Of a stretch of 64,000 nucleotides of DNA, positions 1 to 64,000 are shown piece by piece. Under the pieces are notes generated by a model. That model did no database searches, had not been told where the DNA came from, and saw only the letters and a list, made by a program, of their open reading frames with translations. Source of the stretch: a bacterium. GTDB taxonomy: Bacteria; Bacteroidota; Ignavibacteria; Kapaibacteriales; UBA7675. Made by a program: the position numbers and the translations under genes. Each line of letters begins with the position of its first letter. Positions within the stretch are counted from its first letter, which is position 1. The stretch is taken from NCBI GenBank assembly GCA_030430495.1, contig JAUIKM010000015.1, forward strand, positions 62,001 to 126,000. The letters are read 5' to 3'.

Positions 1-1
1 G

Positions 2-304
2 CCTTTTTTAACGGTGTTAAAACTGTTCGGACCAGGACGCAAAACGCCGCTGTCTTTCCCCCTGGAAGGATTCACGCTGGCGCTCGATTTTCCGCGGCAG
101 CCGGCGCTGTTTGGACTGCTGGACGAACTGGACCAAATAACGGCGCAGCACGGCGGACGGGTGTATCTTTGCAAGGATGCCCGACTGTCGGCACACAATT
201 TCCGGCACATGTACCCGGAGCACGCCGCATTTGCCGCAAGGCGCCGTGTGCTGGATCCGAACGGAACATTTAACTCACTTCAGTCGCAACGCCTGGGACT
301 CTGA
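2..304 (+). CDS. DprE1-like FAD-dependent oxidase, C-terminal fragment
   Basis: This is the 3' end of a gene that enters from the left edge; the reading frame is already open at base 2. The roughly 100 visible residues match the C-terminus of decaprenylphosphoryl-ribose 2'-oxidase (DprE1) type flavoproteins. The recognisable segments are PLSFPLEGFTLALDFPR, then a LFGLLDELD stretch, then GGRVYLCKDARL, and an end with LDPNGTFNSLQSQRL. The FAD-binding domain lies outside the window. The stop overlaps the ATG of the next gene by one base (TGATG), so the two are translationally coupled. In the DprE1/DprE2 pair the oxidase and a short-chain reductase together epimerise a polyprenyl-phosphate ribose to arabinose. 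The partner gene follows directly, which supports the call. Confidence 0.8.
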   Translation, partial: PFLTVLKLFGPGRKTPLSFPLEGFTLALDFPRQPALFGLLDELDQITAQHGGRVYLCKDARLSAHNFRHMYPEHAAFAARRRVLDPNGTFNSLQSQRLGL

Positions 305-1035
305 TGGCACATGTTCTCATTCTTGGAGGTCGATCCGACATTGGCCTGGCTTTTGCTCATATCTGCGCCCACAACGGGCACGAGGTCTGCCTGGCCGCCC
401 GCAGACCGGAACGCCTGGCGGACGACGTCAGGGATATCGCGACGCGCTATCAGGTGCATGCGGAAACTCGCGAGTTCGATGCCGAGGATTCGGGCGGGCA
501 TGCCGACTGGTTCAATCAACTGGATCAGACTCCCGACATAGTCCTGTATGCCGCCGGTTATCTGGGCGATGTTGAACAGGCCACAAAAGACAATGCCGAG
601 CTGGAACGCATCATGCAGGTGAATGCACGCGGTGCTATGACAATCCTGGAGGCCGCGGTCAGGGCTATGGAACATCGCGGAAGCGGCACAATTATCGGCA
701 TCTCCTCGGTTGCCGGAGAGCGCGGTCGCAAATCCAATTACCACTACGGCGCCGCCAAGGCGGCATTGACGACATTTCTTTCCGGGTTGCGCAATCGCCT
801 GTCCGGAACGGGCATTCACGTGATAACGGTAAAGCCGGGTTTTGTCGCGACGCGCATGTTGCAAGGGATGCAGACGCCGGCCGCGCTGACCGCGACACCC
901 GAGCGATGCGCGGCGGATATGTACCGCGCCGTGCAGAGGGGTCGGGACGTCGTTTATTCAACCTGGCACTGGAGGTACGTGATGGCCGTGATCAGAAACA
1001 TCCCGGAGCGACTGTTCAAAAAGATGTCGATCTGA
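304..1035 (+). CDS. DprE2-like short-chain dehydrogenase/reductase
   Basis: This 243-residue protein has the classical SDR layout. An N-terminal dinucleotide-binding strand and loop (VLILGGRSDIG, residues 4-14) is followed by an AAG motif near residue 83, a catalytic serine in ISSVAGE (about residue 138) and the YxxxK motif in YHYGAAKAA (about 147-155). The SSVAGERGRKSNYHYGAAK region is the variant found in DprE2-type reductases, which reduce the 2-keto sugar made by DprE1. The start overlaps the upstream DprE1-like stop by one base, so the two form an operon. The natural substrate in a non-mycobacterial organism is not known; a polyprenyl-phosphate pentose is inferred from the pairing. Confidence 0.8.
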   Translation: MAHVLILGGRSDIGLAFAHICAHNGHEVCLAARRPERLADDVRDIATRYQVHAETREFDAEDSGGHADWFNQLDQTPDIVLYAAGYLGDVEQATKDNAELERIMQVNARGAMTILEAAVRAMEHRGSGTIIGISSVAGERGRKSNYHYGAAKAALTTFLSGLRNRLSGTGIHVITVKPGFVATRMLQGMQTPAALTATPERCAADMYRAVQRGRDVVYSTWHWRYVMAVIRNIPERLFKKMSI

Positions 1036-1622
1036 GCCGGGCCGACCACGCCGGTAAACGCCTTGCCGCGACTTTTCTTCGCTGGGCGAGGCACTTTGAT
1101 TTTGCCGACGGCAATGGCTCACACTCCGAACCGGGGGGGGCATCCATGTCCGTGCCGTAGTTGTAACACGGGATTTGACGGGGAGAGCAAAGCCAGGCAA
1201 CAATTACCAAACCGTAACAATTGGAAGCATATATTCGCGCACATCCGGATCGCGGCTCGGGCCACAGACAAATCGAGTTTGCTTGCCATTGCCTGAAAGA
1301 CCAAATTGGCGCCATTCGGGTATCGGTATACTCTCACTTCAGCTGATCCGGTGCGGGATTGTTTTTGCCGCCCGACGGTGCGCAAAGACCGATTTTTCCA
1401 TGTGGTTTTGCCGGTCCCGACAAGGCCGTAAGCGTTCAGTTCCGGTTCGAGTGGATGCAAACAGAAACTCGCGCCTCATTCATATAGACCGATCGGGCGT
1501 GCGAGGCGACTGTTCCGTTGTGTTTCGCTGTTCCACTCTGCATATAACAACCTTCTATCCGGGATGTTGCCGGCTGGAATGGAAACCCCGCGTGCGCCGT
1601 CCGGCCGCCAGGATTCACGATT
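1036..1622. other. Gene-free stretch before the histidine kinase
   Basis: No convincing gene lies in these 587 bases. The open frames here have no start signal and no recognisable motif. A run of eight G occurs near base 1132. The region probably carries the 3' end of the dprE-like transcript and the promoter of the kinase that begins at 1623, but I could not pick a promoter with confidence. Confidence 0.5.
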
Positions 1623-3929
1623 ATGACGCGTGCCGAAGAAAAGGGAAATCGACCGAACCCAAACCCGCCGTTTGGTGAGCCGAGTGTGCTGATACCGGCC
1701 GCAGTGATGTTTGTGCTGGGCGCCGCCCTGATTCTTGCCTGGGATTACTTCGCGCCGGGCACGGCCGCCGAGGCGTCCACGGGGCCGCTCGCGTGGATAC
1801 TTCTTGTGAGCTGCACCGCCTCCACGGTCGTGGCGCTGTACCTGTATTGCCGCCGCACCAGACTCATCCAGGAAAAGGCCCAGATCGGACGCCGGCGCAG
1901 CCAGGCGTTCCTGAATGCCATCCCCGACCTGATAATCCTCGTCGACCGGCACAATATCTGCACCGATTTCCGCGCCGCGCCCAACGCGCCGCCGGTTTTC
2001 ACCAATGAGACAATACTCGGTCGGTCTATCATTGACTTTCTGCCGCCGCAGTCGGCGCAGGAATTGACTGAAACGATTGCCGCGACGCGCAACACCGAAG
2101 AAAATCACACCATCGAGCTCGACATCCACGCCCGCAAGGGACGCACGCGCCAGGTGGAAGCGCGCATCGTGCCTTACAACAAAAGTGAAGTGCTGCTGAT
2201 CATTCGCGAAATCAGCGACAGCCATTTTATGCGGCGCATTCTGCGCGAACTGGCTGAAAACATTTCGACCAAAACCGGTGATGATTTCTTCACTTCTATG
2301 GTGCGCTTCCTGGCGCGCACGCTGCACGCCGACTACGTGCTGGTAGGAATGATGAGCGACGACGCCCCTTACAAGGTGAGCGTGCTGGCAGGCACACACG
2401 GCGACACACTCATCAGCAAACAGTTCAATTTTCATCTGGAAAAATTGCCGACGTCGCGCACACTGGTAGGCCGTCGCAATCTGATCGTGCCGAAGGGACT
2501 GCGCGAACATTTCAGCGACGACGCCTCGTTGAGCGATGAGGAAACCGGCACGATCGTGAATTTGCCGCTGCTCGACTCGCTCGGCAGGCGCTGCGGCATT
2601 CTGATGGTCATCAATGGCGACATCAACAGCTACGGTCAATTCTCCGAATCGATCGTCCAAATCTGCGCGGACCACGCGGCGGGCGAGCTCGAATACGAAA
2701 CGACGATGCGGGCGCTGTCGGATGCGGTTGATCAGGCCGAGCAGCTGAATCAGATGAAGTCGAACATGCTGGCCAACCTGAATCACGAGTTCCGCACGCC
2801 GATGAACGGGATTCTGGGTTTTGCCAAGATTTTACACCGTCACATCGAGGATCCGGAGCAGCGCCAGTATGCGCACTTCATCTTCCAGAGCGCGGAACGG
2901 CTGATGAACACGCTGCGCGACGTCATCGCCCTGGCCAAGCTCGAATCCAATGAAATTTCAATCCAGTGGATGCCCGTTTCACTGGCCGGTGAAGTAGAAG
3001 ACGTGGTGTTCTCCTATCGCTCACAGATCGAAGAGCGCGGTTTGACGCTGCGCCTCGACCTGCCGGAGGAACTGATCAGTTGCCGGCTTGACGCTTCGCT
3101 GCTGGGCCAGATACTGAAAAACCTGCTGGACAATGCGCTCAAATTCACGCAGCAGGGCGGAATCCGGATCCAATGCCGCGCGGAGGAAGTAGACGGCGAG
3201 AACTGCGGCGTCATCCGCGTGACGGACACCGGCATTGGCATGTCGCCCGAGTTCCAGCTGCGCGCCTTTGAGGCCTTCACACAGGAGAGCGCCGGCATCA
3301 ACCGCCAATTTGAAGGCTCGGGCATCGGCCTGACGATCGTGCAGCGTTTTGTGAGAATCATGAACGGCAAAATATTCGTCGAAAGCCGCAAAGGTCTCGG
3401 CAGCACATTTACCGTGGCTTTCCCGCTGCTGGACTCGGAGGCGGCGCAGAAGGAACTGGACGCCATATCGCCGGATCTGGAACCGGAACTCACCGGCGGC
3501 AACGGGATCGTCCCGCCGAAGTTGAACATTCTGGTGGCGGAAGACGATGAGAGCAACCAGCGTCTGATCAGCATGTATCTGCGCAATCTCGCAAATATAG
3601 ATCAGGCACTGACGGCGGAACAGGCCATGGCGCAGTGCTCCGTTAAAAAGTACGACCTGATTCTGTTTGACGTCAACCTGGGCCACGGCATCCTCGACGG
3701 CATTGAAGCTTATCGCAAGATCCGCACACGGACGGAAAACGACGCAAACGTGCCGATAGTAGCCATGACGGCCTACACGCTCAAGTACACGCGCGACACC
3801 TTCCTGGAAGAGGGATTCAACGACTACATCTCAAAACCGTTCAACGACGTGGACATTCAGGCGCTGGTGATCAAATACGCGCGCGAGCTACAGACCGCGC
3901 AGAAGCGCAAACAGGAAAAGACTCAGTAA
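1623..3929 (+). CDS. Membrane-bound hybrid sensor histidine kinase (PAS-GAF-HisKA-HATPase-REC)
   Basis: The 768-residue protein starts with two hydrophobic segments (about 21-41 and 56-75), so the sensor is anchored in the inner membrane. A PAS-like domain follows (about 93-200, beginning SQAFLNAIPDLIILVDRH) and then a GAF-like domain (about 225-360). The H-box is NLNHEFRTPMNGILGF with the phospho-accepting His388. The ATPase domain has an N-box (LLDNALKF), DTGIGMSP and GSGIGLTI. A receiver domain closes the protein (ILVAEDDESNQRL) with the predicted phospho-acceptor Asp683 in ILFDVNLG. No output domain is present, so the phosphate must pass to another protein. No partner regulator is adjacent, so the stimulus and target are unknown. 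The stop overlaps the convergent transporter gene by seven bases. Confidence 0.93.
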   Translation: MTRAEEKGNRPNPNPPFGEPSVLIPAAVMFVLGAALILAWDYFAPGTAAEASTGPLAWILLVSCTASTVVALYLYCRRTRLIQEKAQIGRRRSQAFLNAIPDLIILVDRHNICTDFRAAPNAPPVFTNETILGRSIIDFLPPQSAQELTETIAATRNTEENHTIELDIHARKGRTRQVEARIVPYNKSEVLLIIREISDSHFMRRILRELAENISTKTGDDFFTSMVRFLARTLHADYVLVGMMSDDAPYKVSVLAGTHGDTLISKQFNFHLEKLPTSRTLVGRRNLIVPKGLREHFSDDASLSDEETGTIVNLPLLDSLGRRCGILMVINGDINSYGQFSESIVQICADHAAGELEYETTMRALSDAVDQAEQLNQMKSNMLANLNHEFRTPMNGILGFAKILHRHIEDPEQRQYAHFIFQSAERLMNTLRDVIALAKLESNEISIQWMPVSLAGEVEDVVFSYRSQIEERGLTLRLDLPEELISCRLDASLLGQILKNLLDNALKFTQQGGIRIQCRAEEVDGENCGVIRVTDTGIGMSPEFQLRAFEAFTQESAGINRQFEGSGIGLTIVQRFVRIMNGKIFVESRKGLGSTFTVAFPLLDSEAAQKELDAISPDLEPELTGGNGIVPPKLNILVAEDDESNQRLISMYLRNLANIDQALTAEQAMAQCSVKKYDLILFDVNLGHGILDGIEAYRKIRTRTENDANVPIVAMTAYTLKYTRDTFLEEGFNDYISKPFNDVDIQALVIKYARELQTAQKRKQEKTQ

Positions 3930-5146
3930 AACAGGGGGATAACCATTGTGCCCCAGACGGCTATCAGGGCCGCACCGACGACGTTCATGAAGGTCCCGGC
4001 AACCAGCATGCGCCAGAGTGAGACACCCCGCATTCCTCCAAACGCCAGTCCATTTACGCCCGTAGCCAGAGGACTCATGTACGCCGATGTGGAAGACAGC
4101 GTCGCGACGATCAGCAACGGCACAACGTCCATTCCAAGCTGTTGCGCCAGCGGCACGCAGACGGTAAAAGCTGTAATCTGAACAACGGTATTGCTTAACA
4201 GCTCGGTGGCAAACGAGATAATCAAGGCAAAGACAAAAAAGACCAACAGCGGCGACGTTCCCTCAGGAATCCAGGCCGAACCCGCCGCAGCCAGATCGCG
4301 AAAAAAATCGCCGGCCATGAACAGCAAAGCCCCGATGCCGATCACGACGGCCAGCAGCACAAAGCCACGCCAGGGCAGATCGCTGTAACAGTCGCGCAAG
4401 GTCAGAAGTCGACGCGGCAACCCGTCGCCGCCATCAAAACGACGAACAAAAAGCAGGTAAAAAACGAAGAGCGCCAGGAGTGAAGTTATGACGATGTTGA
4501 GCACGCCGGTATCGGGAAAACGCAGCAACAAAAACGACATCAGCAGGGAGCCGGTGAAAATGCCCGCGCCGATGCGCACCGTCAACCGGTGAAACAGCTT
4601 CGATCCCGTGTCGCGGCTCACGTGAGTTTCGATGATGCCGACGTCGCTCAGCCAGATCCGCTGAACAACCGACAACACGACCCAGGCGCCCAGCAGGCAG
4701 ACCAGCACCAGCGGCACGCCCCAGCCCAGCCAGACCGCAAAACTGACGACGCTCTCCCAGGGCTGATGGTCGATGCCCAGATAACCGACCAAAAGTGCGT
4801 TGGCCGGCGTCGATGTGACCGAGCCCATGCCCCCGATGTTCGCGCCGTAGATCACCGGCAACGTCAGCAGCGTGGACGCGCCGACTTTGGACGCGCCGGA
4901 CGCACGGACGATGTCCTCGCGCAGCAGGTTGATTACCGGCAGCATCGTGAGCACGGTTATGACGTTGGGAATAAAGAAGGAGAGAAAGGCCGAGGCGACG
5001 AGCAGCAGAAGCAACAATCGCGGGAACGACAGTTTGCGCGCCGCCGTCAGACGCGCCACAATCGCCTGCGGCAGGTTGACCTTGATAATGAGACGCGAAA
5101 GGAGAAAACCACAAACAAAAAACAAGCCGAGCTGGATTTTGTCCAT
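3923..5146 (-). CDS. DASS/SLC13-type sodium:anion symporter
   Basis: This 407-residue, highly hydrophobic protein has about ten to eleven predicted membrane segments. Two family-typical repeats are visible: GANIGGMGSVTSTPAN (about 101-116) and the related FATELLSNTVVQ in the second half. Both are substrate- and Na+-binding hairpins of the divalent anion:sodium symporter group within the ion transporter superfamily. The length is slightly below usual for SLC13 members (430-500). The substrate (dicarboxylate, sulfate or another anion) cannot be read from the sequence. It is transcribed convergently to the histidine kinase with overlapping 3' ends. The tRNA-Lys lies upstream on the same strand. 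Confidence 0.8.
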   Translation of the reverse strand: MDKIQLGLFFVCGFLLSRLIIKVNLPQAIVARLTAARKLSFPRLLLLLLVASAFLSFFIPNVITVLTMLPVINLLREDIVRASGASKVGASTLLTLPVIYGANIGGMGSVTSTPANALLVGYLGIDHQPWESVVSFAVWLGWGVPLVLVCLLGAWVVLSVVQRIWLSDVGIIETHVSRDTGSKLFHRLTVRIGAGIFTGSLLMSFLLLRFPDTGVLNIVITSLLALFVFYLLFVRRFDGGDGLPRRLLTLRDCYSDLPWRGFVLLAVVIGIGALLFMAGDFFRDLAAAGSAWIPEGTSPLLVFFVFALIISFATELLSNTVVQITAFTVCVPLAQQLGMDVVPLLIVATLSSTSAYMSPLATGVNGLAFGGMRGVSLWRMLVAGTFMNVVGAALIAVWGTMVIPLFY

Positions 5147-5286
5147 GTGTCAGGCCGCGAGGTGATCAACGGTTGATATGGCAAACAGCTGCGTCATGGG
5201 CGCTCTAAAACGAAAAACGCCGAATCGGTTGTGATTTCGGCGCATGAAGCTATGTTTCCGTGGAAGCCGGCTAAACAGGAAATGTG

Positions 5287-5359
5287 TGATCCCGGTAGGA
5301 CTCGAACCTACGGCCAACTGATTAAAAGTCAGTTGCTCTACCAACTGAGCTACGGGATC
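5287..5359 (-). tRNA. tRNA-Lys (TTT)
   Basis: The reverse strand folds as a complete 73-nt cloverleaf. The acceptor stem is GATCCCG paired with CGGGATC, the D-arm contains AGCTCAGTTGGTAGAGC, and the anticodon stem-loop is CAACTGACTTTTAATCAGTTG with anticodon TTT. The T-arm contains GGTTCGAGTCC. The discriminator is A, and CCA is not encoded. Confidence 0.97.
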
Positions 5360-5416
5360 GGCTCCAACAGAGAATAGCAAAATTAGCGCTTTGTTAAACT
5401 AAAAGCAACCAAAAAC

Positions 5417-7372
5417 TCACTTTTCGGGCATCAAAGCATTCATTTCGTATGGAACGCCGAGAACTTCGCGTACGACCGAGGCGATGCCCGCGGCATCCAG
5501 ACGCGTCTCCCGCCACAGCTCGGCCTGCGTGCCGTGATCGATGTACATATCCTCAAGCCCGTGGACTTTCACCTCCACCCCTCTGACATTGCTCTCCGCG
5601 ATGTACTCCAGCACCGCACTGCCGAATCCGCCCTGTTTCTGGTGATCTTCGACCGTGACGATCTTGTCGTACTTGCGGCAGATTTCGTCGATCATGTCCG
5701 TGTCGAGCGGCTTGACAAAGCGCGCATTGACGACGCCGGTACTGATGCCTTCGGCTTCCAGCGCGGCGGCGGCTTCCAGCGCCGGGTACACGCGATTGCC
5801 GATCGCCAGGATCGCGACCTCGCCGCCTTCGCGCAGAACTTCGGACTTGCCGATCGGAATGGCTTTGTACTCGCCCATTTCTACGCCGATGCCCGTGCCG
5901 CGCGGATAGCGGATCGAGATCGGACCATCTTTGTACACGCACGTTGCGGTGTACAGCATGTCGCGCAGCTCGGCTTCGTCTTTCGGCGCCATCACAACCA
6001 TGCCCTGAATGATGCGCAGGTAGGCAAAGTCCAGCACGCCGTGGTGCGTCGGGCCGTCCGCGCCGACAAGGCCGGAACGGTCGAGACAGAACACGACGTG
6101 CAGGCGTTGCAGCGCGCAGTCGTGCACCACATTGTCGAAGGCGCGTTGCAGGAAGGACGAGTAAATCGCACAGACCGGCGTCATGCCTTCGGCCGCCATT
6201 CCGGCCGCAAACGTCACGGCGTGCCCTTCGGCGATGCCGACGTCGATCACGCGTTCGGGCATGACTTTCTGCAGTTCGATCAGTCCAGTTCCGCTGGGCA
6301 TCGCCGCGGTAATAGCGACGACGCGATCGTTGCGCCGGCACAGGTCGATCATCGACTCGCCGAACACTCTTTCGTATTTGGGCGGTTTGGCCACGGGGTT
6401 CGGCGCGGCCAGCGCCTTGCCGGTAATTTTGTCGACGGGCTGGCCGATTGCGTGTAAAAACTGGACGTGTTTTTCGGCCGGTTTGTAGCCCTTGCCTTTT
6501 TGCGTCGTCACGTGCAGCAGCACGGGACCGTTGATATTTTTCTTGACGAATTCGAGCGTCTCGACCAGCTGTTTGACGTTGTGGCCGTTGACGGGCCCGA
6601 AATAGTCAAACCCGAGCGCTTCAAACAGCATTCCGGGCGTCAGCACGGCTTTCATGCCGTCTTCGATGCGGCCCAGCAGACGGCGGATGCGGTCGCCCAC
6701 TTCGCCCGTGCGGCCGGCGAGTTCCCAGACATTGCGGCGCACGCGCTGCACGGTGTTGCTGGTGGCCAGGCCGGTAAAGTAGTTGGAAATCGACCAGACA
6801 TTCGGGTCGATCGACATGTTGTTGTCGTTCAGAATCACAATCATGCGGCGGTTCTGGATGCCGCAGTTGTTCATTGCTTCGTAGGCCAGGCCGCCGGTCA
6901 TGGCTCCGTCGCCGATCACCGCGGCAACGTGGAAATCTTCGCCGCGATAGTCGCGCGCCACGGCCAGCCCCAGCGCGGCCGAAATACTGGTGGAAGCGTG
7001 CCCCGCGCCAAAGACATCGTATTCGCTTTCATCGCGTTTCAGGAATCCCGATAGCCCGCCTTTCTTGCGGATACTGGCCAGTCTGTCGCGCCGGCCGGTC
7101 AGAATTTTGTGCGGATAGCCCTGGTGTCCGGTGTCGATGACAATTTTGTCTTTGGGCGTATTAAAAACGTAATGCAGGGCCGTGGTAATTTCCACGGCTC
7201 CCAGCCCGCCGCCAAAGTGCCCGCCGACCTGTGTGATGGTGTCGACGATAAATTCGCGCACTTCGGCGCAGACCTGCGGCAGATCGGAGGCGTCAAGGGC
7301 GCGCAGATCCGCGGGGGAATTGATCGAGGGTAAAAACTTGTATGCGGGGGAACTCAAAACATTGTCATCCAT
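5417..7372 (-). CDS. dxs: 1-deoxy-D-xylulose-5-phosphate synthase
   Basis: DXS condenses pyruvate and glyceraldehyde 3-phosphate to DXP, the first step of the MEP isoprenoid pathway. It uses thiamine diphosphate and acts in the cytosol. The 651-residue protein has full family length. It shows IDTGHQGYPHKILTGR, the ThDP motif GDGAMTGGLAYEAMNN closing with LNDNNMSI, and the C-terminal transketolase halves (GLVGADGPTHHGVLDFAYLR). The start is ATG at 7372. The downstream tRNA-Lys is 57 bases away on the same strand. Fni (44417-45532) and a prenyl synthase (45579-46562) elsewhere in the window belong to the same supply route. Confidence 0.97.
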   Translation of the reverse strand: MDDNVLSSPAYKFLPSINSPADLRALDASDLPQVCAEVREFIVDTITQVGGHFGGGLGAVEITTALHYVFNTPKDKIVIDTGHQGYPHKILTGRRDRLASIRKKGGLSGFLKRDESEYDVFGAGHASTSISAALGLAVARDYRGEDFHVAAVIGDGAMTGGLAYEAMNNCGIQNRRMIVILNDNNMSIDPNVWSISNYFTGLATSNTVQRVRRNVWELAGRTGEVGDRIRRLLGRIEDGMKAVLTPGMLFEALGFDYFGPVNGHNVKQLVETLEFVKKNINGPVLLHVTTQKGKGYKPAEKHVQFLHAIGQPVDKITGKALAAPNPVAKPPKYERVFGESMIDLCRRNDRVVAITAAMPSGTGLIELQKVMPERVIDVGIAEGHAVTFAAGMAAEGMTPVCAIYSSFLQRAFDNVVHDCALQRLHVVFCLDRSGLVGADGPTHHGVLDFAYLRIIQGMVVMAPKDEAELRDMLYTATCVYKDGPISIRYPRGTGIGVEMGEYKAIPIGKSEVLREGGEVAILAIGNRVYPALEAAAALEAEGISTGVVNARFVKPLDTDMIDEICRKYDKIVTVEDHQKQGGFGSAVLEYIAESNVRGVEVKVHGLEDMYIDHGTQAELWRETRLDAAGIASVVREVLGVPYEMNALMPEK

Positions 7373-7695
7373 TCAAATCACCCGAACCGGTAATGTCCAC
7401 TTTGCGTGTTTTCTCTTGTTTGTCTCGCAGAGCGGAGCTGCAATGCTGTTTGACGGAATACACGCCGCCGAAGCTAAAGTTCGGCTCTGTCAGGCAGGAG
7501 TTGCTTTGCTTTTGGGGACTGCCCGAACGTCCGTTGATGTTGGATGCCGGCGCTGTGTTGGCACAGGTTCCGGCAACACTTCATGATTGTATGAATGCCA
7601 GTTGTGCGCTATACACGCGGGGCCGCTCCAAATATTACAGGCCCGCGCCGTGGCGCGCGGCTATGTCGCCCTTGCCGCTCCCGGATGTGAATAGA

Positions 7696-7729
7696 AAAGG
7701 CGCGCGGAATTCGAAATCCGCGCGCCTTT
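7696..7729 (-). terminator. Strong hairpin terminator after the OmpA-family gene
   Basis: A perfect 10-bp GC-rich stem (GGCGCGCGGA with TCCGCGCGCC) closes an 8-base loop and is extended by A/T pairs on both sides. It ends in a T-run in the minus direction, so it fits a Rho-independent terminator for the gene ending at 7763. It could also work weakly on the plus strand. The rest of 7373-7762 shows no gene. Confidence 0.85.
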
Positions 7730-7762
7730 GTTTCGAAATTTCACACTCGGGGCCGCGGCCGA

Positions 7763-9742
7763 TTATTTCGGCGTTTCGACGATCACCTGAACCGTGCGGC
7801 AGAGATTGCGGCCAATCGGCGAGTCGTTGTCGAACAGCAGCAGGTCTTCACCCACGCCCGAGGCTTCGACGCCGCCCGACTTCGTGGCTTTGTCGATGGC
7901 GACCTTGACCGTCTCGGCGCGGCGCTTCGACAGGTCTTTGTTGTACTTCTCCGGCCCGATGCGATCGGCGTAACCGTAGACGCGCACCTGCGAGTTGTGC
8001 CGGATGGACGGCACGATGGAGCGCGTCAGGATGTCGCGGTTCGATTCGGTCATGTCGGCGCTGTCGAAGTCAAACAGGATCAGACTGAATTTCTCGATCG
8101 TGCGGTCCGGCAGCTGTTCCGTCGCCTTGCGGCTGCTGGACAGGTAGTCCACCTGAATCTGACCGTTGACTTCATTGATGGCTCCGCTGGCGTCGGCGAC
8201 GCTCAGGTTCCATTCGATCGGCAGTTTGGAAGCCGAAAGTTCGTTCGGGCGGATGATCCAGCGGCGCGGTTTGGGAGCGCCGTTGTAGGTGAACTCGCGC
8301 AGGATTTTACCGGCCTGCGACACCGTCAGCGTCCACTGCGTCAACTCGGCTTTGGACGTAGCCGACGGACGGAATTCAATCAGGTGCGGCGTGGCAATGC
8401 GCTGATTGTCCTGCTGCACCGTAAGCGGCGCCAGCACTTCGTTCATCGTGCTCGAGAACTCGATGCGGCGGTTTTCGGCGATGCCGTCGCCGTCTTTGAC
8501 GTTGGACGGTTTGGCAGGCAGGCCCCGGCCCTCCGCCGTGATGCGATTCGCATCGATGCCGAAGTTGTCGACCAGATATTTTTTGGCCCATTCCGCGCGC
8601 GCTTTGGCGACCTGCGCCGACTCTTTGCCGTCCGTCGTTCCCGTAATGGTCAGCCGCGCATTCGGGTATTCGATCATGCGCGCGCCGATGACGTTGAGCG
8701 CATTGCGGTTGATTTCCATTGCGTCCTGCGGCAGGCCGGCAATTGAAAATTCACCGGCGTCGGAACGCGCTTCGGACACCTGCATCGCGGCCGAGGGTTT
8801 GCTCTGGCCTTCGTCAAAAAAGATGTAGGGCAGCAGCGGGTACATTTCCGAATACTGCAGGTCTTCCACGCGCACCATGTCGAGCGGCTGCGAAGCGCCG
8901 GTTTCGTCGTAGTAGACAATCCCGTCCATGCCTGCGCGCAGACCGGAATCGCCGTCCGGTTCAGGCGTTTCGGCTTCGTCGGAAGACAGGTCAAATTTGA
9001 GGGCGATGCCCAGGCGCGCCTGCGGCACGTTCCAGGAATCGAACAGATCGTTGGAAGAAACGTCCGAGAGCGGGAAACGAATCTGCGCTTCGGGCGAGAG
9101 GTACATTGTCTCGGTCAGCGGAATGTTGTAGCCGATGCCGGCCGTCAGCGCCAGGCGCAGCGCGGCGTCGGGGATGTCCACGTCCGTGCCGTAGCTGCGT
9201 TCCGTGCTGCCGTCGACGAACTGACCGTCGCCCTGGGCGGTTTCCGTCAGCGTATAGGAGTTGCTCAGCGGCACGCCGATGTTCAGCCCGCCGAGCGCGT
9301 AGAGATTCTCAACGCCGAAAATGTCGTAGAAGTTGGCCAGCGGCGTGATGTCCAGATACAGCAGCGAAGACTCCATCGTCAGATCGGTCAGCGTGCCGTC
9401 CGTCAGCGTGTCTGCGCCCAGCAGATCGCCGCCGGCCTGGCCGAAGCCGAGGCGTCCGCCAAAGCCGAAGGTCTCGTTCATGCGGTATTCAAGCAGCAAA
9501 CCGCCGTTCAGTCCAAGGCCCAGGTCGCTGTCGTCCAGCGGGTTAATACTGGGCAGCCCGGGAAATTCTGTCAATGACGTCGGAAGCGGCGTTGAAAAGT
9601 CCGATGAGTGAAAGTTGAGGTCCAGCCCGAGATAAGGGCCGAACAACCATGTGGGATACGTTTTGGAATCCTGTGCGTTCAGACTACCCGTCGACAGTAC
9701 AAGAACTGCCAGCAGGACGGCAAAGCCGATACGACGAATCAT
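7763..9742 (-). CDS. OmpA-family outer-membrane protein with two OmpA-like domains
   Basis: I start this 659-residue protein at the ATG at 9742, because an AGGGAG ribosome site sits just upstream and the signal peptide (MIRRIGFAVLLAVLVLSTGSLNAQ) then begins at residue 1; a longer frame exists but is less likely. The N-terminal part (about 25-250) looks like an outer-membrane beta-barrel. A first OmpA/MotB-like peptidoglycan-binding domain follows (about 300-430, with NARLTITGTTDG and ENRRIEF). A second lies at about 545-659 (FDFDSADMTE, VRVYGYADRIG, LSKRRAETV). It probably links the outer membrane to peptidoglycan. A near-palindrome and a 14-nt promoter-like element lie upstream; a strong terminator lies downstream. 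Confidence 0.88.
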   Translation of the reverse strand: MIRRIGFAVLLAVLVLSTGSLNAQDSKTYPTWLFGPYLGLDLNFHSSDFSTPLPTSLTEFPGLPSINPLDDSDLGLGLNGGLLLEYRMNETFGFGGRLGFGQAGGDLLGADTLTDGTLTDLTMESSLLYLDITPLANFYDIFGVENLYALGGLNIGVPLSNSYTLTETAQGDGQFVDGSTERSYGTDVDIPDAALRLALTAGIGYNIPLTETMYLSPEAQIRFPLSDVSSNDLFDSWNVPQARLGIALKFDLSSDEAETPEPDGDSGLRAGMDGIVYYDETGASQPLDMVRVEDLQYSEMYPLLPYIFFDEGQSKPSAAMQVSEARSDAGEFSIAGLPQDAMEINRNALNVIGARMIEYPNARLTITGTTDGKESAQVAKARAEWAKKYLVDNFGIDANRITAEGRGLPAKPSNVKDGDGIAENRRIEFSSTMNEVLAPLTVQQDNQRIATPHLIEFRPSATSKAELTQWTLTVSQAGKILREFTYNGAPKPRRWIIRPNELSASKLPIEWNLSVADASGAINEVNGQIQVDYLSSSRKATEQLPDRTIEKFSLILFDFDSADMTESNRDILTRSIVPSIRHNSQVRVYGYADRIGPEKYNKDLSKRRAETVKVAIDKATKSGGVEASGVGEDLLLFDNDSPIGRNLCRTVQVIVETPK

Positions 9743-9817
9743 ATCACTCCCTGAAGATTTGGGGTTCATTTCCGTTGGCTGCTTTGTGGTCATTCATTAC
9801 GGCCGCGGTCGCGTACT

Positions 9818-9835
9818 ACAGGAGGTACATCCTGT
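9818..9835. promoter_or_regulatory. Near-perfect 18-bp palindrome upstream of the OmpA-family gene
   Basis: The sequence ACAGGAGGTACATCCTGT is symmetric except for one mismatched pair. It lies 76-93 bases before the start codon at 9742, in the transcribed leader if the -7 element at 9895-9902 is used. It could be an operator or a small leader hairpin. No regulator is identified. Confidence 0.35.
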
Positions 9836-9890
9836 GCGCCGCCGGGAGGAATTCTACACGCCTGGCCGTTCGCACCGGAATGTTCATTGC

Positions 9891-9904
9891 GGTGCAAAAC
9901 TACA
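9891..9904 (-). promoter_or_regulatory. Putative promoter element of the OmpA-family gene (shared 14-mer)
   Basis: On the minus strand this reads TGTAGTTTTGCACC, which contains TAGTTTTG, an exact match to the Bacteroidota -7 consensus TAnnTTTG. The same 14 bases occur upstream of the DUF3078 outer-membrane protein gene at 60440-60453. It overlaps the stop codon of guaD. The -33 element is not clear. Confidence 0.5.
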
Positions 9905-11207
9905 AAGCACCTTGCAAAAATACACAAGCTCCGCGAATGTACGCGGCCTGAATGGAGGGCGCCGTGGTTGAATAGACCAGTTCGCTCAACTTTTTTTCCG
10001 TGGAATCGACGCCTTCGCGCCGACTTTCCTCTTTGGGCGCGGTGCAAAGCAAAAAGTCGGCTTCCTTGCCGGCTTCGAGCGAGCCGATCGTCCCGTCGAG
10101 TCCCAGCGCGCGTGCGCCGTCCAGCGTCGCAAGTCGCAGCGCTTCCAGCGCCGTCGGCGCGGGACGTTCGCTTTCTGGATGCATGAAATTCCAGGTTTTG
10201 GCGCTTTCGATCGCCTCGCGCATTTCGTTGAACATCGACAGCGTCCAGCCGCCGGCGACATCCGAGCCGAGGCCGATGCGCAGTCCGCGTTCCTGATACT
10301 TCCGCAAAGCCATCACGCCGCTTTGCAGAAAACGGTTGGAACAGGGGCAGTGCGCCAGCGCCGTATCGCTGTCCGCCAGGACGTCGAGATCGGCATCGGG
10401 CACGTAAATGGCGTGGGCCATGATCGTGCGTTCGCCGAGCAGCCCGGCGCGGGCGTAGATGTCGGTATAACCGGACGCGTAAGAGTGCCGGCTGTGTACA
10501 AAGTCCAGTTCGGCCCTGTTTTCAGCCAGATGCGATTGCACGGGGAGATTGTTGACGCGCGCAAAATCGCCGCAGTCGCGCAGCAGCCGGCGACTGCAAC
10601 TGCCGGCGTAGCGCGGCGTGACGCAATACTGGAGGCGGCCGTTGTCCACCTTGTGCCACTGCCGGGCCAACGCTTCCATATCGGCCATATTTTGTTTGTC
10701 ACTGTGCGTGAGGTCCGGAGGCGCGCACATGTCGATCATCGACTTGCCGATCAGCGCGCGGATGCCGGACTTAAACGCTTCGTCAAAACAGATCGACGTC
10801 GCCTCCGCATGGACGGTTGAAAAAACCGCCATGGTCGTAGTGCCCTGTTTAAGTGCGGCGGCAAAGAAGTCACGTGCCACGCGCCGCGCCAGATCGGCGT
10901 CGCTGAAACGCGCTTCAAAAGGAAACACCACGTTCTCCAGCCAGTTTAACAGTTCGCCCGACCACTGCGCCCGCAGGGGAAACTGCGGCGCGTGCACATG
11001 CGTGTCGATCATGCCCGGCAGAATAAGCGCATCGGGATTGCGGTATTCAACAATCTCGTCGCCCGTGGGACAGCCCGGGTAGGGGCCGGCGTATTCGATG
11101 CGTCCCGCGGCGTTGACGAGCAGAGCGCCGTCGCTTTCGTCCAGCGTGCCGCCGCCCGCGAGCGGGCTGATAATACGACCGCGATAGAGTTGCAAGTTCC
11201 GCGCCAT
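9900..11207 (-). CDS. guaD: Guanine deaminase
   Basis: Guanine deaminase converts guanine to xanthine in purine salvage and catabolism, using a metal centre in an amidohydrolase fold. The 435-residue protein shows the metal-binding motifs in order: DTHVHAPQ, then SHLAEN, then MAHAIYVPD, then GLGSDVAGG. The family-typical CPCSNRFL stretch lies just before the last. Length is normal. Its ATG follows the recX stop directly (TGAATG), so recX and guaD are co-translated. The shared transcription with a recombination regulator has no obvious metabolic reason. Confidence 0.9.
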   Translation of the reverse strand: MARNLQLYRGRIISPLAGGGTLDESDGALLVNAAGRIEYAGPYPGCPTGDEIVEYRNPDALILPGMIDTHVHAPQFPLRAQWSGELLNWLENVVFPFEARFSDADLARRVARDFFAAALKQGTTTMAVFSTVHAEATSICFDEAFKSGIRALIGKSMIDMCAPPDLTHSDKQNMADMEALARQWHKVDNGRLQYCVTPRYAGSCSRRLLRDCGDFARVNNLPVQSHLAENRAELDFVHSRHSYASGYTDIYARAGLLGERTIMAHAIYVPDADLDVLADSDTALAHCPCSNRFLQSGVMALRKYQERGLRIGLGSDVAGGWTLSMFNEMREAIESAKTWNFMHPESERPAPTALEALRLATLDGARALGLDGTIGSLEAGKEADFLLCTAPKEESRREGVDSTEKKLSELVYSTTAPSIQAAYIRGACVFLQGAL

Positions 11208-11930
11208 TCAGTCTTCCTCCGCAAAGACGGTGTTCAGCGCCAGCCGCACGTCGTCGTAGCCGAAGCCGCGCCGCAGCAGCCAGGCGTGCAGCGAACTGCG
11301 CTGTTTCCGCGGTTCTTTGTGTTTAAGCTGCGGCAGTCTGCGGCGCGCGGCGGCAATGGCGCGCTCGCTTTCGTCGCCGGCCGTGTTTAAGTCGCGCAGC
11401 ACATCGTCGCACAGGTCCGCCTGAACGCCGCGCTGCTGCAGATCGTGTTTAATGCGGCGCAGGCCTTTTTTGCCGAGGCGCAATTGTTCTTCGGCGTACA
11501 TGCGCGCATAGCGGCGATCATCGAGATAGTCGAATTCATACAAAAAGGCTATGCCGTCTTCGACGAGTTTATCGTTGTAGCCATGCTCGCGCAGGCGCTT
11601 GCGCGCCTGCTCTTCGGTGCGCGGTTTAAATGCCACGTAGGCCAGCGCGTGGCGGCGCATCTGCAGGCGCGCCTCCGCGGCTTCAACTTCTTCCAGCAGC
11701 GGCGCGGTCAGCGGCGTGCCGCGGCCCAGGCCGAACTCGTGCACGATGTCGGGGTTGCACTCGGTTAACAGTTCGCCGCCGACGAAGATGCGGCAGCGTT
11801 TGTTGCGCCGGCCGACGAGGCGCACCGCCGAGATTGTGCCGATGATTTCCGCTCCGTCGGGCACGCGCGCCTGCTCACCACGGCTGATGAGTTCCTGCAA
11901 GCGCTCGGCGAGTTTTTGAATGTCGGACAT
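11208..11930 (-). CDS. recX: Regulatory protein RecX
   Basis: RecX binds RecA filaments and limits their activity. The 240-residue protein has a non-conserved N-terminal part (about 1-85) and then tandem three-helix repeats: ALAYVAFKPRTEEQARKRLR, FLYEFDYLDDRRYARMYAEE and GLRRIKHDLQQRGVQ. The C-terminal part (PRKQRSSLHAWLLRRGFGYDDV) is a further repeat. recA lies 165 bases upstream on the same strand, separated by a hairpin terminator, so recX is probably read at a lower level by read-through, as is common for this pair. Confidence 0.88.
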   Translation of the reverse strand: MSDIQKLAERLQELISRGEQARVPDGAEIIGTISAVRLVGRRNKRCRIFVGGELLTECNPDIVHEFGLGRGTPLTAPLLEEVEAAEARLQMRRHALAYVAFKPRTEEQARKRLREHGYNDKLVEDGIAFLYEFDYLDDRRYARMYAEEQLRLGKKGLRRIKHDLQQRGVQADLCDDVLRDLNTAGDESERAIAAARRRLPQLKHKEPRKQRSSLHAWLLRRGFGYDDVRLALNTVFAEED

Positions 11931-12017
11931 GCGTTCGGCAGGTTGGTCTAAAACGCGCCGGCGGGCGGCGGCGGGCGCGTGTTGTGTTAAACAGTTTCAG
12001 GCTGCGCGATTAAACAA

Positions 12018-12057
12018 AACAGTCCGCAACGCGGCACGTGAGCCGTTGCGGACTGTT
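12018..12057 (-). terminator. Hairpin terminator between recA and recX
   Basis: A 14-bp inverted repeat (AACAGTCCGCAACG with CGTTGCGGACTGTT) encloses a short loop and is followed by TTTTG in the minus direction. It lies 39 bases after the recA stop and before recX, so it would attenuate recX expression. Confidence 0.8.
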
Positions 12058-12095
12058 GTAGTTTTACCGGGCTCCGCACAAGGGAGCGGCGAACC

Positions 12096-13298
12096 TCAGG
12101 AGCGTTTTTTGCGCGACGTGCCGTTGGACGCTTCAACGCCGACTTCTTCGTCACCGGAGTCCGCTTTGCCGGCGGCGTCGGTGTCGGCTTCGTCGGAGGG
12201 AATGATTCCGAGGGCCGTTTTGACCTGCTTCTCAAGTTTTTTGAGCAGTTCCTCGTCTTCGCGCAGTTTAAGACGCAGACCGTCGCGGCCCTGTGTGCGT
12301 TCGCCTTCGAAGCTGAACCAGGAGCCGCTGCGGTTGATAATTTTATTGGCCAGCCCCAGGTCGATCATATCGCCGATGCGCGAGATGCCTTCGTTGTACA
12401 GAATATCGAATTCCACTTCGCGGAAGGGCGGCGCGACTTTGTTTTTGATGATCTTGGCGCGCACGCGGTTGCCGACAATCGCGGCGGCGTCTTTGATCAC
12501 TTCCTTGCGGCGCACGTCGATGCGGACGGAGGCGTAGAATTTAAGCGCATTGCCGCCTGTGGTCGTTTCGGGGTTGCCGTAGACCACGCCAATTTTGTTG
12601 CGCAGCTGGTTCGTGAAGATGACGGTCGTGTGGGACTTGCCGATGGCGGCGTTCAGCTTGCGCATGGCCTGGGACATGAGGCGCGCCTGCGAACCCATCT
12701 GCGCATCGCCCATTTCTCCCTCAATTTCAACGCGCGGTGTGAGCGCGGCGACGGAGTCGACCACGACGACGTCGATGGCGTTGCTGCGCACGAGCGTCTC
12801 AACGATTTCAAGCGCCTGCTCGCCGAATTCGGGCTGAGAGAGCAGCAAGGTGTTAAGGTCGACGCCGAGGCGTTGCGCGTACTTAACATCCAGAGCGTGT
12901 TCGGTGTCGACAAAAGCGGCGTAACCGCCGTTTTTCTGCGCTTCGGCGATAACGTGCAGACAGACGGTTGTTTTACCGGAAGATTCCGGCCCGTAGATTT
13001 CAACGATGCGGCCGCGCGGTACGCCGCCGACGCCGATTGCATTGTCGAGCGAGATACAGCCGGTAGAGATGGCATCGACAGGCACCACAACGCTGTCGTT
13101 CAGGCGCATAATCGAGCCTTTGCCGTAGGCCGTTTCAATTTGTTCCATTGCCGCGGACAGTGCCCGCAATTTGGGATCGCTGGTGGAAGACTTGTCGCTT
13201 TTAAGAGATTTTGCGGCCATAGATGTCAACGTGTTCGTTATCGGGTTGCCTGAGCTGCGTTTTGCTTTGAAACTAGTACGATCACGTTTCATTAGCAA
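12096..13298 (-). CDS. recA: Recombinase RecA
   Basis: RecA forms filaments on single-stranded DNA, drives strand exchange and triggers LexA cleavage. The core is unmistakable: [19 protein letters not shown], Walker [23 protein letters not shown], and the loop region [15 protein letters not shown]. The C-terminal tail is acidic and then basic. The start is uncertain. A TTG at 13298 has an AGGAAA site at good distance, an ATG lies two codons later (13292), and an internal ATG at 13220 would remove a 26-residue basic extension but has no clear ribosome site. A divergent gene begins at 13404, leaving about 105 bases for both promoters. I saw no obvious LexA box. Confidence 0.97.
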
Positions 13299-13403
13299 TT
13301 GTATTTTCCTGAATGGGCGCTATTGCCGGACAAGCGGGCCAATATTTGCGGTTCCGCGTTCGTGTAGCAGAAAATACCCTGAAACCAACTCTCGATAGTC
13401 GAC

Positions 13404-13724
13404 ATGCCGCATTCCGGGCTTCCACATTCAAACGATGAAACACCGGCGTCAAAAACGCTGGCGCTGAGCGTTGCGCTGGACGCCGGCGGCAGTCCGGTTC
13501 TGTCGGAACAGGTCCGCAAAACCCTGCGCGCCTATGCGCATGCGGATATTCGCTTTGTGCTGCGAGATGAAGCGCGACGTTCGGAGTCTATCGGTGGTGA
13601 AGAAATTCAGCTGATCGCCGATACTCAAAAACTGGACGTCGAAGTCGTCGTCTACAGCCTCGGCGGCGAGGGCCTGGCGCTGGGCGACATGGACCTGGCG
13701 AACAAATTGACGCAACTGCTGTAA
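13404..13724 (+). CDS. Small protein with a degenerate HPr-like fold
   Basis: This 106-residue protein is not recognised with certainty. By eye, residues about 20-106 align with the HPr phosphocarrier encoded at 46584-46853: SVALDAGGSPVLSEQV sits where HPr has its active-site loop, ADIRFVLRD aligns with the second strand, SIGGEEIQLIA aligns with KSIIGVMTLAA, and LDVEVVVYSLGGEG aligns with the last strand. The catalytic histidine and its GLHARP context are absent, so phosphotransfer is not expected. A PIN-domain gene follows 65 bases downstream. The alignment is weak, so another small alpha/beta fold remains possible. Confidence 0.45.
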   Translation: MPHSGLPHSNDETPASKTLALSVALDAGGSPVLSEQVRKTLRAYAHADIRFVLRDEARRSESIGGEEIQLIADTQKLDVEVVVYSLGGEGLALGDMDLANKLTQLL

Positions 13725-13789
13725 TACGCGCTGCTGAACTCTGCGGGACTAACAAGAAAGTCAAGCGGGCATCGGATCGGGCCGGGGAG

Positions 13790-14191
13790 ATGCAGAAAAA
13801 CGTGAGGGGTGCAATTTTTGTCGAAACTGATCTGCTGGCAGCGTTTTTACTGTGCGGCGATCCCCCGTCGGAGCTGCGGCGGATGTTGACAAAGCGGCCC
13901 TGTTTTACGGGATTTGTGCAGGCGGCGGAGCTGCTGGCCTGTGCGTCGGGCAAGGAACAGAAAGCAATTATCGATCGGGTTTTGTGCGGCGTCAAAATAC
14001 TGGGAATGCACGCACGTTATGCCGAGGCCGTCGCGTCGATACTGCGGGAAGAAACAGAGCCGCAGCGCCTGTCCTTCCGCGACGCCACGGTGCTGGCGAT
14101 GGTCCGCGAAGCGCGGCTGCCGCTAGCCACGATCAAACACAGGGCAAAATTTGAGCCCCTGTGCGCGATTGCGACAATAGATGAAATATAG
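13790..14191 (+). CDS. PIN-domain protein (VapC-like), putative RNase
   Basis: The 133-residue protein matches the order of PIN-domain landmarks. An N-terminal acidic strand IFVETDLLAAFLL is followed by an acidic residue after the second helix (FVQAAELLA), then LSFRDATVLAMVREARLPLAT. The last motif is the family position of the third acidic residue. The fourth acidic position (usually TxD after LAT) reads TIKHRAKF, so the active site may be incomplete. PIN proteins of the VapC type are toxins that cut RNA and normally follow a small antitoxin gene; the gene before this one is HPr-like, not a known antitoxin. The ATG at 13790 touches a GGGGAG site with no spacing; a GTG at 13802 is an alternative start. 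Confidence 0.6.
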   Translation: MQKNVRGAIFVETDLLAAFLLCGDPPSELRRMLTKRPCFTGFVQAAELLACASGKEQKAIIDRVLCGVKILGMHARYAEAVASILREETEPQRLSFRDATVLAMVREARLPLATIKHRAKFEPLCAIATIDEI

Positions 14192-14242
14192 GTCCGTCCG
14201 AACAGTGTCATCCTTCGTCAGGCGGTGAAGGAATCACGGACC
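14191..14242. other. Two-stage hairpin between the PIN gene and rpoD
   Basis: GGTCCGT at 14191-14197 pairs with ACGGACC at 14236-14242. Inside, CCTTC at 14212-14216 pairs with GAAGG at 14227-14231. No T-run follows. It starts on the last base of the PIN-gene stop codon, so it may protect the 3' end of that transcript or form part of the rpoD leader. Confidence 0.35.
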
Positions 14243-14304
14243 ACACATCGATTTCAGTAATTCCAGTGTTCCAGAGACACATTCACTAATTGAACAGGTT
14301 GCCG

Positions 14305-15168
14305 ATGCGCATTACCAAACAATATACGAATCGTGAAAGCCAGTCGCTCGACAAGTACCTGCAAGAGATAGGGCGCGTTGAACTCCTTACCCCCCAGGAA
14401 GAAATTGAACTGGCGAAAAACATTAAGAAAGGCGGTCCGCAGGGCGAAATGGCTCTGGAGCGACTGACCAAGGCGAATCTGCGTTTTGTGGTGTCGGTTG
14501 CAAAACAATATCAGAATCAGGGGCTCTCTCTCGGGGACCTGATTAATGAAGGCAACCTGGGCCTGATCAAAGCGGCCAAACGCTTTGATGAAACACGCGG
14601 CTTCAAATTTATCTCCTACGCAGTCTGGTGGATCCGCCAATCGATTCTGCAGGCTCTGGCCGAGCAGTCCCGTATTGTGCGTCTGCCGCTGAATCGCGTC
14701 GGCGCGCTCAATAAAATCGGGAAAAAATTCAGCGAACTCGAACAGGCCTACGAACGTGAACCGACGTCGGCCGAGTTGGCGGAACAGCTCGATATGAGTA
14801 TGAGCGAAGTAGCCGACACAATCAAGATCTCCGGTCGTCACCTGTCCGTCGACGCGCCTTTTTCCGAGGGCGAAGACAACCGACTGCTCGACGTTCTGCC
14901 GAACGAACAGCAGCCGCCGCCGGACAACGGCCTGATCAATGAATCGCTGCGCATCGAAGTACGCCGCGCGCTCTCGACGCTGTCGGAACGCGAAGCGGAA
15001 GTCATCCGCCTGTATTTTGGTCTGGACAACGAACACTCTCTGACGCTCGAGGAAATCGGCGAACGCTTTAATCTGACGCGCGAACGCGTGCGCCAGATCA
15101 AGGAAAAAGCGATCCGCCGTCTGCGGCATGCTTCGCGCTCCAAAGCGCTGCGCGCCTACCTCGGCTGA
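14305..15168 (+). CDS. rpoD: Primary sigma factor RpoD (Bacteroidota/Chlorobiota type)
   Basis: The 287-residue housekeeping sigma factor starts at the ATG that gives [20 protein letters not shown], the N-terminus conserved in this phylum group; an upstream TTG in frame is unlikely. It lacks region 1.1 and the large non-conserved insert, hence the short length. Region 2 is complete ([16 protein letters not shown], then [20 protein letters not shown] and [10 protein letters not shown]). Region 3 and region 4 follow, with the -35 recognition helix in [16 protein letters not shown]. This type reads the unusual TTTG/TAnnTTTG promoters of Bacteroidota, and matching elements are visible in this window. 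Confidence 0.96.
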
Positions 15169-15213
15169 TGTTGACGCTTCGCCCCGGTCCAAACGACAAG
15201 CAATAAAAACAAG

Positions 15214-15243
15214 CGCCTGCCGATTTCCCATCGGCGGGCGTTT
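15214..15243 (+). terminator. Terminator after rpoD
   Basis: An 11-bp stem (CGCCTGCCGAT with ATCGGCGGGCG, one T-G pair) closes a 5-base loop and is followed by TTTCTG. It lies 46 bases after the rpoD stop. Confidence 0.75.
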
Positions 15244-15370
15244 CTGTATCCGCTCCGAAGCAATTCGGAAACACGGGATGGTCACCCGACGGGAATTCGG
15301 TATTTTGCGGGGCCTGTGATGCGCGGACGGCGGCCGTCCGCGCGCCTCTTTTTCAGAAAGGTACTACGTC

Positions 15371-16297
15371 ATGAAGTCAGTCAGCGAAAACAGCGATATC
15401 AGCCTGTCGTTACCTGTCATTCAACCCGAAGTCAAGCCCGCGCCGAGCGAGGAGCCGCGCCTGGGACGCCGTCCCGATTGGCTCAAGGTACGCCCGCCGG
15501 GCGGCGCGGAGTTTGCGAAGCTGCGCAAGATGATGCGCTCCAAGACGCTGCACACGGTCTGCGAGGAGGCGCGCTGCCCGAATATCGCCGAGTGCTGGGG
15601 CGCCGGCACCGCCACCTTTATGATTCTTGGCGACACCTGCACGCGTTCCTGCGGCTTCTGCGCCGTCAAAACCGGACGCCCGCCGCTGCTGGACCAGGAA
15701 GAACCCGGCCGCGTGGCCGACGCCGTGGCGGACATGAACCTGAAACACATCGTCATCACCTCGGTCAACCGCGACGAGCTGAAAGACGGCGGTTCGGACA
15801 TTTTTGCGCGCACGATTCTGGACACGCGCGCCAAGAGCCCGAACACGAGCATCGAAGTGCTTATCCCCGATTTCAAGGGCGACCTGCAGGCGCTGCAACT
15901 GATTATCGATGCGCGCCCGGAAATCCTGAACCACAACATGGAAACCGTGCCGCGCCTGTACCGCCGCGTGCGGCCGCAGGCTAAATACGACCGCTCCCTG
16001 TTGGTGCTGGACGAATGCAAAAAACAGGGCCTCAAGACCAAAACGGGTCTGATGCTCGGCCTGGGTGAAACGCGCGAAGAAGTCGTGGCGGTGATGGAAG
16101 ACCTGCGCAAGATCGACTGCGACATCCTGACGCTGGGGCAGTACCTGCAACCCACGAAAAATCACCTGCCGGTGGACCGCTACGTGCACCCGGACGAGTT
16201 TGCCGAGTACAGGAAGATCGGCATGGAAATGGGCTTCGGCCACGTTGAGTCCGGCCCCCTGGTCCGCAGCTCCTATCACGCCGAGCGCCACGTCTGA
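15371..16297 (+). CDS. lipA: Lipoyl synthase
   Basis: LipA inserts two sulfur atoms into protein-bound octanoyl groups, using radical SAM chemistry and two 4Fe-4S clusters. Both cluster motifs are present: the auxiliary one in [12 protein letters not shown] and the radical-SAM one in CTRSCGFC. Family blocks such as [19 protein letters not shown] and [10 protein letters not shown] are intact, as is the C-terminal RSSYHAE. The length of 308 residues is normal. A weak AAAGG site precedes the ATG. Its stop overlaps the next start (TGATG). A likely client of lipoylation, GcvH, is encoded at 52614-52994. Confidence 0.97.
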
Positions 16298-17061
16298 TGC
16301 GCGTCACGGTCCTCGGCTCCGGAACATCGTCGGGCGTGCCCGTAATCGGCTGCCCCTGCCCCACCTGCCTGTCGGACGACCCGCGCGACCAGCGTCTGCG
16401 GCCGTCGATCCTGCTGGAAGCGGAGGACACGGCGCTCGTATTTGACACGTCGACGGACTTCCGACAGCAGATGCTGCGCGCGGACGTGAAACACCTGGAC
16501 GCGGTGATCTTTACGCACCACCACTGCGACCACGTGGCGGGCTTCGACGACATCCGCGCTTTTAATTTTATATCGGGCCGGGCACTTCCGATTTACACGC
16601 TGCCGGAGACGCTGGCGGCGCTGCAGCGCATGTTCAGCTATGTATTTACGCCGCCGGAGCAGATCGGCGGCGGCATCCCGCAGATCATCCCGACGGAGAT
16701 CGACTCGGCGTCCTTTGCCGTCAACGGGCTGGAGATCACTCCCATCCCGATGAAACACGGCATCATGCGCGTCAACGGCTACCGCATCGGCGACTTTGCG
16801 TACTGCACGGACACGAATTACATCCCGCCGGAATCCTTTGAGCTGCTCGACGGCGTGAAGGTTCTTGTACTCGACGCTCTGCGCTACCGGCGTCACCCGA
16901 CGCATTTCACTGTCGACGAGGCGATTGAGGCGGCTTGCCGCATCGGCGCCGAGCGGACGTACTTCACGCATATCGCGCACCAGATCAAACATGCCGACTT
17001 GAGTTCACAGCTGCCGGACGGCATCGAACTGGCCTGGGACGGGCTGGTGATCGAGCTGTGA
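16297..17061 (+). CDS. Metallo-beta-lactamase-fold hydrolase, PhnP-like
   Basis: The 254-residue protein begins with VTVLGSGTSSGVP and the cysteine cluster GCPCPTC, which marks the PhnP-like branch of the MBL superfamily. The metal motif is THHHCDH (HxHxDH form) near residue 72. Further metal ligands are likely in MKHG, in TDTNYIP and in the C-terminal THIAHQIKH. These enzymes are usually phosphodiesterases on cyclic phosphates or nucleotides. It is translationally coupled to lipA by a one-base overlap. The substrate here is not known. Confidence 0.85.
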   Translation: MRVTVLGSGTSSGVPVIGCPCPTCLSDDPRDQRLRPSILLEAEDTALVFDTSTDFRQQMLRADVKHLDAVIFTHHHCDHVAGFDDIRAFNFISGRALPIYTLPETLAALQRMFSYVFTPPEQIGGGIPQIIPTEIDSASFAVNGLEITPIPMKHGIMRVNGYRIGDFAYCTDTNYIPPESFELLDGVKVLVLDALRYRRHPTHFTVDEAIEAACRIGAERTYFTHIAHQIKHADLSSQLPDGIELAWDGLVIEL

Positions 17062-17587
17062 GGCGAGACGTTCAGGCGCCGAGGGGTTGCTTTGATCGAG
17101 CTGCAGACGCCGTTTGGGCGGGCGGAAAGCGCGTTGGAGATTTTGATGCGAAATTGAGGACGCGATGGCGCGGCACGGCGGCGGGCATTGGAGGGCGAGC
17201 GTGTAAGGTGTTGATTTTGTTGGGGTTGCGGGGGCGGCGTGTCGATGGAATCGGAATCGGACGCACTTCAGGCTAGATCCGGGGCCCGCCCCGCCACCAC
17301 CTCGGGAAGCTCCACCACGTTCCAACGCACTCCTCCCTCCCTGCTTCAGTGCAAGTTTTGCTGAGTGTTTTTCGCGCGGTTCAACGCGCCGCATGCTGCG
17401 CGCCGTACTCCGCAAGCATACAGACATTGCCGCGCATTAACCAGCGAAAAAAATTAACCGTCGCTCACACGTGCTTCAACGGTATGATTTCCCGCTCAAG
17501 CGGGCAAGCGCCGCAATCTGCGTTCGGATATTCTGCCGCCGAGCGCTAAATTCCCCCCGTCAACACATTAACTTCCGGAGACCTCCC
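17062..17587. other. Gene-free stretch with strong strand asymmetry
   Basis: No gene is supported in these 526 bases. From about 17090 to 17270 the plus strand is G-rich with GGGG and GGCGG runs; from about 17275 to 17345 it turns C-rich (CCCGCCCCGCC, CCACC). A GGAG ribosome site at 17577-17580 belongs to the VOC gene that starts at 17588. Confidence 0.5.
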
Positions 17588-18043
17588 ATGTCTGTCGACC
17601 CAATCCCCGGCAACGTCCAACGCGTCATCCCCTACCTCATGGTGGACAGCATCGATGCCGAACTCCCCTTCGTCCAAGCCGTCTTCGGCGCGGACATCCT
17701 CGAAAAAATCCCCGGCCCGGACAACAAAATCATGCACGCCGAAATCAAAATCGGCGATTCCATGGTCATGTTCGGCTCAAAAGACGGCGAATCCGTCCCC
17801 AGCATGCTCTACGTCTACGTCCCCGACACGGACGCCGCCTACCGCAAGGCAATCGAACTCGGCGCGACAAGCTTGATGGAACCGGCCGATCAATTCTACG
17901 GCGACCGCAACGCGGGCGTGCAGGATAAACAGGGCATCAAATGGTGGATCGCCAGCCGCGTCGAAAACGTCAGCCCGGAAGAAATGGAAAAGCGCTCGCG
18001 CGAGTGGGCCGAAAAGAATCAGGGCCCGCACCCGCTTGTTTAA
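17588..18043 (+). CDS. VOC-family (glyoxalase/bleomycin-resistance fold) protein
   Basis: The 151-residue protein starts at the ATG preceded by GGAG eight bases upstream. The fold elements of a vicinal-oxygen-chelate protein are visible: RVIPYLMVDSIDAELPFVQAVFGAD, a central HAEIKIGDSMVMFGS and a second module YVYVPDTDAAYRKAIELGA. The ending PADQFYGDRNAGVQDKQGI is typical of the PhnB/YP-type subgroup. Many members of this subgroup are uncharacterised, and the substrate cannot be inferred. The C-terminal extension is rich in charged residues. Confidence 0.8.
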   Translation: MSVDPIPGNVQRVIPYLMVDSIDAELPFVQAVFGADILEKIPGPDNKIMHAEIKIGDSMVMFGSKDGESVPSMLYVYVPDTDAAYRKAIELGATSLMEPADQFYGDRNAGVQDKQGIKWWIASRVENVSPEEMEKRSREWAEKNQGPHPLV

Positions 18044-18110
18044 GTTGTAAAAATCGCAGCCGTCGGCACGTCATGTGCAGGACGCGTCGGCGGCTTCCAA
18101 GCAAAACCCC

Positions 18111-18302
18111 GCTTCGCCCCGGCTGCGCTCGTGGCTTGCTTTTTTATTTTGTTAACCACCGAAGTCACAACGTCAAACCACCGAGTCTGTTAACATCCTC
18201 AAAACCTCAAACCACAAGCCGGCCCGCGCGTGATCACCCGGTGACAAACAAAAGAATCAACGAGCCTGAGGACAAGCGCAGCGCAGGCCTCAAAGCGATC
18301 AG
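18111..18302 (+). repeat. Two-block intergenic repeat, copy A
   Basis: Block 1 (18111-18162, starting GCTTCGCCCCG and holding GTGGCTTGCTTTT) and block 2 (18227-18302, starting CGCGTGATCACCCGG) recur in the same order and orientation at 21170-21360, on the other side of the helicase gene. In block 2 I count 68 identical bases of 76 by hand; block 1 differs at about six of 52. The middle part does not align. The 305 bases between the VOC stop and the helicase stop hold only this element. Confidence 0.75.
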
Positions 18303-18348
18303 GTCCGCGCCCCGATTAAACAACCAGCCGCTCATCAAAACTGCGCGA

Positions 18349-21162
18349 CTACTCCCAGCGGTCGCTGCGATGCACGGAATGCGCAAGTTTGCCCAACATG
18401 TTGTAGGATTTAATGCGCAGCAGAATCGCCCTGCCGCCGCTCAAATGCGTGTCAATCATATTCGACATGCCAACCTGTTTAATCCAGTGTTTCAGGAAAA
18501 TCTGCCGCCGTTCCCGCTTGCGCGCCAGTTCAGTCGGAATCGCGTGAATCTCCTCCGGCCGATTGTCCGGATTCAGCCCGCGCGTCACAAGATAACGCTG
18601 GTCGGCGATCGGATTTAACAACTCCGCGATTGCGTCCGCCAGGATCGACCTGTCGTGAATCACCCCGCCGGTCACCGTTGCGGACCAGACGCCGTCATCA
18701 TCCTGCTTAACGGCAACCGCCGTCGAGTCGGCATCGCACTCCAAAAGCCGCATCTCCGCCATCGCATTGCGAACCGCCAGGCACATGCGCAGCATGGTTC
18801 CGCCCGCCGGAACGTGTTTTAACATGCCGCCCAGGTGGTTAAACAACTTGACGCCCAGCATCGCCGCCGCGCCCAATCCAAGTCCAAGGAGAGTGAGGTG
18901 CAGCATGGCGCCGCTCGCACCGCCGATAGCCAGCTTTGCGCCCGCCGAGAGAAGCACCGAACCGAACGACACGCCGCCGATGCGAATACTGCTTTTAACA
19001 TGTTGCACGTAGAATCCACGCAGCGACGGCGGCTCCGGAGGCGCCAGCGCCCGCTCCCTGTCAACCAGGCGAACCACCGGCACAACCGCAGCATTGGCGC
19101 GTTCGTCCGGATCGCGCTGCCACGCTTCCCGTATCGACTCCAGCTTTAACAGGCGCCGCGCCGAGAGGTCGTTAAGAACCTGCAGATCAAGCTCGCTGTT
19201 TAAGCTCGGCAGGTTAAGTCTGTCCAGGCCGCTGCCGATTCTGTCGCGATCGTTGTAAGCCCCGACAAATGTATCAAAGCGCTGCTCCAGGCGAGCGACG
19301 TCGCTCATCCCTTCCGGCGCAACACAATCCACGCAGACCAGATGCCAGATGGAAGCCAGCTTTCCGGGATCGAGTTTTGAGCGTCGAATTGCGCGCCCGC
19401 GCAGTTGATTCGTCGAGACAAAAGAACCGACCGAGGTGGCCAGGATTAAAGAGTTGATTTCCGGCGCGTCCCAACCCTCTCCCAGCAGCGCGCGCGTTCC
19501 GACCACCGTGTGCACCAGCCCCGCGCGCAGCAGATCCGACAACAGGCGTACAAACCGATTGCTGCCGCCGCGCATTTTAAACTGCACAAAACCAGGCCGC
19601 GCCGCCGACGACTGCGACTGAAACATGTCGTCCTTCAGCTGCCCACTTCGGCGCAGGTATTCCAGGCAATCAAGATGCACCACAATCAGACTGCCGGTTA
19701 ACAATACTACGTCGCGTGCGTGATTATTGGCGTCCGATGCTAAACGCAGAAAGATCGGCCATGCGCCCAGTTCATCTTCCACTCCTTTGCGGATGTAATC
19801 CGTCAGAATGGCCAGCCGCAGTGCATCGCCGCGCGCGGCGCGCTCCAGCCGGTGTATCTCCAGACAGGCGTCAATTTTCGAGGAAGACAGGCCCAGTGCG
19901 CGTTCACTGCGTGGATTGCGACTTAAACACAACTGCCGCCGCACCAGCAAGTTCTTTGAACGCAGCCTGCGCGCCAGCGCCTGGCGGTGCTCCTGCGTTT
20001 CCTCTTCCGCCGACCAGCTCTGCTCGTCGAACAGATAAGACGCGAGCACGCGTTCAACGTGGCGTTTGTCAATCGGCGGAATGTCCGCGTGAACAAGACC
20101 CAGTGCCTGCGCCAGCGCCTGCGGCGGCTGCCCCTGCGCCTTCATTAAACAGAGCATGGCAAAAGCCAACTCGTGCGCCGTCAGAACCTCGGCGATGTCC
20201 ACTGGCCCCCGCATCCAGCGGTGTTTAATCAGTTCATGCGCCAGCCTGTCGTCGGCCAGGATTTCGTGAAACATGGCTGTGGCGGTTTCCGCGCGCTCCG
20301 CAAAGTCGTCCTGCTCTTCTTCGTCCGGCGCGACGGCCCAGATAAAGTCCTGATGCGGCGCCAGCGTCTCGTTGTATACCAACTCCGGAATGGCGATCTC
20401 CTCGTCGATCGGACCGCACAGCAACTCATAGCGGTGCCATTCGTGCGGCGCAACATCGTAGGGCGGCGTCCCCGTGAGCGAGATTACAACAACGTCTTCG
20501 ATTTGTTCAACAAGCGTATGCAATGCGCGCCACCAGGCCGCCCGCAGGTGGTGTGCCTCGTCCAGGATGATTGTTTTAACGCCCGCACGATTAAACACCG
20601 CGGCGGCGGCATTTAACTCGGCTTTGCGCGGCGCTTTTGCACGGCCGCCCTCGGCGTTGTCCTCGTCGCGTTCGCCTTCCGGCTCATCGCCCTCATCTAC
20701 CGCGGCTTTGCCGGCGCGGCGTTTGTTAAAAGAGTGCAGCGACTGATATGTTAAACTCGTTAAAAAAGCCGGCGCATCGATTGTTTTACTCGTCCAGTCC
20801 GGACGGGCGCTGTTTTCCGGCACAAAGTCGCTCAGGCGTTCCAGCCATTGATCGCGAATGACGCGCGTTGGTGAAAACACGACCGCAGGTTCGCCCAGAC
20901 GCCGGAACACCTCCAGCCCCAGCACCGTTTTCCCCGCGCCGGGAGCCGCGACAACATGCAGCCGGTCATCGCTCAGATGCCGGTCTATCGCATCGAGCAC
21001 GCGCTGCTGGTAAGGACGCCAGGGCCAGCGGAATTTCAGCGCATCGGTCGGTCGCCTGTCCAGCGGCGGCGCAGCTTCGCTTGCAACTCTTTCGGAATGC
21101 GAATCGCTCATCCGCGCAATTTGGGGATTTTTGCCTGCGCGGCAACTCATTTTTTTTGCCAA
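18349..21162 (-). CDS. Large SF2 DEAH-type helicase with hydrophobic C-terminal segment
   Basis: The protein has 937 residues if it starts at the TTG at 21162, or 933 from the ATG at 21150. It is an SF2 helicase or translocase: Q-like motif RPYQQRVLDAI, Walker A GAGKT (75-79), FSPTRVIRDQW, DEAHH (201-205), LTGTPP (about 230), GTRALLGEGWDAPE and QLRGRAIRR (motif VI, about 590). An acidic and charged insert lies at about 154-175. The C-terminal third carries a long hydrophobic stretch (about 725-772, LTLLGLGLGAAAMLGVKLF), so membrane association is possible. No nuclease or methylase domain is seen. Leucine is often TTA or CTT before codons starting with A, unlike several neighbours. Direct repeats lie on both sides, which suggests acquisition. 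Function is unknown; a defence or DNA-repair role is only an inference. Confidence 0.8.
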   Translation of the reverse strand: MAKKMSCRAGKNPQIARMSDSHSERVASEAAPPLDRRPTDALKFRWPWRPYQQRVLDAIDRHLSDDRLHVVAAPGAGKTVLGLEVFRRLGEPAVVFSPTRVIRDQWLERLSDFVPENSARPDWTSKTIDAPAFLTSLTYQSLHSFNKRRAGKAAVDEGDEPEGERDEDNAEGGRAKAPRKAELNAAAAVFNRAGVKTIILDEAHHLRAAWWRALHTLVEQIEDVVVISLTGTPPYDVAPHEWHRYELLCGPIDEEIAIPELVYNETLAPHQDFIWAVAPDEEEQDDFAERAETATAMFHEILADDRLAHELIKHRWMRGPVDIAEVLTAHELAFAMLCLMKAQGQPPQALAQALGLVHADIPPIDKRHVERVLASYLFDEQSWSAEEETQEHRQALARRLRSKNLLVRRQLCLSRNPRSERALGLSSSKIDACLEIHRLERAARGDALRLAILTDYIRKGVEDELGAWPIFLRLASDANNHARDVVLLTGSLIVVHLDCLEYLRRSGQLKDDMFQSQSSAARPGFVQFKMRGGSNRFVRLLSDLLRAGLVHTVVGTRALLGEGWDAPEINSLILATSVGSFVSTNQLRGRAIRRSKLDPGKLASIWHLVCVDCVAPEGMSDVARLEQRFDTFVGAYNDRDRIGSGLDRLNLPSLNSELDLQVLNDLSARRLLKLESIREAWQRDPDERANAAVVPVVRLVDRERALAPPEPPSLRGFYVQHVKSSIRIGGVSFGSVLLSAGAKLAIGGASGAMLHLTLLGLGLGAAAMLGVKLFNHLGGMLKHVPAGGTMLRMCLAVRNAMAEMRLLECDADSTAVAVKQDDDGVWSATVTGGVIHDRSILADAIAELLNPIADQRYLVTRGLNPDNRPEEIHAIPTELARKRERRQIFLKHWIKQVGMSNMIDTHLSGGRAILLRIKSYNMLGKLAHSVHRSDRWE

Positions 21163-21169
21163 CTCAGAT

Positions 21170-21360
21170 GCTTCGCCCCGACTGCGCCGTGGCTTGCTTT
21201 TCCATTCTGTTAATCACCGAGCGTCAGGTTGTCAACCAAAGAACCTGTTTAATGTCGCCGCGCGTCAAGCCACACGCCCGCCCACGCGTGATCACCCGGC
21301 GGCAAACAAAAAAGTCAAAGAGCCTGAGGGCAAGCGCAGCGCAGACCTCAAAGCGGTCAG
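21170..21360 (+). repeat. Two-block intergenic repeat, copy B
   Basis: Block 1 occupies 21170-21220 and block 2 21285-21360, in the same order and orientation as copy A at 18111-18302. Block 1 begins 8 bases from the earliest helicase start (21162), so it forms the immediate leader of that gene. Confidence 0.75.
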
Positions 21361-21376
21361 AATGCAATCCACGAAA

Positions 21377-21396
21377 TTAGTTGCCTAGGCAACTAA
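21377..21396. repeat. 20-bp perfect palindrome
   Basis: TTAGTTGCCTAGGCAACTAA is perfectly symmetric and the symmetry continues beyond one mismatch on each side. A second palindrome, GTAGGCCTAC, follows at 21403-21412. Both lie just after repeat copy B in gene-free DNA. Such sites suit a dimeric DNA-binding protein, or a hairpin. Confidence 0.6.
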
Positions 21397-21733
21397 ATTT
21401 CAGTAGGCCTACAACCACTTCCGCACAAGCCGCCCGGTCCAAAAACGAGATCGTTGGCGTCGCCTCGCTCCGTACAAGCCGGATTGCGCCCGGACTGCGA
21501 CTGCACGAGTTGGAAGTGCGTCAAACCACGGAAGCCCAAACCGGCATGTGGCGGCGCGCGAACACAAGAGTCCAGAAGCGTTAAAACACAAATGCCAGTA
21601 TTGAAGATGAGCCGGGGGGCGGGGACCTAAACAGTTTCCGCTCAGCAAAAGCAGGATCCGAACGGCAGAATTCGGCTCCCAACAGACCAGCCGGGCTCCA
21701 AACAGTCGAGGCGGATTGTGGCCGGCGCAAACG

Positions 21734-21797
21734 GAATCCAATCGGAGAACGCGGACAGAATCCAATCGGAGAACGCAAACAGAATCCAATCGGAGAA
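21734..21797 (+). repeat. 24-bp tandem repeat, 2.7 copies
   Basis: The unit GAATCCAATCGGAGAACGCG plus four more bases is repeated at 21734, 21758 and 21782 (the last copy is partial). The units are nearly identical, so the array is recent. There are no spacers, so it is not a CRISPR. No gene overlaps it convincingly. Confidence 0.85.
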
Positions 21798-22297
21798 ACA
21801 AGACTGAAGACTCCGAGACTGGCGTGGCCGGTCTCCGGGACCCAAAAGGGTCGCCCGCCTCCCGCCGCCGCCTGTCCATTTTTCAAATTTTTCACACCGC
21901 AGGGCAGCAGCACCCCGTCCCGCCAACGTGGATTTTTTTTCGGGACATCACATCCCATCGACTGCGGAATATCGCATCCCCTCTCGGAGAACTTCCCGCG
22001 CGGCACGGCCGAAACACCCGGATGATTCGACGCAGGCAACATGCCCACAATTCCCGCACCCGGCAAGTGGAAAAGTTTAAGCGTAGTCAATTCCGGAGTA
22101 AACGCGCCTGAAACGGTGATAAACGGGCGCACAACACAATAGGCAGGTTAAAAGGCGGATGAAATCGCGGGCAACATCTCTAAACCATCAGGCGCGTTGA
22201 CCGACGTCCAACGTCAACCAACGCGCCTGGAATATAGACCCTCGAATTTTCCCGCTGATCTTCAGCCCGCCGAAGTTAACACTTTTTTACAAAAATG

Positions 22298-22633
22298 CTA
22301 TCGGCTCATGTCCAGATCGTCCGGCGCCTCGATTTCCATCTGCAGCATCGCCGTCGCAACGACCTTGCCCTGTGCGTCGAGCTTGAGCGAGACCGTGCCG
22401 CCGCCGCCGAGCGTGTTGTGCAGCACAAAATTGAGCGCCCACAGATTCGGCAATTCATATCGGTCCACGTCGCCCTCGCAGACGCCGGTGAAATGTTCCT
22501 TGACGCGCGCCGCCGTCAGCTGATCGCGCAGGAGCGGATACCACTCTTCTTTATATGCTATGACGCCGCAGTTGGCTGCATCGCCCTTGTCGCCGCTGCG
22601 CGCGTGGGCAATTTTTGACAAAGGGATTTTCAT
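22298..22633 (-). CDS. AtuA C-terminal-like small protein
   Basis: The 111-residue protein begins [18 protein letters not shown] and continues with AANCGVIAY, which is the signature of the C-terminal domain of AtuA-type proteins (acyclic terpene utilisation) and of stand-alone partners of DUF1446 proteins. A glycine run [16 protein letters not shown] precedes the end. In known systems this domain accompanies a large AtuA/DUF1446 subunit, but no such gene is adjacent, so the main subunit is elsewhere or missing. The gene upstream on the same strand encodes an unrelated exported protein 74 bases away. Confidence 0.7.
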
Positions 22634-22707
22634 GCTCGTACTTCCTGCTGTTCAATAATTGCTGTTGGGATTGCCGTTGGAACTCTTCGACGTCGCCGGC
22701 GGGCGCT

Positions 22708-23340
22708 TCAGTGTGCACGGACCAGGTAAATGGTCGCGATATTGGCCAGCCAACGCAGGGGCTGCACGTCGTTGGTCGTCATCACGCTCATGGCCGCCGC
22801 CGCAATGCCTTCTTTTTGTTTGCCGTCGATCGAGAGGTGCGGCAGTATCAGGCGCTCGCGCACCTGTGTGTTTGCAAAAGGTTTCAGGCCGCTCAGGTCC
22901 AGGCTGCCGTCGTCGATGTCGGGCGTGTCGCCGGCGTCGATCACGATCTCGCCGCGCTGCGTTTCCTCCGCCGGGCCGATCAGGATACGCGCCGGGGATT
23001 GGCACATCGCCGGGTGGATTTCGGCCATCGACAGGCTGACGCTGCGTCCGTCGGAACTGCGGCAGATGAGGCTGACGCCGTAGAGTTCATCGGCCGGCAG
23101 CGCGTCGATGCTCGTTTTGAGCAGATCGTAAAAACCGACCGCAAAAAATTTGCCGAGCAGGCTGCGGTTGCCGTACTTGATCTCGACGGCGCGCATGTCC
23201 ATGTGGTCGAGCAGGACGTCTGCGTCGAGCTGCAACGAGTCGATCACCAGGCACTCCATCGCGCGGCCGTTGCGCGCCGCCGGACCGGCCAGCAGCATCA
23301 CAATCGCCACAAGCGCAAAACCCAATCGCATCAAAGTCAT
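22708..23340 (-). CDS. Exported protein, possibly a molybdopterin-domain-like fold without cofactor
   Basis: I start this 210-residue protein at the ATG at 23340, which has AAGG upstream and gives a clean signal peptide ([19 protein letters not shown]). A much longer frame runs through on this strand but is the shadow of the plus-strand panD region. The mature part has [20 protein letters not shown] in the middle and ends with [19 protein letters not shown]. These two patches resemble the sulfite-oxidase-type molybdopterin domain, but the cysteine ligand environment is not recognisable. Treat the function as unknown. The protein is expected in the periplasm. Confidence 0.55.
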
Positions 23341-23574
23341 TTGCCCGCCTTCTTTCACGCTGTTTTCACTCGCCGCTTCGTCCGCCGGAAAGTCGCTTTC
23401 CGATCCGCGGCCGGCCAAAAATACGGAATGAGCGCCAAAAGCCTGCATTATTCCGTACACTTTATCCTTTTTGATACGTCTGTAGCGTTCTCGTTCGCCG
23501 GACGTCGTCCAGTAGTGATGAATTTCGGCGCTACGGCGGCGAAGATTCGTCCAGTTTATCCGAAAGGTAACAGC

Positions 23575-23982
23575 ATGACACGCTCCATGTTCAAATCGAA
23601 AATCCACCGCGCGCGGATTACCGAGGCGGAGCTGTATTATGAAGGCAGTTTTACGATCGATCCGGAGCTGATGGAAGCCGCCGACCTGCTGCCCTACGAA
23701 CAGGTGTCGGTCGTCAACGTCAACAACGGCGAGCGCTTTGAAACTTACGTCATCCCGGGCGAACCCGGCAAACGGCAGTTCTGCCTCAACGGCGCGGCGG
23801 CGCGCAAAGGCGCCGTGGGCGACGAAGTCATTATCATGAGTTATGCCGCGATGAGCGACGAAGAAGCGCGCACGTACCGCCCCACCGTCGTGCTCGTCGA
23901 CGAACGCAACAACATCAAAAGCCGCTATCACGAAGTTCTGCACTCGACCAACGTCTACGAAGCGCTGCATGCCGATGCCTGA
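23575..23982 (+). CDS. panD: Aspartate 1-decarboxylase (pyruvoyl-dependent)
   Basis: PanD makes beta-alanine from aspartate for pantothenate and coenzyme A synthesis. The 135-residue proenzyme cleaves itself between Gly24 and Ser25, and the YYEGSFTID context is intact with Ser25 forming the pyruvoyl group. [15 protein letters not shown] and [20 protein letters not shown] are family blocks. I use the ATG at 23575, giving [16 protein letters not shown]; the frame runs further upstream without meaning. It overlaps the following nucleotidyltransferase start by 14 bases, so the two are coupled. Confidence 0.96.
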
Positions 23983-24775
23983 TTCCGCCTCCGCGCCCGC
24001 CCGCAACCTGGCCGTCGTTGTCCTCGCCGCCGGAAAAGGCACGCGTATGAACGACCCCGCCGGAAGGCCCAAAGTCCTCGTTTCCATGGCCGGCAAAGCC
24101 CTTATCGACTACGTGCTCGAGCAGGCCGCCGGCCTCAATGCCTCCCGCACCATCCTGATCGTCGGACACAAAAAAGACGAAGTCATCGAACACCTGCGCG
24201 GCCGCGACGGCGCACAGTGTGAATTCGCCGAACAAATTCAGCAGAACGGCACCGGCCACGCCGTCATGCAGGCCCGCCCCGCACTCAAAAATTTCAGCGG
24301 CGACGTCCTGATCCTCAGCGGCGACGTGCCGCTGCTCAGCGCCGCCACGCTCACAGCCTTTCAACAGGCGCATCTCAGCTCCGGCGCAACCGCTTCCGTG
24401 CTCTCCGTCGACGTGCCCGACGCCGCCGGCTACGGCCGCATCGTGCGCAACAAAAACGGCGACGTCACGCGCATCGTGGAACACAAGGACGCCACGGAGG
24501 CCGAACGCGCGATCAGGGAAATCAACAGCGGCATCTACCTGGTCGACGCCGAACATCTCTTCAGCGCGCTGGACCGCATCTCCGACGACAACGCCCAGGG
24601 CGAACTCTACCTGACCGACATCGTCGGCATCCTGCGCGGCGACGGCCAAACGGTCGCGGCCTGGCGCGGTCCCGACTGGCGCGAAGTCCAGGGCGTCAAC
24701 ACGCGTGAACAACTGCTCGCGCTCGAAGAACTGCTCACCCACCGCGGCAGCGGGGACGAACAAAAGCGGATTTAA
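23969..24775 (+). CDS. Stand-alone GlmU-type nucleotidyltransferase domain
   Basis: The 268-residue protein has the sugar-phosphate nucleotidyltransferase signature [10 protein letters not shown] with [10 protein letters not shown], then [15 protein letters not shown], a metal-binding LSGDVPLLS, and [10 protein letters not shown]. This set is closest to the uridylyltransferase half of bifunctional GlmU (UDP-N-acetylglucosamine synthesis). The C-terminal left-handed beta-helix acetyltransferase domain is absent, so either a separate enzyme acetylates glucosamine 1-phosphate or this is a related transferase. The start overlaps panD; an ATG two codons later is an alternative. The next gene begins one base after the stop. 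Confidence 0.8.
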
Positions 24776-24776
24776 A

Positions 24777-25211
24777 ATGATCAGAGCGATAGACCACATC
24801 GGAATTGCCGTCAAAGATCTGGACGAGAGCCTCGCAACCTGGCTCGTGCTCTTCCCCGGCGTGGAAGTGCACCGCGAAACCGTGGCCGACCAGAAAGTCG
24901 ACGTCGCATCCTTTCAGGTCGGTGGAGTGCGGATCGAGCTGACCGCCGCCACCGACGAGGACTCGCCCATCGCCAAATTCCTGGCCAAACGCGGCGAGGG
25001 CATTCATCACGTGGCGTTTGCGGCCGACGCGGTGAACGACGAGCTGCAGCGCCTGGAAGCGGGCGGCATCAAACTGATCAACAGCGCGGCGGTGCCCGGC
25101 GCGCACGACAAACTGATCGGCTTCCTGCACCCCAAATCGACCGGCGGCGTGTTGATGGAGCTCTGCCAGGACAGGCCGACCGCCGGGGCGGAAAACGCAG
25201 CGGACGCCTGA
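24777..25211 (+). CDS. mce: Methylmalonyl-CoA epimerase
   Basis: The enzyme interconverts the R and S forms of methylmalonyl-CoA in propionate metabolism. The 144-residue protein has the two VOC modules with metal ligands in IDHIGIAVKDLDESL and GIHHVAF, and GVLMELCQ near the end, which are typical of this family. The ATG at 24777 is one base after the preceding stop, so it is in the panD operon. No mutase gene is in the window. Confidence 0.88.
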   Translation: MIRAIDHIGIAVKDLDESLATWLVLFPGVEVHRETVADQKVDVASFQVGGVRIELTAATDEDSPIAKFLAKRGEGIHHVAFAADAVNDELQRLEAGGIKLINSAAVPGAHDKLIGFLHPKSTGGVLMELCQDRPTAGAENAADA

Positions 25212-25301
25212 CTCAGCACAGGACGGACGACCAGGAAAATCGCACGAGGCCTTCGGAAAACCGGACGGCCTTCCCGTTTACAGACAAGCCGGATACCGCA
25301 C

Positions 25302-25922
25302 ATGCCTACTCTGATTTTACTGCGCCACGGTCAATCGCAGTGGAACCTCGAAAACCGCTTTACCGGCTGGGTCGACGTCGATCTGGCCCCCAAAGGCGTT
25401 GAAGAAGCGCGCCGCGCCGGCGAGCTGCTCCGCGACCTTCCCATCGATCTGGTGTTTACTTCGGTTCTTACGCGCGCCATCCGCACGGCGGACATCGCGC
25501 TGGAGACGGCGGGCAAAAACGGCCTGCCCATGGAAAAAAATCAGGCGCTGAACGAACGCCATTACGGCGACCTACAGGGCATGAACAAAGACGAGATGCG
25601 CAAGCAGTTCGGCAACGAGCAGGTGCACATCTGGCGTCGCTCCTACGACACGCCGCCGCCCAACGGCGAGTCGCTCAAGGACACGCTTGAGCGCGTGCTG
25701 CCCTACTACGAGGCGAACATCGCACCGCAACTTCGCGCCGGAAAAAACGTTCTGATCGCCGCGCACGGCAATTCGCTGCGCGCGCTGATCAAACATCTGG
25801 AGCACATCAGCTCGGATGAAATCACGCAGCTGAACATCCCGACCGGGGTGCCGCGCGTCTACGAACTCGACGACAATCTCGAGGTGACGCACGCCGAATA
25901 TCTGGGCCAGGATCAACATTAA
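25302..25922 (+). CDS. gpmA: 2,3-bisphosphoglycerate-dependent phosphoglycerate mutase
   Basis: The glycolytic enzyme interconverts 3- and 2-phosphoglycerate. The 206-residue protein starts with LILLRHGQSQWNLENRFTGW, where the His of RHG is phosphorylated, and has LNERHYGDLQGMNKDEM and the second catalytic His in AAHGNSLRALIKHLE. The protein is shorter than E. coli GpmA, as in several non-enteric relatives. A 90-base gap separates it from the epimerase gene. Confidence 0.93.
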   Translation: MPTLILLRHGQSQWNLENRFTGWVDVDLAPKGVEEARRAGELLRDLPIDLVFTSVLTRAIRTADIALETAGKNGLPMEKNQALNERHYGDLQGMNKDEMRKQFGNEQVHIWRRSYDTPPPNGESLKDTLERVLPYYEANIAPQLRAGKNVLIAAHGNSLRALIKHLEHISSDEITQLNIPTGVPRVYELDDNLEVTHAEYLGQDQH

Positions 25923-25968
25923 TTGTATTCCGGCGCCGCGCCGCCCTCACGTACTTTCTACTCGACGC

Positions 25969-27678
25969 ATGAAAAACCTCAGCAGCTCCACGGCATCCAC
26001 GACCGCCTTCCTGACTTTTCTGATGATTTTCTTGTTTGTACCGTGCGCGCAGGCCGCGGAGGGACCGGTGTTGACGGCGATGCGCCAGGAAATGGCGCGC
26101 ACTATGGACGAGCTGCGCCAGGAGGAGCACCCGCCCTACTTCCTCTCGTACTCGGTGACGGAAGTGCTGGGGCATACCATCACGGCGTCGTTTGGCCTGC
26201 TCGTGGACTCCTCGCCGGAGAAGTCGCGCATACTCGACACGGACATCCGCGTCGGCGACTACGCACTCGACAACACGCGTCAGATTCGCGGCTCCAGCTT
26301 TGAGTCTTCCGGCCTGGCGCGCGGCGGCACGCTGCCGCTCGGCGACGACATCGGCGCTATTCGCGCCGGCATCTGGACGGCGACGGACCGCCAGTACAAA
26401 GCCGCCGTGGAGCGCTACCTGAAGGTTCTGACCAACCGCGCCGTTAAAATCGAGGAAGATGATCGCTCCGGCGACTTTTCACACGAAAAAGCCAGCTCGG
26501 CCACGCAGCCGCTGCAGAAACTGGACCTGAACGTGCCGCAGTGGGAAGAGCGCCTGCGCCGCCTTTCGGGGCTTTTTGCCGGCCATCCCGAACTCTACAG
26601 CGGCACGGTCTGGATGCGCGCCGAAGTGCTCAACAAATACTTCGTCAACAGCGAAGGCACGGCGATTCAGACCAGCGAACCCGTCATTCGCGTGTTCGCC
26701 ATTGCCAACACCAAAGCCGACGACGGCATGACGCTACCGCTCTTCCGCTCCTACTTTGCCTTCTCCGCCGACGGCCTGCCGAGCGAAGAGAAAATGGAAT
26801 CGGACATCCAGGAGATGATCCGCCTGCTGAAAGAACTGCGCCAGGCGCCGCTGTTTGAGACCTACTCCGGCCCGGCCATCCTCTCCGGCGAAGCTGCCGG
26901 CGTCTTTTTCCACGAAATTTTCGGCCATCGCATCGAGGGCCACCGCCAGAAAGACGTCAACTCCAGCCAGACCTTCAAGAACCTCGTCGGCGAGCAGATT
27001 CTGCCCGACTTCATCGACGTCGTGTTTGATCCGGCGCTGCGCCGCCTGGGCGAGCAGGATCTGGTGGGGCACTACCTCTACGACGACCAGGGCATTCCCG
27101 GCAAACGCGTTGAAACGGTGAAGGACGGCGTGTTCCGCGAGTTTTTGATGTCGCGTTCGCCGATCGACCGCTTCCCGAACTCCAACGGCCACGGCCGCAA
27201 ACAGCCCGGCTTCGGCGTCGTCTCGCGCCAGTCCAACCTGCTGGTGCAGTCGGAAAAACAGGTGCCCTTTGAACAATTGCGCGAACTGCTGCGCGAAGAA
27301 TGCAAAAAACAGGACAAGGAATTCGGCCTGTACTTTGTCGAGATTCAGGGCGGGTTTACGTTCACGCAGCGCACGATTCCCAACGCATTCAACGTGCAGC
27401 CGCTCGTGGTGTACAAAATTTTTGCCGACGGGCGTCCGGACCAGCTGGTGCGCGGCGTCGACCTGATCGGCACGCCGCTGACGACCTTCAAGAACATCGT
27501 GGCCGCAGCCGACGATCTGGGCGTTTTCAACGGCATGTGCGGCGCAGAATCGGGCAGCGTGCCCGTCTCCGCGTCATCGCCCAGCCTGCTGGTTTCGACC
27601 ATCGAGGTTCAGAAAAAGGCCAAATCGCAGGCCAAACTGCCGATCCTGCCGGCTCCGTCGCAGGCCGGCATAGACTAA
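25969..27678 (+). CDS. Exported TldD-like metalloprotease
   Basis: TldD/TldE complexes are zinc proteases that trim unfolded peptides, for example in microcin maturation. This 569-residue member carries the zinc motif HEIFGH, which places the HExxxH ligands at His315, Glu316 and His320, inside GEAAGVFFHEIFGHRIEGH. Unlike the cytosolic TldD, it begins with a clear signal peptide (residues 1-29, hydrophobic TTAFLTFLMIFLFVPC ending AQA-AEG), so it acts in the periplasm or beyond. A paralogue lacking the zinc motif follows 62 bases downstream, reproducing the TldD/TldE arrangement. Confidence 0.88.
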   Translation: MKNLSSSTASTTAFLTFLMIFLFVPCAQAAEGPVLTAMRQEMARTMDELRQEEHPPYFLSYSVTEVLGHTITASFGLLVDSSPEKSRILDTDIRVGDYALDNTRQIRGSSFESSGLARGGTLPLGDDIGAIRAGIWTATDRQYKAAVERYLKVLTNRAVKIEEDDRSGDFSHEKASSATQPLQKLDLNVPQWEERLRRLSGLFAGHPELYSGTVWMRAEVLNKYFVNSEGTAIQTSEPVIRVFAIANTKADDGMTLPLFRSYFAFSADGLPSEEKMESDIQEMIRLLKELRQAPLFETYSGPAILSGEAAGVFFHEIFGHRIEGHRQKDVNSSQTFKNLVGEQILPDFIDVVFDPALRRLGEQDLVGHYLYDDQGIPGKRVETVKDGVFREFLMSRSPIDRFPNSNGHGRKQPGFGVVSRQSNLLVQSEKQVPFEQLRELLREECKKQDKEFGLYFVEIQGGFTFTQRTIPNAFNVQPLVVYKIFADGRPDQLVRGVDLIGTPLTTFKNIVAAADDLGVFNGMCGAESGSVPVSASSPSLLVSTIEVQKKAKSQAKLPILPAPSQAGID

Positions 27679-27740
27679 TGCCGATCGCGGCGCTGCCGAT
27701 CGCGGCGACGCATAGACTCAGAACAACCCGGAATTCAGCA

Positions 27741-29567
27741 ATGAAGAATCGTTCAAATATTGTGGTCCGTTCCGCTCACACGAGCCTCCTCCTGCTTTTT
27801 GTTTTGCTCTGTGGCGCGTCCGTCGACGCCGCGGCACAGCCTGCCATGACCGCGACGGTCAACCCGGAGGCAAACAAAAAAATCATGCGGGCCATGGAAG
27901 ACGAAATCCGTCGGTCCCTGAATGAACTGTCGCTGCCGGGCGTACAAAAACCCTACTACCTGGAGTACCGCCTGCAACGGCGCTGGGCGCACAATCTGCA
28001 GGCCACCTTCGGCAGCCTGGTTGAGAGTTCCGACGACGAAGTAGCCACGCTGAGCGTCGGCATTCGCGTGGGCGACTACGAGTTTGACAACAGCAATTTT
28101 TTTGACGTCAGCCTGAATTTTTTCGGCACGACGGACGACGAGGAGTCCTTCCGCAACCGCCGCATTCCCTGGGACGTCGACTACGACAATCTGCGCCGCG
28201 AACTGTGGCTGGCGAGCGACGCCGCCTACAAACAGGCCGGTGAAATCTACGCCAAGAAAAAAGCTGCCATCGAGAACCGCGTCAGGCTGGACAGCACGCC
28301 GGACTTCATCCCGATGCCCGCGGCCGAGTTCACGGAGGTCGAGCCGATTCCGGCCTTCCGCAAGGACTACTTCACCCAACTGCTCACCGACATTTCCGCG
28401 GTGTTCCGCGAGTATCCGGATATCGCGCTGAGCCAGGTGAACTTTGAGTTCCTGCCGGAGGTGCAGTACTATCTGAACACGGAAGGGCGTCGGCTGATCA
28501 AAACCGAGCTGTTTACCGGCCTGGAGATTTCCGCGGTGACGCAGGCCAAAGACGGCATGCCGATCGCGCAGACCTACACGACGTATTCGCGCAACCCGGA
28601 CGACCTGCCTTCGCGCGACTCGCTGCTGAGCGTGGCCCACCACCTCGGCAACCTGCTGACGGACGCACGCGACAGTGAAATGATCGAACCCTATTCGGGG
28701 CCGGTGCTGTTTGAAGACCAGGCCGCGGGCGAGCTGTTCGGTCAGATTTTCCTGCCGAACCTGGCCACGGTGCGCGCCCCGCTTTCCGAGGGCGGGTTCC
28801 AGGACAAACCGCGTTTTTCGGCCTTTCAGAACAAGATTGGCGGCCGCGTGCTGCCGGAATTCCTGAGCGCCGAGGTCAAACCGGACCTGGCCGAGTTTGA
28901 AGGCACGCCGCTGGTGGGCATGTGCCAGGTCGACGACGAAGGCGTGCCGACGCAGAGCTTCAAAATCATCGAAGACGGCTACCTGCAGAACCTGATGAGT
29001 TCGCGCGTGCCCACGCGGCGCGTTCGCGAGTCCAACGGCCACCAGCGCGGCGGCGCGGCCATGCTCAGCACGGTCTCGCTGACGGCCTCGCCGGAAAAAA
29101 CCTGGTCGACGCAGCACCTGCGCGAGCGCATGCTGGAACTCTGTGAAGCGCGCGAACTGCCCTACGGCATCGTGGTGCGCAGCGCGCTCAACTCCAATCT
29201 GCTGATCACCTCAATTTATCCGATGACGCAGGGCGACTACGCTTTTACGCGCGGCGAGGGCGTGGTGCCCCTGCTCGAAGCGTACAAAGTCTATCCCGAC
29301 GGCCGCGAGGAACTGATCCGCGGCATGGAAGTGACCGGCATCTCACACCAGTCGTTCAAGGACATTCTGGCGCTTGGCGACGAACGCTACGCCTACAACT
29401 TCCTGGCGTCGTCGATCACGTCGCCTTTTTACTCCGGCGGGCGTCAGTACATCCCCGTGTCCTACATCGGAGCGGACGTGCTGTTTGAAGACCTGGAAGT
29501 CACACCGGTCGAGTCCGACTTCGCAAAACCGCCGATCCTGCCGCACCCCTATTTTTCGGACAAATAA
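27741..29567 (+). CDS. Exported TldE/PmbA-like protein without zinc motif
   Basis: The 608-residue protein is a paralogue of the preceding gene: the N-terminal MRAMEDEIRRSLNELSLPG, the KPYYLEYRL segment and the C-terminal organisation match it. The zinc motif is absent: at the equivalent position, the sequence reads QAAGELFGQIFLPN. It is therefore the non-catalytic, TldE-like half of a probable heterodimer. A signal peptide (residues 1-32, SLLLLFVLLCGASVDAAAQ) matches the export of its partner. I start at the ATG at 27741; a longer frame starts upstream inside the tldD-like gene and is not real. Confidence 0.85.
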   Translation: MKNRSNIVVRSAHTSLLLLFVLLCGASVDAAAQPAMTATVNPEANKKIMRAMEDEIRRSLNELSLPGVQKPYYLEYRLQRRWAHNLQATFGSLVESSDDEVATLSVGIRVGDYEFDNSNFFDVSLNFFGTTDDEESFRNRRIPWDVDYDNLRRELWLASDAAYKQAGEIYAKKKAAIENRVRLDSTPDFIPMPAAEFTEVEPIPAFRKDYFTQLLTDISAVFREYPDIALSQVNFEFLPEVQYYLNTEGRRLIKTELFTGLEISAVTQAKDGMPIAQTYTTYSRNPDDLPSRDSLLSVAHHLGNLLTDARDSEMIEPYSGPVLFEDQAAGELFGQIFLPNLATVRAPLSEGGFQDKPRFSAFQNKIGGRVLPEFLSAEVKPDLAEFEGTPLVGMCQVDDEGVPTQSFKIIEDGYLQNLMSSRVPTRRVRESNGHQRGGAAMLSTVSLTASPEKTWSTQHLRERMLELCEARELPYGIVVRSALNSNLLITSIYPMTQGDYAFTRGEGVVPLLEAYKVYPDGREELIRGMEVTGISHQSFKDILALGDERYAYNFLASSITSPFYSGGRQYIPVSYIGADVLFEDLEVTPVESDFAKPPILPHPYFSDK

Positions 29568-29767
29568 AACAGGGCAAAAGCAGGCCGCAAAGCAGGGCGC
29601 TGTTTGACACTCCGGCATCGATTCGTCATTTTGTGTGTTAGTTCGGTCAATTGTCCCCCCGGCAATGCCGTCGAGCCCGGCGTCACCGCAGGTGTAACCC
29701 GATCTCGACGACTGCAATCATTGTATCCGATCTGGCACGCGCACTAACTTCTAACCATTCCGGCGCT

Positions 29768-32695
29768 ATGCTGCACAAACAACGTTCAGTTACCCTGGTA
29801 TTCCTGGTGCTTTTGCTGGCTGCGGGCCGGTCTGAAGCGCACTTCCATTCATTCGAGGCCGGCAGCGTTGTCGTGGCGCTCAAAACCTCGTCGAGCGAGT
29901 ATGCGGCCTGGAGCGCCGCCGGACGTGCGGGCGAACTGCCTGCGCTGCGCGCGCTGATCGGCGAGCACAACAGTCGCGGCTACATCGGCAATGACCTGCT
30001 ACAGGCCTGGCAACAGCACAAACGCTTTTCCGGCGGCATGCTGCGCGCCGGAGTGGACGGCGCGGCGGACGCGGTCGCCGGCGACCCGATTGCCGGTCTC
30101 TGCGTCGTGGAGTTTACGCAGCCGCTCAATCCCGTCTGGCTCGTCGGCAAACTGCAAGCTTACAAATTCATCGACTTTGCCGAGCCGCTGTTCACACGCG
30201 AATTTCTGTTTCAGCCCAACGATCCGCTCAAGGACCAGCAGAACCACCTGCAGCGCATCAGCGCGTTTGAAGCCTGGGACCTGCTGCCTGACGACGGCAC
30301 CGCCCTCGTGGCGATCGTCGACACGGGCTACGACTTCGACCACGAAGATTTGAGCGATTCGTACTGGATAAATCCGGGTGAAGACGGGCTGGACGCCCAA
30401 AATCAGGACCGCCGCAGCAACGGCTTTGACGACGACGGCAACGGCTTCGTAGACGACTGGCGCGGCTGGGACTTCGTCAGCACGCCTCCCGGCGGCGACA
30501 ACAATCCGACCAACGGCAACGAACACGGCGTGCACGTCTCCGGAATCGCCGGTGCAACGGTCAACAACGGCGTCGGCGTGGCCGGCGTCGGCCTGGGCGT
30601 GAAAATTCTGCCGGTCAAGATCGGTCCCGACCCCGATTTCCAGGAAACGACATCGCGCGGTCACGAAGGCATTCTGTATGCCGCCACGCTCGGCGCGGAC
30701 GTGATCAATTGCAGCTGGGGCGGCTTTGATTATTCCCGGGCTGAACGCATGATTATCGACGAGGCCACGGCCATGGGCAGCCTGGTCGTCGCCTCCGTCG
30801 GCAACGAAGGCATCGACGCCACGCGTTTTCCGGCGGGGTATGCGCCCGTCCTGAGCGTGGCGTGGACCACGGCCGACGACCGCGTCTCGGGTTCGTCGAA
30901 CCGCCACACGACGGTCGACATCAGTTCGCCCGGATCGAGCATCGTATCCACGCTGCCCAACGACAATTACGGCGGCCCCAGTTGGAACGGAACGTCCATG
31001 GCCGCTCCGATGGTCAGCGCCGCCGCCGCCATGGTGAAAATGCGCTGGCCGACCCTGACGCCGCAGCAGATCAAAGCGCAGGTGCTCAACGCCGCCGACA
31101 ATATCGACGACCGCAACTCCGGCATCCCCGGCCGCTACGGCAGCGGCAGACTCAACTGTTTTGAGGCGGTACGCGAGCGCAAAACCGCGGCGGGAATCAG
31201 CGACATCCGGATCGCAGACGCCAACGGCAACGGCGCCATCGAACTGGGCGAGGACGTCACGATCAACTTTACCGTCACCAATTACTTCGGCACGCTGATC
31301 AATCTGCGCGTCGAAGCCGACGACGAAACGGAAGAATTTCAGGCTGATTTTTCGCGCGGCGAGGTCGTCGTCGGCGGACTGGCCGAGGGCGAATCGCGTC
31401 AGATTCAGGATCAGGGCATTGTGCTCAGCTTCCCGGAAGGCGCGCCGAGCAACCACGTCTACTACCTGACGCTCAAGCTGCGCGAGTCCGGCGAGACCAT
31501 CGGCCGCGAGACCATTCGACTGCGGATCAGCCCGACCTACGCCACGATTTACAGCGGCGAGATGACTCTGTCTTTTAACAATGAAGGTAAACTGGGCTAC
31601 AACGACTACGCCGACAACAATGAAGGCGACGGCATCCGCTACAAAAACAGCGAAAATCTGGTCTACGAAGGCGGCCTGATTCTTGCGACTTCGCCGGATG
31701 AGATGTTATCCGCCGTACACGAGTCGGTCGGATTTGCCACGGCGGATTTTCTCCCGCTTGAACTTCCTTTGGTTGCCGACGAGGTTTCAGCCAACTGGGG
31801 CCGCGCGGCGCGCGGCACGACAAAATTCCGCGACGGCGGCAGCACGTCCGGACTACAGGTCAGCGTCGATCAGAGGATCGATGTCTACCAGCTCGACCAG
31901 AGCTTCGAGCCGTTCACTCATCTGGTGTATCACATTACAAACGACGGCCAGGCGCGCATCGAAAACATGTACGGCGCGCTCTACTTCGATTGGGACATCA
32001 ATCCCGACGGCCTGGGCGACAAGGTTGAAATGGTCTCGTCCGGCGGCGATCCGCTTCGCCGCAACTACGGCTACGTGTACAATTCACGCGAGACCAGCCT
32101 GCCGTACATCGCGGTCATGGGCCTCATGCCCGACGAACGTTTTGCTTTTTACGCCTTTGAGAATGCCGGCACAAACGGCTCGCTCGAGACCTCGCCGACC
32201 TTTACCAACGGCGACAAATGGCTGTCCATGATCAACGGCGCGGCGCGCACATCCGCCGGCCCCGCCGACGTTTCCATGCTCATCGGCGAAGGCCCGATCT
32301 CGCTTGAGCCCCAAAGCACGCACACGATGCATTTTCTGCTGTTCGGCGGCGCAGACCTGGCGGAAATTCAGGCCAAAGCCGCCCTGGCGGAAGAAATTAT
32401 AACCCTGACCTCGTCGGTCGAAAACGGCGTCTCCGCCGCGGGCGGACTGACAATCAGTCCCAACCCGGCTGTCGGCGGTCAGGTCGCAGTTGAATTAAAC
32501 CTGACGGAAAATCAGGAGTTGCGTATCAGCGTCAGCGACGCTCTGGGACGCACCGTGCAACAGTTTTTGCGTCCGGCGGCGGCAGGCGCGGCGCGCTTCA
32601 ACCTGAACACGACCGCACTGAGCGCGGGCGCGTATTACCTCGCCATCGATCTGGAGAACGGCGAGCGCTTCGGCGGAATGTTCATCGTGCGTTGA
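29768..32695 (+). CDS. Secreted subtilase with type IX secretion sorting domain (first)
   Basis: The 975-residue protein has a signal peptide (MLHKQRSVTLVFLVLLLAAG), a subtilisin (S8) catalytic domain and a C-terminal type IX secretion sorting domain. The triad is Asp185 (AIVDTGYDFDHEDL), His253 (EHGVHVSGIAG) and Ser410 (NGTSMAAPM). A beta-rich region of about 450 residues follows. The end ISPNPAVGGQVAVELNL with LGRTVQQFL and YYLAIDLENG matches the Por-type sorting domain, so the enzyme should cross the outer membrane. The next gene is a close paralogue 68 bases on, indicating tandem duplication. Confidence 0.93.
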   Translation: MLHKQRSVTLVFLVLLLAAGRSEAHFHSFEAGSVVVALKTSSSEYAAWSAAGRAGELPALRALIGEHNSRGYIGNDLLQAWQQHKRFSGGMLRAGVDGAADAVAGDPIAGLCVVEFTQPLNPVWLVGKLQAYKFIDFAEPLFTREFLFQPNDPLKDQQNHLQRISAFEAWDLLPDDGTALVAIVDTGYDFDHEDLSDSYWINPGEDGLDAQNQDRRSNGFDDDGNGFVDDWRGWDFVSTPPGGDNNPTNGNEHGVHVSGIAGATVNNGVGVAGVGLGVKILPVKIGPDPDFQETTSRGHEGILYAATLGADVINCSWGGFDYSRAERMIIDEATAMGSLVVASVGNEGIDATRFPAGYAPVLSVAWTTADDRVSGSSNRHTTVDISSPGSSIVSTLPNDNYGGPSWNGTSMAAPMVSAAAAMVKMRWPTLTPQQIKAQVLNAADNIDDRNSGIPGRYGSGRLNCFEAVRERKTAAGISDIRIADANGNGAIELGEDVTINFTVTNYFGTLINLRVEADDETEEFQADFSRGEVVVGGLAEGESRQIQDQGIVLSFPEGAPSNHVYYLTLKLRESGETIGRETIRLRISPTYATIYSGEMTLSFNNEGKLGYNDYADNNEGDGIRYKNSENLVYEGGLILATSPDEMLSAVHESVGFATADFLPLELPLVADEVSANWGRAARGTTKFRDGGSTSGLQVSVDQRIDVYQLDQSFEPFTHLVYHITNDGQARIENMYGALYFDWDINPDGLGDKVEMVSSGGDPLRRNYGYVYNSRETSLPYIAVMGLMPDERFAFYAFENAGTNGSLETSPTFTNGDKWLSMINGAARTSAGPADVSMLIGEGPISLEPQSTHTMHFLLFGGADLAEIQAKAALAEEIITLTSSVENGVSAAGGLTISPNPAVGGQVAVELNLTENQELRISVSDALGRTVQQFLRPAAAGAARFNLNTTALSAGAYYLAIDLENGERFGGMFIVR

Positions 32696-32769
32696 TCGGC
32701 CTGTAACCGCTTCAGGGGTGGTAGTGTCGCTAATGACATCAGGAAGTACCAAGCTGCTGGAGTATGTAC

Positions 32770-35667
32770 ATGTTGGCGCCGCGAGCCGGACTGATTTCCC
32801 TGTTAGTGCTGATCGGCTGGTTTGCCGCCACAGGGGCCGTGCACGCATCCGACGACGCCTCGCTTGAGGCCGACAAGATAATTGTAAAATTCGCCGCGGG
32901 TGAACAACTCGCGGCGACGTGGTTTAAACAAGGCCGCAGCGCGTCCCTGCCGGAGCTGAAGGCGATCATCGGGCCGCACAACAGCCGCCCTTTTCTCTCC
33001 GACGCCGTGCTGACGGCTTGCGCTCGGCGCCTTGCTCCGGCCTCTTTGGCCAAGGGTTCCGCGCGCTTTTTGTTCACACCGCTGGCGAATATCGCCGTGC
33101 TGCATCTCGACAAAAACACCGACTCCGAATCCATTCAATACTGCATCGACAAACTCAACAGCGTCGACGGCATTGAGTACGCGGAGCGCATGCCGCGCCA
33201 CCATTTTTGCGCCGGTCCCAACGACCCGCTGGCGGTCGATCAATACCACCTGACCGGCATTCGCGCCTTTGACGCCTGGGAATTCATCGGCGAAAGCCGC
33301 AAAGTACTGCTGGCAATTGTCGATACCGGCGTTGAAGACGAGCACCCCGATCTCAAAGACGTCATGTTTATCAACGCGCTTGAAGATGGTCCCGACGGGC
33401 GCGGCGGCAACAAACGGAACAACGGCATCGACGATGATTTCAACGGATTTGTCGACGACTGGCGCGGTTGGGACTTTGGATCGAGCGGCGACGGAGACAA
33501 CGTCCCCCTGCCCGGCAGCGGTCACGGCACCCACGTCGCCGGCATTGCGGGCGCAGTCGTTAACAATGGTCTTGGTGTTTCCGGCGCTTCGCCCTGGCTG
33601 GAAATCATGCCGGTAAAAGTGGCCAACGACTCCGATGTTAATTTTGGCGTCATCCGCGGTTTTGAAGGCGTTCTGTATGCCGCCGCCATGGGCGCCGAAG
33701 TCATCAACTGCTCCTGGGGCAGCGTCAACGGCTCCCAGGCCGAAAGCGAAGTAATCGACGCCGTGACCGCAATGGGCGCAGTCGTCATTTGCGGCGCCGG
33801 CAACGACGGCCGATTTGTGAACTTTTTTCCGGCCGGTTACCCCGGCTCGCTTTCCGTCACGGCACTGACCGCGACCGACAAAAAAGCGGACTTTTCAAAC
33901 TTCTTCTACACCGTCGACGTGTCCGCCCCCGGCGTTAACATTACTTCCACGGACAAAAACGGACTGTTCGACACGCGCGACGGCACGTCGATGTCGGCTC
34001 CGATGGTCGCCGCGGCGGCGGCGCTGGTCAAGACCGCCTTTCCCGGGATGAACGCAATTCAGGTGATCGAACAGATCAAGGCGACGTCAAAGTCAATCGA
34101 GGATCTGAATACGGATGTCGCCGGGCTGATCGGCCGCGGCAAACTCGACATGTACGCCGCCGTCAGCAACCGCGATGCTCAGTCGATTCTCGTCGAGGAC
34201 GTGCGGATAAGCGACGCCGACGGCGACGGACTGGCCGCGCCGGGCGATGAGATCAACATTTCCATCGACATCTGGAATGTCCTGGCTGCCACGGGGGCCG
34301 CGGCGGCTTATGCCGGCACGCCCGTCTTCGACGATCCGAAACTCGACAGCTACGAGTTTGAACTCGACGTGCTGGAACGCGGCGAACATCGGGACGACGC
34401 GCTGACAATCGCGTTCACCGTGCCGCAGCAGATAGTCAACGACTACGTGTTCAGAATTCCGATTGAGTTCCGCGACGGCGATAAGGTCATCGGATTCGAC
34501 GCCGTCAGCATCGTGCTCAATCCCTCCTACCGCACACTCAACGCCAACAACATCGCCATCACGGCCAACAGTCGCGGCAACTTCGGCTACAACGACTACC
34601 CGTCGAACCAGATGGGCAGCGGCTTCCGCTACAACGGCGGACGCAACCTCATGTTTGAAGGCGCACTGATAATCGGACATTCGCCGGGCCACATTTCCAA
34701 TGTGGCGCGAGCGACGACGCTGCTCCGCCAGGACGACGCTTTCCTGATCGCGGAGGCGATCGAACTGACGGAAGACGGACCGCTTGCCCCGCTGGAGGCG
34801 CACTGTGTTTTCGGCGATACACTCGCGCCCAACGACGCCGGCGTCAGCGTTCAACAGAGCATCTACCAGTTTGACGAAGAGGGTCATCGCGACTACACGC
34901 TGGTGCGCTACGACGTGACCAATACCAGCGGCGTCGACATGGAAGAATTGTTCATAAGTCTGCTGTGCGACTGGGATCTGCAGGCCGGCGGCGCGTCGGA
35001 TGTCACCGCTTTTGACTACAACCGCGTTTTGTACTACGTGCGCAATGTACGCGACGAAAATTCACCGCTCGTGGGAATGCAGTTGCTCTCCGAATACGAC
35101 GTCAACTTCTTTGCGATCGACAATGCAACGAGCCGCGGCATCAACCTGGCAAACGGATTCACGCGCGAGGAAAAGTGGCATGTTATCAGCAACGGTGTGG
35201 CGCGCGACAGAAGCAATGTTACGGACGTTTCCGCCGTGCTCGGCGCCGGCCCGATTTCTGTCCGCGACGGTGAAACTGTTTCGGTCGCATTTAGTATATT
35301 TGCCGGCGACAACTTCACGGATCTTTACACTCATGCTGATAGTGCGCGGGTTCGCGCCGGTGAAAGCGGCATCGGCACTGCAGCAATCAAGCGGCTCCCG
35401 CGTGAATCACATCTCACGAGTGTGTTTCCGAATCCCGATCGCAACGGCGTCGTCACCGTCGAATACCAGTTGGCCGTCAAACAGGTCGTGTCGATTGACG
35501 TATTCGACTTGCTGGGCCGCCGGATGATGCAAGTGTTTGACGGCGAACAACGCGTCGGCCAGTATTCCGTCGAGATCCTGACGGCGCCACTGCCCGTTGG
35601 TAACTACGTGGTTCGACTTCAACTGCAGGATATGGTCGAGACGTTCGCCCTGAAAGTACTTCGCTGA
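32770..35667 (+). CDS. Secreted subtilase with type IX secretion sorting domain (second)
   Basis: The 965-residue paralogue of the preceding gene has triad residues Asp185 (AIVDTGVEDEHPDL), His252 (GSGHGTHVAGIAG) and Ser407 (GTSMSAPM). The Asp is at the same position as in the first copy. I use the ATG at 32770, because the GGAG site is seven bases upstream; an ATG at 32764 is too close. A signal peptide (LISLLVLIGWFAATGAVHA) is present. The C-terminus VFPNPDRNGVVTVEYQL plus LLGRRMMQVF is again a sorting domain. Both proteins keep GKLGYNDYADN or GNFGYNDYPSN in the central part. Confidence 0.93.
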   Translation: MLAPRAGLISLLVLIGWFAATGAVHASDDASLEADKIIVKFAAGEQLAATWFKQGRSASLPELKAIIGPHNSRPFLSDAVLTACARRLAPASLAKGSARFLFTPLANIAVLHLDKNTDSESIQYCIDKLNSVDGIEYAERMPRHHFCAGPNDPLAVDQYHLTGIRAFDAWEFIGESRKVLLAIVDTGVEDEHPDLKDVMFINALEDGPDGRGGNKRNNGIDDDFNGFVDDWRGWDFGSSGDGDNVPLPGSGHGTHVAGIAGAVVNNGLGVSGASPWLEIMPVKVANDSDVNFGVIRGFEGVLYAAAMGAEVINCSWGSVNGSQAESEVIDAVTAMGAVVICGAGNDGRFVNFFPAGYPGSLSVTALTATDKKADFSNFFYTVDVSAPGVNITSTDKNGLFDTRDGTSMSAPMVAAAAALVKTAFPGMNAIQVIEQIKATSKSIEDLNTDVAGLIGRGKLDMYAAVSNRDAQSILVEDVRISDADGDGLAAPGDEINISIDIWNVLAATGAAAAYAGTPVFDDPKLDSYEFELDVLERGEHRDDALTIAFTVPQQIVNDYVFRIPIEFRDGDKVIGFDAVSIVLNPSYRTLNANNIAITANSRGNFGYNDYPSNQMGSGFRYNGGRNLMFEGALIIGHSPGHISNVARATTLLRQDDAFLIAEAIELTEDGPLAPLEAHCVFGDTLAPNDAGVSVQQSIYQFDEEGHRDYTLVRYDVTNTSGVDMEELFISLLCDWDLQAGGASDVTAFDYNRVLYYVRNVRDENSPLVGMQLLSEYDVNFFAIDNATSRGINLANGFTREEKWHVISNGVARDRSNVTDVSAVLGAGPISVRDGETVSVAFSIFAGDNFTDLYTHADSARVRAGESGIGTAAIKRLPRESHLTSVFPNPDRNGVVTVEYQLAVKQVVSIDVFDLLGRRMMQVFDGEQRVGQYSVEILTAPLPVGNYVVRLQLQDMVETFALKVLR

Positions 35668-35726
35668 CGCGCACCCCCAAAACGCCGGCACAGGTGTGGA
35701 ATCCTCTATCGTAATGGAGAACATTT

Positions 35727-35903
35727 ATGGAAAAGTATAAGCAGCTCCTGGAGATGATCCAGCTTTTCGAGAAAGACTTCGAGAAATTTTACGTCCGACA
35801 AAACAAAACCGCGGGAATTCGCGTTCGCAAACACATGCAGGAAGTGCGCAAACTCGCGCAGGAGATCAGGATGGAAGTGCAGGACCTGAAAAACGCCATG
35901 TAA
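35727..35903 (+). CDS. Small Hc1-type histone H1-like protein
   Basis: This 58-residue gene begins at the ATG following AGGAGAACATTT-like purines (AATGGAGAAC, 35713-35722) and ends with TAA at 35901. The product is MEKYKQLLEMIQLFEKDFEK followed by a basic segment with NKTAGIRVRKHMQEVRKLAQ and an end of EVQDLKNAM. This matches the short histone H1-like (Hc1-type) proteins of Bacteroidota and Chlorobiota, which bind DNA and may compact the nucleoid. It is single-domain, helical and amphipathic. Confidence 0.85.
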   Translation: MEKYKQLLEMIQLFEKDFEKFYVRQNKTAGIRVRKHMQEVRKLAQEIRMEVQDLKNAM

Positions 35904-35930
35904 TTCGCCGTTCCCGCCAACAAGATCCGC

Positions 35931-35970
35931 GGAAGTCCTGCTCCCACGCCACCCATCGGGCGGGACTTCC
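35931..35970. terminator. Possible bidirectional hairpin between convergent genes
   Basis: GGAAGTCC at 35931-35938 pairs with GGACTTCC at 35963-35970, and inner CCC/GGG pairs extend it. No T-run follows, so it is a weak call. It sits between the convergent histone-like and amidotransferase genes. Confidence 0.45.
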
Positions 35971-36009
35971 ACGAACTCTACCGGCCCCCGAATACGTACC
36001 GCCGCCTGA

Positions 36010-36729
36010 TCAGTCGTCCCCCATCATCAGCAGCTTGTACGAATACGCTTCGAACAGAAAGCGCTCGGCCAGATGGCCTGAAAGCGGATTGCTGAAGTCC
36101 ATTCTTTCCGGGTGCCACTGCACAGCCGCCAGAAAACCGTTGCGTCCTCCGTCGCGCCACTCGATCGCTTCCACGTTCCCGTCGGGCGACTCGGCACTGC
36201 GCAGCAGGCCTTCGGCCAGATCTTCAATCGCCTGGTGATGTGCGCTGTTCACTTCCCCTTCCGTTACTCCACTTACTTTCATCAGCAGCGTTCCGGGTTC
36301 GACCATGACGTGGTGCTCGGCATCGACGCCTTCCAGCTGGCGGTGTTCCACGTCGGACGGCGACTCACTCGGCTGGTCCACGTACAGGCTGCCGCCCAGC
36401 GCCACATTGATCAGTTGCAGGCCGCGACAGATTCCCAGGATCGGCATATTGCGTTCGTGCGCGCGCCGGAACAGCGCAAACTCCAGCTCATCGCGCGCCG
36501 CATCCACCGCTCCCAGCCCTTCCGCATTCGGCCGCTTGTAGTGTTTTGGTTCAACGTCAGGTCCGCCCGTCAGCACCAGCCCCGAACAGCCGTTCAGCAG
36601 TTCGAGCGCTTCCTCCACCGTGCGACCGTTCATGTCGATGCAGTCGATCTCTTCTTCGGCTTTTTTCAGCCAGGGGATATAATTCAGGTACGGCGCTTTG
36701 CCGCTCGCTTTGGACAATGCCACTTTCAT
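36010..36729 (-). CDS. Class I glutamine amidotransferase, peptidase C26 (PuuD-like)
   Basis: The 239-residue protein has the nucleophile Cys101 in ILGICRGLQLINVALGG and the His206/Glu208 pair in VQWHPERM. LTGGPDVEP near residue 53 is typical of the gamma-glutamyl-GABA hydrolase branch. These enzymes cleave gamma-glutamyl amides in the cytosol. It lies 12 bases downstream of lpxK on the same strand, so it is probably the last gene of the lpxB-lpxK operon, although no link with lipid A is known. The substrate is not clear. Confidence 0.82.
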   Translation of the reverse strand: MKVALSKASGKAPYLNYIPWLKKAEEEIDCIDMNGRTVEEALELLNGCSGLVLTGGPDVEPKHYKRPNAEGLGAVDAARDELEFALFRRAHERNMPILGICRGLQLINVALGGSLYVDQPSESPSDVEHRQLEGVDAEHHVMVEPGTLLMKVSGVTEGEVNSAHHQAIEDLAEGLLRSAESPDGNVEAIEWRDGGRNGFLAAVQWHPERMDFSNPLSGHLAERFLFEAYSYKLLMMGDD

Positions 36730-36741
36730 CTGGTGTATTCC

Positions 36742-37737
36742 TCAATCAAAAATCCTGGCCAGGCGCTGTTGTAATCTCTCACGGCCTTCGTCTATGGTCA
36801 GGCGCATCGGCAGAACGTACATCTGCACGTCGTTCTCCCGCAGCAGTTCAAGATATACCCGCAATTTAACTTCATCCTTTTCACTGACCATGAGATAATA
36901 CACGCCGGCGCCGCGGCAGGCCGCGATCGCCTTTTGCACGTCGGCGCGCGTGTACGTATGGTGATCCCGGAAAACCAGCTCCCGCGCCACTCTGTAGCCG
37001 CTTTCTTCGATGGAACGCCTCAGGTTTTCCGGTCGCGCTATCCCTGTCATCATGATGACTGAACAGCCTTTTTTGGTCGTCATCGGGAGATCATCCGCGC
37101 GCCGGACAGCCAGAAGTTCGCTGCGCGCATGAAGGCATTCAGCCGCCGGGTTCCAGGCGCCGAGTGCGCAACAGGTCAAAGAGTCGCGCGCCACGAGTAT
37201 GTCGGCGCGTTGCAGGCCGCTCAGCGGCTCCCGCAGGCGCCCCGCCGGCAGCAGAGCCTGATCCGACAGCAGGCGCGCATCGCACAGCACAATGTCCAGA
37301 TCGCGGTGCAGCCGCCTGTGCTGAAAACCGTCGTCCAGCACCACGACGTCAATGTCGAAGTGATCAAAGGCATAACGCGCGCCGTTCACGCGGTCGGCGT
37401 CCGCCAGCACGGGAATATCGAGCGCGCGCGCGTGCATTGTCAACTCGTCGCCCGCCTGCTTCGGCGTGGCGAGGATGTTTGTTCCGTCTGAGACTACCAC
37501 CAGGCCGCGGCTGGAACGGCCGTAGCCGCGCGCCAGAATCGCCGGGCGTTTGCCCAGCGCCCGCAGCTCCCGCACGACCAGCTGCACAAAGGGCGTTTTA
37601 CCCGTTCCGCCCACCTGGATATTGCCCACGCTGATCACCGGGCCGGGCGCCCGCAGCACCTCGGCACGCCCCTCGTCGTAGCGCCGGTTGCGCCTTGCAA
37701 TGCCTGACCCGTAGACAATCGAGAGGAGTTTTTTCAT
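36742..37737 (-). CDS. lpxK: Tetraacyldisaccharide 4'-kinase
   Basis: LpxK phosphorylates the 4' position of the lipid A disaccharide at the inner membrane. The 331-residue protein has the P-loop in SVGNIQVGGTGKTPFVQLV, followed by the family motif LARGYGRSSRG, then the substrate-site region DRVNGARYAF and VLDDGFQHRRLHRDLDIVL. Length is normal. It lies 21 bases downstream of the DUF374 acyltransferase gene, consistent with a lipid A operon. Confidence 0.95.
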   Translation of the reverse strand: MKKLLSIVYGSGIARRNRRYDEGRAEVLRAPGPVISVGNIQVGGTGKTPFVQLVVRELRALGKRPAILARGYGRSSRGLVVVSDGTNILATPKQAGDELTMHARALDIPVLADADRVNGARYAFDHFDIDVVVLDDGFQHRRLHRDLDIVLCDARLLSDQALLPAGRLREPLSGLQRADILVARDSLTCCALGAWNPAAECLHARSELLAVRRADDLPMTTKKGCSVIMMTGIARPENLRRSIEESGYRVARELVFRDHHTYTRADVQKAIAACRGAGVYYLMVSEKDEVKLRVYLELLRENDVQMYVLPMRLTIDEGRERLQQRLARIFD

Positions 37738-37758
37738 GGTTTTGGGCCGCGTCCCGCG

Positions 37759-38388
37759 TCAGAATTTGGAAGTGAGTTGCTCCAGCGTGTGCGCGGCGCG
37801 TTCAATTGTGCGATCCACGGCGTCGCGGTCATCGCCATTCGGCGGAATGATCGGCTCGGAAATGACAATCTCCACTCGGGCAAATGGCCAGGGAATCAGA
37901 AATTTATCCCAGCTTTTCTGCAGTCGCAGCCCGGAAGCCCGAATGCGGATGCAGTAGAGGGGCACTCCCGCCCGCGCCGCCGCCACCACCGCGCCGGGTT
38001 TCATTTTGTGGCGCGGCCCGCGCGAACCGTCGGGCGTAACAAGCACCAGCGAACGGCGCGCCAGGCTTTCCATTTGCGCCAGCGCCTCCCGCCCGCCGCT
38101 GGAAGACGAACCGCGAACGAGTTTGTATTCCCAGTCCTCCAGCAGTTGCGCCAGCAGCTCCCCGTCCTTGCTCAGGCTGGTCAGCGCCGTCGCCTGCCGG
38201 CGAGCAAAGTGTTTCCAGACCGGCAGCATTTCGTCGTGCCAGAACACCAGCACGGCCGGCGCCCGCGGCTCCGTCCCGCGGAAGTGAATGCGCCAGGTCG
38301 ACGCCAGCAAACGAATGAGCCCTGCCGGCCCGCCGCTTTTTTTCAACTGCGCCGACTCCGTTGCGGTTCGAGGTATTCGGCAATGCAT
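37759..38388 (-). CDS. DUF374-family lysophospholipid acyltransferase-like protein
   Basis: This protein matches the DUF374/LPLAT group: FWHDEMLPVW carries the catalytic-type histidine, GSSSSGGREAL follows, then VTPDGSRGPRHKMKPG. It probably transfers an acyl chain in lipid A or related lipid synthesis, given its place between lpxB and lpxK. The start is uncertain. The ATG at 38388 overlaps lpxB by 46 bases. A TTG at 38346 has GGAG about ten bases upstream, overlaps the lpxB stop (TTGA), and would give 195 residues beginning KKSGGPAGLIRLLA. The second fits translational coupling better. Confidence 0.8.
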   Translation of the reverse strand: MHCRIPRTATESAQLKKSGGPAGLIRLLASTWRIHFRGTEPRAPAVLVFWHDEMLPVWKHFARRQATALTSLSKDGELLAQLLEDWEYKLVRGSSSSGGREALAQMESLARRSLVLVTPDGSRGPRHKMKPGAVVAAARAGVPLYCIRIRASGLRLQKSWDKFLIPWPFARVEIVISEPIIPPNGDDRDAVDRTIERAAHTLEQLTSKF

Positions 38389-39473
38389 TCGGCGGCTTGT
38401 CGGGCGGCTGCGCCGCCCTCGCCCAGTGCGGCGCGCACGGCGTCGAACTCGTGCAACATTGTCAGGCGGGCTGCGGAATCGCCCAGCAGTCGCCGCAATT
38501 CTTCGGCCAGCAAATCCGGCCGCGCCTCGTCCTGAATCAGCTCCCGCACCACCTGTTTGCCGGCAATAATGTTGACAAGTGAAATAAACGGCAGTGTGAT
38601 CAGGCGGCGCGCAATGCGATACGAGAGAGCCGAAGTGCGATACATCATCACAAAAGGCATGCGCGCCAGCGCCGACTCCAGCGTCGAAGTGCCCGTTTTG
38701 ACCATGCCGGCCGCGGCGCGTTTGAGCAGCGCGCGGCTGTCGTGCGTAATTTCCACGTCAACTGCGGCGGCCTGAATCAGGCGGTCGTGCACGCTGCTCT
38801 CGCGCCCCGCCGCGGCAACGACAAACCGCAACTGCGGCATCGTCGCTTGCAGCAGTTTGGCGGCCTCAAGCATGATCGGCAGATTGTTTTCCACTTCCTG
38901 ATTGCGGCTGCCCGGCAGCAGTGCGATGCATTCGGCTTCGCGCTCGGCCTCACCCTCACCCTCGCGGAACGCCGGAACGTCGAGCAGCGGATGACCGACA
39001 AACCGCGCTTCGATTCCGAAACGCCCGAAAAATTCCACTTCAAACGGAAAAACCACCATGAGCAGATCAACGGCGGCGCGCAGTTTGGCGGCGCGTTTTT
39101 CGCCCCAGGCCCACAGCTGCGGCGCGATGTAATAAAGTACGGGAATGCCGGCTTTGCGCGCCGCGGCGGCCAGGCGCAGGTTGAAACCGGGATAATCAAC
39201 CGGGATGAAAGCATCGCAGCCGCCCTGCTCCAGTTCTGCGCGACAACGCCGCAGCAGGCGCCGAAAGAACGGATAACGCTTTGCGACTTCCCAGAACCCC
39301 ACGACGTTGATGTCTTCCAGCTGTGCCAGGCTCTTCAGCCCCAGCGCCTGCATCCGCGGTCCGCCGATGCCGCGAAACTCGCAGTCCGGCCAGACCGCGC
39401 GCAGTTGCTGCATCAGGCGCGCGGCGTGCAGATCGCCGGAAGTTTCGCCGGCCACGATAAAAAAGCGCTTCAC
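38343..39473 (-). CDS. lpxB: Lipid-A-disaccharide synthase
   Basis: LpxB joins UDP-diacylglucosamine and lipid X into the lipid A disaccharide. I start at the GTG at 39473, which gives VKRFFIVAGETSGDLHAARL, the exact N-terminus of the family. A frame 49 codons longer exists, but those residues are not conserved. GGPRMQALG, VDYPGFNLRLAAAARK, VLYYIAPQLWAWGEKRA and LLPGSRNQEVENNLP are family blocks. The last part has VKTGTSTLESALARMPFVMMYR. It is the first gene of the lipid A cluster. Confidence 0.95.
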   Translation of the reverse strand: MKRFFIVAGETSGDLHAARLMQQLRAVWPDCEFRGIGGPRMQALGLKSLAQLEDINVVGFWEVAKRYPFFRRLLRRCRAELEQGGCDAFIPVDYPGFNLRLAAAARKAGIPVLYYIAPQLWAWGEKRAAKLRAAVDLLMVVFPFEVEFFGRFGIEARFVGHPLLDVPAFREGEGEAEREAECIALLPGSRNQEVENNLPIMLEAAKLLQATMPQLRFVVAAAGRESSVHDRLIQAAAVDVEITHDSRALLKRAAAGMVKTGTSTLESALARMPFVMMYRTSALSYRIARRLITLPFISLVNIIAGKQVVRELIQDEARPDLLAEELRRLLGDSAARLTMLHEFDAVRAALGEGGAAARQAAECIAEYLEPQRSRRS

Positions 39474-40154
39474 CAGTTTACCCGCCCATTGATGTTTGGC
39501 TTGAATCGGCGAAACTACGATTTTTTCGGCTGGTGTATTCACCGAGTCCGGGTTCGTCGGCGGCGTGACAGCGTTGCGGCGCGGGGCTGTACAGCTATTG
39601 TCAATGGGCAGTCTATCCACCGGCGATCAAAACCGCCGCGCTATGCATCAAAATCAAAAACCGCGAATGATTCACGGTTCCGCGTTGTCCAAATCCGACT
39701 CGGCCGACGACAGTTGTCAACAATCCGGCGGCGCGCGCAAGTTGCGCATAAAAGGGCGGCGCGATCGAGAGATGCACAAACAGGCGTCGCAATCGAGGAG
39801 CGCGTACACGTGTGACAGATACTGGCGGGCGCACTCCTCCGTTGAATCTTTGGGCCCTCCCGTGTTCCCGCCACCACCGCCAAATTGTTTAAGTCAGGAC
39901 ACAGCCGCGCCGTCCGCCTCCCGCCGGATTGCCGGACCTGTCCCGGGTAATTTTTCCTGCCGCGGTCGCCGCGCGAACTCCCGCACCTTCTTTGCACAAG
40001 TCTGGCGATTTTTGCGGCAAATTCAATCGGAAAAAAAGTGAACGCATGCTGCGCGTGACTGTGCGGCAAGATTCGCCCGACGAGCGGTCACGCACAGGCA
40101 ATGGCAATTGGCGGATCGGTCCGTCAACATCTGTCATTTTGTGTATTTTCCGGC
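39474..40154. other. Intergenic region between divergent lpxB and VWA genes
   Basis: No gene is supported in these 681 bases. Open frames of 130-160 codons exist on both strands but have no motif, no start signal and a low-complexity composition. The region must carry the promoters of both the lpxB operon and the VWA gene. A run CCGCCACCACCGCC lies near 39869. Confidence 0.5.
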
Positions 40155-41750
40155 ATGGAGAATGAGGCGGCAACATCGTCACAGAAGTTTGAAGCGCAGG
40201 CAGATGCGGACCAGGAGGATATTCGCCTGGCGGCCGACGACTTTTTTGCGCGAATGGAAGACTTCGGCTACTTCGACCTGCTCGAAGGCCACCTGCCGCG
40301 CGAGTTCACGCTGGTCTATGAAATCGCGCGTGTCTTTGAAGACGAGAACAATCCGCTGACGGAAAAGCTCGCACCGATCATCCATCAGGCAAGCGGACCG
40401 CCCAAAACACCGCCGCCGCCGCCGGTCCCGATTCTGACCGTCGGCGAAGAATACGAAGCGCGCCCGATCCGCTCGGCTGCGGACATAGCGCGCATTTACG
40501 CCCATGAGCACCTGCTGCCGGAAGAAGTCTTCGACCGCAAAATAGCCGACCGCTCGCTGATGATGCCGGTGGCCGTGCCGCCGAACAATTTCCGCTATCA
40601 GAGTGAAGCCAACGACTACGCGCCGGACAGCCGCAAACAACAAGTCTACCTGCTGCTGGACACGTCCAGCTCAATGATTGAACACAATCGCATTCAGCTG
40701 GCAAAAGCGCTGTGCTACGCTTTCCTGCGCGCCAATCTGCAGGAACTGGGCATCGTGTATTTCCGCACATTCGACGTGGAAATCGGACCGCTGTACACGG
40801 CCGACGACCGCCACAGCTACTCCGAACTGGTACACGCGCTCATCGGGCTCGACTCGCTCGGCAACGGTACGGCGATGGAAAAAGCGCTGAAAACCGCGGT
40901 GGCGGACATCCGCGCGCACGACAACATGCGCGACACGGAAATCCTGCTGATAACCGACGGGGCGGTTCACCTGGACAAAAATGCCCTGCGCGAGTTGTTC
41001 GGCGACACAATCAGACTCAACGCGGTGAAAATCGGCGATGAAAATATTGAAGTAAACGATGCCTACATCCGCGATCGCGTCCTTTTGGGAGATTCGGAGC
41101 AGGCCAAACTGCTGCAAAAACTCTACAAACGCGAAGAAGAAGTCGAGGCGCAGCGCCGTGCCGGCGCAAACAGCGAGCAGCGCCGCAGTGCAATTGTCAA
41201 AGAACTGGAAGCCATCCAGCGCCAGAAACGCACCGTCATCGACTCGTTCAGGCAGACGATCGCCGACACTTATGGCCGCGAAATTGAAGAACTGTCCGAA
41301 GTGTTCATCAACGTGCCGGACCTGGAACTGGCCAATCTGTTCACGCCCCGCGATGTGCGCATCAGCGAACTGAAAAATATGAGCGACGCCATGCTCGCAG
41401 CGCTCGGCAACAACGCCACCCCGCTGGCGATCAAACAAGCTGCGCTGCACCTGCAGCAACTCGAATTGTTCCAGGAATCCTTCCCGGACGATACCGGCGA
41501 TCTTGGCAAAGCGGCGGAAAAACTGCGCTCGGAACTGCAGTCGATGTTAAACGACGCCGACGGAACCGTGGAACTGCCCGACATCGAACTGAGCGAACAG
41601 GACGAACAACAACTCGTGGGGCTGCTACGCAAAACCCTCGGCCCCAGCTCTCAATCCCTGGCCGCGCTGCTGCGCTTCCTCTGGAAACGACTCGTTAAAC
41701 GCTTCAAACGCTGGCGGCGCAACCGGCGCTATCGTCCACCCGCGCATTGA
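40155..41750 (+). CDS. VWA-domain protein (MIDAS-containing), ViaA/CoxE-like
   Basis: I start this 531-residue protein at the ATG at 40155. An acidic N-terminal region with a proline run (GPPKTPPPPPVPIL) precedes a von Willebrand A domain at about 170-300. The metal-ion-dependent adhesion site is LLLDTSSSMIE (DxSxS), with later MIDAS residues in GNGTAMEKAL and ITDGAVH. The C-terminal third is coiled-coil-rich (KREEEVEAQRRAG) and ends in a basic stretch (RLVKRFKRWRRNRRYR). Such proteins normally work with a MoxR or RavA ATPase, but none is adjacent. It is separated from glmM by 51 bases and probably cotranscribed. The role is unknown. Confidence 0.8.
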   Translation: MENEAATSSQKFEAQADADQEDIRLAADDFFARMEDFGYFDLLEGHLPREFTLVYEIARVFEDENNPLTEKLAPIIHQASGPPKTPPPPPVPILTVGEEYEARPIRSAADIARIYAHEHLLPEEVFDRKIADRSLMMPVAVPPNNFRYQSEANDYAPDSRKQQVYLLLDTSSSMIEHNRIQLAKALCYAFLRANLQELGIVYFRTFDVEIGPLYTADDRHSYSELVHALIGLDSLGNGTAMEKALKTAVADIRAHDNMRDTEILLITDGAVHLDKNALRELFGDTIRLNAVKIGDENIEVNDAYIRDRVLLGDSEQAKLLQKLYKREEEVEAQRRAGANSEQRRSAIVKELEAIQRQKRTVIDSFRQTIADTYGREIEELSEVFINVPDLELANLFTPRDVRISELKNMSDAMLAALGNNATPLAIKQAALHLQQLELFQESFPDDTGDLGKAAEKLRSELQSMLNDADGTVELPDIELSEQDEQQLVGLLRKTLGPSSQSLAALLRFLWKRLVKRFKRWRRNRRYRPPAH

Positions 41751-41801
41751 GCCGACGCGTTTGTATTATTCTTTGTAGGTTTGCGGGCATTTGGAGGAAT
41801 A

Positions 41802-43205
41802 ATGGCTTTCATTCGCTCTATTTCCGGCGTCCGCGCCACCCTGGGCGACGCCCTGACGCCCGCGCTTGTCGCCGACTACGTCAGCGCTTTCTGCACCTAC
41901 CTGCCGGATGGAGCGATCGTTCTGGGGCGCGACGGCCGTCCGTCCGGAACATGGATGGAACACGCAGCCGTGGCCGCTGTTCAGGCCTGTGGCCGCGAGG
42001 CCCGCATTCTCGGCATGGTTCCAACGCCCACTGTTCAGATCTTTGCCGAGGAAACCGGCACCGCAGGCGCCATCTCCATTTCCGCATCGCATAACCCCGC
42101 AGAATACAACGGACTGAAATTTCTCGGCGGCGACGGGCTCTTCCTGCGCGCCGGGCAACTGCAGGAAATGTGGCGTCTGGTGGACGGCGGCCGCTACAAC
42201 TATGTTCGCGCGGGCGGCGAGGGTTCGCTCACCAGGGTGGCAAAACCGCTCGAAACGCATATTAAACGCATTCTCGATCACGCGCTCTTCACCGCCGATG
42301 GCGGCGCGCGATTGCGGGCTGTTCGCGACCGGAAATTCACGGTGGTCGTCGACGCCGTAAATGCCGCCGGTTCCTCCGCCGTGCCGCAGCTGCTGGAGGC
42401 CATGGGCTGCGATGTAGTACCGCTCTATTGCGACGGCAGCGGCGTTTTTCCGCACACGCCCGAACCCTTGCCGCAGCACCTCGGCGATCTGAGCCGCGCG
42501 GTGCGGGAACACAATGCCGATCTGGGAATAGCTGTGGACCCGGACGCCGATCGTTTGGTCATCATTGACAACCATGGAAATGCCATTGGAGAGGAAAACA
42601 CCATCGTGCTGGCCACACACGCAGTTATGTCGGCCGCGGAGTATTTTTCAACGGACGATTTCGATGCGCGAACGGCGGTTGTTAACTTTTCAACCACACG
42701 CGGCGTGGAAGATGCGGCGGCGGCGTATGGTGGAACGGTGCATCGTTCGGCCGTCGGCGAAATCAATGTCGTGGACAAAATGTTAAGTACGCGCGCAGCT
42801 GTCGGCGGTGAAGGCAGCGGCGGTGTAATTGTGCCGCAGATACACGCGGGTCGTGATTCGCTTGTCGGAACAGCCCTGCTGCTTGATTTTCTTGTTAGTC
42901 GCCGGGAGAGACTCTCCGAAGTTGTCGCGTCGTTGCCGGTCTATGCAATGATAAAACACAAAGCGGCGTTTGAAGGCGACCCGTCAAATTTGTTCGACAA
43001 ACTGGAAAAAACATTCAGCGGGGCGCGGGCGTTGCACGGCGACGGCATCAGGCTGGATTTTGCGGATGCCTGGGTGCATGTTCGCGCCTCGAATACCGAG
43101 CCGATCCTGCGGATCATCAGCGAGGCGACCGAGCGGGAACGGGCAGAGAACATGGTGAAAGATGTGCAGGACGTCATGAGTGCGTCGGCGTACATGAGCA
43201 GTTAA
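41802..43205 (+). CDS. glmM: Phosphoglucosamine/phosphomannomutase-type phosphohexomutase
   Basis: The 467-residue protein begins with FIRSISGVRATLGD, the GlmM-type N-terminus of Bacteroidota. Ser96 in the active-site loop SISASHNPAEYNG is phosphorylated in the cycle. The metal motif is DPDADRL, the sugar loop GEGSGG, and the phosphate loop RASNTEPILRI. The ATG at 41802 has a GGAGG site. The substrate is most likely glucosamine phosphate for peptidoglycan and LPS, but glucose or mannose phosphate cannot be excluded. Confidence 0.85.
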   Translation: MAFIRSISGVRATLGDALTPALVADYVSAFCTYLPDGAIVLGRDGRPSGTWMEHAAVAAVQACGREARILGMVPTPTVQIFAEETGTAGAISISASHNPAEYNGLKFLGGDGLFLRAGQLQEMWRLVDGGRYNYVRAGGEGSLTRVAKPLETHIKRILDHALFTADGGARLRAVRDRKFTVVVDAVNAAGSSAVPQLLEAMGCDVVPLYCDGSGVFPHTPEPLPQHLGDLSRAVREHNADLGIAVDPDADRLVIIDNHGNAIGEENTIVLATHAVMSAAEYFSTDDFDARTAVVNFSTTRGVEDAAAAYGGTVHRSAVGEINVVDKMLSTRAAVGGEGSGGVIVPQIHAGRDSLVGTALLLDFLVSRRERLSEVVASLPVYAMIKHKAAFEGDPSNLFDKLEKTFSGARALHGDGIRLDFADAWVHVRASNTEPILRIISEATERERAENMVKDVQDVMSASAYMSS

Positions 43206-43323
43206 TCCTGAAATTTGCAACGTTCAGGGGCGAATGCGGCACGTTAAGGAAGATTGTTGTTGAATAGCCGAAAAAGATGCATTATCCTGCCATCTTTGGT
43301 GGAATCAAGAGGAAAATGCGGGT

Positions 43324-44439
43324 ATGGAAGCGCTTGCAGCACGCGGGTGGCGGTCGGCCGATATCATTGGCCTTGCGACGAATGCGCGGCTGAGCTCGGC
43401 GGCAATTCGCAGGCTGATCGGCCGGTACGCCTGTCTGGACCAGGCGTTGGAAGAATCGCCCAACGAGCTTGAGCGCGCCGGTTTAGGTTGCCGGAGTTTG
43501 TTTAACAACGGCAGCCGGCGCAGAATCAACGAATCGGCGCAGCGCGAACTCGAACGTTGCCGTGCGGCGCGTGTATCGCTTGTCAGCATTGTTGAAGACG
43601 AGTACCCGGAAACACTTAAACAGATAGATTATCCGCCCGCCGTCCTGTACGTGCGCGGCAGGCTTGACAAATCCAGAATCGGCGTGGCGCTGGTGGGAAC
43701 GCGCCGCAACAGTCCGTATGGCGCGGCGGTGACGCAGACTTTTGCGGGAGAACTCGCCAGGGCGGGCTGCGCGATCGTGAGCGGGCTGGCCCGCGGCATC
43801 GACACCGAAGCTCACCGCGCCACATTGCGAAGCGGAGGCACAACCTACGCCGTGATCGCTTCCGGAGTGGATCGCGTCAGCCCCGTCGACAACGCACGTC
43901 TGTCGGAAGAGATCGTCGAGGCGGGTGGTGCAATCGCGAGTGAGTACCCTTGCGGAACGCGAGCCGTGAGCGCCTATTTTCCTCGCCGGAACCGGATCAT
44001 TTGCGGATTGTCCGCCGCAGTTGTCGTGATGGAAAGCGGGATGAGCGGCGGAGCTATGATCACGGCCGACATGGCGCACAGCCAGGGACGGAGATTGTTC
44101 GCCGTTCCGGGCCCCGTCAATTCAACGACCAGCTCCGGCACAAACATGTTGATCCGCAGCGGCAAGGCGGCCATGGCATGTTCGACCGCCGAAATATTGA
44201 AGTTGTTGGGACGGCAGTCCAATAGCGGAAAAAGTACAACACAACACACACCGAGACTCGGACGGCACGAGTCCGCCATTTACAGCGCCGTGCTGCAGGG
44301 CGACAAACACATAGATGAATTACAGCAGCAGGCCGAATTGGAATTATCGGAAATACTGCCTGTTTTGGTGCGGCTGGAAAGTCGCGGCCTGATCAGAGCC
44401 CTCCCGGGAAATCGCTATGCCGGACAATCACTTCACTGA
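43324..44439 (+). CDS. dprA: DNA-processing protein DprA (Smf)
   Basis: DprA loads RecA onto incoming single-stranded DNA in natural transformation. The 371-residue protein has the Rossmann-like core: EYPETLKQIDYPPAVLYVRG, VALVGTRRNSPYGAA, AIVSGLARGIDTEAHRATL, IASEYPCGTRAVSAYFPRRNRIICGLS and MSGGAMITADMAHSQGR. A short C-terminal winged-helix-like tail follows. It overlaps the next gene (fni) by 23 bases. A competence role is likely, though other Com genes are not in the window. Confidence 0.95.
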   Translation: MEALAARGWRSADIIGLATNARLSSAAIRRLIGRYACLDQALEESPNELERAGLGCRSLFNNGSRRRINESAQRELERCRAARVSLVSIVEDEYPETLKQIDYPPAVLYVRGRLDKSRIGVALVGTRRNSPYGAAVTQTFAGELARAGCAIVSGLARGIDTEAHRATLRSGGTTYAVIASGVDRVSPVDNARLSEEIVEAGGAIASEYPCGTRAVSAYFPRRNRIICGLSAAVVVMESGMSGGAMITADMAHSQGRRLFAVPGPVNSTTSSGTNMLIRSGKAAMACSTAEILKLLGRQSNSGKSTTQHTPRLGRHESAIYSAVLQGDKHIDELQQQAELELSEILPVLVRLESRGLIRALPGNRYAGQSLH

Positions 44440-45532
44440 CGCCGACGGACGGCAATCGTCCGGGACCGAACAGTCCCCGGAAAAGATGGATGCGCCGCGG
44501 ACGACCTCGCGCAAACGCGACCACGTCGAATTGGTCGTACATCGCGATGTGGCATTCCGGGCAAAATCCGCGGGATTTGAGCGCGTGGAATTTGTACACA
44601 ATGCCGTTCCGGAACTCAACTTTGCTGACATTGATTCTCGCAGTGTTTTCCTGGGACACACACTTTCCGCTCCGCTGATGATCTCGTGCATGACGGGCGG
44701 CTATGCGGAGGCGGAGGCGATCAACGCCGCATTGGGCGCGGCCTGCGAGCGGGAAAACATTGCAATGGGCGTGGGTTCTCAGCGCCAGGCATTGGAAAAC
44801 AGTCAGTTTGTCGAGTCGTTTCGCGCAGCCAGGCGCGCCGCGCCTTCTATTCCGATCACAGCCAATATCGGCGCCGCCGAGGTTGCCGCCGGAATGGGAT
44901 CCGGCAATGCGCAAAAATTGGTGGACATGATTGAGGCCAATGCGCTGACGGTCCACCTCAACCCCCTGCAGGAGTTGTTGCAACCAGAAGGCAACACGCA
45001 GTTTGCGGGCGTACTGGCGGGTATCGAGCAATTGGCCGGGGCTTTGAACGTACCGATCATTGCAAAGGAAGTCGGCGCCGGCATCTCCGCCGCCGCGGCG
45101 GAGCGCCTGCTGGATTCGGGCGTCGACTGGATAGACGTGGCCGGTGCGGGCGGTACAAGCTGGGCGGGCGTTGAGATATTGCGCCGCGGCAATCCGGAAC
45201 TGGTCGACATGTTCTGGGACTGGGGCATTCCGACGGTCGACTGTCTGATTGAGCTTCATCAATTGCGGCAGTCCCGCGCTTTCGGCCTTGTGGGTTCCGG
45301 CGGGCTGACGTCGGGCCTGGATCTGGCCCGGACAATTCGCCTGGGCGCCGATCTGGGCGCGGCGGCACGACCATTTGTGCGGGCGCTGAAAACGGAAGGT
45401 GAAGAGGCTTTGCACGCCGAGATTCGGGCCTGGAAATTTCAGCTGCGGGCGGCCATGTTCCTGACCGGAAGCGCTACGCTTGAAGAATTGAGCCGTGCTG
45501 AATGCAGATTGGCGGCATCCGGCACACAATAA
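44417..45532 (+). CDS. fni: Isopentenyl-diphosphate delta-isomerase type 2
   Basis: The FMN-dependent enzyme interconverts IPP and DMAPP. The 371-residue protein shows the family blocks SCMTGGYAEAEAINAALGAA, MGVGSQRQALE, IGAAEVAAGMG, HLNPLQELLQPEGN, VKEVG-like AKEVGAGIS, DVAGAGGTSWAGVE and GSGGLTSGLDLARTIRLGAD. The start overlaps dprA by 23 bases. A MEP-pathway dxs exists in the same genome, so the isomerase adjusts IPP/DMAPP balance rather than being strictly needed. The prenyl synthase directly downstream uses its products. Confidence 0.94.
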   Translation: MPDNHFTDADGRQSSGTEQSPEKMDAPRTTSRKRDHVELVVHRDVAFRAKSAGFERVEFVHNAVPELNFADIDSRSVFLGHTLSAPLMISCMTGGYAEAEAINAALGAACERENIAMGVGSQRQALENSQFVESFRAARRAAPSIPITANIGAAEVAAGMGSGNAQKLVDMIEANALTVHLNPLQELLQPEGNTQFAGVLAGIEQLAGALNVPIIAKEVGAGISAAAAERLLDSGVDWIDVAGAGGTSWAGVEILRRGNPELVDMFWDWGIPTVDCLIELHQLRQSRAFGLVGSGGLTSGLDLARTIRLGADLGAAARPFVRALKTEGEEALHAEIRAWKFQLRAAMFLTGSATLEELSRAECRLAASGTQ

Positions 45533-45578
45533 TTCCGCCGACAATCATTCAGAGACAGTTTTTGAAACGGGCCAACAT

Positions 45579-46562
45579 ATGAGTTTTGATTCGCGCTACA
45601 GCGAATACGTCAGGATTGTCGAATCCACGCTGGCTGACTTCCTGGCGCACAGCCCGGCGGAGCATCTGCTTGAACCGGTTCGCTATGCGCTCACGAGCGG
45701 CGGCAAACGCATCCGCCCCGTGCTCGTGATGTTGTGCTGCGGCGCGGCAGGCGGCAATCCCGTGGATGCGCGCTGGGCGGCAATAACCGTCGAAATGTTG
45801 CACAATTTCACCCTTGTGCACGACGACATCATGGACAAAGCCGACAAACGCCGCGGACGCGACTCCGTACATGTGAAGTGGAACGAGGACACGGCGATAC
45901 TGGCCGGAGATGCGATCATTCCACTGGCCTGCCTGGCCATGCTCAAAACCGAATCACATTCACGGCTGGATGAAATGCTTGCCGCCGTCAGCAATGGGAT
46001 CATCGAAGTCTGTGAAGGCCAGGCGCTCGATCTCAAATTCGAGCGAAGCAAGAACGTGTCGATTCCCGAATACACGCGCATGATCGAGCTCAAAACTGCA
46101 CGCATGCTCGTTATGGGAGCGCGCCTGGGCGCTCTTGCGGCGGACGCGGACACGCGCACGATGGACCTGCTGTGCGACTTTGCCTCCAAAGTCGGGATCG
46201 CCTTTCAGATTCAGGATGATATTCTGGACATTGCGGCGGAAAGCACTGTGACGGGCAAGCGGCGCGGCGGCGATGTAATCGAAGGTAAAAAGACCTTTCT
46301 GGTGCTCCGAGCGCTGGAAAACGTCCATGGCGAAGCGGACCGCGCGTTGCTGCAGCGTTTCATCGATCAGCACGGTCTGCCGGCGGAGGAAGTGGACGCC
46401 ATGTACGACCTGTTCGTTCGAACCGGCGCACTGCGCGACGCCGAGCAAGCCGTTGCGGCGCTGACCGACGAAGCGCGGCGCGACCTGGAAGATCTGCCGC
46501 CATCCGAATATGTTGATTTGTTGCGCGCCTACGCCGCAATGCTGCTCAATCGCGAATTTTGA
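45579..46562 (+). CDS. Polyprenyl diphosphate synthase (trans)
   Basis: The 327-residue prenyltransferase has the first Asp-rich motif in LVHDDIMDKADKRRGR and the second in QIQDDILD, plus SGGKRIRPVLVML near the N-terminus. It elongates allylic diphosphates with IPP for quinones, sugar carriers or similar. The product length cannot be set by eye; the residue pattern before the first motif (HNFTLV) allows geranylgeranyl or longer. The ATG at 45579 is chosen; the frame is open further back but overlaps fni. It lies 46 bases after fni. Confidence 0.9.
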   Translation: MSFDSRYSEYVRIVESTLADFLAHSPAEHLLEPVRYALTSGGKRIRPVLVMLCCGAAGGNPVDARWAAITVEMLHNFTLVHDDIMDKADKRRGRDSVHVKWNEDTAILAGDAIIPLACLAMLKTESHSRLDEMLAAVSNGIIEVCEGQALDLKFERSKNVSIPEYTRMIELKTARMLVMGARLGALAADADTRTMDLLCDFASKVGIAFQIQDDILDIAAESTVTGKRRGGDVIEGKKTFLVLRALENVHGEADRALLQRFIDQHGLPAEEVDAMYDLFVRTGALRDAEQAVAALTDEARRDLEDLPPSEYVDLLRAYAAMLLNREF

Positions 46563-46583
46563 CTTTGGCGAGAAACTACCGCT

Positions 46584-46853
46584 ATGTGTGAAAGAGAATT
46601 GACTGTTCAGAATCGGGCCGGACTGCACACGCGACCCGCGGCACATCTGGTGAAACTTGCTTCCAGATTCCGCTCTGAGATTTTCCTCGTAAAAGAAGGC
46701 GCAGCTATAAACGCGAAAAGCATCATCGGCGTCATGACGCTGGCGGCGGAACAGGGAGCGCAGTTGCTGCTGCGCGCCGAGGGCGATGATGAGCGCGAGG
46801 CCGCCGACGCCATCGTCGAGTTTTTTGACGCGCGATTCGGCGAAGAAAGTTAA
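46584..46853 (+). CDS. ptsH: Phosphocarrier protein HPr
   Basis: HPr passes phosphate from enzyme I to EIIA proteins. The 89-residue protein has the catalytic His15 in AGLHTRPAAHLVKLA and the regulatory Ser46 in NAKSIIGVMTLAA, so control by an HPr kinase is possible, as is usual in Bacteroidota. The enzyme I gene follows after 76 bases. No EII genes were found in the window. Confidence 0.95.
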   Translation: MCERELTVQNRAGLHTRPAAHLVKLASRFRSEIFLVKEGAAINAKSIIGVMTLAAEQGAQLLLRAEGDDEREAADAIVEFFDARFGEES

Positions 46854-46929
46854 ACGCTGCTCATTGAATTTCGCCGGGCTTTCATTTATATTCCAAGAAG
46901 CTTTTTGTTCACAATCCAAGAGAACCGCT

Positions 46930-48729
46930 TTGCCGGAAGAGCCTCCGCTACTCGACTCCGATTCTGACAAGTTATCCGCCATACCGCCGGCCTGGTCAGG
47001 CAATGTTTCCACCCGCCGGCGCGAACGCCAACTTACAGGAATTCCCTCTTCACCGGGCATTGTCACCGGCACCGCCGTTATCATCGAGCGGGAGCGTTCT
47101 CTGCGCAAATCCCGCCGCCTGGAAGCCGACGAAATTCCGGACGAACTGCACCGCTTTGAAAAAGCACTGCAGAAGTGTTCGCGTGAGTTGATGGAGATTA
47201 TTGAATCCGCTCCAAAGGATTCACCTGCCATCGGCCACATCCTCGAAGCGCAGTTGATGATCCTCAACGATCGTTCCGCCATCGCCGGGATACGGCGCAA
47301 TATTGAAGACGGCATGAGCGCCGAGGGCGCAGTCAGCAAGGTCTACGACGCCCAGGAAAACAACCTGCGCATGGCGCGCGATGAAATCCTGCGCGAACGC
47401 GCGGTCGACCTCGAGAATGTTAAACAGCGCCTGCTGGCCTATCTGCGCAACAAACGCCTGAAACACGAGCTGCCCGCCAACAGCATTCTGATTGCACCAT
47501 CGCTGACTCCCAGCCAGGTCATGCTTTTCCACGAAGAAAGCATGCTCGGTTTTGTGACGGAGATGAGCGGCATCGCTTCCCACACGTCGATTATGGCGCG
47601 GTCCATCCACGTGCCTTCGGTTATCGGCATCAAACACCTGTTCAAGAATGTGCACGCCGGCGACAAAATAATTGTCGACGGATTTGCCGGTATTCTGGTC
47701 GTCAATCCGCGACCAGAGACGCTGCTGAAGTACCAGCGCCGCATCGGCGACCTGGAGACCAAACGCAAAAAACTGCTCAAGTTCGCCAAGCTGCCGACTG
47801 AGACCTCGGACGGCGCTAAAATCAAGCTCTACGCCAACGCGGATTCACTTGAAGATGTGGATGCCTCGCTGGCCTACGGCGCTCAGGGAATCGGGCTGGT
47901 GCGAACGGAAACAATGGTGTTCCGCGGCGGCGAGGGCATCCCGTCGGAATCGGAGCAGCGCAAATGGTACACACAGCTGGCGGAGCGCGCCTATCCCCTG
48001 CCGGTGACCATCAGAGCGTTTGACCTGGGCGGCGACAAGTGGATCGACGGACTGGCGCCGGAGAGCAATCCGGCGCTTGGAGTACGCGGCCTGCGCTACC
48101 TGTTGCAGCAACGCAAGGTATTTCGGGATCAGATCAAAGCGGTGCTGCGCGCTTCGACGCACCGCAACGTCCGCTTCATGCTGCCGATGGTTACGGGACT
48201 GGAGGATTTTCAACGCGCACTGGGAATCATTGAAAAATGCAAGGCTTCGCTGCGCAAGTCGGGCATCTCATTTGATCAGAAAATGCCGATCGGCGCGATG
48301 ATAGAAACACCATCGGCGGCACTGTTGGCAGACCAGCTGGCGGGCAAGGCCGACTTTCTGAGCATTGGAACCAATGACCTGACGCAGTACACGCTGGCGG
48401 CAGATCGCATCAACGTCAACGTGGCCAGTTTTTTCGATTCCTTTAACCCGGCGGTTCTGCGGCTGATCAAAATGGTGGTTGAAGCGGGACGTAAATGCGA
48501 CGTACCGGTCGGAATTTGCGGTGAGTTTGCTGCACACGCAGCGTCAACCGGCGTGCTGATAGGATTGGGCGTCACCGACCTGAGCGTGGCGCCGGAGACT
48601 TTGCTCGAAACAAAGAGGCGCATCCGCAAAACATCGGCCGCACATGCGCGCAGCATCTCGCAGGAATTGCTGCAACTGAGCGAGGGATCGGAGATTCGCA
48701 AGCGGATACGCGCCATCCGCAAGAAATAA
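46930..48729 (+). CDS. ptsI: Phosphoenolpyruvate-protein phosphotransferase (PTS enzyme I)
   Basis: Enzyme I takes phosphate from PEP and passes it to HPr. The core is intact: TGIPSSPGIVTGTAV, phospho-His218 in MSGIASHTSIMAR, the PEP-binding region GIGLVRTETMVFRG, IRAFDLGGDKW, and Cys530 in VGICGEFA. The start is uncertain; a TTG at 46930 gives 599 residues, close to the usual 570-590. A longer frame reaches back into ptsH and is not likely. As no sugar EII is seen, the system may be regulatory here. Confidence 0.9.
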   Translation: MPEEPPLLDSDSDKLSAIPPAWSGNVSTRRRERQLTGIPSSPGIVTGTAVIIERERSLRKSRRLEADEIPDELHRFEKALQKCSRELMEIIESAPKDSPAIGHILEAQLMILNDRSAIAGIRRNIEDGMSAEGAVSKVYDAQENNLRMARDEILRERAVDLENVKQRLLAYLRNKRLKHELPANSILIAPSLTPSQVMLFHEESMLGFVTEMSGIASHTSIMARSIHVPSVIGIKHLFKNVHAGDKIIVDGFAGILVVNPRPETLLKYQRRIGDLETKRKKLLKFAKLPTETSDGAKIKLYANADSLEDVDASLAYGAQGIGLVRTETMVFRGGEGIPSESEQRKWYTQLAERAYPLPVTIRAFDLGGDKWIDGLAPESNPALGVRGLRYLLQQRKVFRDQIKAVLRASTHRNVRFMLPMVTGLEDFQRALGIIEKCKASLRKSGISFDQKMPIGAMIETPSAALLADQLAGKADFLSIGTNDLTQYTLAADRINVNVASFFDSFNPAVLRLIKMVVEAGRKCDVPVGICGEFAAHAASTGVLIGLGVTDLSVAPETLLETKRRIRKTSAAHARSISQELLQLSEGSEIRKRIRAIRKK

Positions 48730-48741
48730 GCACGTGCGGAT

Positions 48742-49539
48742 TCAGGGTTTGGCAGGCCGGCGGTTCACGGTCCAGTCGTAGTCGAGAAAAGCAAGCTTCA
48801 GAGCCGAGCGATTTTGCTTTATCCAGGCCGCCGTTTGAGCATCAGCATACGACGCGATGTAGTCGATCACCTTGCTGTCGGATTCACCGAAGTCGACGCG
48901 ATACCAGTCGAAGATTCTGGACAGATAGATCGTGTTGGCCGCCCGGTCGACGCGCATACCGGCAGAACCCGCGAGATACGACCTGAGATTGCTCTTCAGC
49001 AATTCCATGACACTGCCCGCGGTGTAGGCGGTGTTCAGAAGCGGCGGGCAGCCCCGCGCCGCACACACAAGGCCGAAGTGAATCAATGCTTCCCTGAAAT
49101 GGGGGCGAATGACCTCGTTTTCGATCTGGTCGAGCGAGAGCATGCGACCTGCGACACTGAATTTCTTTTCCTTGAAAAAATCGGCTTTGTCGATTGGTTG
49201 GGACAAGGTACTGTTGTCCAGAACCTGCCGAATGGCGCAGGCGTTGTACGCATTGATCCAGAACGCCAGTTTTTCACTGCGCGGCCAGGCTTCGGGCTGC
49301 GCGGCGGCCAGCTTCGCCAGATAGTCTTCAAAGCGTGGAGTGTCAAAGCCTGGGTAGAACACCAGGCCGGCGCCGACGTTGACGCGCAGCAGAGCGTCGA
49401 AGTCGGCGTGAAAATCGTCGCCCCCGGCATGGGAACTGCGCGTGGTCGCCGTTAACAGCAGCACGAGGGAGACAAGCAGCGCACTGCGCAGGCGGAAAGG
49501 GAATCTGAGCGACATAGAATTCGAGTGTTTTTGTGGCAT
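48742..49539 (-). CDS. DUF547-family exported protein
   Basis: The 265-residue protein has a signal peptide starting at the ATG at 49515 (MSLRFPFRLRSALLVSLVLL), eight codons inside the longer form starting at 49539; neither start has a clear ribosome site. The DUF547 pattern is seen in AFWINAYNACAIRQVL, RMLSLDQIENEVIRPHF, IHFGLVCAARGCPPL and FDWYRVDFG. The family fold is cysteine-protease-like, but catalysis is unproven. Its ends meet the ptsI gene in a convergent arrangement, 12 bases apart. Confidence 0.85.
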   Translation of the reverse strand: MPQKHSNSMSLRFPFRLRSALLVSLVLLLTATTRSSHAGGDDFHADFDALLRVNVGAGLVFYPGFDTPRFEDYLAKLAAAQPEAWPRSEKLAFWINAYNACAIRQVLDNSTLSQPIDKADFFKEKKFSVAGRMLSLDQIENEVIRPHFREALIHFGLVCAARGCPPLLNTAYTAGSVMELLKSNLRSYLAGSAGMRVDRAANTIYLSRIFDWYRVDFGESDSKVIDYIASYADAQTAAWIKQNRSALKLAFLDYDWTVNRRPAKP

Positions 49540-49687
49540 GGAACGTCAAATCGAGAGACAAATCGACGGCTGCGCCGGGAAAATTTGCGATTTGCAACAA
49601 GGCCCGGCGGCCCGTGGTTCCAATCCGCATGACTAAACAGAAGATGCCAGGGGGGAATTTGCATTTGCTGTACGGGATATAAAAATC

Positions 49688-49719
49688 TTGGATGATTCCG
49701 GCAAATACTCGTATCTTTG
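49688..49719 (+). promoter_or_regulatory. Putative Bacteroidota-type promoter of tRNA-Cys/efp
   Basis: TATCTTTG at 49712-49719 matches the -7 consensus TAnnTTTG exactly, and a TTG at 49688-49690 lies 21 bases before it. The expected start is a few bases after 49719, about 40 bases before the tRNA-Cys 5' end. Confidence 0.55.
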
Positions 49720-49761
49720 CGATTCTCGTCAGCAAAATGCCTGTTGGCGAATGCAGTGTAC

Positions 49762-49832
49762 GGTGCCGTGGCCGAGTGGCTAGGCAGAGGTCTGCAAAAC
49801 CTTTTACGGGGGTTCGAATCCCTCCGGCACCT
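49762..49832 (+). tRNA. tRNA-Cys (GCA)
   Basis: A 71-nt cloverleaf reads GGTGCCG/CGGCACC in the acceptor stem, GCCGAGTGGCTAGGC in the D-arm, CTGCAAA in the anticodon loop (anticodon GCA) and GGTTCGAATCC in the T-arm. The discriminator is T (U73), typical of tRNA-Cys. CCA is not encoded. Confidence 0.96.
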
Positions 49833-49877
49833 CAAAACAGTCTACCTTAAATCTGACATACAAGATTACTTCCCGAT

Positions 49878-50441
49878 ATGGGTTCTACATCGGATCTGCG
49901 CCAGGGCGCGGTTATTGAGTTCAAAGGTGATCCCTGCGTTATTCTGGAAACTTCGCACCGCTTTATGGGACGCGGCAGCGGATTTCACCAGGTAAAAATG
50001 CGCAACCTCAAAACCGGCCGCCAATTCGAAAATAAATTTCGTTCGAGCGAAAACATAACCTTCCTGCGCCTCGAGCACCGCGAATATCAGTACCTGTACC
50101 ACGACGGCGTCGCGTTTGTGTTTATGAACAACGACACGTACGAGCAGGTGATGGTCGAAGACGCAATTGTCGGCGAATCCGCCGAGTTTTTGCGAGAGAA
50201 CGACATGGTGAAAATCGCTTTCAGCGACGATGAGATTATCTCCGTCGAACTGCCGGCGCACGTGACGCTTAAAGTGGTAGAGACCGAGCCGGGCGTACGC
50301 GGCGACACGGTTTCCAACACGACCAAACCCGCCAAACTCGAGACGGGCGCATCGGTTCAGGTGCCTCTGTTCGTCAATCAGGGCGATGTAATTCGCGTCG
50401 ACACACGCACCCGTTCGTACATCGAACGCGTCAAGAAGTGA
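49878..50441 (+). CDS. efp: Elongation factor P
   Basis: EF-P relieves ribosome stalling at polyproline motifs. The 187-residue protein has three OB/KOW domains: residues 1-65 with SSENITFLRLEHREYQYLYH following, LPAHVTLKVVETEPGVRGDT in domain III and GDVIRVDTRTRSYIERV at the end. Domain I carries the tip loop HRFMGRGSGFHQVK, with Arg32 where most EF-Ps have the modified Lys34 in a PGKG loop. The proline before the tip is replaced by M. The tRNA-Cys lies 45 bases upstream. Confidence 0.95.
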   Translation: MGSTSDLRQGAVIEFKGDPCVILETSHRFMGRGSGFHQVKMRNLKTGRQFENKFRSSENITFLRLEHREYQYLYHDGVAFVFMNNDTYEQVMVEDAIVGESAEFLRENDMVKIAFSDDEIISVELPAHVTLKVVETEPGVRGDTVSNTTKPAKLETGASVQVPLFVNQGDVIRVDTRTRSYIERVKK

Positions 50442-50456
50442 TGCGGAAAATTGTCG

Positions 50457-50496
50457 AAAGCGTGTTCGATTCCCCTGAGGCCGAACACGCTTTTTT
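50457..50496 (+). terminator. Terminator after efp
   Basis: A 9-bp perfect stem (GCGTGTTCG with CGAACACGC), extended by AAA/TTT pairs, is followed by six T. It lies 15 bases after the efp stop. Confidence 0.9.
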
Positions 50497-50614
50497 CATT
50501 GGCATTTTTGTATATTCTGAGCGATTGCGTCGCGCAGTCTGCCTGTAGTTTTCCGGCATTGTCGTTCCGGCTCTGGCCGTCACAAACAGGCACAACCGTC
50601 GAAGAAGGACGTCT

Positions 50615-51124
50615 ATGGATCTTCAATACCTCCGCCGTCTGGTGAAAATTTTTGACGACAGTTCCGTCGTCGATTTTCGCATCGAAGAGGAAGGGCTGAA
50701 ACTACGACTGTCTAAAACTCCTCTGACATCGGCGGGCGCACCGGCTCCTCCGGTCGTACATGTGCAATCAGGACCGTCCGCCCACGACGTCCTCCCGGCG
50801 CAACAGGCCTCCGCTCCACAGACGGAAACATCCGCCAAGGCGGAAGCACCCGCCCCTTCATCAGAAAGCGCCGCCGACGCCAACGTTCATATTGTCACTT
50901 CGCCTATCGTCGGCACATTTTATCGCGCTCCTTCTCCCGAGTCCGAACCCTTTGCTTCGGTCGGCGATCGCGTGGCCGAAGGCCAGACGCTTTGCATCGT
51001 GGAAGCCATGAAGCTGATGAACGAAATCGAAAGCGATGTCAGCGGCATGGTCGTCAAGGTATTGGTTGAAAACGCCCAGCCGGTGGAGTTCGGTCAGCCG
51101 CTCTTCCACGTTCAAACGAGCTGA
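50615..51124 (+). CDS. accB: Biotin carboxyl carrier protein of acetyl-CoA carboxylase
   Basis: The 169-residue carrier has a conserved N-terminus ([20 protein letters not shown]), an Ala/Pro-rich linker (about 40-85), and the biotinyl domain with [18 protein letters not shown] and Lys133 in [13 protein letters not shown] as the biotin site. AAGGACGTCT lies just before the ATG. accC follows 61 bases downstream; the pair supplies malonyl-CoA for fatty acid synthesis. Confidence 0.96.
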
Positions 51125-51185
51125 GCCTGAACGCCTGCGGACGAGCGTTGCGTCCTCGGGAAAGCCCACGAGCTATCCAGACTTT

Positions 51186-52526
51186 ATGATTAAAAAAGTT
51201 CTCATCGCCAATCGAGGCGAAATAGCCCTGCGCATCATTCGCGCCTGCCGGGAAATGGGAATTCGCAGCGTAGCTGTGTATTCCGAAGCCGACAAGGCGT
51301 CGCTGCACGTACGTTTTGCCGATGAAGCTATCTGCATCGGCAAGGCCGCGGGCAAGGACAGCTACCTCAAGATTCCGTCGATTATTGCCGCTGCGGAAAT
51401 CAGCAATGCCGACGCCATTCATCCCGGCTACGGTTTTTTAGCTGAAAACCCGGATTTTGCAGAAATCTGCATGGACTGCGGCTACACCTTCATCGGCCCC
51501 AGCGCGGAAGCAATCTCGCGGATGGGCAACAAGTCCGTCGCCAAAGAAACGATGCGCGCGGCCAATGTTCCCGTTGTTCCGGGCAGCGACGGCGTGGTGT
51601 CCGATGAAAAAACGGCGCTCAAGGTCGCCGCGGAAACCGGCTATCCCGTGATGCTGAAAGCGGTGGCGGGCGGCGGCGGCAAGGGAATGCGCCTGGTTAA
51701 AACTGCGGAAGAATTACCGGGCGCCCTGCGCGCCGCCAGCAACGAAGCTGAGTCGGCCTTCGGCAACCCGGACATGTACATTGAAAAGTTTATCGAGAAA
51801 CCGCGTCACGTCGAGATCCAGGTTTTTGGCGACACACACGGCACGGTGGTGCACCTGAACGAACGCGAGTGTTCGATCCAGCGTCGGCACCAGAAACTCA
51901 TTGAAGAATCGCCCTCCCCCGTTGTGGATCCCGATCTGCGCAAACGCATGGGACAGGCGGCCGTAGCTGCGGCCCAAGCCGCGGATTACGTCGGCGCGGG
52001 AACCGTAGAGTTCCTGGTCGATAAACACCTCAATTTCTATTTCATGGAAATGAACACGCGTATTCAGGTGGAACACCCGGTGACGGAAGAGTCGCTGGGC
52101 ATCGATCTGATCAAGGAACAGATACGCGTGGCGGGCGGCGAGCCGCTGAGCTTTGGTGAAAGCGAACCGCAGTTTCATTCGATTGAATGCCGCATCAACG
52201 CGGAAGATCCGTTGAAGAACTGGCGGCCTTCGCCCGGCATGATCACCAGTCTGCATTTGCCTGGCGGCCGTGGCATTCGGGTCGATTCGCATATTTACCA
52301 GGGCTATTCAATTCCGCCCTATTACGACTCGATGATTGCCAAGCTGATAACGCGCGGACGCACGCGTGAAGAGGCAATCATGGTAATGCGGCGCGCCCTG
52401 GACGAGATTGTGATCGAAGGCATCCAGACGACGGTGCCTTTTCACAAAAAAATGATGGTAAACCCGGACTTTGTGGCCGGTGAGTTCGACACGAACTATC
52501 TGGATTCACACGACTGGAATGCCTGA
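51186..52526 (+). CDS. accC: Biotin carboxylase subunit of acetyl-CoA carboxylase
   Basis: The ATP-grasp enzyme carboxylates the biotin on AccB. The 446-residue protein begins [20 protein letters not shown], with [15 protein letters not shown], the glycine-rich ATP loop [11 protein letters not shown], the [13 protein letters not shown] block, and the catalytic [13 protein letters not shown]. The ATG at 51186 is used; the frame extends back through accB without sense. The carboxyltransferase genes are not in the window. Confidence 0.96.
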
Positions 52527-52613
52527 TTGCGGCAACCGGATGTTTAAGTCAATCCGGCAACACTGCCAGTAACTGATTGTACATCTTTTCAACGGATATA
52601 CGGAGTATTTCGA

Positions 52614-52994
52614 ATGAATTTTCCCGAGGATTTGAAGTACACCGAGGACCACGAGTGGGTTCGCGTCGAAGGTGACACCGGCATTATCGGAATTACGGAC
52701 CACGCCCAAAGCGAATTGGGCGACATTGTATACGTCGACATCGAAGATGAACTGGACGCCATCGAAAGCGGCGAAAGTTTCGGAACGATTGAGGCGGTAA
52801 AAACGGTAGCCGACCTCTACGCGCCCTGCACCGGACAGGTCATCGAGATCAACTCCAAACTGGAAGACAATCCCGAACTGATCAACAGCGATCCCTACGG
52901 CGACGGCTGGATCCTGAAGTTCAAGATCACCGATCCGTCGGAACTCGACGAACTGCTCGACGTTGGCGAGTACAAGGAACAAGTCGGTCAGTAA
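52614..52994 (+). CDS. gcvH: Glycine cleavage system H protein
   Basis: GcvH is the lipoylated shuttle of the glycine cleavage complex. The 126-residue protein reads DLKYTEDHEWVRVEGD, GITDHAQSELGDIVYVD, and the lipoyl site Lys63 in GTIEAVKTVADLY. The end LLDVGEYKEQV is typical. Other gcv genes are not in the window. It lies 87 bases after accC, so it may be part of that transcript. A terminator follows. Confidence 0.96.
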   Translation: MNFPEDLKYTEDHEWVRVEGDTGIIGITDHAQSELGDIVYVDIEDELDAIESGESFGTIEAVKTVADLYAPCTGQVIEINSKLEDNPELINSDPYGDGWILKFKITDPSELDELLDVGEYKEQVGQ

Positions 52995-53023
52995 ACATTC
53001 CGCCGATCAGAACAGCTAAATTT

Positions 53024-53050
53024 AAAGTCGCCCCACTGCGGGGCGACTTT
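53024..53050 (+). terminator. Terminator after gcvH
   Basis: An 11-bp stem (AAAGTCGCCCC with GGGGCGACTTT) closes a 5-base loop, followed by GATGTTTT. It lies 30 bases after the gcvH stop. Confidence 0.88.
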
Positions 53051-53975
53051 GATGTTTTAAACATGTACGGCATGAAGGCCTGCGATGCGTTTGCCTGTTA
53101 CCCGGGCCACACTCGAAGCTAAGAAATTGAAAGCCGGTAGAATTGGTGGATAAAAGTTAAAAAAGCGGTTCTTGACGTGAAGATCAAGGGCCCACCCAGT
53201 ACCCGCCGCCACCGCCAGTTTTTTTCACCCTTGACCCACACGTCTCCCCGGCCGTCCTCACAGCCTCAATATTTCAGAATGTTCTCAGTTGTTTTCCCAC
53301 CCGGCGCAGCGCCTTTGCAGACGGGCCGGCATGTCCCGCGGTTATCTTTGACAAGCTACACCTATAGTCAATACCTTCGCGAACTGTTTTACTGAACGTT
53401 GCTGATATCTGTTTAACCGGGACAGTTTCGGTGATGAGCGGCGCCGACTTCAACACAGAGCAGCACCGGTTTTCGCGAGGTGTTTGTCAATCCTTTCCGA
53501 CTCGTGAAAACCACCGGAACACGCCCCCGGACAACGCCGGTAGAACCTGGCAAGAACGCCGGGCATAGCCCTCGGATCGCGCTTAAACGCCTGCACACAG
53601 CGATCAGCCGGAAGTCCCCGAGATCAGTCTTAAGCCGCGAACAAGACCTCGCACACCGCAATGCTCATCTGCGTGTCGTCTGTATGCACCGGGGGTGATG
53701 TCGTGACGAGGATGTTTAACATAGCGCGTACAGTCGTTCAATCGCGCCACAAAATCGGAGCAAGCACACGCAAATCCCGTACCGCAACCAGTTCAAACAA
53801 CACAAAAGTCTCCCGTGAAATTGAAGTTTCTCACTCGTTGATAAACATGAAAAAGCGCCTGGGATACATCAGGGGCGTTGTGTTCCGACAACAGTGAAAT
53901 TCGACTGTTGATGCACATTCAGGCCAAAATGCGGAAGAGCAAAAATGAGCAGACGGATAAACTGGTGTAAAAGCC
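53051..53975. other. Gene-free stretch before the hydrolase gene
   Basis: I find no supported gene in these 925 bases. The small frames here have no ribosome site and no motif; the composition is less GC-rich than the coding regions. The promoter of the plus-strand genes is not needed here, as the hydrolase runs on the minus strand and ends at 53976. Confidence 0.5.
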
Positions 53976-54860
53976 TCAATTGCCGTGCGGGCCGGTGCGC
54001 GGCAAAGGCGATTTATCGCGCACATACATGTCCAGCCATGTGCGCATATCGCGATTGCTCTCGCGGCGGCGCCCCGCCAGAATGTGATCGGCGTTGTCGT
54101 ACACCACCAGCTTGTAGGGATGCAGGCAGCGCTGCAGCGCCAGGCCCAGATCGTAGGCGTGGGAAGGATCAATCTTGCGGTCGCCGGTGCCGTGCTGCAC
54201 CAGCAGCGGCGTCTGTTTGCACAGTTCGTCGGCCCAAAGTGCGGCAGATCTGCGCCGCGCGGCCGTGTAATAATCATCTGCTGAATCGAGGTAGGATTGC
54301 AGCAGCCGATGCAGGCGTCCCGCCGGCGGCAGGTTCGTGAAGTTTGTCGGCGCGCCGAAGGTCACGGCTGCGCGGAATTCACTGCACTCGCGCAGCATCA
54401 GCAGGGCCACCATTCCGCCGCGGCTGCCGCCGACAAGACCGACGCGATCCATGTCGACATCCGGCATAACACGCAGAATCTCCAGCAGAGCCAGACTGTC
54501 GCGCACGTCGCCCTCGCCCCACTCATCGCGTCCGTCGCTGCCGCCCGCGCCGCGATATTGACTGGCAATGGCCACATAACCCCACGATGCAAAAAGTCCC
54601 AGATACTGGGCCACGGAGGAGGGCGTCAACTCGCCGCGCCGCGTACCGCCGCGGTTGAATACAATCGCCGGTTTTGGGCCGGAATCGGCCGGAACAGCCA
54701 TATATCCGCGAATTTCAAGTCCTTCGTGACTGTAGGAAATTTCCGAGAACTCCGCCGAGCGCATGCGCTCAAACTCTTGCGGCGGCATATTGCGGGCCGC
54801 AATGGAGAGCGACGCATCGGGTAATTCGACTGGCCGGGAGGAAACAACATTGACGGACAT
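53976..54860 (-). CDS. Alpha/beta hydrolase, prolyl-oligopeptidase-like
   Basis: The 294-residue protein (ATG at 54860; a TTG 16 codons earlier is less likely) has the nucleophile motif GGSRGGM, an oxyanion-type VFNRGGTRRGELTPSS, and the acid/His region GTGDRKIDP and NADHILAG. This is the S9-type alpha/beta hydrolase arrangement with no N-terminal propeller, so a small esterase or aminopeptidase is likely. No signal peptide is seen. The substrate is unknown. Confidence 0.8.
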   Translation of the reverse strand: MSVNVVSSRPVELPDASLSIAARNMPPQEFERMRSAEFSEISYSHEGLEIRGYMAVPADSGPKPAIVFNRGGTRRGELTPSSVAQYLGLFASWGYVAIASQYRGAGGSDGRDEWGEGDVRDSLALLEILRVMPDVDMDRVGLVGGSRGGMVALLMLRECSEFRAAVTFGAPTNFTNLPPAGRLHRLLQSYLDSADDYYTAARRRSAALWADELCKQTPLLVQHGTGDRKIDPSHAYDLGLALQRCLHPYKLVVYDNADHILAGRRRESNRDMRTWLDMYVRDKSPLPRTGPHGN

Positions 54861-54978
54861 AAATCGGCGAAAAATAGATGAGGTGTCAGCGGAGTGACTA
54901 TCCAGCAACGAAGCGATTCGGCGGTGCGCCGCGGGTGCAAGAGCAATAAAGGAGACCGAAAGGCTTTAAAATGAGATA

Positions 54979-55006
54979 CCCCTTGGTGTCACCACTCACC
55001 AAGGGG
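54979..55006. other. Perfect 10-bp hairpin upstream of the prfA 3' end
   Basis: CCCCTTGGTG at 54979-54988 pairs perfectly with CACCAAGGGG at 54997-55006 around an 8-base loop. Downstream at 55039-55045 lies AAAGGAG, an ideal ribosome site with no plausible open frame after it (only ATT or TTG starts leading to 17- or 34-codon frames). The hairpin may be a terminator of prfA on the minus strand, or a small structured RNA. No T-run follows in either direction. Confidence 0.4.
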
Positions 55007-55187
55007 CACTCCCCTACTCACCTTTCACCACCACAACGAAAGGAGATCACATTTTTGTTGAACTTTCTCCGTTCGAACAGTACAAATATACGCCAGCTCT
55101 GTCCCTGACGCAAACGTTTTTTAACGATTTTTTTACATTTCACCAGATGATTTAAAAATGGCTGTTACGAAAACGGAACACAATATT

Positions 55188-56273
55188 TCAGACGGCGCTT
55201 TCCGCCTTCAACTGCTCCGTTCGATCGGCCAAACGCACCTGTTCGATTACATTTCCGACATCTCCCTCTATGACTTCGCGCAAAGTAAAGTTTTTGAGGT
55301 CGCCCGTAAGCCGGTGGTCGGTCACGCGATTCTGCGGAAAGTTGTACGTCCTGATTTTGTCGGAGCGGTCGCCGCTGCCGACCATGGATTTGCGCACGGA
55401 GGCAATTTCTTCGTGGCGGCGGGTCGACTCCAGCTCGTAGAGCCGCGCCCGCAGGACGCGCATCGCTTTGTCGCGGTTCTTCAACTGGCTGCGCTCATCC
55501 TGGCACTGCACGACAATCCCGCTGGGCTGGTGCACGATTCGCACGGCGGTTTCAACTTTGTTGACGTTCTGCCCGCCTTTGCCGCCGGCGCGAAAGATAT
55601 CAATGCGAAGATCGGCGTCGTTGATTTCGATGTCCACGTCCTCAACTTCGGGCAGCACCGCAACGGAGGCGGCCGAGGTGTGGATGCGGCCCGAAGCTTC
55701 GGTAGCCGGCACGCGCTGGACGCGGTGGACGCCGCTCTCGTATTTCATTATGCCGTAGACCTCGTCGCCCGAAAGGCTGAAAGTCATCTCCTTAAATCCG
55801 CCGTGTTCTCCTTCGCTGAAGGAGATGGTTTCCATGCGCCATTTGTTGCGCTCGGCAAAGCGCTGATACATGCGGAAAAGATCGCCGGCAAAAATGGCCG
55901 CTTCGTCGCCGCCCGTTCCGGCGCGGATTTCCACGATACAGTTGCGCGAATCGTTGGGGTCGCGCGGCAGCAGCAGCAGACGCAGTTCCTCAGCCAGCTC
56001 GTCCAATTCGCGCGCGAGTTCCTCGTTATCGCTACGGACCAGTTCCTTCATTTCGGGTTCTATGCCCGACCCGGCCAGCAGGTCGTCGTTCTGCCTGCGC
56101 TCGTCGAGCACTTTCATGTAGCGACGCCCGGCCTGCGCAAGTTTGCTCAATTCCTTCTGTTCGCGGCTCAGGTCGCGGAAGCGCTTGAAGTCGTTGACGA
56201 CCAGGGGATCCATCAGGAGCTGATCAATTTCCTCGGCGCGATCGAGTACAGCCCGTACTTTTTCTTCCATCAT
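55188..56273 (-). CDS. prfA: Peptide chain release factor 1
   Basis: RF1 reads UAA and UAG. The 361-residue protein has the catalytic GGQ in AGGKGGQNVNKVETAVR, an N-terminal helical domain, and the C-terminal KIRTYNFPQNRVTDHRL. EIRAGTGGDEAAIFAGDLFRM is also conserved. The start is ATG at 56273. A lipoprotein gene begins divergently at 56351. Confidence 0.97.
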   Translation of the reverse strand: MMEEKVRAVLDRAEEIDQLLMDPLVVNDFKRFRDLSREQKELSKLAQAGRRYMKVLDERRQNDDLLAGSGIEPEMKELVRSDNEELARELDELAEELRLLLLPRDPNDSRNCIVEIRAGTGGDEAAIFAGDLFRMYQRFAERNKWRMETISFSEGEHGGFKEMTFSLSGDEVYGIMKYESGVHRVQRVPATEASGRIHTSAASVAVLPEVEDVDIEINDADLRIDIFRAGGKGGQNVNKVETAVRIVHQPSGIVVQCQDERSQLKNRDKAMRVLRARLYELESTRRHEEIASVRKSMVGSGDRSDKIRTYNFPQNRVTDHRLTGDLKNFTLREVIEGDVGNVIEQVRLADRTEQLKAESAV

Positions 56274-56350
56274 TGCTCGCCTGCGCGCACTGTTTTTGCC
56301 TTTTGCGGCTCAAATTATTTTTGCTTATTGGTCGCCGTGTAGAGCGAATT

Positions 56351-58450
56351 ATGATCAAAATATTGCATGCCTCAGTGATTCACGCCGTTTCCGACACTGC
56401 CGTTCCGACGTTTCGGGCCGCTTCCCGCAAGCTCCTGCAGATTTTCTTGTTTGTCGCCGTGCTGTTCAGTACTTCATCCTGTTTGCAGGACGACAACCCG
56501 AATCTGATCAACCCTCCGGTGCTGGAAGGCACGATTAAAATGCGCATGCTGAATCTGGCCGAACCGGGCCGGAGCCGTTCACTGCAGCTCGAGAGCGGGC
56601 TGGAGTCGTCGCAGGCGGCCTACGGCGACTACACGGAATTTCTGGAAATTGAATCCGACTCGCTCTTCGCCGAGTTTGTCGATAACGGCGGCGCCACGCG
56701 CTTCCGGACGAGCAATCGCCTGCGTTTCCTGCGCCGGTCATACCAAACGATTATAGCGCTGCCGGCGCGCAGCGGCAGCGAGTACAGCGACACATCTCTT
56801 TTTATTAATGTCATCGACGACAGTCTGAGCCGACCGGAAAATGTGGCCTATCTGCGCCTGGTCAATGTGGCGGTGGAATCGGGTCTGTATGTTTCAATGC
56901 GGCGCGGCTGCCCCAACGGCGCGCTGCTGGCCAACCGGATTGCGCCCTACGTTTTCAGCGGCCAGTCCGAGCTTGCGCCCGGTTCATATATTATCACGCT
57001 GACGGCGTTTGACAAGGACGGCACATTTGCCGGGGTCCAGCACAGCTACGAAATCGCAGTTGAGGAAGACCGCGACTATGCGATTATCGTACAGGACATC
57101 AACGAAACGGGTTTTGTGCTCAACATACTGGACGAGCGGCTGGAAACGCCGGCGGGCCTGCTGCCCGTGGTCCGGAGCGAGGCGACCGAATCGCGTGTGC
57201 GCGTGATCAACCTCGGCACGGAAACGATCGACGTGGAGAAATCCAGCGGCGAAACGCCCGAAGTCATCAGCGCCGATCTGGAAGCTATGACGCGTTCGCC
57301 CTTTACAGTCGTCACGGCCTGCGAGTCCGAGTCGGACGACATGTTCGCGGTCATCCGTGCGGCCGACACGGTCAATCTGGATGTCTCGCTTGATGTACTT
57401 GTTGACTACACTATTGTGATAGCGCCGGACGACAACGACCCGAGCACCCGGGATGCAGTGATTCTACCGCCCTACAGCGCTTTCACGGACGTGGGTTTTG
57501 ACCAGTTCTGCAACGTGCGCGTGGTCAATCTGATTCCGCAGGGATCGCCGATTCAGGTTTTGCTCGGTGCGCGCACAACCGACGACGATGTGTTTGAAAC
57601 CGGATACACGCTGGCGCACAAAGCGCCCTTTACAAGCGCGATGGATCCCGTCGTGGTACGCCCCGGACCTGCGCCGATTCTGCTCTTTACCGAACTGGCG
57701 CCGCGCCGACTGCTGGAAACGACGCTTACGCATTTTGAAGCCGGCAAACGCTATCTGGTGCTTGCCGCGCTCGACGCCGAAGGAACTCCGCGCATTTTTG
57801 TGGTGGACGAAGACGAAGAATCAGGCGGCAACCAACCTATGGAAGCCATGCCTTCCGCCGTTTTCACGCAGTTCGTCAATGTCGTGAGCGACCTGGAGAA
57901 AGGTCTGGTGAGTTACGGCGATGTCATCAGCGACGCTGAGCGCTTTCACGGTGAATTCGGCGCAACGGCACTGATGCCGGGCACGCACACTTTCAGCATT
58001 GACGACGCCGGCCAGGACATCGAACTGATCGCCGGGCAGCGAACACTGGTTGTTGCCAGCGGCACCGTTGCGGCCACGGACATCAGCGCCTTCACAAGCG
58101 AGCCGTTTGACGCGACGCTCAGCCAGATTCGCCGACGCTACATCAACGCGAGCAACCTGATTCCCCAGGCCGTGTTTGCACTCGACTCCCTGGGCGGCGA
58201 AATGGTCACGGAAGATCTGGACTACCGCTCCGCATCCGACATCGAAACGGTGACGATCGAACGGCGCACCTCCTTTGTCGTGTGGGAAACGGGTAAAAAC
58301 AGCAGTGAAGACGACATCCTCATCAATTCCGACGTCAGTCAGAACTTCGGCAAGAATTATTCCATCATTCTGAGCCACAGCATCCCGGCGGGCGAAGCCG
58401 CCGATCGTTCCAACGCGCGATTCCGCATTCTTGTACAGCAGGAATATTAA
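56351..58450 (+). CDS. DUF4397-like repeat lipoprotein
   Basis: The 699-residue protein has a lipoprotein signal with Cys44 in FSTSSCLQDD, so it is expected to be lipid-anchored at the outer membrane. The body is a series of beta-rich repeats beginning with phrases such as VAYLRLVNVAVESG, SRVRVINLGTETID, CNVRVVNLIPQGSP and TQFVNVVSDLEKG, which is the DUF4397 pattern common in Bacteroidota surface lipoproteins. The role is unknown. The gene has its own upstream space of 77 bases with the divergent prfA. Confidence 0.75.
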   Translation: MIKILHASVIHAVSDTAVPTFRAASRKLLQIFLFVAVLFSTSSCLQDDNPNLINPPVLEGTIKMRMLNLAEPGRSRSLQLESGLESSQAAYGDYTEFLEIESDSLFAEFVDNGGATRFRTSNRLRFLRRSYQTIIALPARSGSEYSDTSLFINVIDDSLSRPENVAYLRLVNVAVESGLYVSMRRGCPNGALLANRIAPYVFSGQSELAPGSYIITLTAFDKDGTFAGVQHSYEIAVEEDRDYAIIVQDINETGFVLNILDERLETPAGLLPVVRSEATESRVRVINLGTETIDVEKSSGETPEVISADLEAMTRSPFTVVTACESESDDMFAVIRAADTVNLDVSLDVLVDYTIVIAPDDNDPSTRDAVILPPYSAFTDVGFDQFCNVRVVNLIPQGSPIQVLLGARTTDDDVFETGYTLAHKAPFTSAMDPVVVRPGPAPILLFTELAPRRLLETTLTHFEAGKRYLVLAALDAEGTPRIFVVDEDEESGGNQPMEAMPSAVFTQFVNVVSDLEKGLVSYGDVISDAERFHGEFGATALMPGTHTFSIDDAGQDIELIAGQRTLVVASGTVAATDISAFTSEPFDATLSQIRRRYINASNLIPQAVFALDSLGGEMVTEDLDYRSASDIETVTIERRTSFVVWETGKNSSEDDILINSDVSQNFGKNYSIILSHSIPAGEAADRSNARFRILVQQEY

Positions 58451-58528
58451 GCGACGCCGGGCGCGGCGAATTCGATCTCAGTGGTTAAACAGAAAAGGCC
58501 TGGTCAGGCCCGAGTTAAAACAACTCAG

Positions 58529-59509
58529 TCAAACATCAAACTGAAGAATAATCTTGCCGGTGTTGCGCGCCGCGCGCATGTATTCGTGGGCGTCATTGGT
58601 TTGTTCAATCGAAAACACGCGATCCACCAGGGGCCGGTAACGACCCGATTCCCACGCCGGCATGAACCGTTCGCGCAGTTGCGCCGCCAGCCGCGCTTTA
58701 ACTTCCGCCTCGGCATTCCTGAGCGTCCCCGAGCTGATGGTGATGCCGCGCTGAAGCAAACGCGCAAGATCGATCTTGCTCTCGCGTCCCCCCAGCAGCC
58801 CAATAACAACCACACGTCCCGCGTGAGAGAGGGACTGCAACAGTGTGTTAAACTGTTCACCCCCGACCATATCCAGCGCCAGGTTGACGCCGCGGCCGTC
58901 GGTCCACCTGTTTAATTCGGCAGCGACATCCTGCTCGCGGTAATTGATGGTGAATTCCGCGCCAAGTTCACGGCAGGTCTTTAACTTTTGGGGCGAACCG
59001 GCGGAAGCGGCCACATGAGCACCGCACAGCACCGCTATCTGAACAGCGGCCGTCCCGACGCCGGAAGCGGCCGCATTGATGTAAACACGTTCGTCTGTGC
59101 GCAGACCACCGACATCCACAAGGTTGCGCCAGGCGGTGAACACCGCTTCCGGCACAGCCGCCGCTTCAGTAAAACCGCGGCCGGAGGGTACGAACAAAAT
59201 CTGGTCGGCCGGAACACAACAGTATTCGGCGTATGCGCCGCCGGCCAGAAGAGCACAGACGGCGTCTCCCGGCTTAACATCGACAACCGCCGGACCGCAG
59301 CGCTCCACAATCCCGGCGCACTCAAGCCCCAGAATCTCTGTGACGCCCGGCGGCGGCGGATAGTAGCCGCGCCGCTGCAGGAGGTCGGCGCGATTAACGC
59401 CGGCGGCGTGAACGCGAATCAACACCTCGTTTTCCGCAGGCTGCGGCCGCGGCGCCGAGCGCCATTCAAGCCTGCCGCCGGAGGCGGCAAACAGAGCACG
59501 CATTACCAT
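58529..59509 (-). CDS. Zinc-free medium-chain NAD(P)H:quinone oxidoreductase (PIG3-like)
   Basis: The 326-residue protein is a medium-chain dehydrogenase with VLIRVHAAGVNRADLLQRRG, YYPPPPGVTEILGLECAG, PGDAVCALLAGGAYAEY and the nucleotide motif AAASGVGTAAVQIA. This set matches the TP53I3/PIG3 quinone oxidoreductase group. No zinc-ligand cysteines are at the catalytic positions. Predicted role: one-electron or two-electron reduction of quinones. A few bases separate it from the DUF3078 gene, which lies upstream on the same strand, so they may form an operon. Confidence 0.88.
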   Translation of the reverse strand: MVMRALFAASGGRLEWRSAPRPQPAENEVLIRVHAAGVNRADLLQRRGYYPPPPGVTEILGLECAGIVERCGPAVVDVKPGDAVCALLAGGAYAEYCCVPADQILFVPSGRGFTEAAAVPEAVFTAWRNLVDVGGLRTDERVYINAAASGVGTAAVQIAVLCGAHVAASAGSPQKLKTCRELGAEFTINYREQDVAAELNRWTDGRGVNLALDMVGGEQFNTLLQSLSHAGRVVVIGLLGGRESKIDLARLLQRGITISSGTLRNAEAEVKARLAAQLRERFMPAWESGRYRPLVDRVFSIEQTNDAHEYMRAARNTGKIILQFDV

Positions 59510-59528
59510 GGAGCTTCAATCCCGGCGA

Positions 59529-60401
59529 CTACCAAAAAATGTATGAGAAACCAACAGAGAGTATTTGCGCCAGCTGGCGTTTGCTGGAGACATCATTGTC
59601 ATACTGCAGGCGCACGTTCAGGTTAACAGAAATCATTTCATTCAGTTTACCTTCGATGATATTGTCAAAGTTGACATCGATGTCTTCAGTGGAGGAAAAG
59701 TCGGTAAAGAGTTCAAGCCGCCCTTTATAGGAGATTGTGCTGGACAGCGGCAGTTTGGCGGTTGTAACGGACTGCATACCGACTTCAACGCGCGAGGTCT
59801 CAATTTCATCCGGAGTTTCGGGATCATCGCTGTACCGCGCGGCAAAATCATTGGAAATGGTTTCCTTGACGGCGAGACCGAGACGCGTATTAACGTCTTT
59901 ATACGGCGTATAGCCCAGACCAAAAGCCTGCGTCAGGTAGGCCGGGTCAAAGAGAGCGGACACTTTATTTTTGACGACACCGGCATCAGTATCTTCAAAC
60001 TGAAAACCATCGGCGACCTGGGTGCGCAACTTGAAGGAAACGTAGGGATTAACGTAAATATTAACCTTGTAGGTAAAAACAGACTCAAACATCAGTTCAT
60101 CGGCATTTTTACGTGCATCGGCGCTGCCGATCCGGGATTGACCATAATCGAACTGCAAGGTGTTGGCCCAATCGTAGGTCGACTGAAACAGCGTGTCGGC
60201 ATTCAACAGAGAAAACTGCCAGGCAAAGGTGTCCTCGCCGCCGGCAACCCAATTGGAATACTTGCTCTGCGTAATATTGAGACCCATTCCAAATTTGTGC
60301 GACCAACCGAGGGAATCCTGCGGCTCGTTCGCGTCCTGCGCCTGCAGAGATGTTGCCGCGGCAACACAAACAAGGATTCCGAGGAGTAAGCGATAAGTCA
60401 T
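59529..60401 (-). CDS. DUF3078-family outer-membrane protein
   Basis: The 290-residue protein (ATG at 60401) has a signal peptide (MTYRLLLGILVCVAAATSLQ) and a beta-strand pattern ending in IFW, typical of an outer-membrane barrel. GLNITQSKYSNWVAGGED is the DUF3078 N-terminal signature, followed by FSLLNADTLFQSTYDWANTL. The family is restricted to Bacteroidota and relatives. Function is unknown. The 14-nt promoter element 39 bases upstream is shared with the OmpA-family gene. Confidence 0.85.
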   Translation of the reverse strand: MTYRLLLGILVCVAAATSLQAQDANEPQDSLGWSHKFGMGLNITQSKYSNWVAGGEDTFAWQFSLLNADTLFQSTYDWANTLQFDYGQSRIGSADARKNADELMFESVFTYKVNIYVNPYVSFKLRTQVADGFQFEDTDAGVVKNKVSALFDPAYLTQAFGLGYTPYKDVNTRLGLAVKETISNDFAARYSDDPETPDEIETSRVEVGMQSVTTAKLPLSSTISYKGRLELFTDFSSTEDIDVNFDNIIEGKLNEMISVNLNVRLQYDNDVSSKRQLAQILSVGFSYIFW

Positions 60402-60439
60402 AGTATCTTGCCCTGAAATTGTGGACCATAGCATTTGCA

Positions 60440-60453
60440 GGTGCAAAACTACA
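60440..60453 (-). promoter_or_regulatory. Putative promoter element of the DUF3078 gene (shared 14-mer)
   Basis: The minus strand reads TGTAGTTTTGCACC, identical to the element at 9891-9904. It contains TAGTTTTG, matching the -7 consensus TAnnTTTG, and lies about 39 bases before the ATG at 60401. Confidence 0.55.
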
Positions 60454-60609
60454 CATCCCCGGTTTTACCCGCAATCGGAAGCGCGGAAGCGAGGTACACA
60501 AGTACAGCAAAATGGCGGATTCTTCGTATCTTTCGGCTTTCAGGGGCGTAGAGCTGCGGCAAGAATACGCGTATATCGGTCGTTCAACTTTTCCGGGCAG
60601 ATACAATTC

Positions 60610-63066
60610 ATGGCTAAAAAACGAATCACGCGATCCAACCCCGTTCGAGAACTTTCAACCCGCCAGTTGCGCTGGACCTGCCCTACGAGCAAATTCAAGT
60701 TCAAGTCCACCAAGAGCCTGGAAAGCCTGAAGGAAATCGTCGGCCAGCCGCGCGCGGTCGATTCGATCCAACTGGGCGCCAAGCTCTTTTCGCCCGGCTA
60801 CAACATCTTTGTTTCGGGGCTCTCCGGCACGGGGCGTCTGACGACTGTTAAAAAGCTGCTCGAAGCTGTACGCAGCACCAAAAACTTCACGTTTGACTAC
60901 TGTTATGTTCACAACTTCAAAAATGCGGATGAGCCGCGTTTGTTGAAGTTCAGCCGCGGCATGGGGCAGGCTTTCTGCAAATCCATGGCCGAGACGATCG
61001 CCTTTCTGCGCACGCGCATTCCGCAGTTGTTTGAAGAAGAGGGATTCCAGAAAACGCGGCGCGCGCTCGTCATCAGATTCCAACAAAAGGAAAAAGAAGT
61101 TCTCACAAACTTCGACGCCAAACTGCGTCCGAACGGATTTTTCCTGACGCAGTCCGAAAACGACGACGGCGTAATTCAGTACGAGCTTTTGTTTAAGCTG
61201 AAAGACGAGAATCACAGCATTGAAGACTTGCTCGAACTCGTCAACCAGGGCGTCATAACGGAAGCGCAGGCCAAGAAAATTAACACGGCCTACCAGCTCT
61301 TTGCCGATGAGTTTGCCGACATTGCGCGCGAGCGGATTCGCATCGTACAGGAGTTTCAGCGCGAGCTCAAGGAGCACGATCGTCTGGCGGCCACCCTGAT
61401 TGTCAAATCGGCCATCGACGACATACGCAGCAACTTCAACGAAGAAGAGCCGCGCGTGCTCGAACACCTCGATACGGTGTACAATCACGTGCTTGACAAC
61501 CTGCCGGCTTTTCACCCGGAACACAATCTGATGATGCCGATTCCGAGTGAGACCGGAGAAGAAGATCCTTTTGACGTCTACCGCGTTAATGTCGTGATGG
61601 ACAACACGGACACGGAAGGCGGTCCGATCATCATCGAGACCAATCCGACCTTAACAAATCTCTTCGGCACAATTGAACGCAAGTTCGACCGGCGCGGCTT
61701 CTGGAAAACCGACTTCATGCACATCAAGGGCGGCTCTCTCCTGCGCGCCGACGGCGGTTACCTGATTCTGAATGCGCTGGACATGTTGGGTGAACAGGGC
61801 GTCTGGAAAGCGCTTAAACGGGTTCTGCTGCACAGCAAACTTCACATTCAGGCGAGCGACAGCTACTTCCAGGTTTCGCAAATCGCTGTCAAACCCGAGC
61901 CGATCAACATTAATGTTAAAATCGTCATGATCGGCGACGAGGATATTTACCGCCTGCTGTACTTTGAAGAAGAAGACTTCCGCAAGATGTTCAAGATCAA
62001 CGCCAACTTCGACTACGAAGCGGAGTTGACGGATGAGATGATGCAGAACTACGCTTCGCTCACGCACAAAATCTGCGAAGAAGAAGGACTGCGCCACTTC
62101 AACAAAACCGGGATGGCGGCACTGATTGAATTCGGCGTCACACACGCCGGCAGCCGCGGTCATATCAGCCTGCGTTTCAGCGATGTGGCTGACGTCGTCA
62201 GGGAGGCGTCGTACTACGCACGCCAGACAAACGCAAAAACGGTCGGGCGCGACCACGTGGAAGAGGCGCTTATACAACGCAAGTGGCGCGACAACCTGCT
62301 GGATGAAAAACTTCACAATGCCATTATCGAAGGCACGTTCCTGATCGATACGGACGGCGACCGCATCGGGCAAATCAACGGACTCTCCGTTTACAGCACC
62401 GGTCTGGTGTCTTTTGGCAAGCCGATTCGCATCACGTCGAGTATCGGCGTTGGATCCGCCGGCATTGTTAACATTGAGCGCGAGGTTGAGCTGAGCGGCA
62501 GCAGCCACGACAAGGGCATTCTGATACTAAGCGGCTTCCTGCGCGAGCGTTTTGCGGTTTCAGCTCCGGTGTCTCTTTCGGCGTCCATTGCATTTGAACA
62601 AAGTTACGACGAGATCGACGGCGACAGCGCTTCTTCAACGGAAATCTACGCGATGCTTTCGAGCCTGGCGGATGTTCCCATCCGGCAGTATATCGCCGTC
62701 ACCGGCTCCGTTAACCAAAAGGGCGATATTCAACCGATCGGCGGTGTTAACGAGAAAATCGAAGGATTTTTCCAGGTGTGCGCCGCGCGCGGACTGGACG
62801 GTCGACACGGCGTGATTATCCCCGAGCAGAACATCAAGAATCTGATGCTGCCGCACGACGTCATCGAAGCCGTTAAAAACAAACAGTTTCACATCTGGGC
62901 GGTCTCGACGATTGAGCAGGGCATAGAACTATTAACCGGAATGCCGGCGGGCACGCCCACGGACATCCGCAAGTTCAACCTGGACACAATTTACGGGCGC
63001 GTGGCGCAGACGCTGGAGGACTACCGTCAGGCCATGAAAGAGCACGCCGGCGACGACCCGATTTGA
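60610..63066 (+). CDS. Lon-like ATP-dependent protease (AAA_32 type)
   Basis: The 818-residue protein (ATG at 60610; the frame is open further upstream) has an ATPase region with GYNIFVSGLSGTGRLTT, where Arg replaces the usual Walker Lys as is common in this family, then a coiled-coil region, then GGPIIIETNPTLTNLFG and a Lon-type proteolytic domain. The catalytic dyad is Ser673 (DGDSASST) and Lys716 (GGVNEKIEGFF). Such LonB-like proteases degrade unfolded proteins in the cytosol. It is transcribed divergently from the DUF3078 gene. Confidence 0.9.
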   Translation: MAKKRITRSNPVRELSTRQLRWTCPTSKFKFKSTKSLESLKEIVGQPRAVDSIQLGAKLFSPGYNIFVSGLSGTGRLTTVKKLLEAVRSTKNFTFDYCYVHNFKNADEPRLLKFSRGMGQAFCKSMAETIAFLRTRIPQLFEEEGFQKTRRALVIRFQQKEKEVLTNFDAKLRPNGFFLTQSENDDGVIQYELLFKLKDENHSIEDLLELVNQGVITEAQAKKINTAYQLFADEFADIARERIRIVQEFQRELKEHDRLAATLIVKSAIDDIRSNFNEEEPRVLEHLDTVYNHVLDNLPAFHPEHNLMMPIPSETGEEDPFDVYRVNVVMDNTDTEGGPIIIETNPTLTNLFGTIERKFDRRGFWKTDFMHIKGGSLLRADGGYLILNALDMLGEQGVWKALKRVLLHSKLHIQASDSYFQVSQIAVKPEPININVKIVMIGDEDIYRLLYFEEEDFRKMFKINANFDYEAELTDEMMQNYASLTHKICEEEGLRHFNKTGMAALIEFGVTHAGSRGHISLRFSDVADVVREASYYARQTNAKTVGRDHVEEALIQRKWRDNLLDEKLHNAIIEGTFLIDTDGDRIGQINGLSVYSTGLVSFGKPIRITSSIGVGSAGIVNIEREVELSGSSHDKGILILSGFLRERFAVSAPVSLSASIAFEQSYDEIDGDSASSTEIYAMLSSLADVPIRQYIAVTGSVNQKGDIQPIGGVNEKIEGFFQVCAARGLDGRHGVIIPEQNIKNLMLPHDVIEAVKNKQFHIWAVSTIEQGIELLTGMPAGTPTDIRKFNLDTIYGRVAQTLEDYRQAMKEHAGDDPI

Positions 63067-63123
63067 TCGGCGAGTATTTTACATTTAACATTTAGTACTT
63101 AACACTCAGAGCGACGCCCGGAC

Positions 63124-63798
63124 ATGACACGCAGGATTCAGATAGCGCCTTCACTTTTATCCGCCGACTTTGCCAATCTTGAGCGCGACGTACGCCGCTG
63201 TGAGGAGGGCGGTGCGGACATGCTGCACGTGGACGTCATGGACGGCCACTTTGTCCCGAACATCACGATTGGACCACTTGTCGTTCAGGCGCTGCGTCCA
63301 ATCACCAGGTTAACGCTCGACGTACATCTGATGATCAGCGACCCGGACAAGTACATTAAACAGTTCGCCGAAGCCGGGGCGGACAACATATCGATTCACG
63401 TTGAGACCTGTCCGCACCTGCATCGCAGTCTGGCGCTCATCCGCGAGCAGGGCAAGCGCGCCGGCGCGGTTTTAAACCCTGTGACGCCGCTCGAATACAT
63501 CTACCCCGCAGCTGAGTATTGTGACTTCATTTTGTTGATGTCGGTCAACCCGGGTTTCGGCGGCCAGCCGTTTATTCCTTCTTTCCTGCGCCGCGCACGC
63601 GAGCTGCGAACCTGGTTGGACGGCAACAACCTCACTCACGTCGAGATTCAGGTTGACGGCGGCGTTAAAATTGACAACGTGGCGGAAGTCGTTGCCGCGG
63701 GCGCCAATGTGATCGTCAGCGGCTCGGGCATTTTCAGCGGCAGCATTGAGGACAACATTCGCACGATGCGCCGGCGCGCTACGGAATCACTTGTTTAA
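63124..63798 (+). CDS. rpe: Ribulose-phosphate 3-epimerase
   Basis: The pentose-phosphate enzyme interconverts ribulose and xylulose 5-phosphates. The 224-residue TIM barrel has IAPSLLSADFANLERD, HVDVMDGHFVPNITIGP, LDVHLMIS, MSVNPGFGGQPFIPS and QVDGGVKIDN. All metal ligands (His, Asp, His, Asp) are in place. The ATG follows the Lon-like gene by 57 bases. Confidence 0.97.
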   Translation: MTRRIQIAPSLLSADFANLERDVRRCEEGGADMLHVDVMDGHFVPNITIGPLVVQALRPITRLTLDVHLMISDPDKYIKQFAEAGADNISIHVETCPHLHRSLALIREQGKRAGAVLNPVTPLEYIYPAAEYCDFILLMSVNPGFGGQPFIPSFLRRARELRTWLDGNNLTHVEIQVDGGVKIDNVAEVVAAGANVIVSGSGIFSGSIEDNIRTMRRRATESLV

Positions 63799-63834
63799 GC
63801 GGGCTTCAACACTTTTCAATTTCCCGTTCAGAGC

Positions 63835-63882
63835 GCTTCGCCTCCGCTGATTACAGCGGGCGGCTTGCTTTTTCATTTTGTT
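63835..63882 (+). repeat. Partial copy C of the intergenic repeat (block 1 only)
   Basis: GCTTCGCC and CGGCTTGCTTTTTCATTTTG match block 1 of copies A and B, with an inserted small hairpin (CCGCTGATTACAGCGG). It lies 37 bases after rpe and may act as a terminator, given its T-rich end. Block 2 is not found before the window ends. Confidence 0.55.
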
Positions 63883-64000
63883 TGTCAACGTAGCCGGTGT
63901 TAACAGACTACGAGACCGGCGCAAGATATCCGGCCGAAGATTGCACCGCAACGGCGAATGAGCAAAAAACACCTGAGAGTTAACACGGCGTTTCGCGCTG

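Follow-up and report, generated by a model that had tools for sequence, protein, structure and literature searches.

The two sequence blocks that flank a helicase gene in the 64,000-nucleotide stretch of bacterial DNA analyzed here (the window) are the two hairpin end-modules, B1 and B2, of a REPIN-like intergenic repeat. Close neighbors of this family are sister copies almost only in direct orientation, and the most alike direct pairs, on contigs C13 and C45, bracket foreign-looking DNA. We regard it as about evenly poised whether such repeats are places where acquired DNA was inserted together with duplication of the repeat, the helicase gene being an old case, by an enzyme and a mechanism that we infer.

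According to the preliminary description, two blocks recur on either side of the helicase gene with order and orientation unchanged. This arrangement was recovered as two whole two-block elements, copy A spanning 18105-18304 and copy B spanning 21164-21362, with a start-to-start distance of 3,058 bp. In copy A, the B1 module (18105-18167, minus strand; covariance model R2, 68.7 bits, E 2e-14) corresponds to block 1 as first delimited at 18111-18162, and its hairpin end adjoins a glyoxalase gene. The B2 module (18233-18304, plus strand; covariance model R1, 82.7 bits, E 4e-18) corresponds to block 2, first delimited at 18227-18302, and its hairpin end lies 45 nt past the helicase stop codon. 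The less conserved middle spans 18163-18226, the spacer proper between the modules being 18168-18232. In copy B, the B1 module (21164-21225, minus strand; R2, 58.3 bits, E 5e-12) is located directly upstream of the helicase start, and is followed by the B2 module (21291-21362, plus strand; R1, 80 bits, E 2e-17). A third, partial copy had been noticed after rpe; it is a solo B1 module (63829-63896, minus strand; R2, 69.1 bits, E 2e-14) beginning about 30 nt past the rpe stop codon.

Copies A and B are 79% identical over 192 bp (E 3e-39 in a search of the window's own genome), a similarity far beyond chance, and their flanks, at 47-49% identity, are unrelated. Block 1 matches in 46 of 52 aligned columns and block 2 in 68 of 76, exactly as first counted for the latter. 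The middle parts had been described as differing, with only the blocks conserved. They are indeed less conserved (41/66 identical, 62%), but this identity exceeds that of 300 shuffles (mean 48%, maximum 60%), and the middles are therefore homologous too. Next to copy B, a second palindromic intergenic motif, close to TTAGTTGCCTAGGCAACTAA, was seen at 21374-21400, and similar motifs occur near modules in L003, L005, L015 and L017. In addition, a 24-nt unit (including AATCCAATCGGAGAAC) is repeated three times in tandem at 21726-21808, within the 0.9 kb that separate copy B from the AtuA gene.

The bracketed ORF (18349-21162, minus strand, 937 aa) encodes a ResIII/XPB-like helicase (Pfam ResIII, E 3e-16). 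It starts with a TTG at 21162, and an internal ATG may be the true start. Its N-terminal part alone matches RAD25/XPB in the PDB, and its long C-terminal part matches no known family. A known defense system was considered and rejected, the only match being a weak one to PbeA. Homologues are sporadic, with one in 60 order-level relatives and six more among 294 genomes drawn at class level; homologues at 29-35% identity also occur in four plasmid records and in two labelled as phage. The composition of the gene is native, with codon usage at the 39th-41st percentile and a GC content of 0.60. The words TTTAAAC and GTTTAAC seemed over-frequent for a GC-rich genome, in genic and intergenic DNA (in 18349-21162 and elsewhere), which is an uncounted impression.

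When the genome that contains the window (5.6 Mb in 80 contigs, 95.6% complete) was searched, 45 matches were obtained, nearly every one of them covering either block 1 or block 2 alone. The aligned copies resolved into two module types of about 60-75 nt each. The B1 consensus is GACnAACAAAA-(A-rich)-GCAAGCC-hairpin-GGCGAAGCGCTC, and the B2 consensus is GACnAACAAAA-nnnTCAnnn-GAGCCTGAG-hairpin-CTCAAAGCGATCAG. The tail GACnAACAAAA and the stem bases are conserved, and the hairpin interior is variable yet pairing. Since these interiors pair better than their shuffled versions do (p 2e-18 and 5e-15), what is conserved in this part of the module is the structure and not the sequence. An RNA family was considered and rejected, no credible Rfam match having been found.

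Covariance-model searches of the genome, with overlaps removed, detected at least 149 B1 and at least 147 B2 modules. Profile searches detected 318 modules in approximately 1.2 Mb of genome stretches, mostly picked because they bear modules; the census consists of these stretches and the genome searches. Of 58 adjacent module pairs, 54 are arranged tail-to-tail, and their spacer lengths peak at 60-75 nt; complete copies consist of two modules in this arrangement across a spacer of about 64 nt. The modules are nearly all intergenic, the few apparent gene overlaps being mostly at ORF edges, and they are enriched in convergent gaps and depleted in divergent ones. Thus the suggestion of a dispersed intergenic family hosting accessory genes was partly right: the family is dispersed and intergenic, but most modules are solitary, near the 3' ends of ordinary genes, and bracket nothing. 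Accessory genes between copies were found at C45, C13 and a few other places. Solo and doublet modules differ in score for B2 (43.6 against 39.2 bits, p 0.01) and not for B1, so that the REPIN prediction of singlets more decayed than doublets held for B2 only. At C33:69245 and 70021 (L049), an exact 234-bp duplication, 776 bp apart, includes part of a B2 module, perhaps through a recent local duplication.

The preliminary description had proposed a comparison of the blocks with related genomes. The family was not found by DNA search in 60 relatives, nor in the viral contigs or plasmids searched, although these sets may omit records from this genome itself or from very close ones. In two members of the same family but of other genera, G001 and G002, the B1 covariance model gave no match (G001) or chance-level matches only (G002, E 0.5-0.6), and the stretches of relatives that were examined contained no modules. 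An exact-pattern scan of 84,980 GTDB genomes returned five scattered single matches, which is about the estimated chance expectation. On these data, the family is confined to a single species or genus. Domains of the secretion-tail kind hint at a Bacteroidota-type lineage for its host.

To characterize neighboring copies, all same-type module pairs were compared by similarity, distance and orientation. Among pairs 0.7-10 kb apart, 24 of 56 direct pairs and 1 of 44 inverted pairs reached at least 60 bits (p 1e-6); for pairs located on other contigs the share was 2.4%. Raising the threshold to 80 bits left 13/56 direct and 0/44 inverted pairs, against 36/25,270 on other contigs; both thresholds were set after the data were seen. 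Pairs inside one locus are not independent, and counting by loci gave nine direct and no inverted cases at 80 bits within about 13 kb. These counts of direct against inverted pairs are the basis for calling close neighbors sister copies almost only when they are direct. An orientation set by the replication strand (lagging-strand insertion, as in IS200/IS605) does not explain this bias, because neighbors overall are about equally inverted and direct.

The direct pairs differ in their degree of similarity. On C13, copies at 0.4 and 12.9 kb are 98.6% identical. On C45, three copies at 23.3, 29.3 and 32.6 kb are in direct orientation, with identities of 97% and 91%. On C17, copies at 110.6 and 114.7 kb are 97% identical over 66 nt. 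Further direct pairs are found on C70, C29, C71 and C80, and the window pair stands at 79%. In the C13 (98.6%) and C45 (97%) pairs, identity starts and stops at the element boundaries, with unrelated flanks.

Between the most alike copies, the DNA is compositionally foreign. The C13 insert carries caspase and WD40-caspase genes, with a GC content of 0.47 and codon usage at the 0-11th percentile. This locus (L103:428-13037) is an AT-rich island of 12 kb that encodes two proteins with caspase domains, one of which also has WD40 repeats, between elements that are 98.6% identical. The C45 inserts encode a PKD/Ig-domain protein (0.1 percentile) and a PQQ/secretion-tail protein (8th percentile), and the genes flanking them are at the 64th-96th percentile; gene calls and codon percentiles are home-made. 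The two C45 inserts showed no similarity to each other in nucleotide and protein comparisons, and two is the largest number of inserts found in a row. Over 20 independent pairs, the more similar the brackets, the lower the GC content of the insert (rho -0.59, p 0.0065). The idea of a mobile or cassette-like unit is likewise partly right: a lone block is no mark of a cassette, whereas the most similar direct neighbors do bracket foreign segments.

Two loci, the window and C45, were compared with G001 and G002 for empty sites. The gene orders recA-rpoD-lipA-MBL and AtuA-panD-glmU_N-MCE-gpmA-TldD are the same in both genomes as in the window. The left anchor is an MBL-fold hydrolase gene (16297-17061, plus strand) with the same neighborhood in both relatives, and the right anchor is an AtuA ferredoxin-like domain gene (22298-22633, minus strand; Pfam PF23544), 83-86% identical in both. 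The MBL-AtuA interval is 0.7 kb with a small ORF in G001 and 8 kb with other genes in G002. Between these anchors, the glyoxalase gene, the helicase gene and the repeats are all absent from both genomes; the glyoxalase-superfamily gene (17588-18043, plus strand; Pfam PF00903), which lies outside the brackets, has no match in the stretches compared. A distant homologue of the helicase exists in G001, on a contig other than that of the syntenic locus. The prediction of relatives without the helicase but with a single block therefore came true for the helicase at this locus and failed for the block. The genes flanking the C45 segment are separated by only 8 bp in G001 and by 1.7 kb in G002, compared with about 10 kb here. 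Thus, the window and C45 segments, being absent at the same loci in the two relatives, are extra relative to them, although the window site varies even without repeats. At the recA-lipA/AtuA-panD junction, each genome examined holds different extra genes (L244:6655-14630 in G002; L243 in G001), a site of variable genes even where the repeats are missing.

Duplication of the repeat at insertion best fits these observations, because sister copies are direct only, identity is sharply limited to the element, the inserts are varied and foreign, and insert GC follows bracket similarity. Acquired DNA would enter at an element, which would be duplicated meanwhile, leaving element, insert and element in direct order. 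A possible physical route would involve staggered nicks at two opposed hairpins, capture of the incoming DNA and fill-in. The helicase would then be an old insertion, its brackets having diverged to 79% and its composition having turned native. Integration of a circle through recombination with any one resident copy is a poorer fit: given how widely the copies elsewhere differ, such an event should leave hybrid brackets and not near-identical ones.

Several observations go against an insertion with duplication. Within the window, the helicase is unremarkable in composition and its brackets match at no more than 79%, so that age is indistinguishable from coincidence at this locus; the same site varies among relatives that lack the repeat; and the pairs at C80 and C13:112-118 kb lie behind tandem paralogues. 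No circular intermediate was identified, nor any transposase or integrase in searches for the Y1_Tnp and integron integrase families. Since the helicase is native in composition and the stretch missing from relatives includes the glyoxalase gene outside the brackets, the window locus is at best an old case.

A rather doubtful, but serious, alternative is that ordinary dispersed REP/REPIN-like repeats lie beside the helicase by accident, with neighbors being similar because tandem gene duplications copied the module behind each gene and because the modules are under selection. The dispersal of the family, most copies of which bracket nothing, is in keeping with this, and tandem duplication likewise yields direct orientation. 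Indeed, tandem gene duplication does account for two of the pairs, at C80 and at C13:112-118 kb; in both, a module lies downstream of each of the paralogues, which are about 52% identical, and C70 brackets two paralogues that are 28% identical. However, the copies at C13, C17, C29, C45, C71 and the window pair have no paralogous genes around them. Moreover, the 97-99% identity at C13 and C45 stops at the element, and the trend between insert GC and similarity is not expected from accidental neighbors.

It is quite improbable that gene conversion or repeated local recombination homogenizes neighboring copies, with foreign DNA and repeats merely sharing tolerant intergenic sites. Such a process could be seen in the modules at C80 and C13:112-118 kb, which are more alike than the genes they follow, and in the window pair, whose modules are more alike than their spacers. 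It should convert inverted neighbors too, yet these resemble each other no more than copies far apart do (1/44 at 60 bits).

Finally, we consider it very unlikely that the modules are intrinsic transcription terminators of conserved design, one for each convergent or neighboring gene: a T-rich stretch follows each hairpin on one strand, solo modules in convergent gaps are nearer the gene on the hairpin side (54 vs 18) and the rpe copy sits just past its stop codon, but solo modules in tandem gaps have no orientation preference (34 vs 41), the B1 module of copy B is at the helicase 5' end, some copies come after a separate terminator-like hairpin (L004, L030), and terminators would neither need the long conserved tail nor turn neighbors into sister copies. 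Some copies may still act as terminators.

The usual view of short palindromic repeats is that they are passive or selfish. A family that marked or mediated the uptake of foreign genes, being duplicated as they enter, would represent an acquisition route distinct from integrons and ordinary transposons, and each acquisition could then be dated by how similar its two brackets are. More speculatively, and in our opinion with a modest chance of being correct, the family could form a dispersed cassette system devoid of an integron integrase. Structured intergenic repeats would then be insertion sites for arbitrary foreign genes and would be duplicated whole (about 50-190 bp) at each insertion by a putative enzyme, leaving acquired genes between near-identical direct repeats across the chromosome. 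Should insertion with duplication prove wrong, what stands is a clearly described REPIN-like family that lacks the usual tag and transposase.

Among known systems, integron attC sites and cassettes are similar in having imperfect palindromes with a variable interior, direct copies around single accessory genes and one element just past the 3' end of the gene (C45, C13, C70 and the window). In contrast to an integron, the copies here are dispersed over the genome rather than gathered in one array, and the brackets are near-identical sisters. Integron-like direct structured repeats around single genes are limited to C45, C13, the window locus and a few others. TIGR02249 matches to the integrase IntI were all below cut-off, as in all control genomes, and an integron was rejected on this ground. 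The family shares with MITEs a short, non-coding, multi-copy nature, inverted ends and sharp boundaries, but its ends are hairpins rather than plain terminal inverted repeats, and searches for the Y1_Tnp and integron integrase families found no parent transposon. By eye, no target-site duplication was visible beside the C13 and C45 copies.

During CRISPR repeat duplication, DNA is cut in a staggered way and filled in, so that the insert ends up between two copies of one sequence. Casposon integration duplicates sequence on both sides of the insert in the same manner (PMC4046053). The likeness to these two processes is conceptual only, since here a unit of about 50-190 bp would be duplicated around inserts of several kilobases. 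In Neisseria, Correia repeat enclosed elements and minimal mobile elements are also comparable: the former are genome-specific inverted-repeat intergenic elements, set apart from the present family by their promoter, IHF and RNase III functions, and with the latter variable genes are exchanged at fixed sites (PMC2649163). Both traits, genome-specific inverted-repeat elements between genes and variable genes at fixed sites, have their counterpart here.

The closest known kind is REP/REPIN. These are abundant short intergenic hairpin repeats, genome-specific and with a preference for convergent and unidirectional gaps and for gene 3' ends; REPINs are inverted pairs around a less conserved spacer, singlets are also common, and tandem clusters of near-identical REPINs including their flanks are reported (PMC3116915, PMC3733652). 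The present family is alike in its high-copy intergenic hairpins, inverted doublets, less conserved spacer, genome specificity and common singlets. Its modules differ in being longer (about 60-75 nt), in being of two types and in carrying a conserved unpaired tail 5' of the hairpin. In a column-by-column consensus (180 B1 and 128 B2 modules), no GTAG or CGTC tag is conserved at the hairpin. The 95.6% complete genome gave no PF01797 (Y1_Tnp) match, so that no RAYT gene was found and a RAYT-driven REPIN was rejected. Because this tag and this gene are missing, the repeat is not filed as a REPIN. Thus, it behaves in a REPIN-like manner, and adds to that behavior direct sister copies kilobases apart around unrelated genes, a trait not described in PMC3116915 and PMC3733652.
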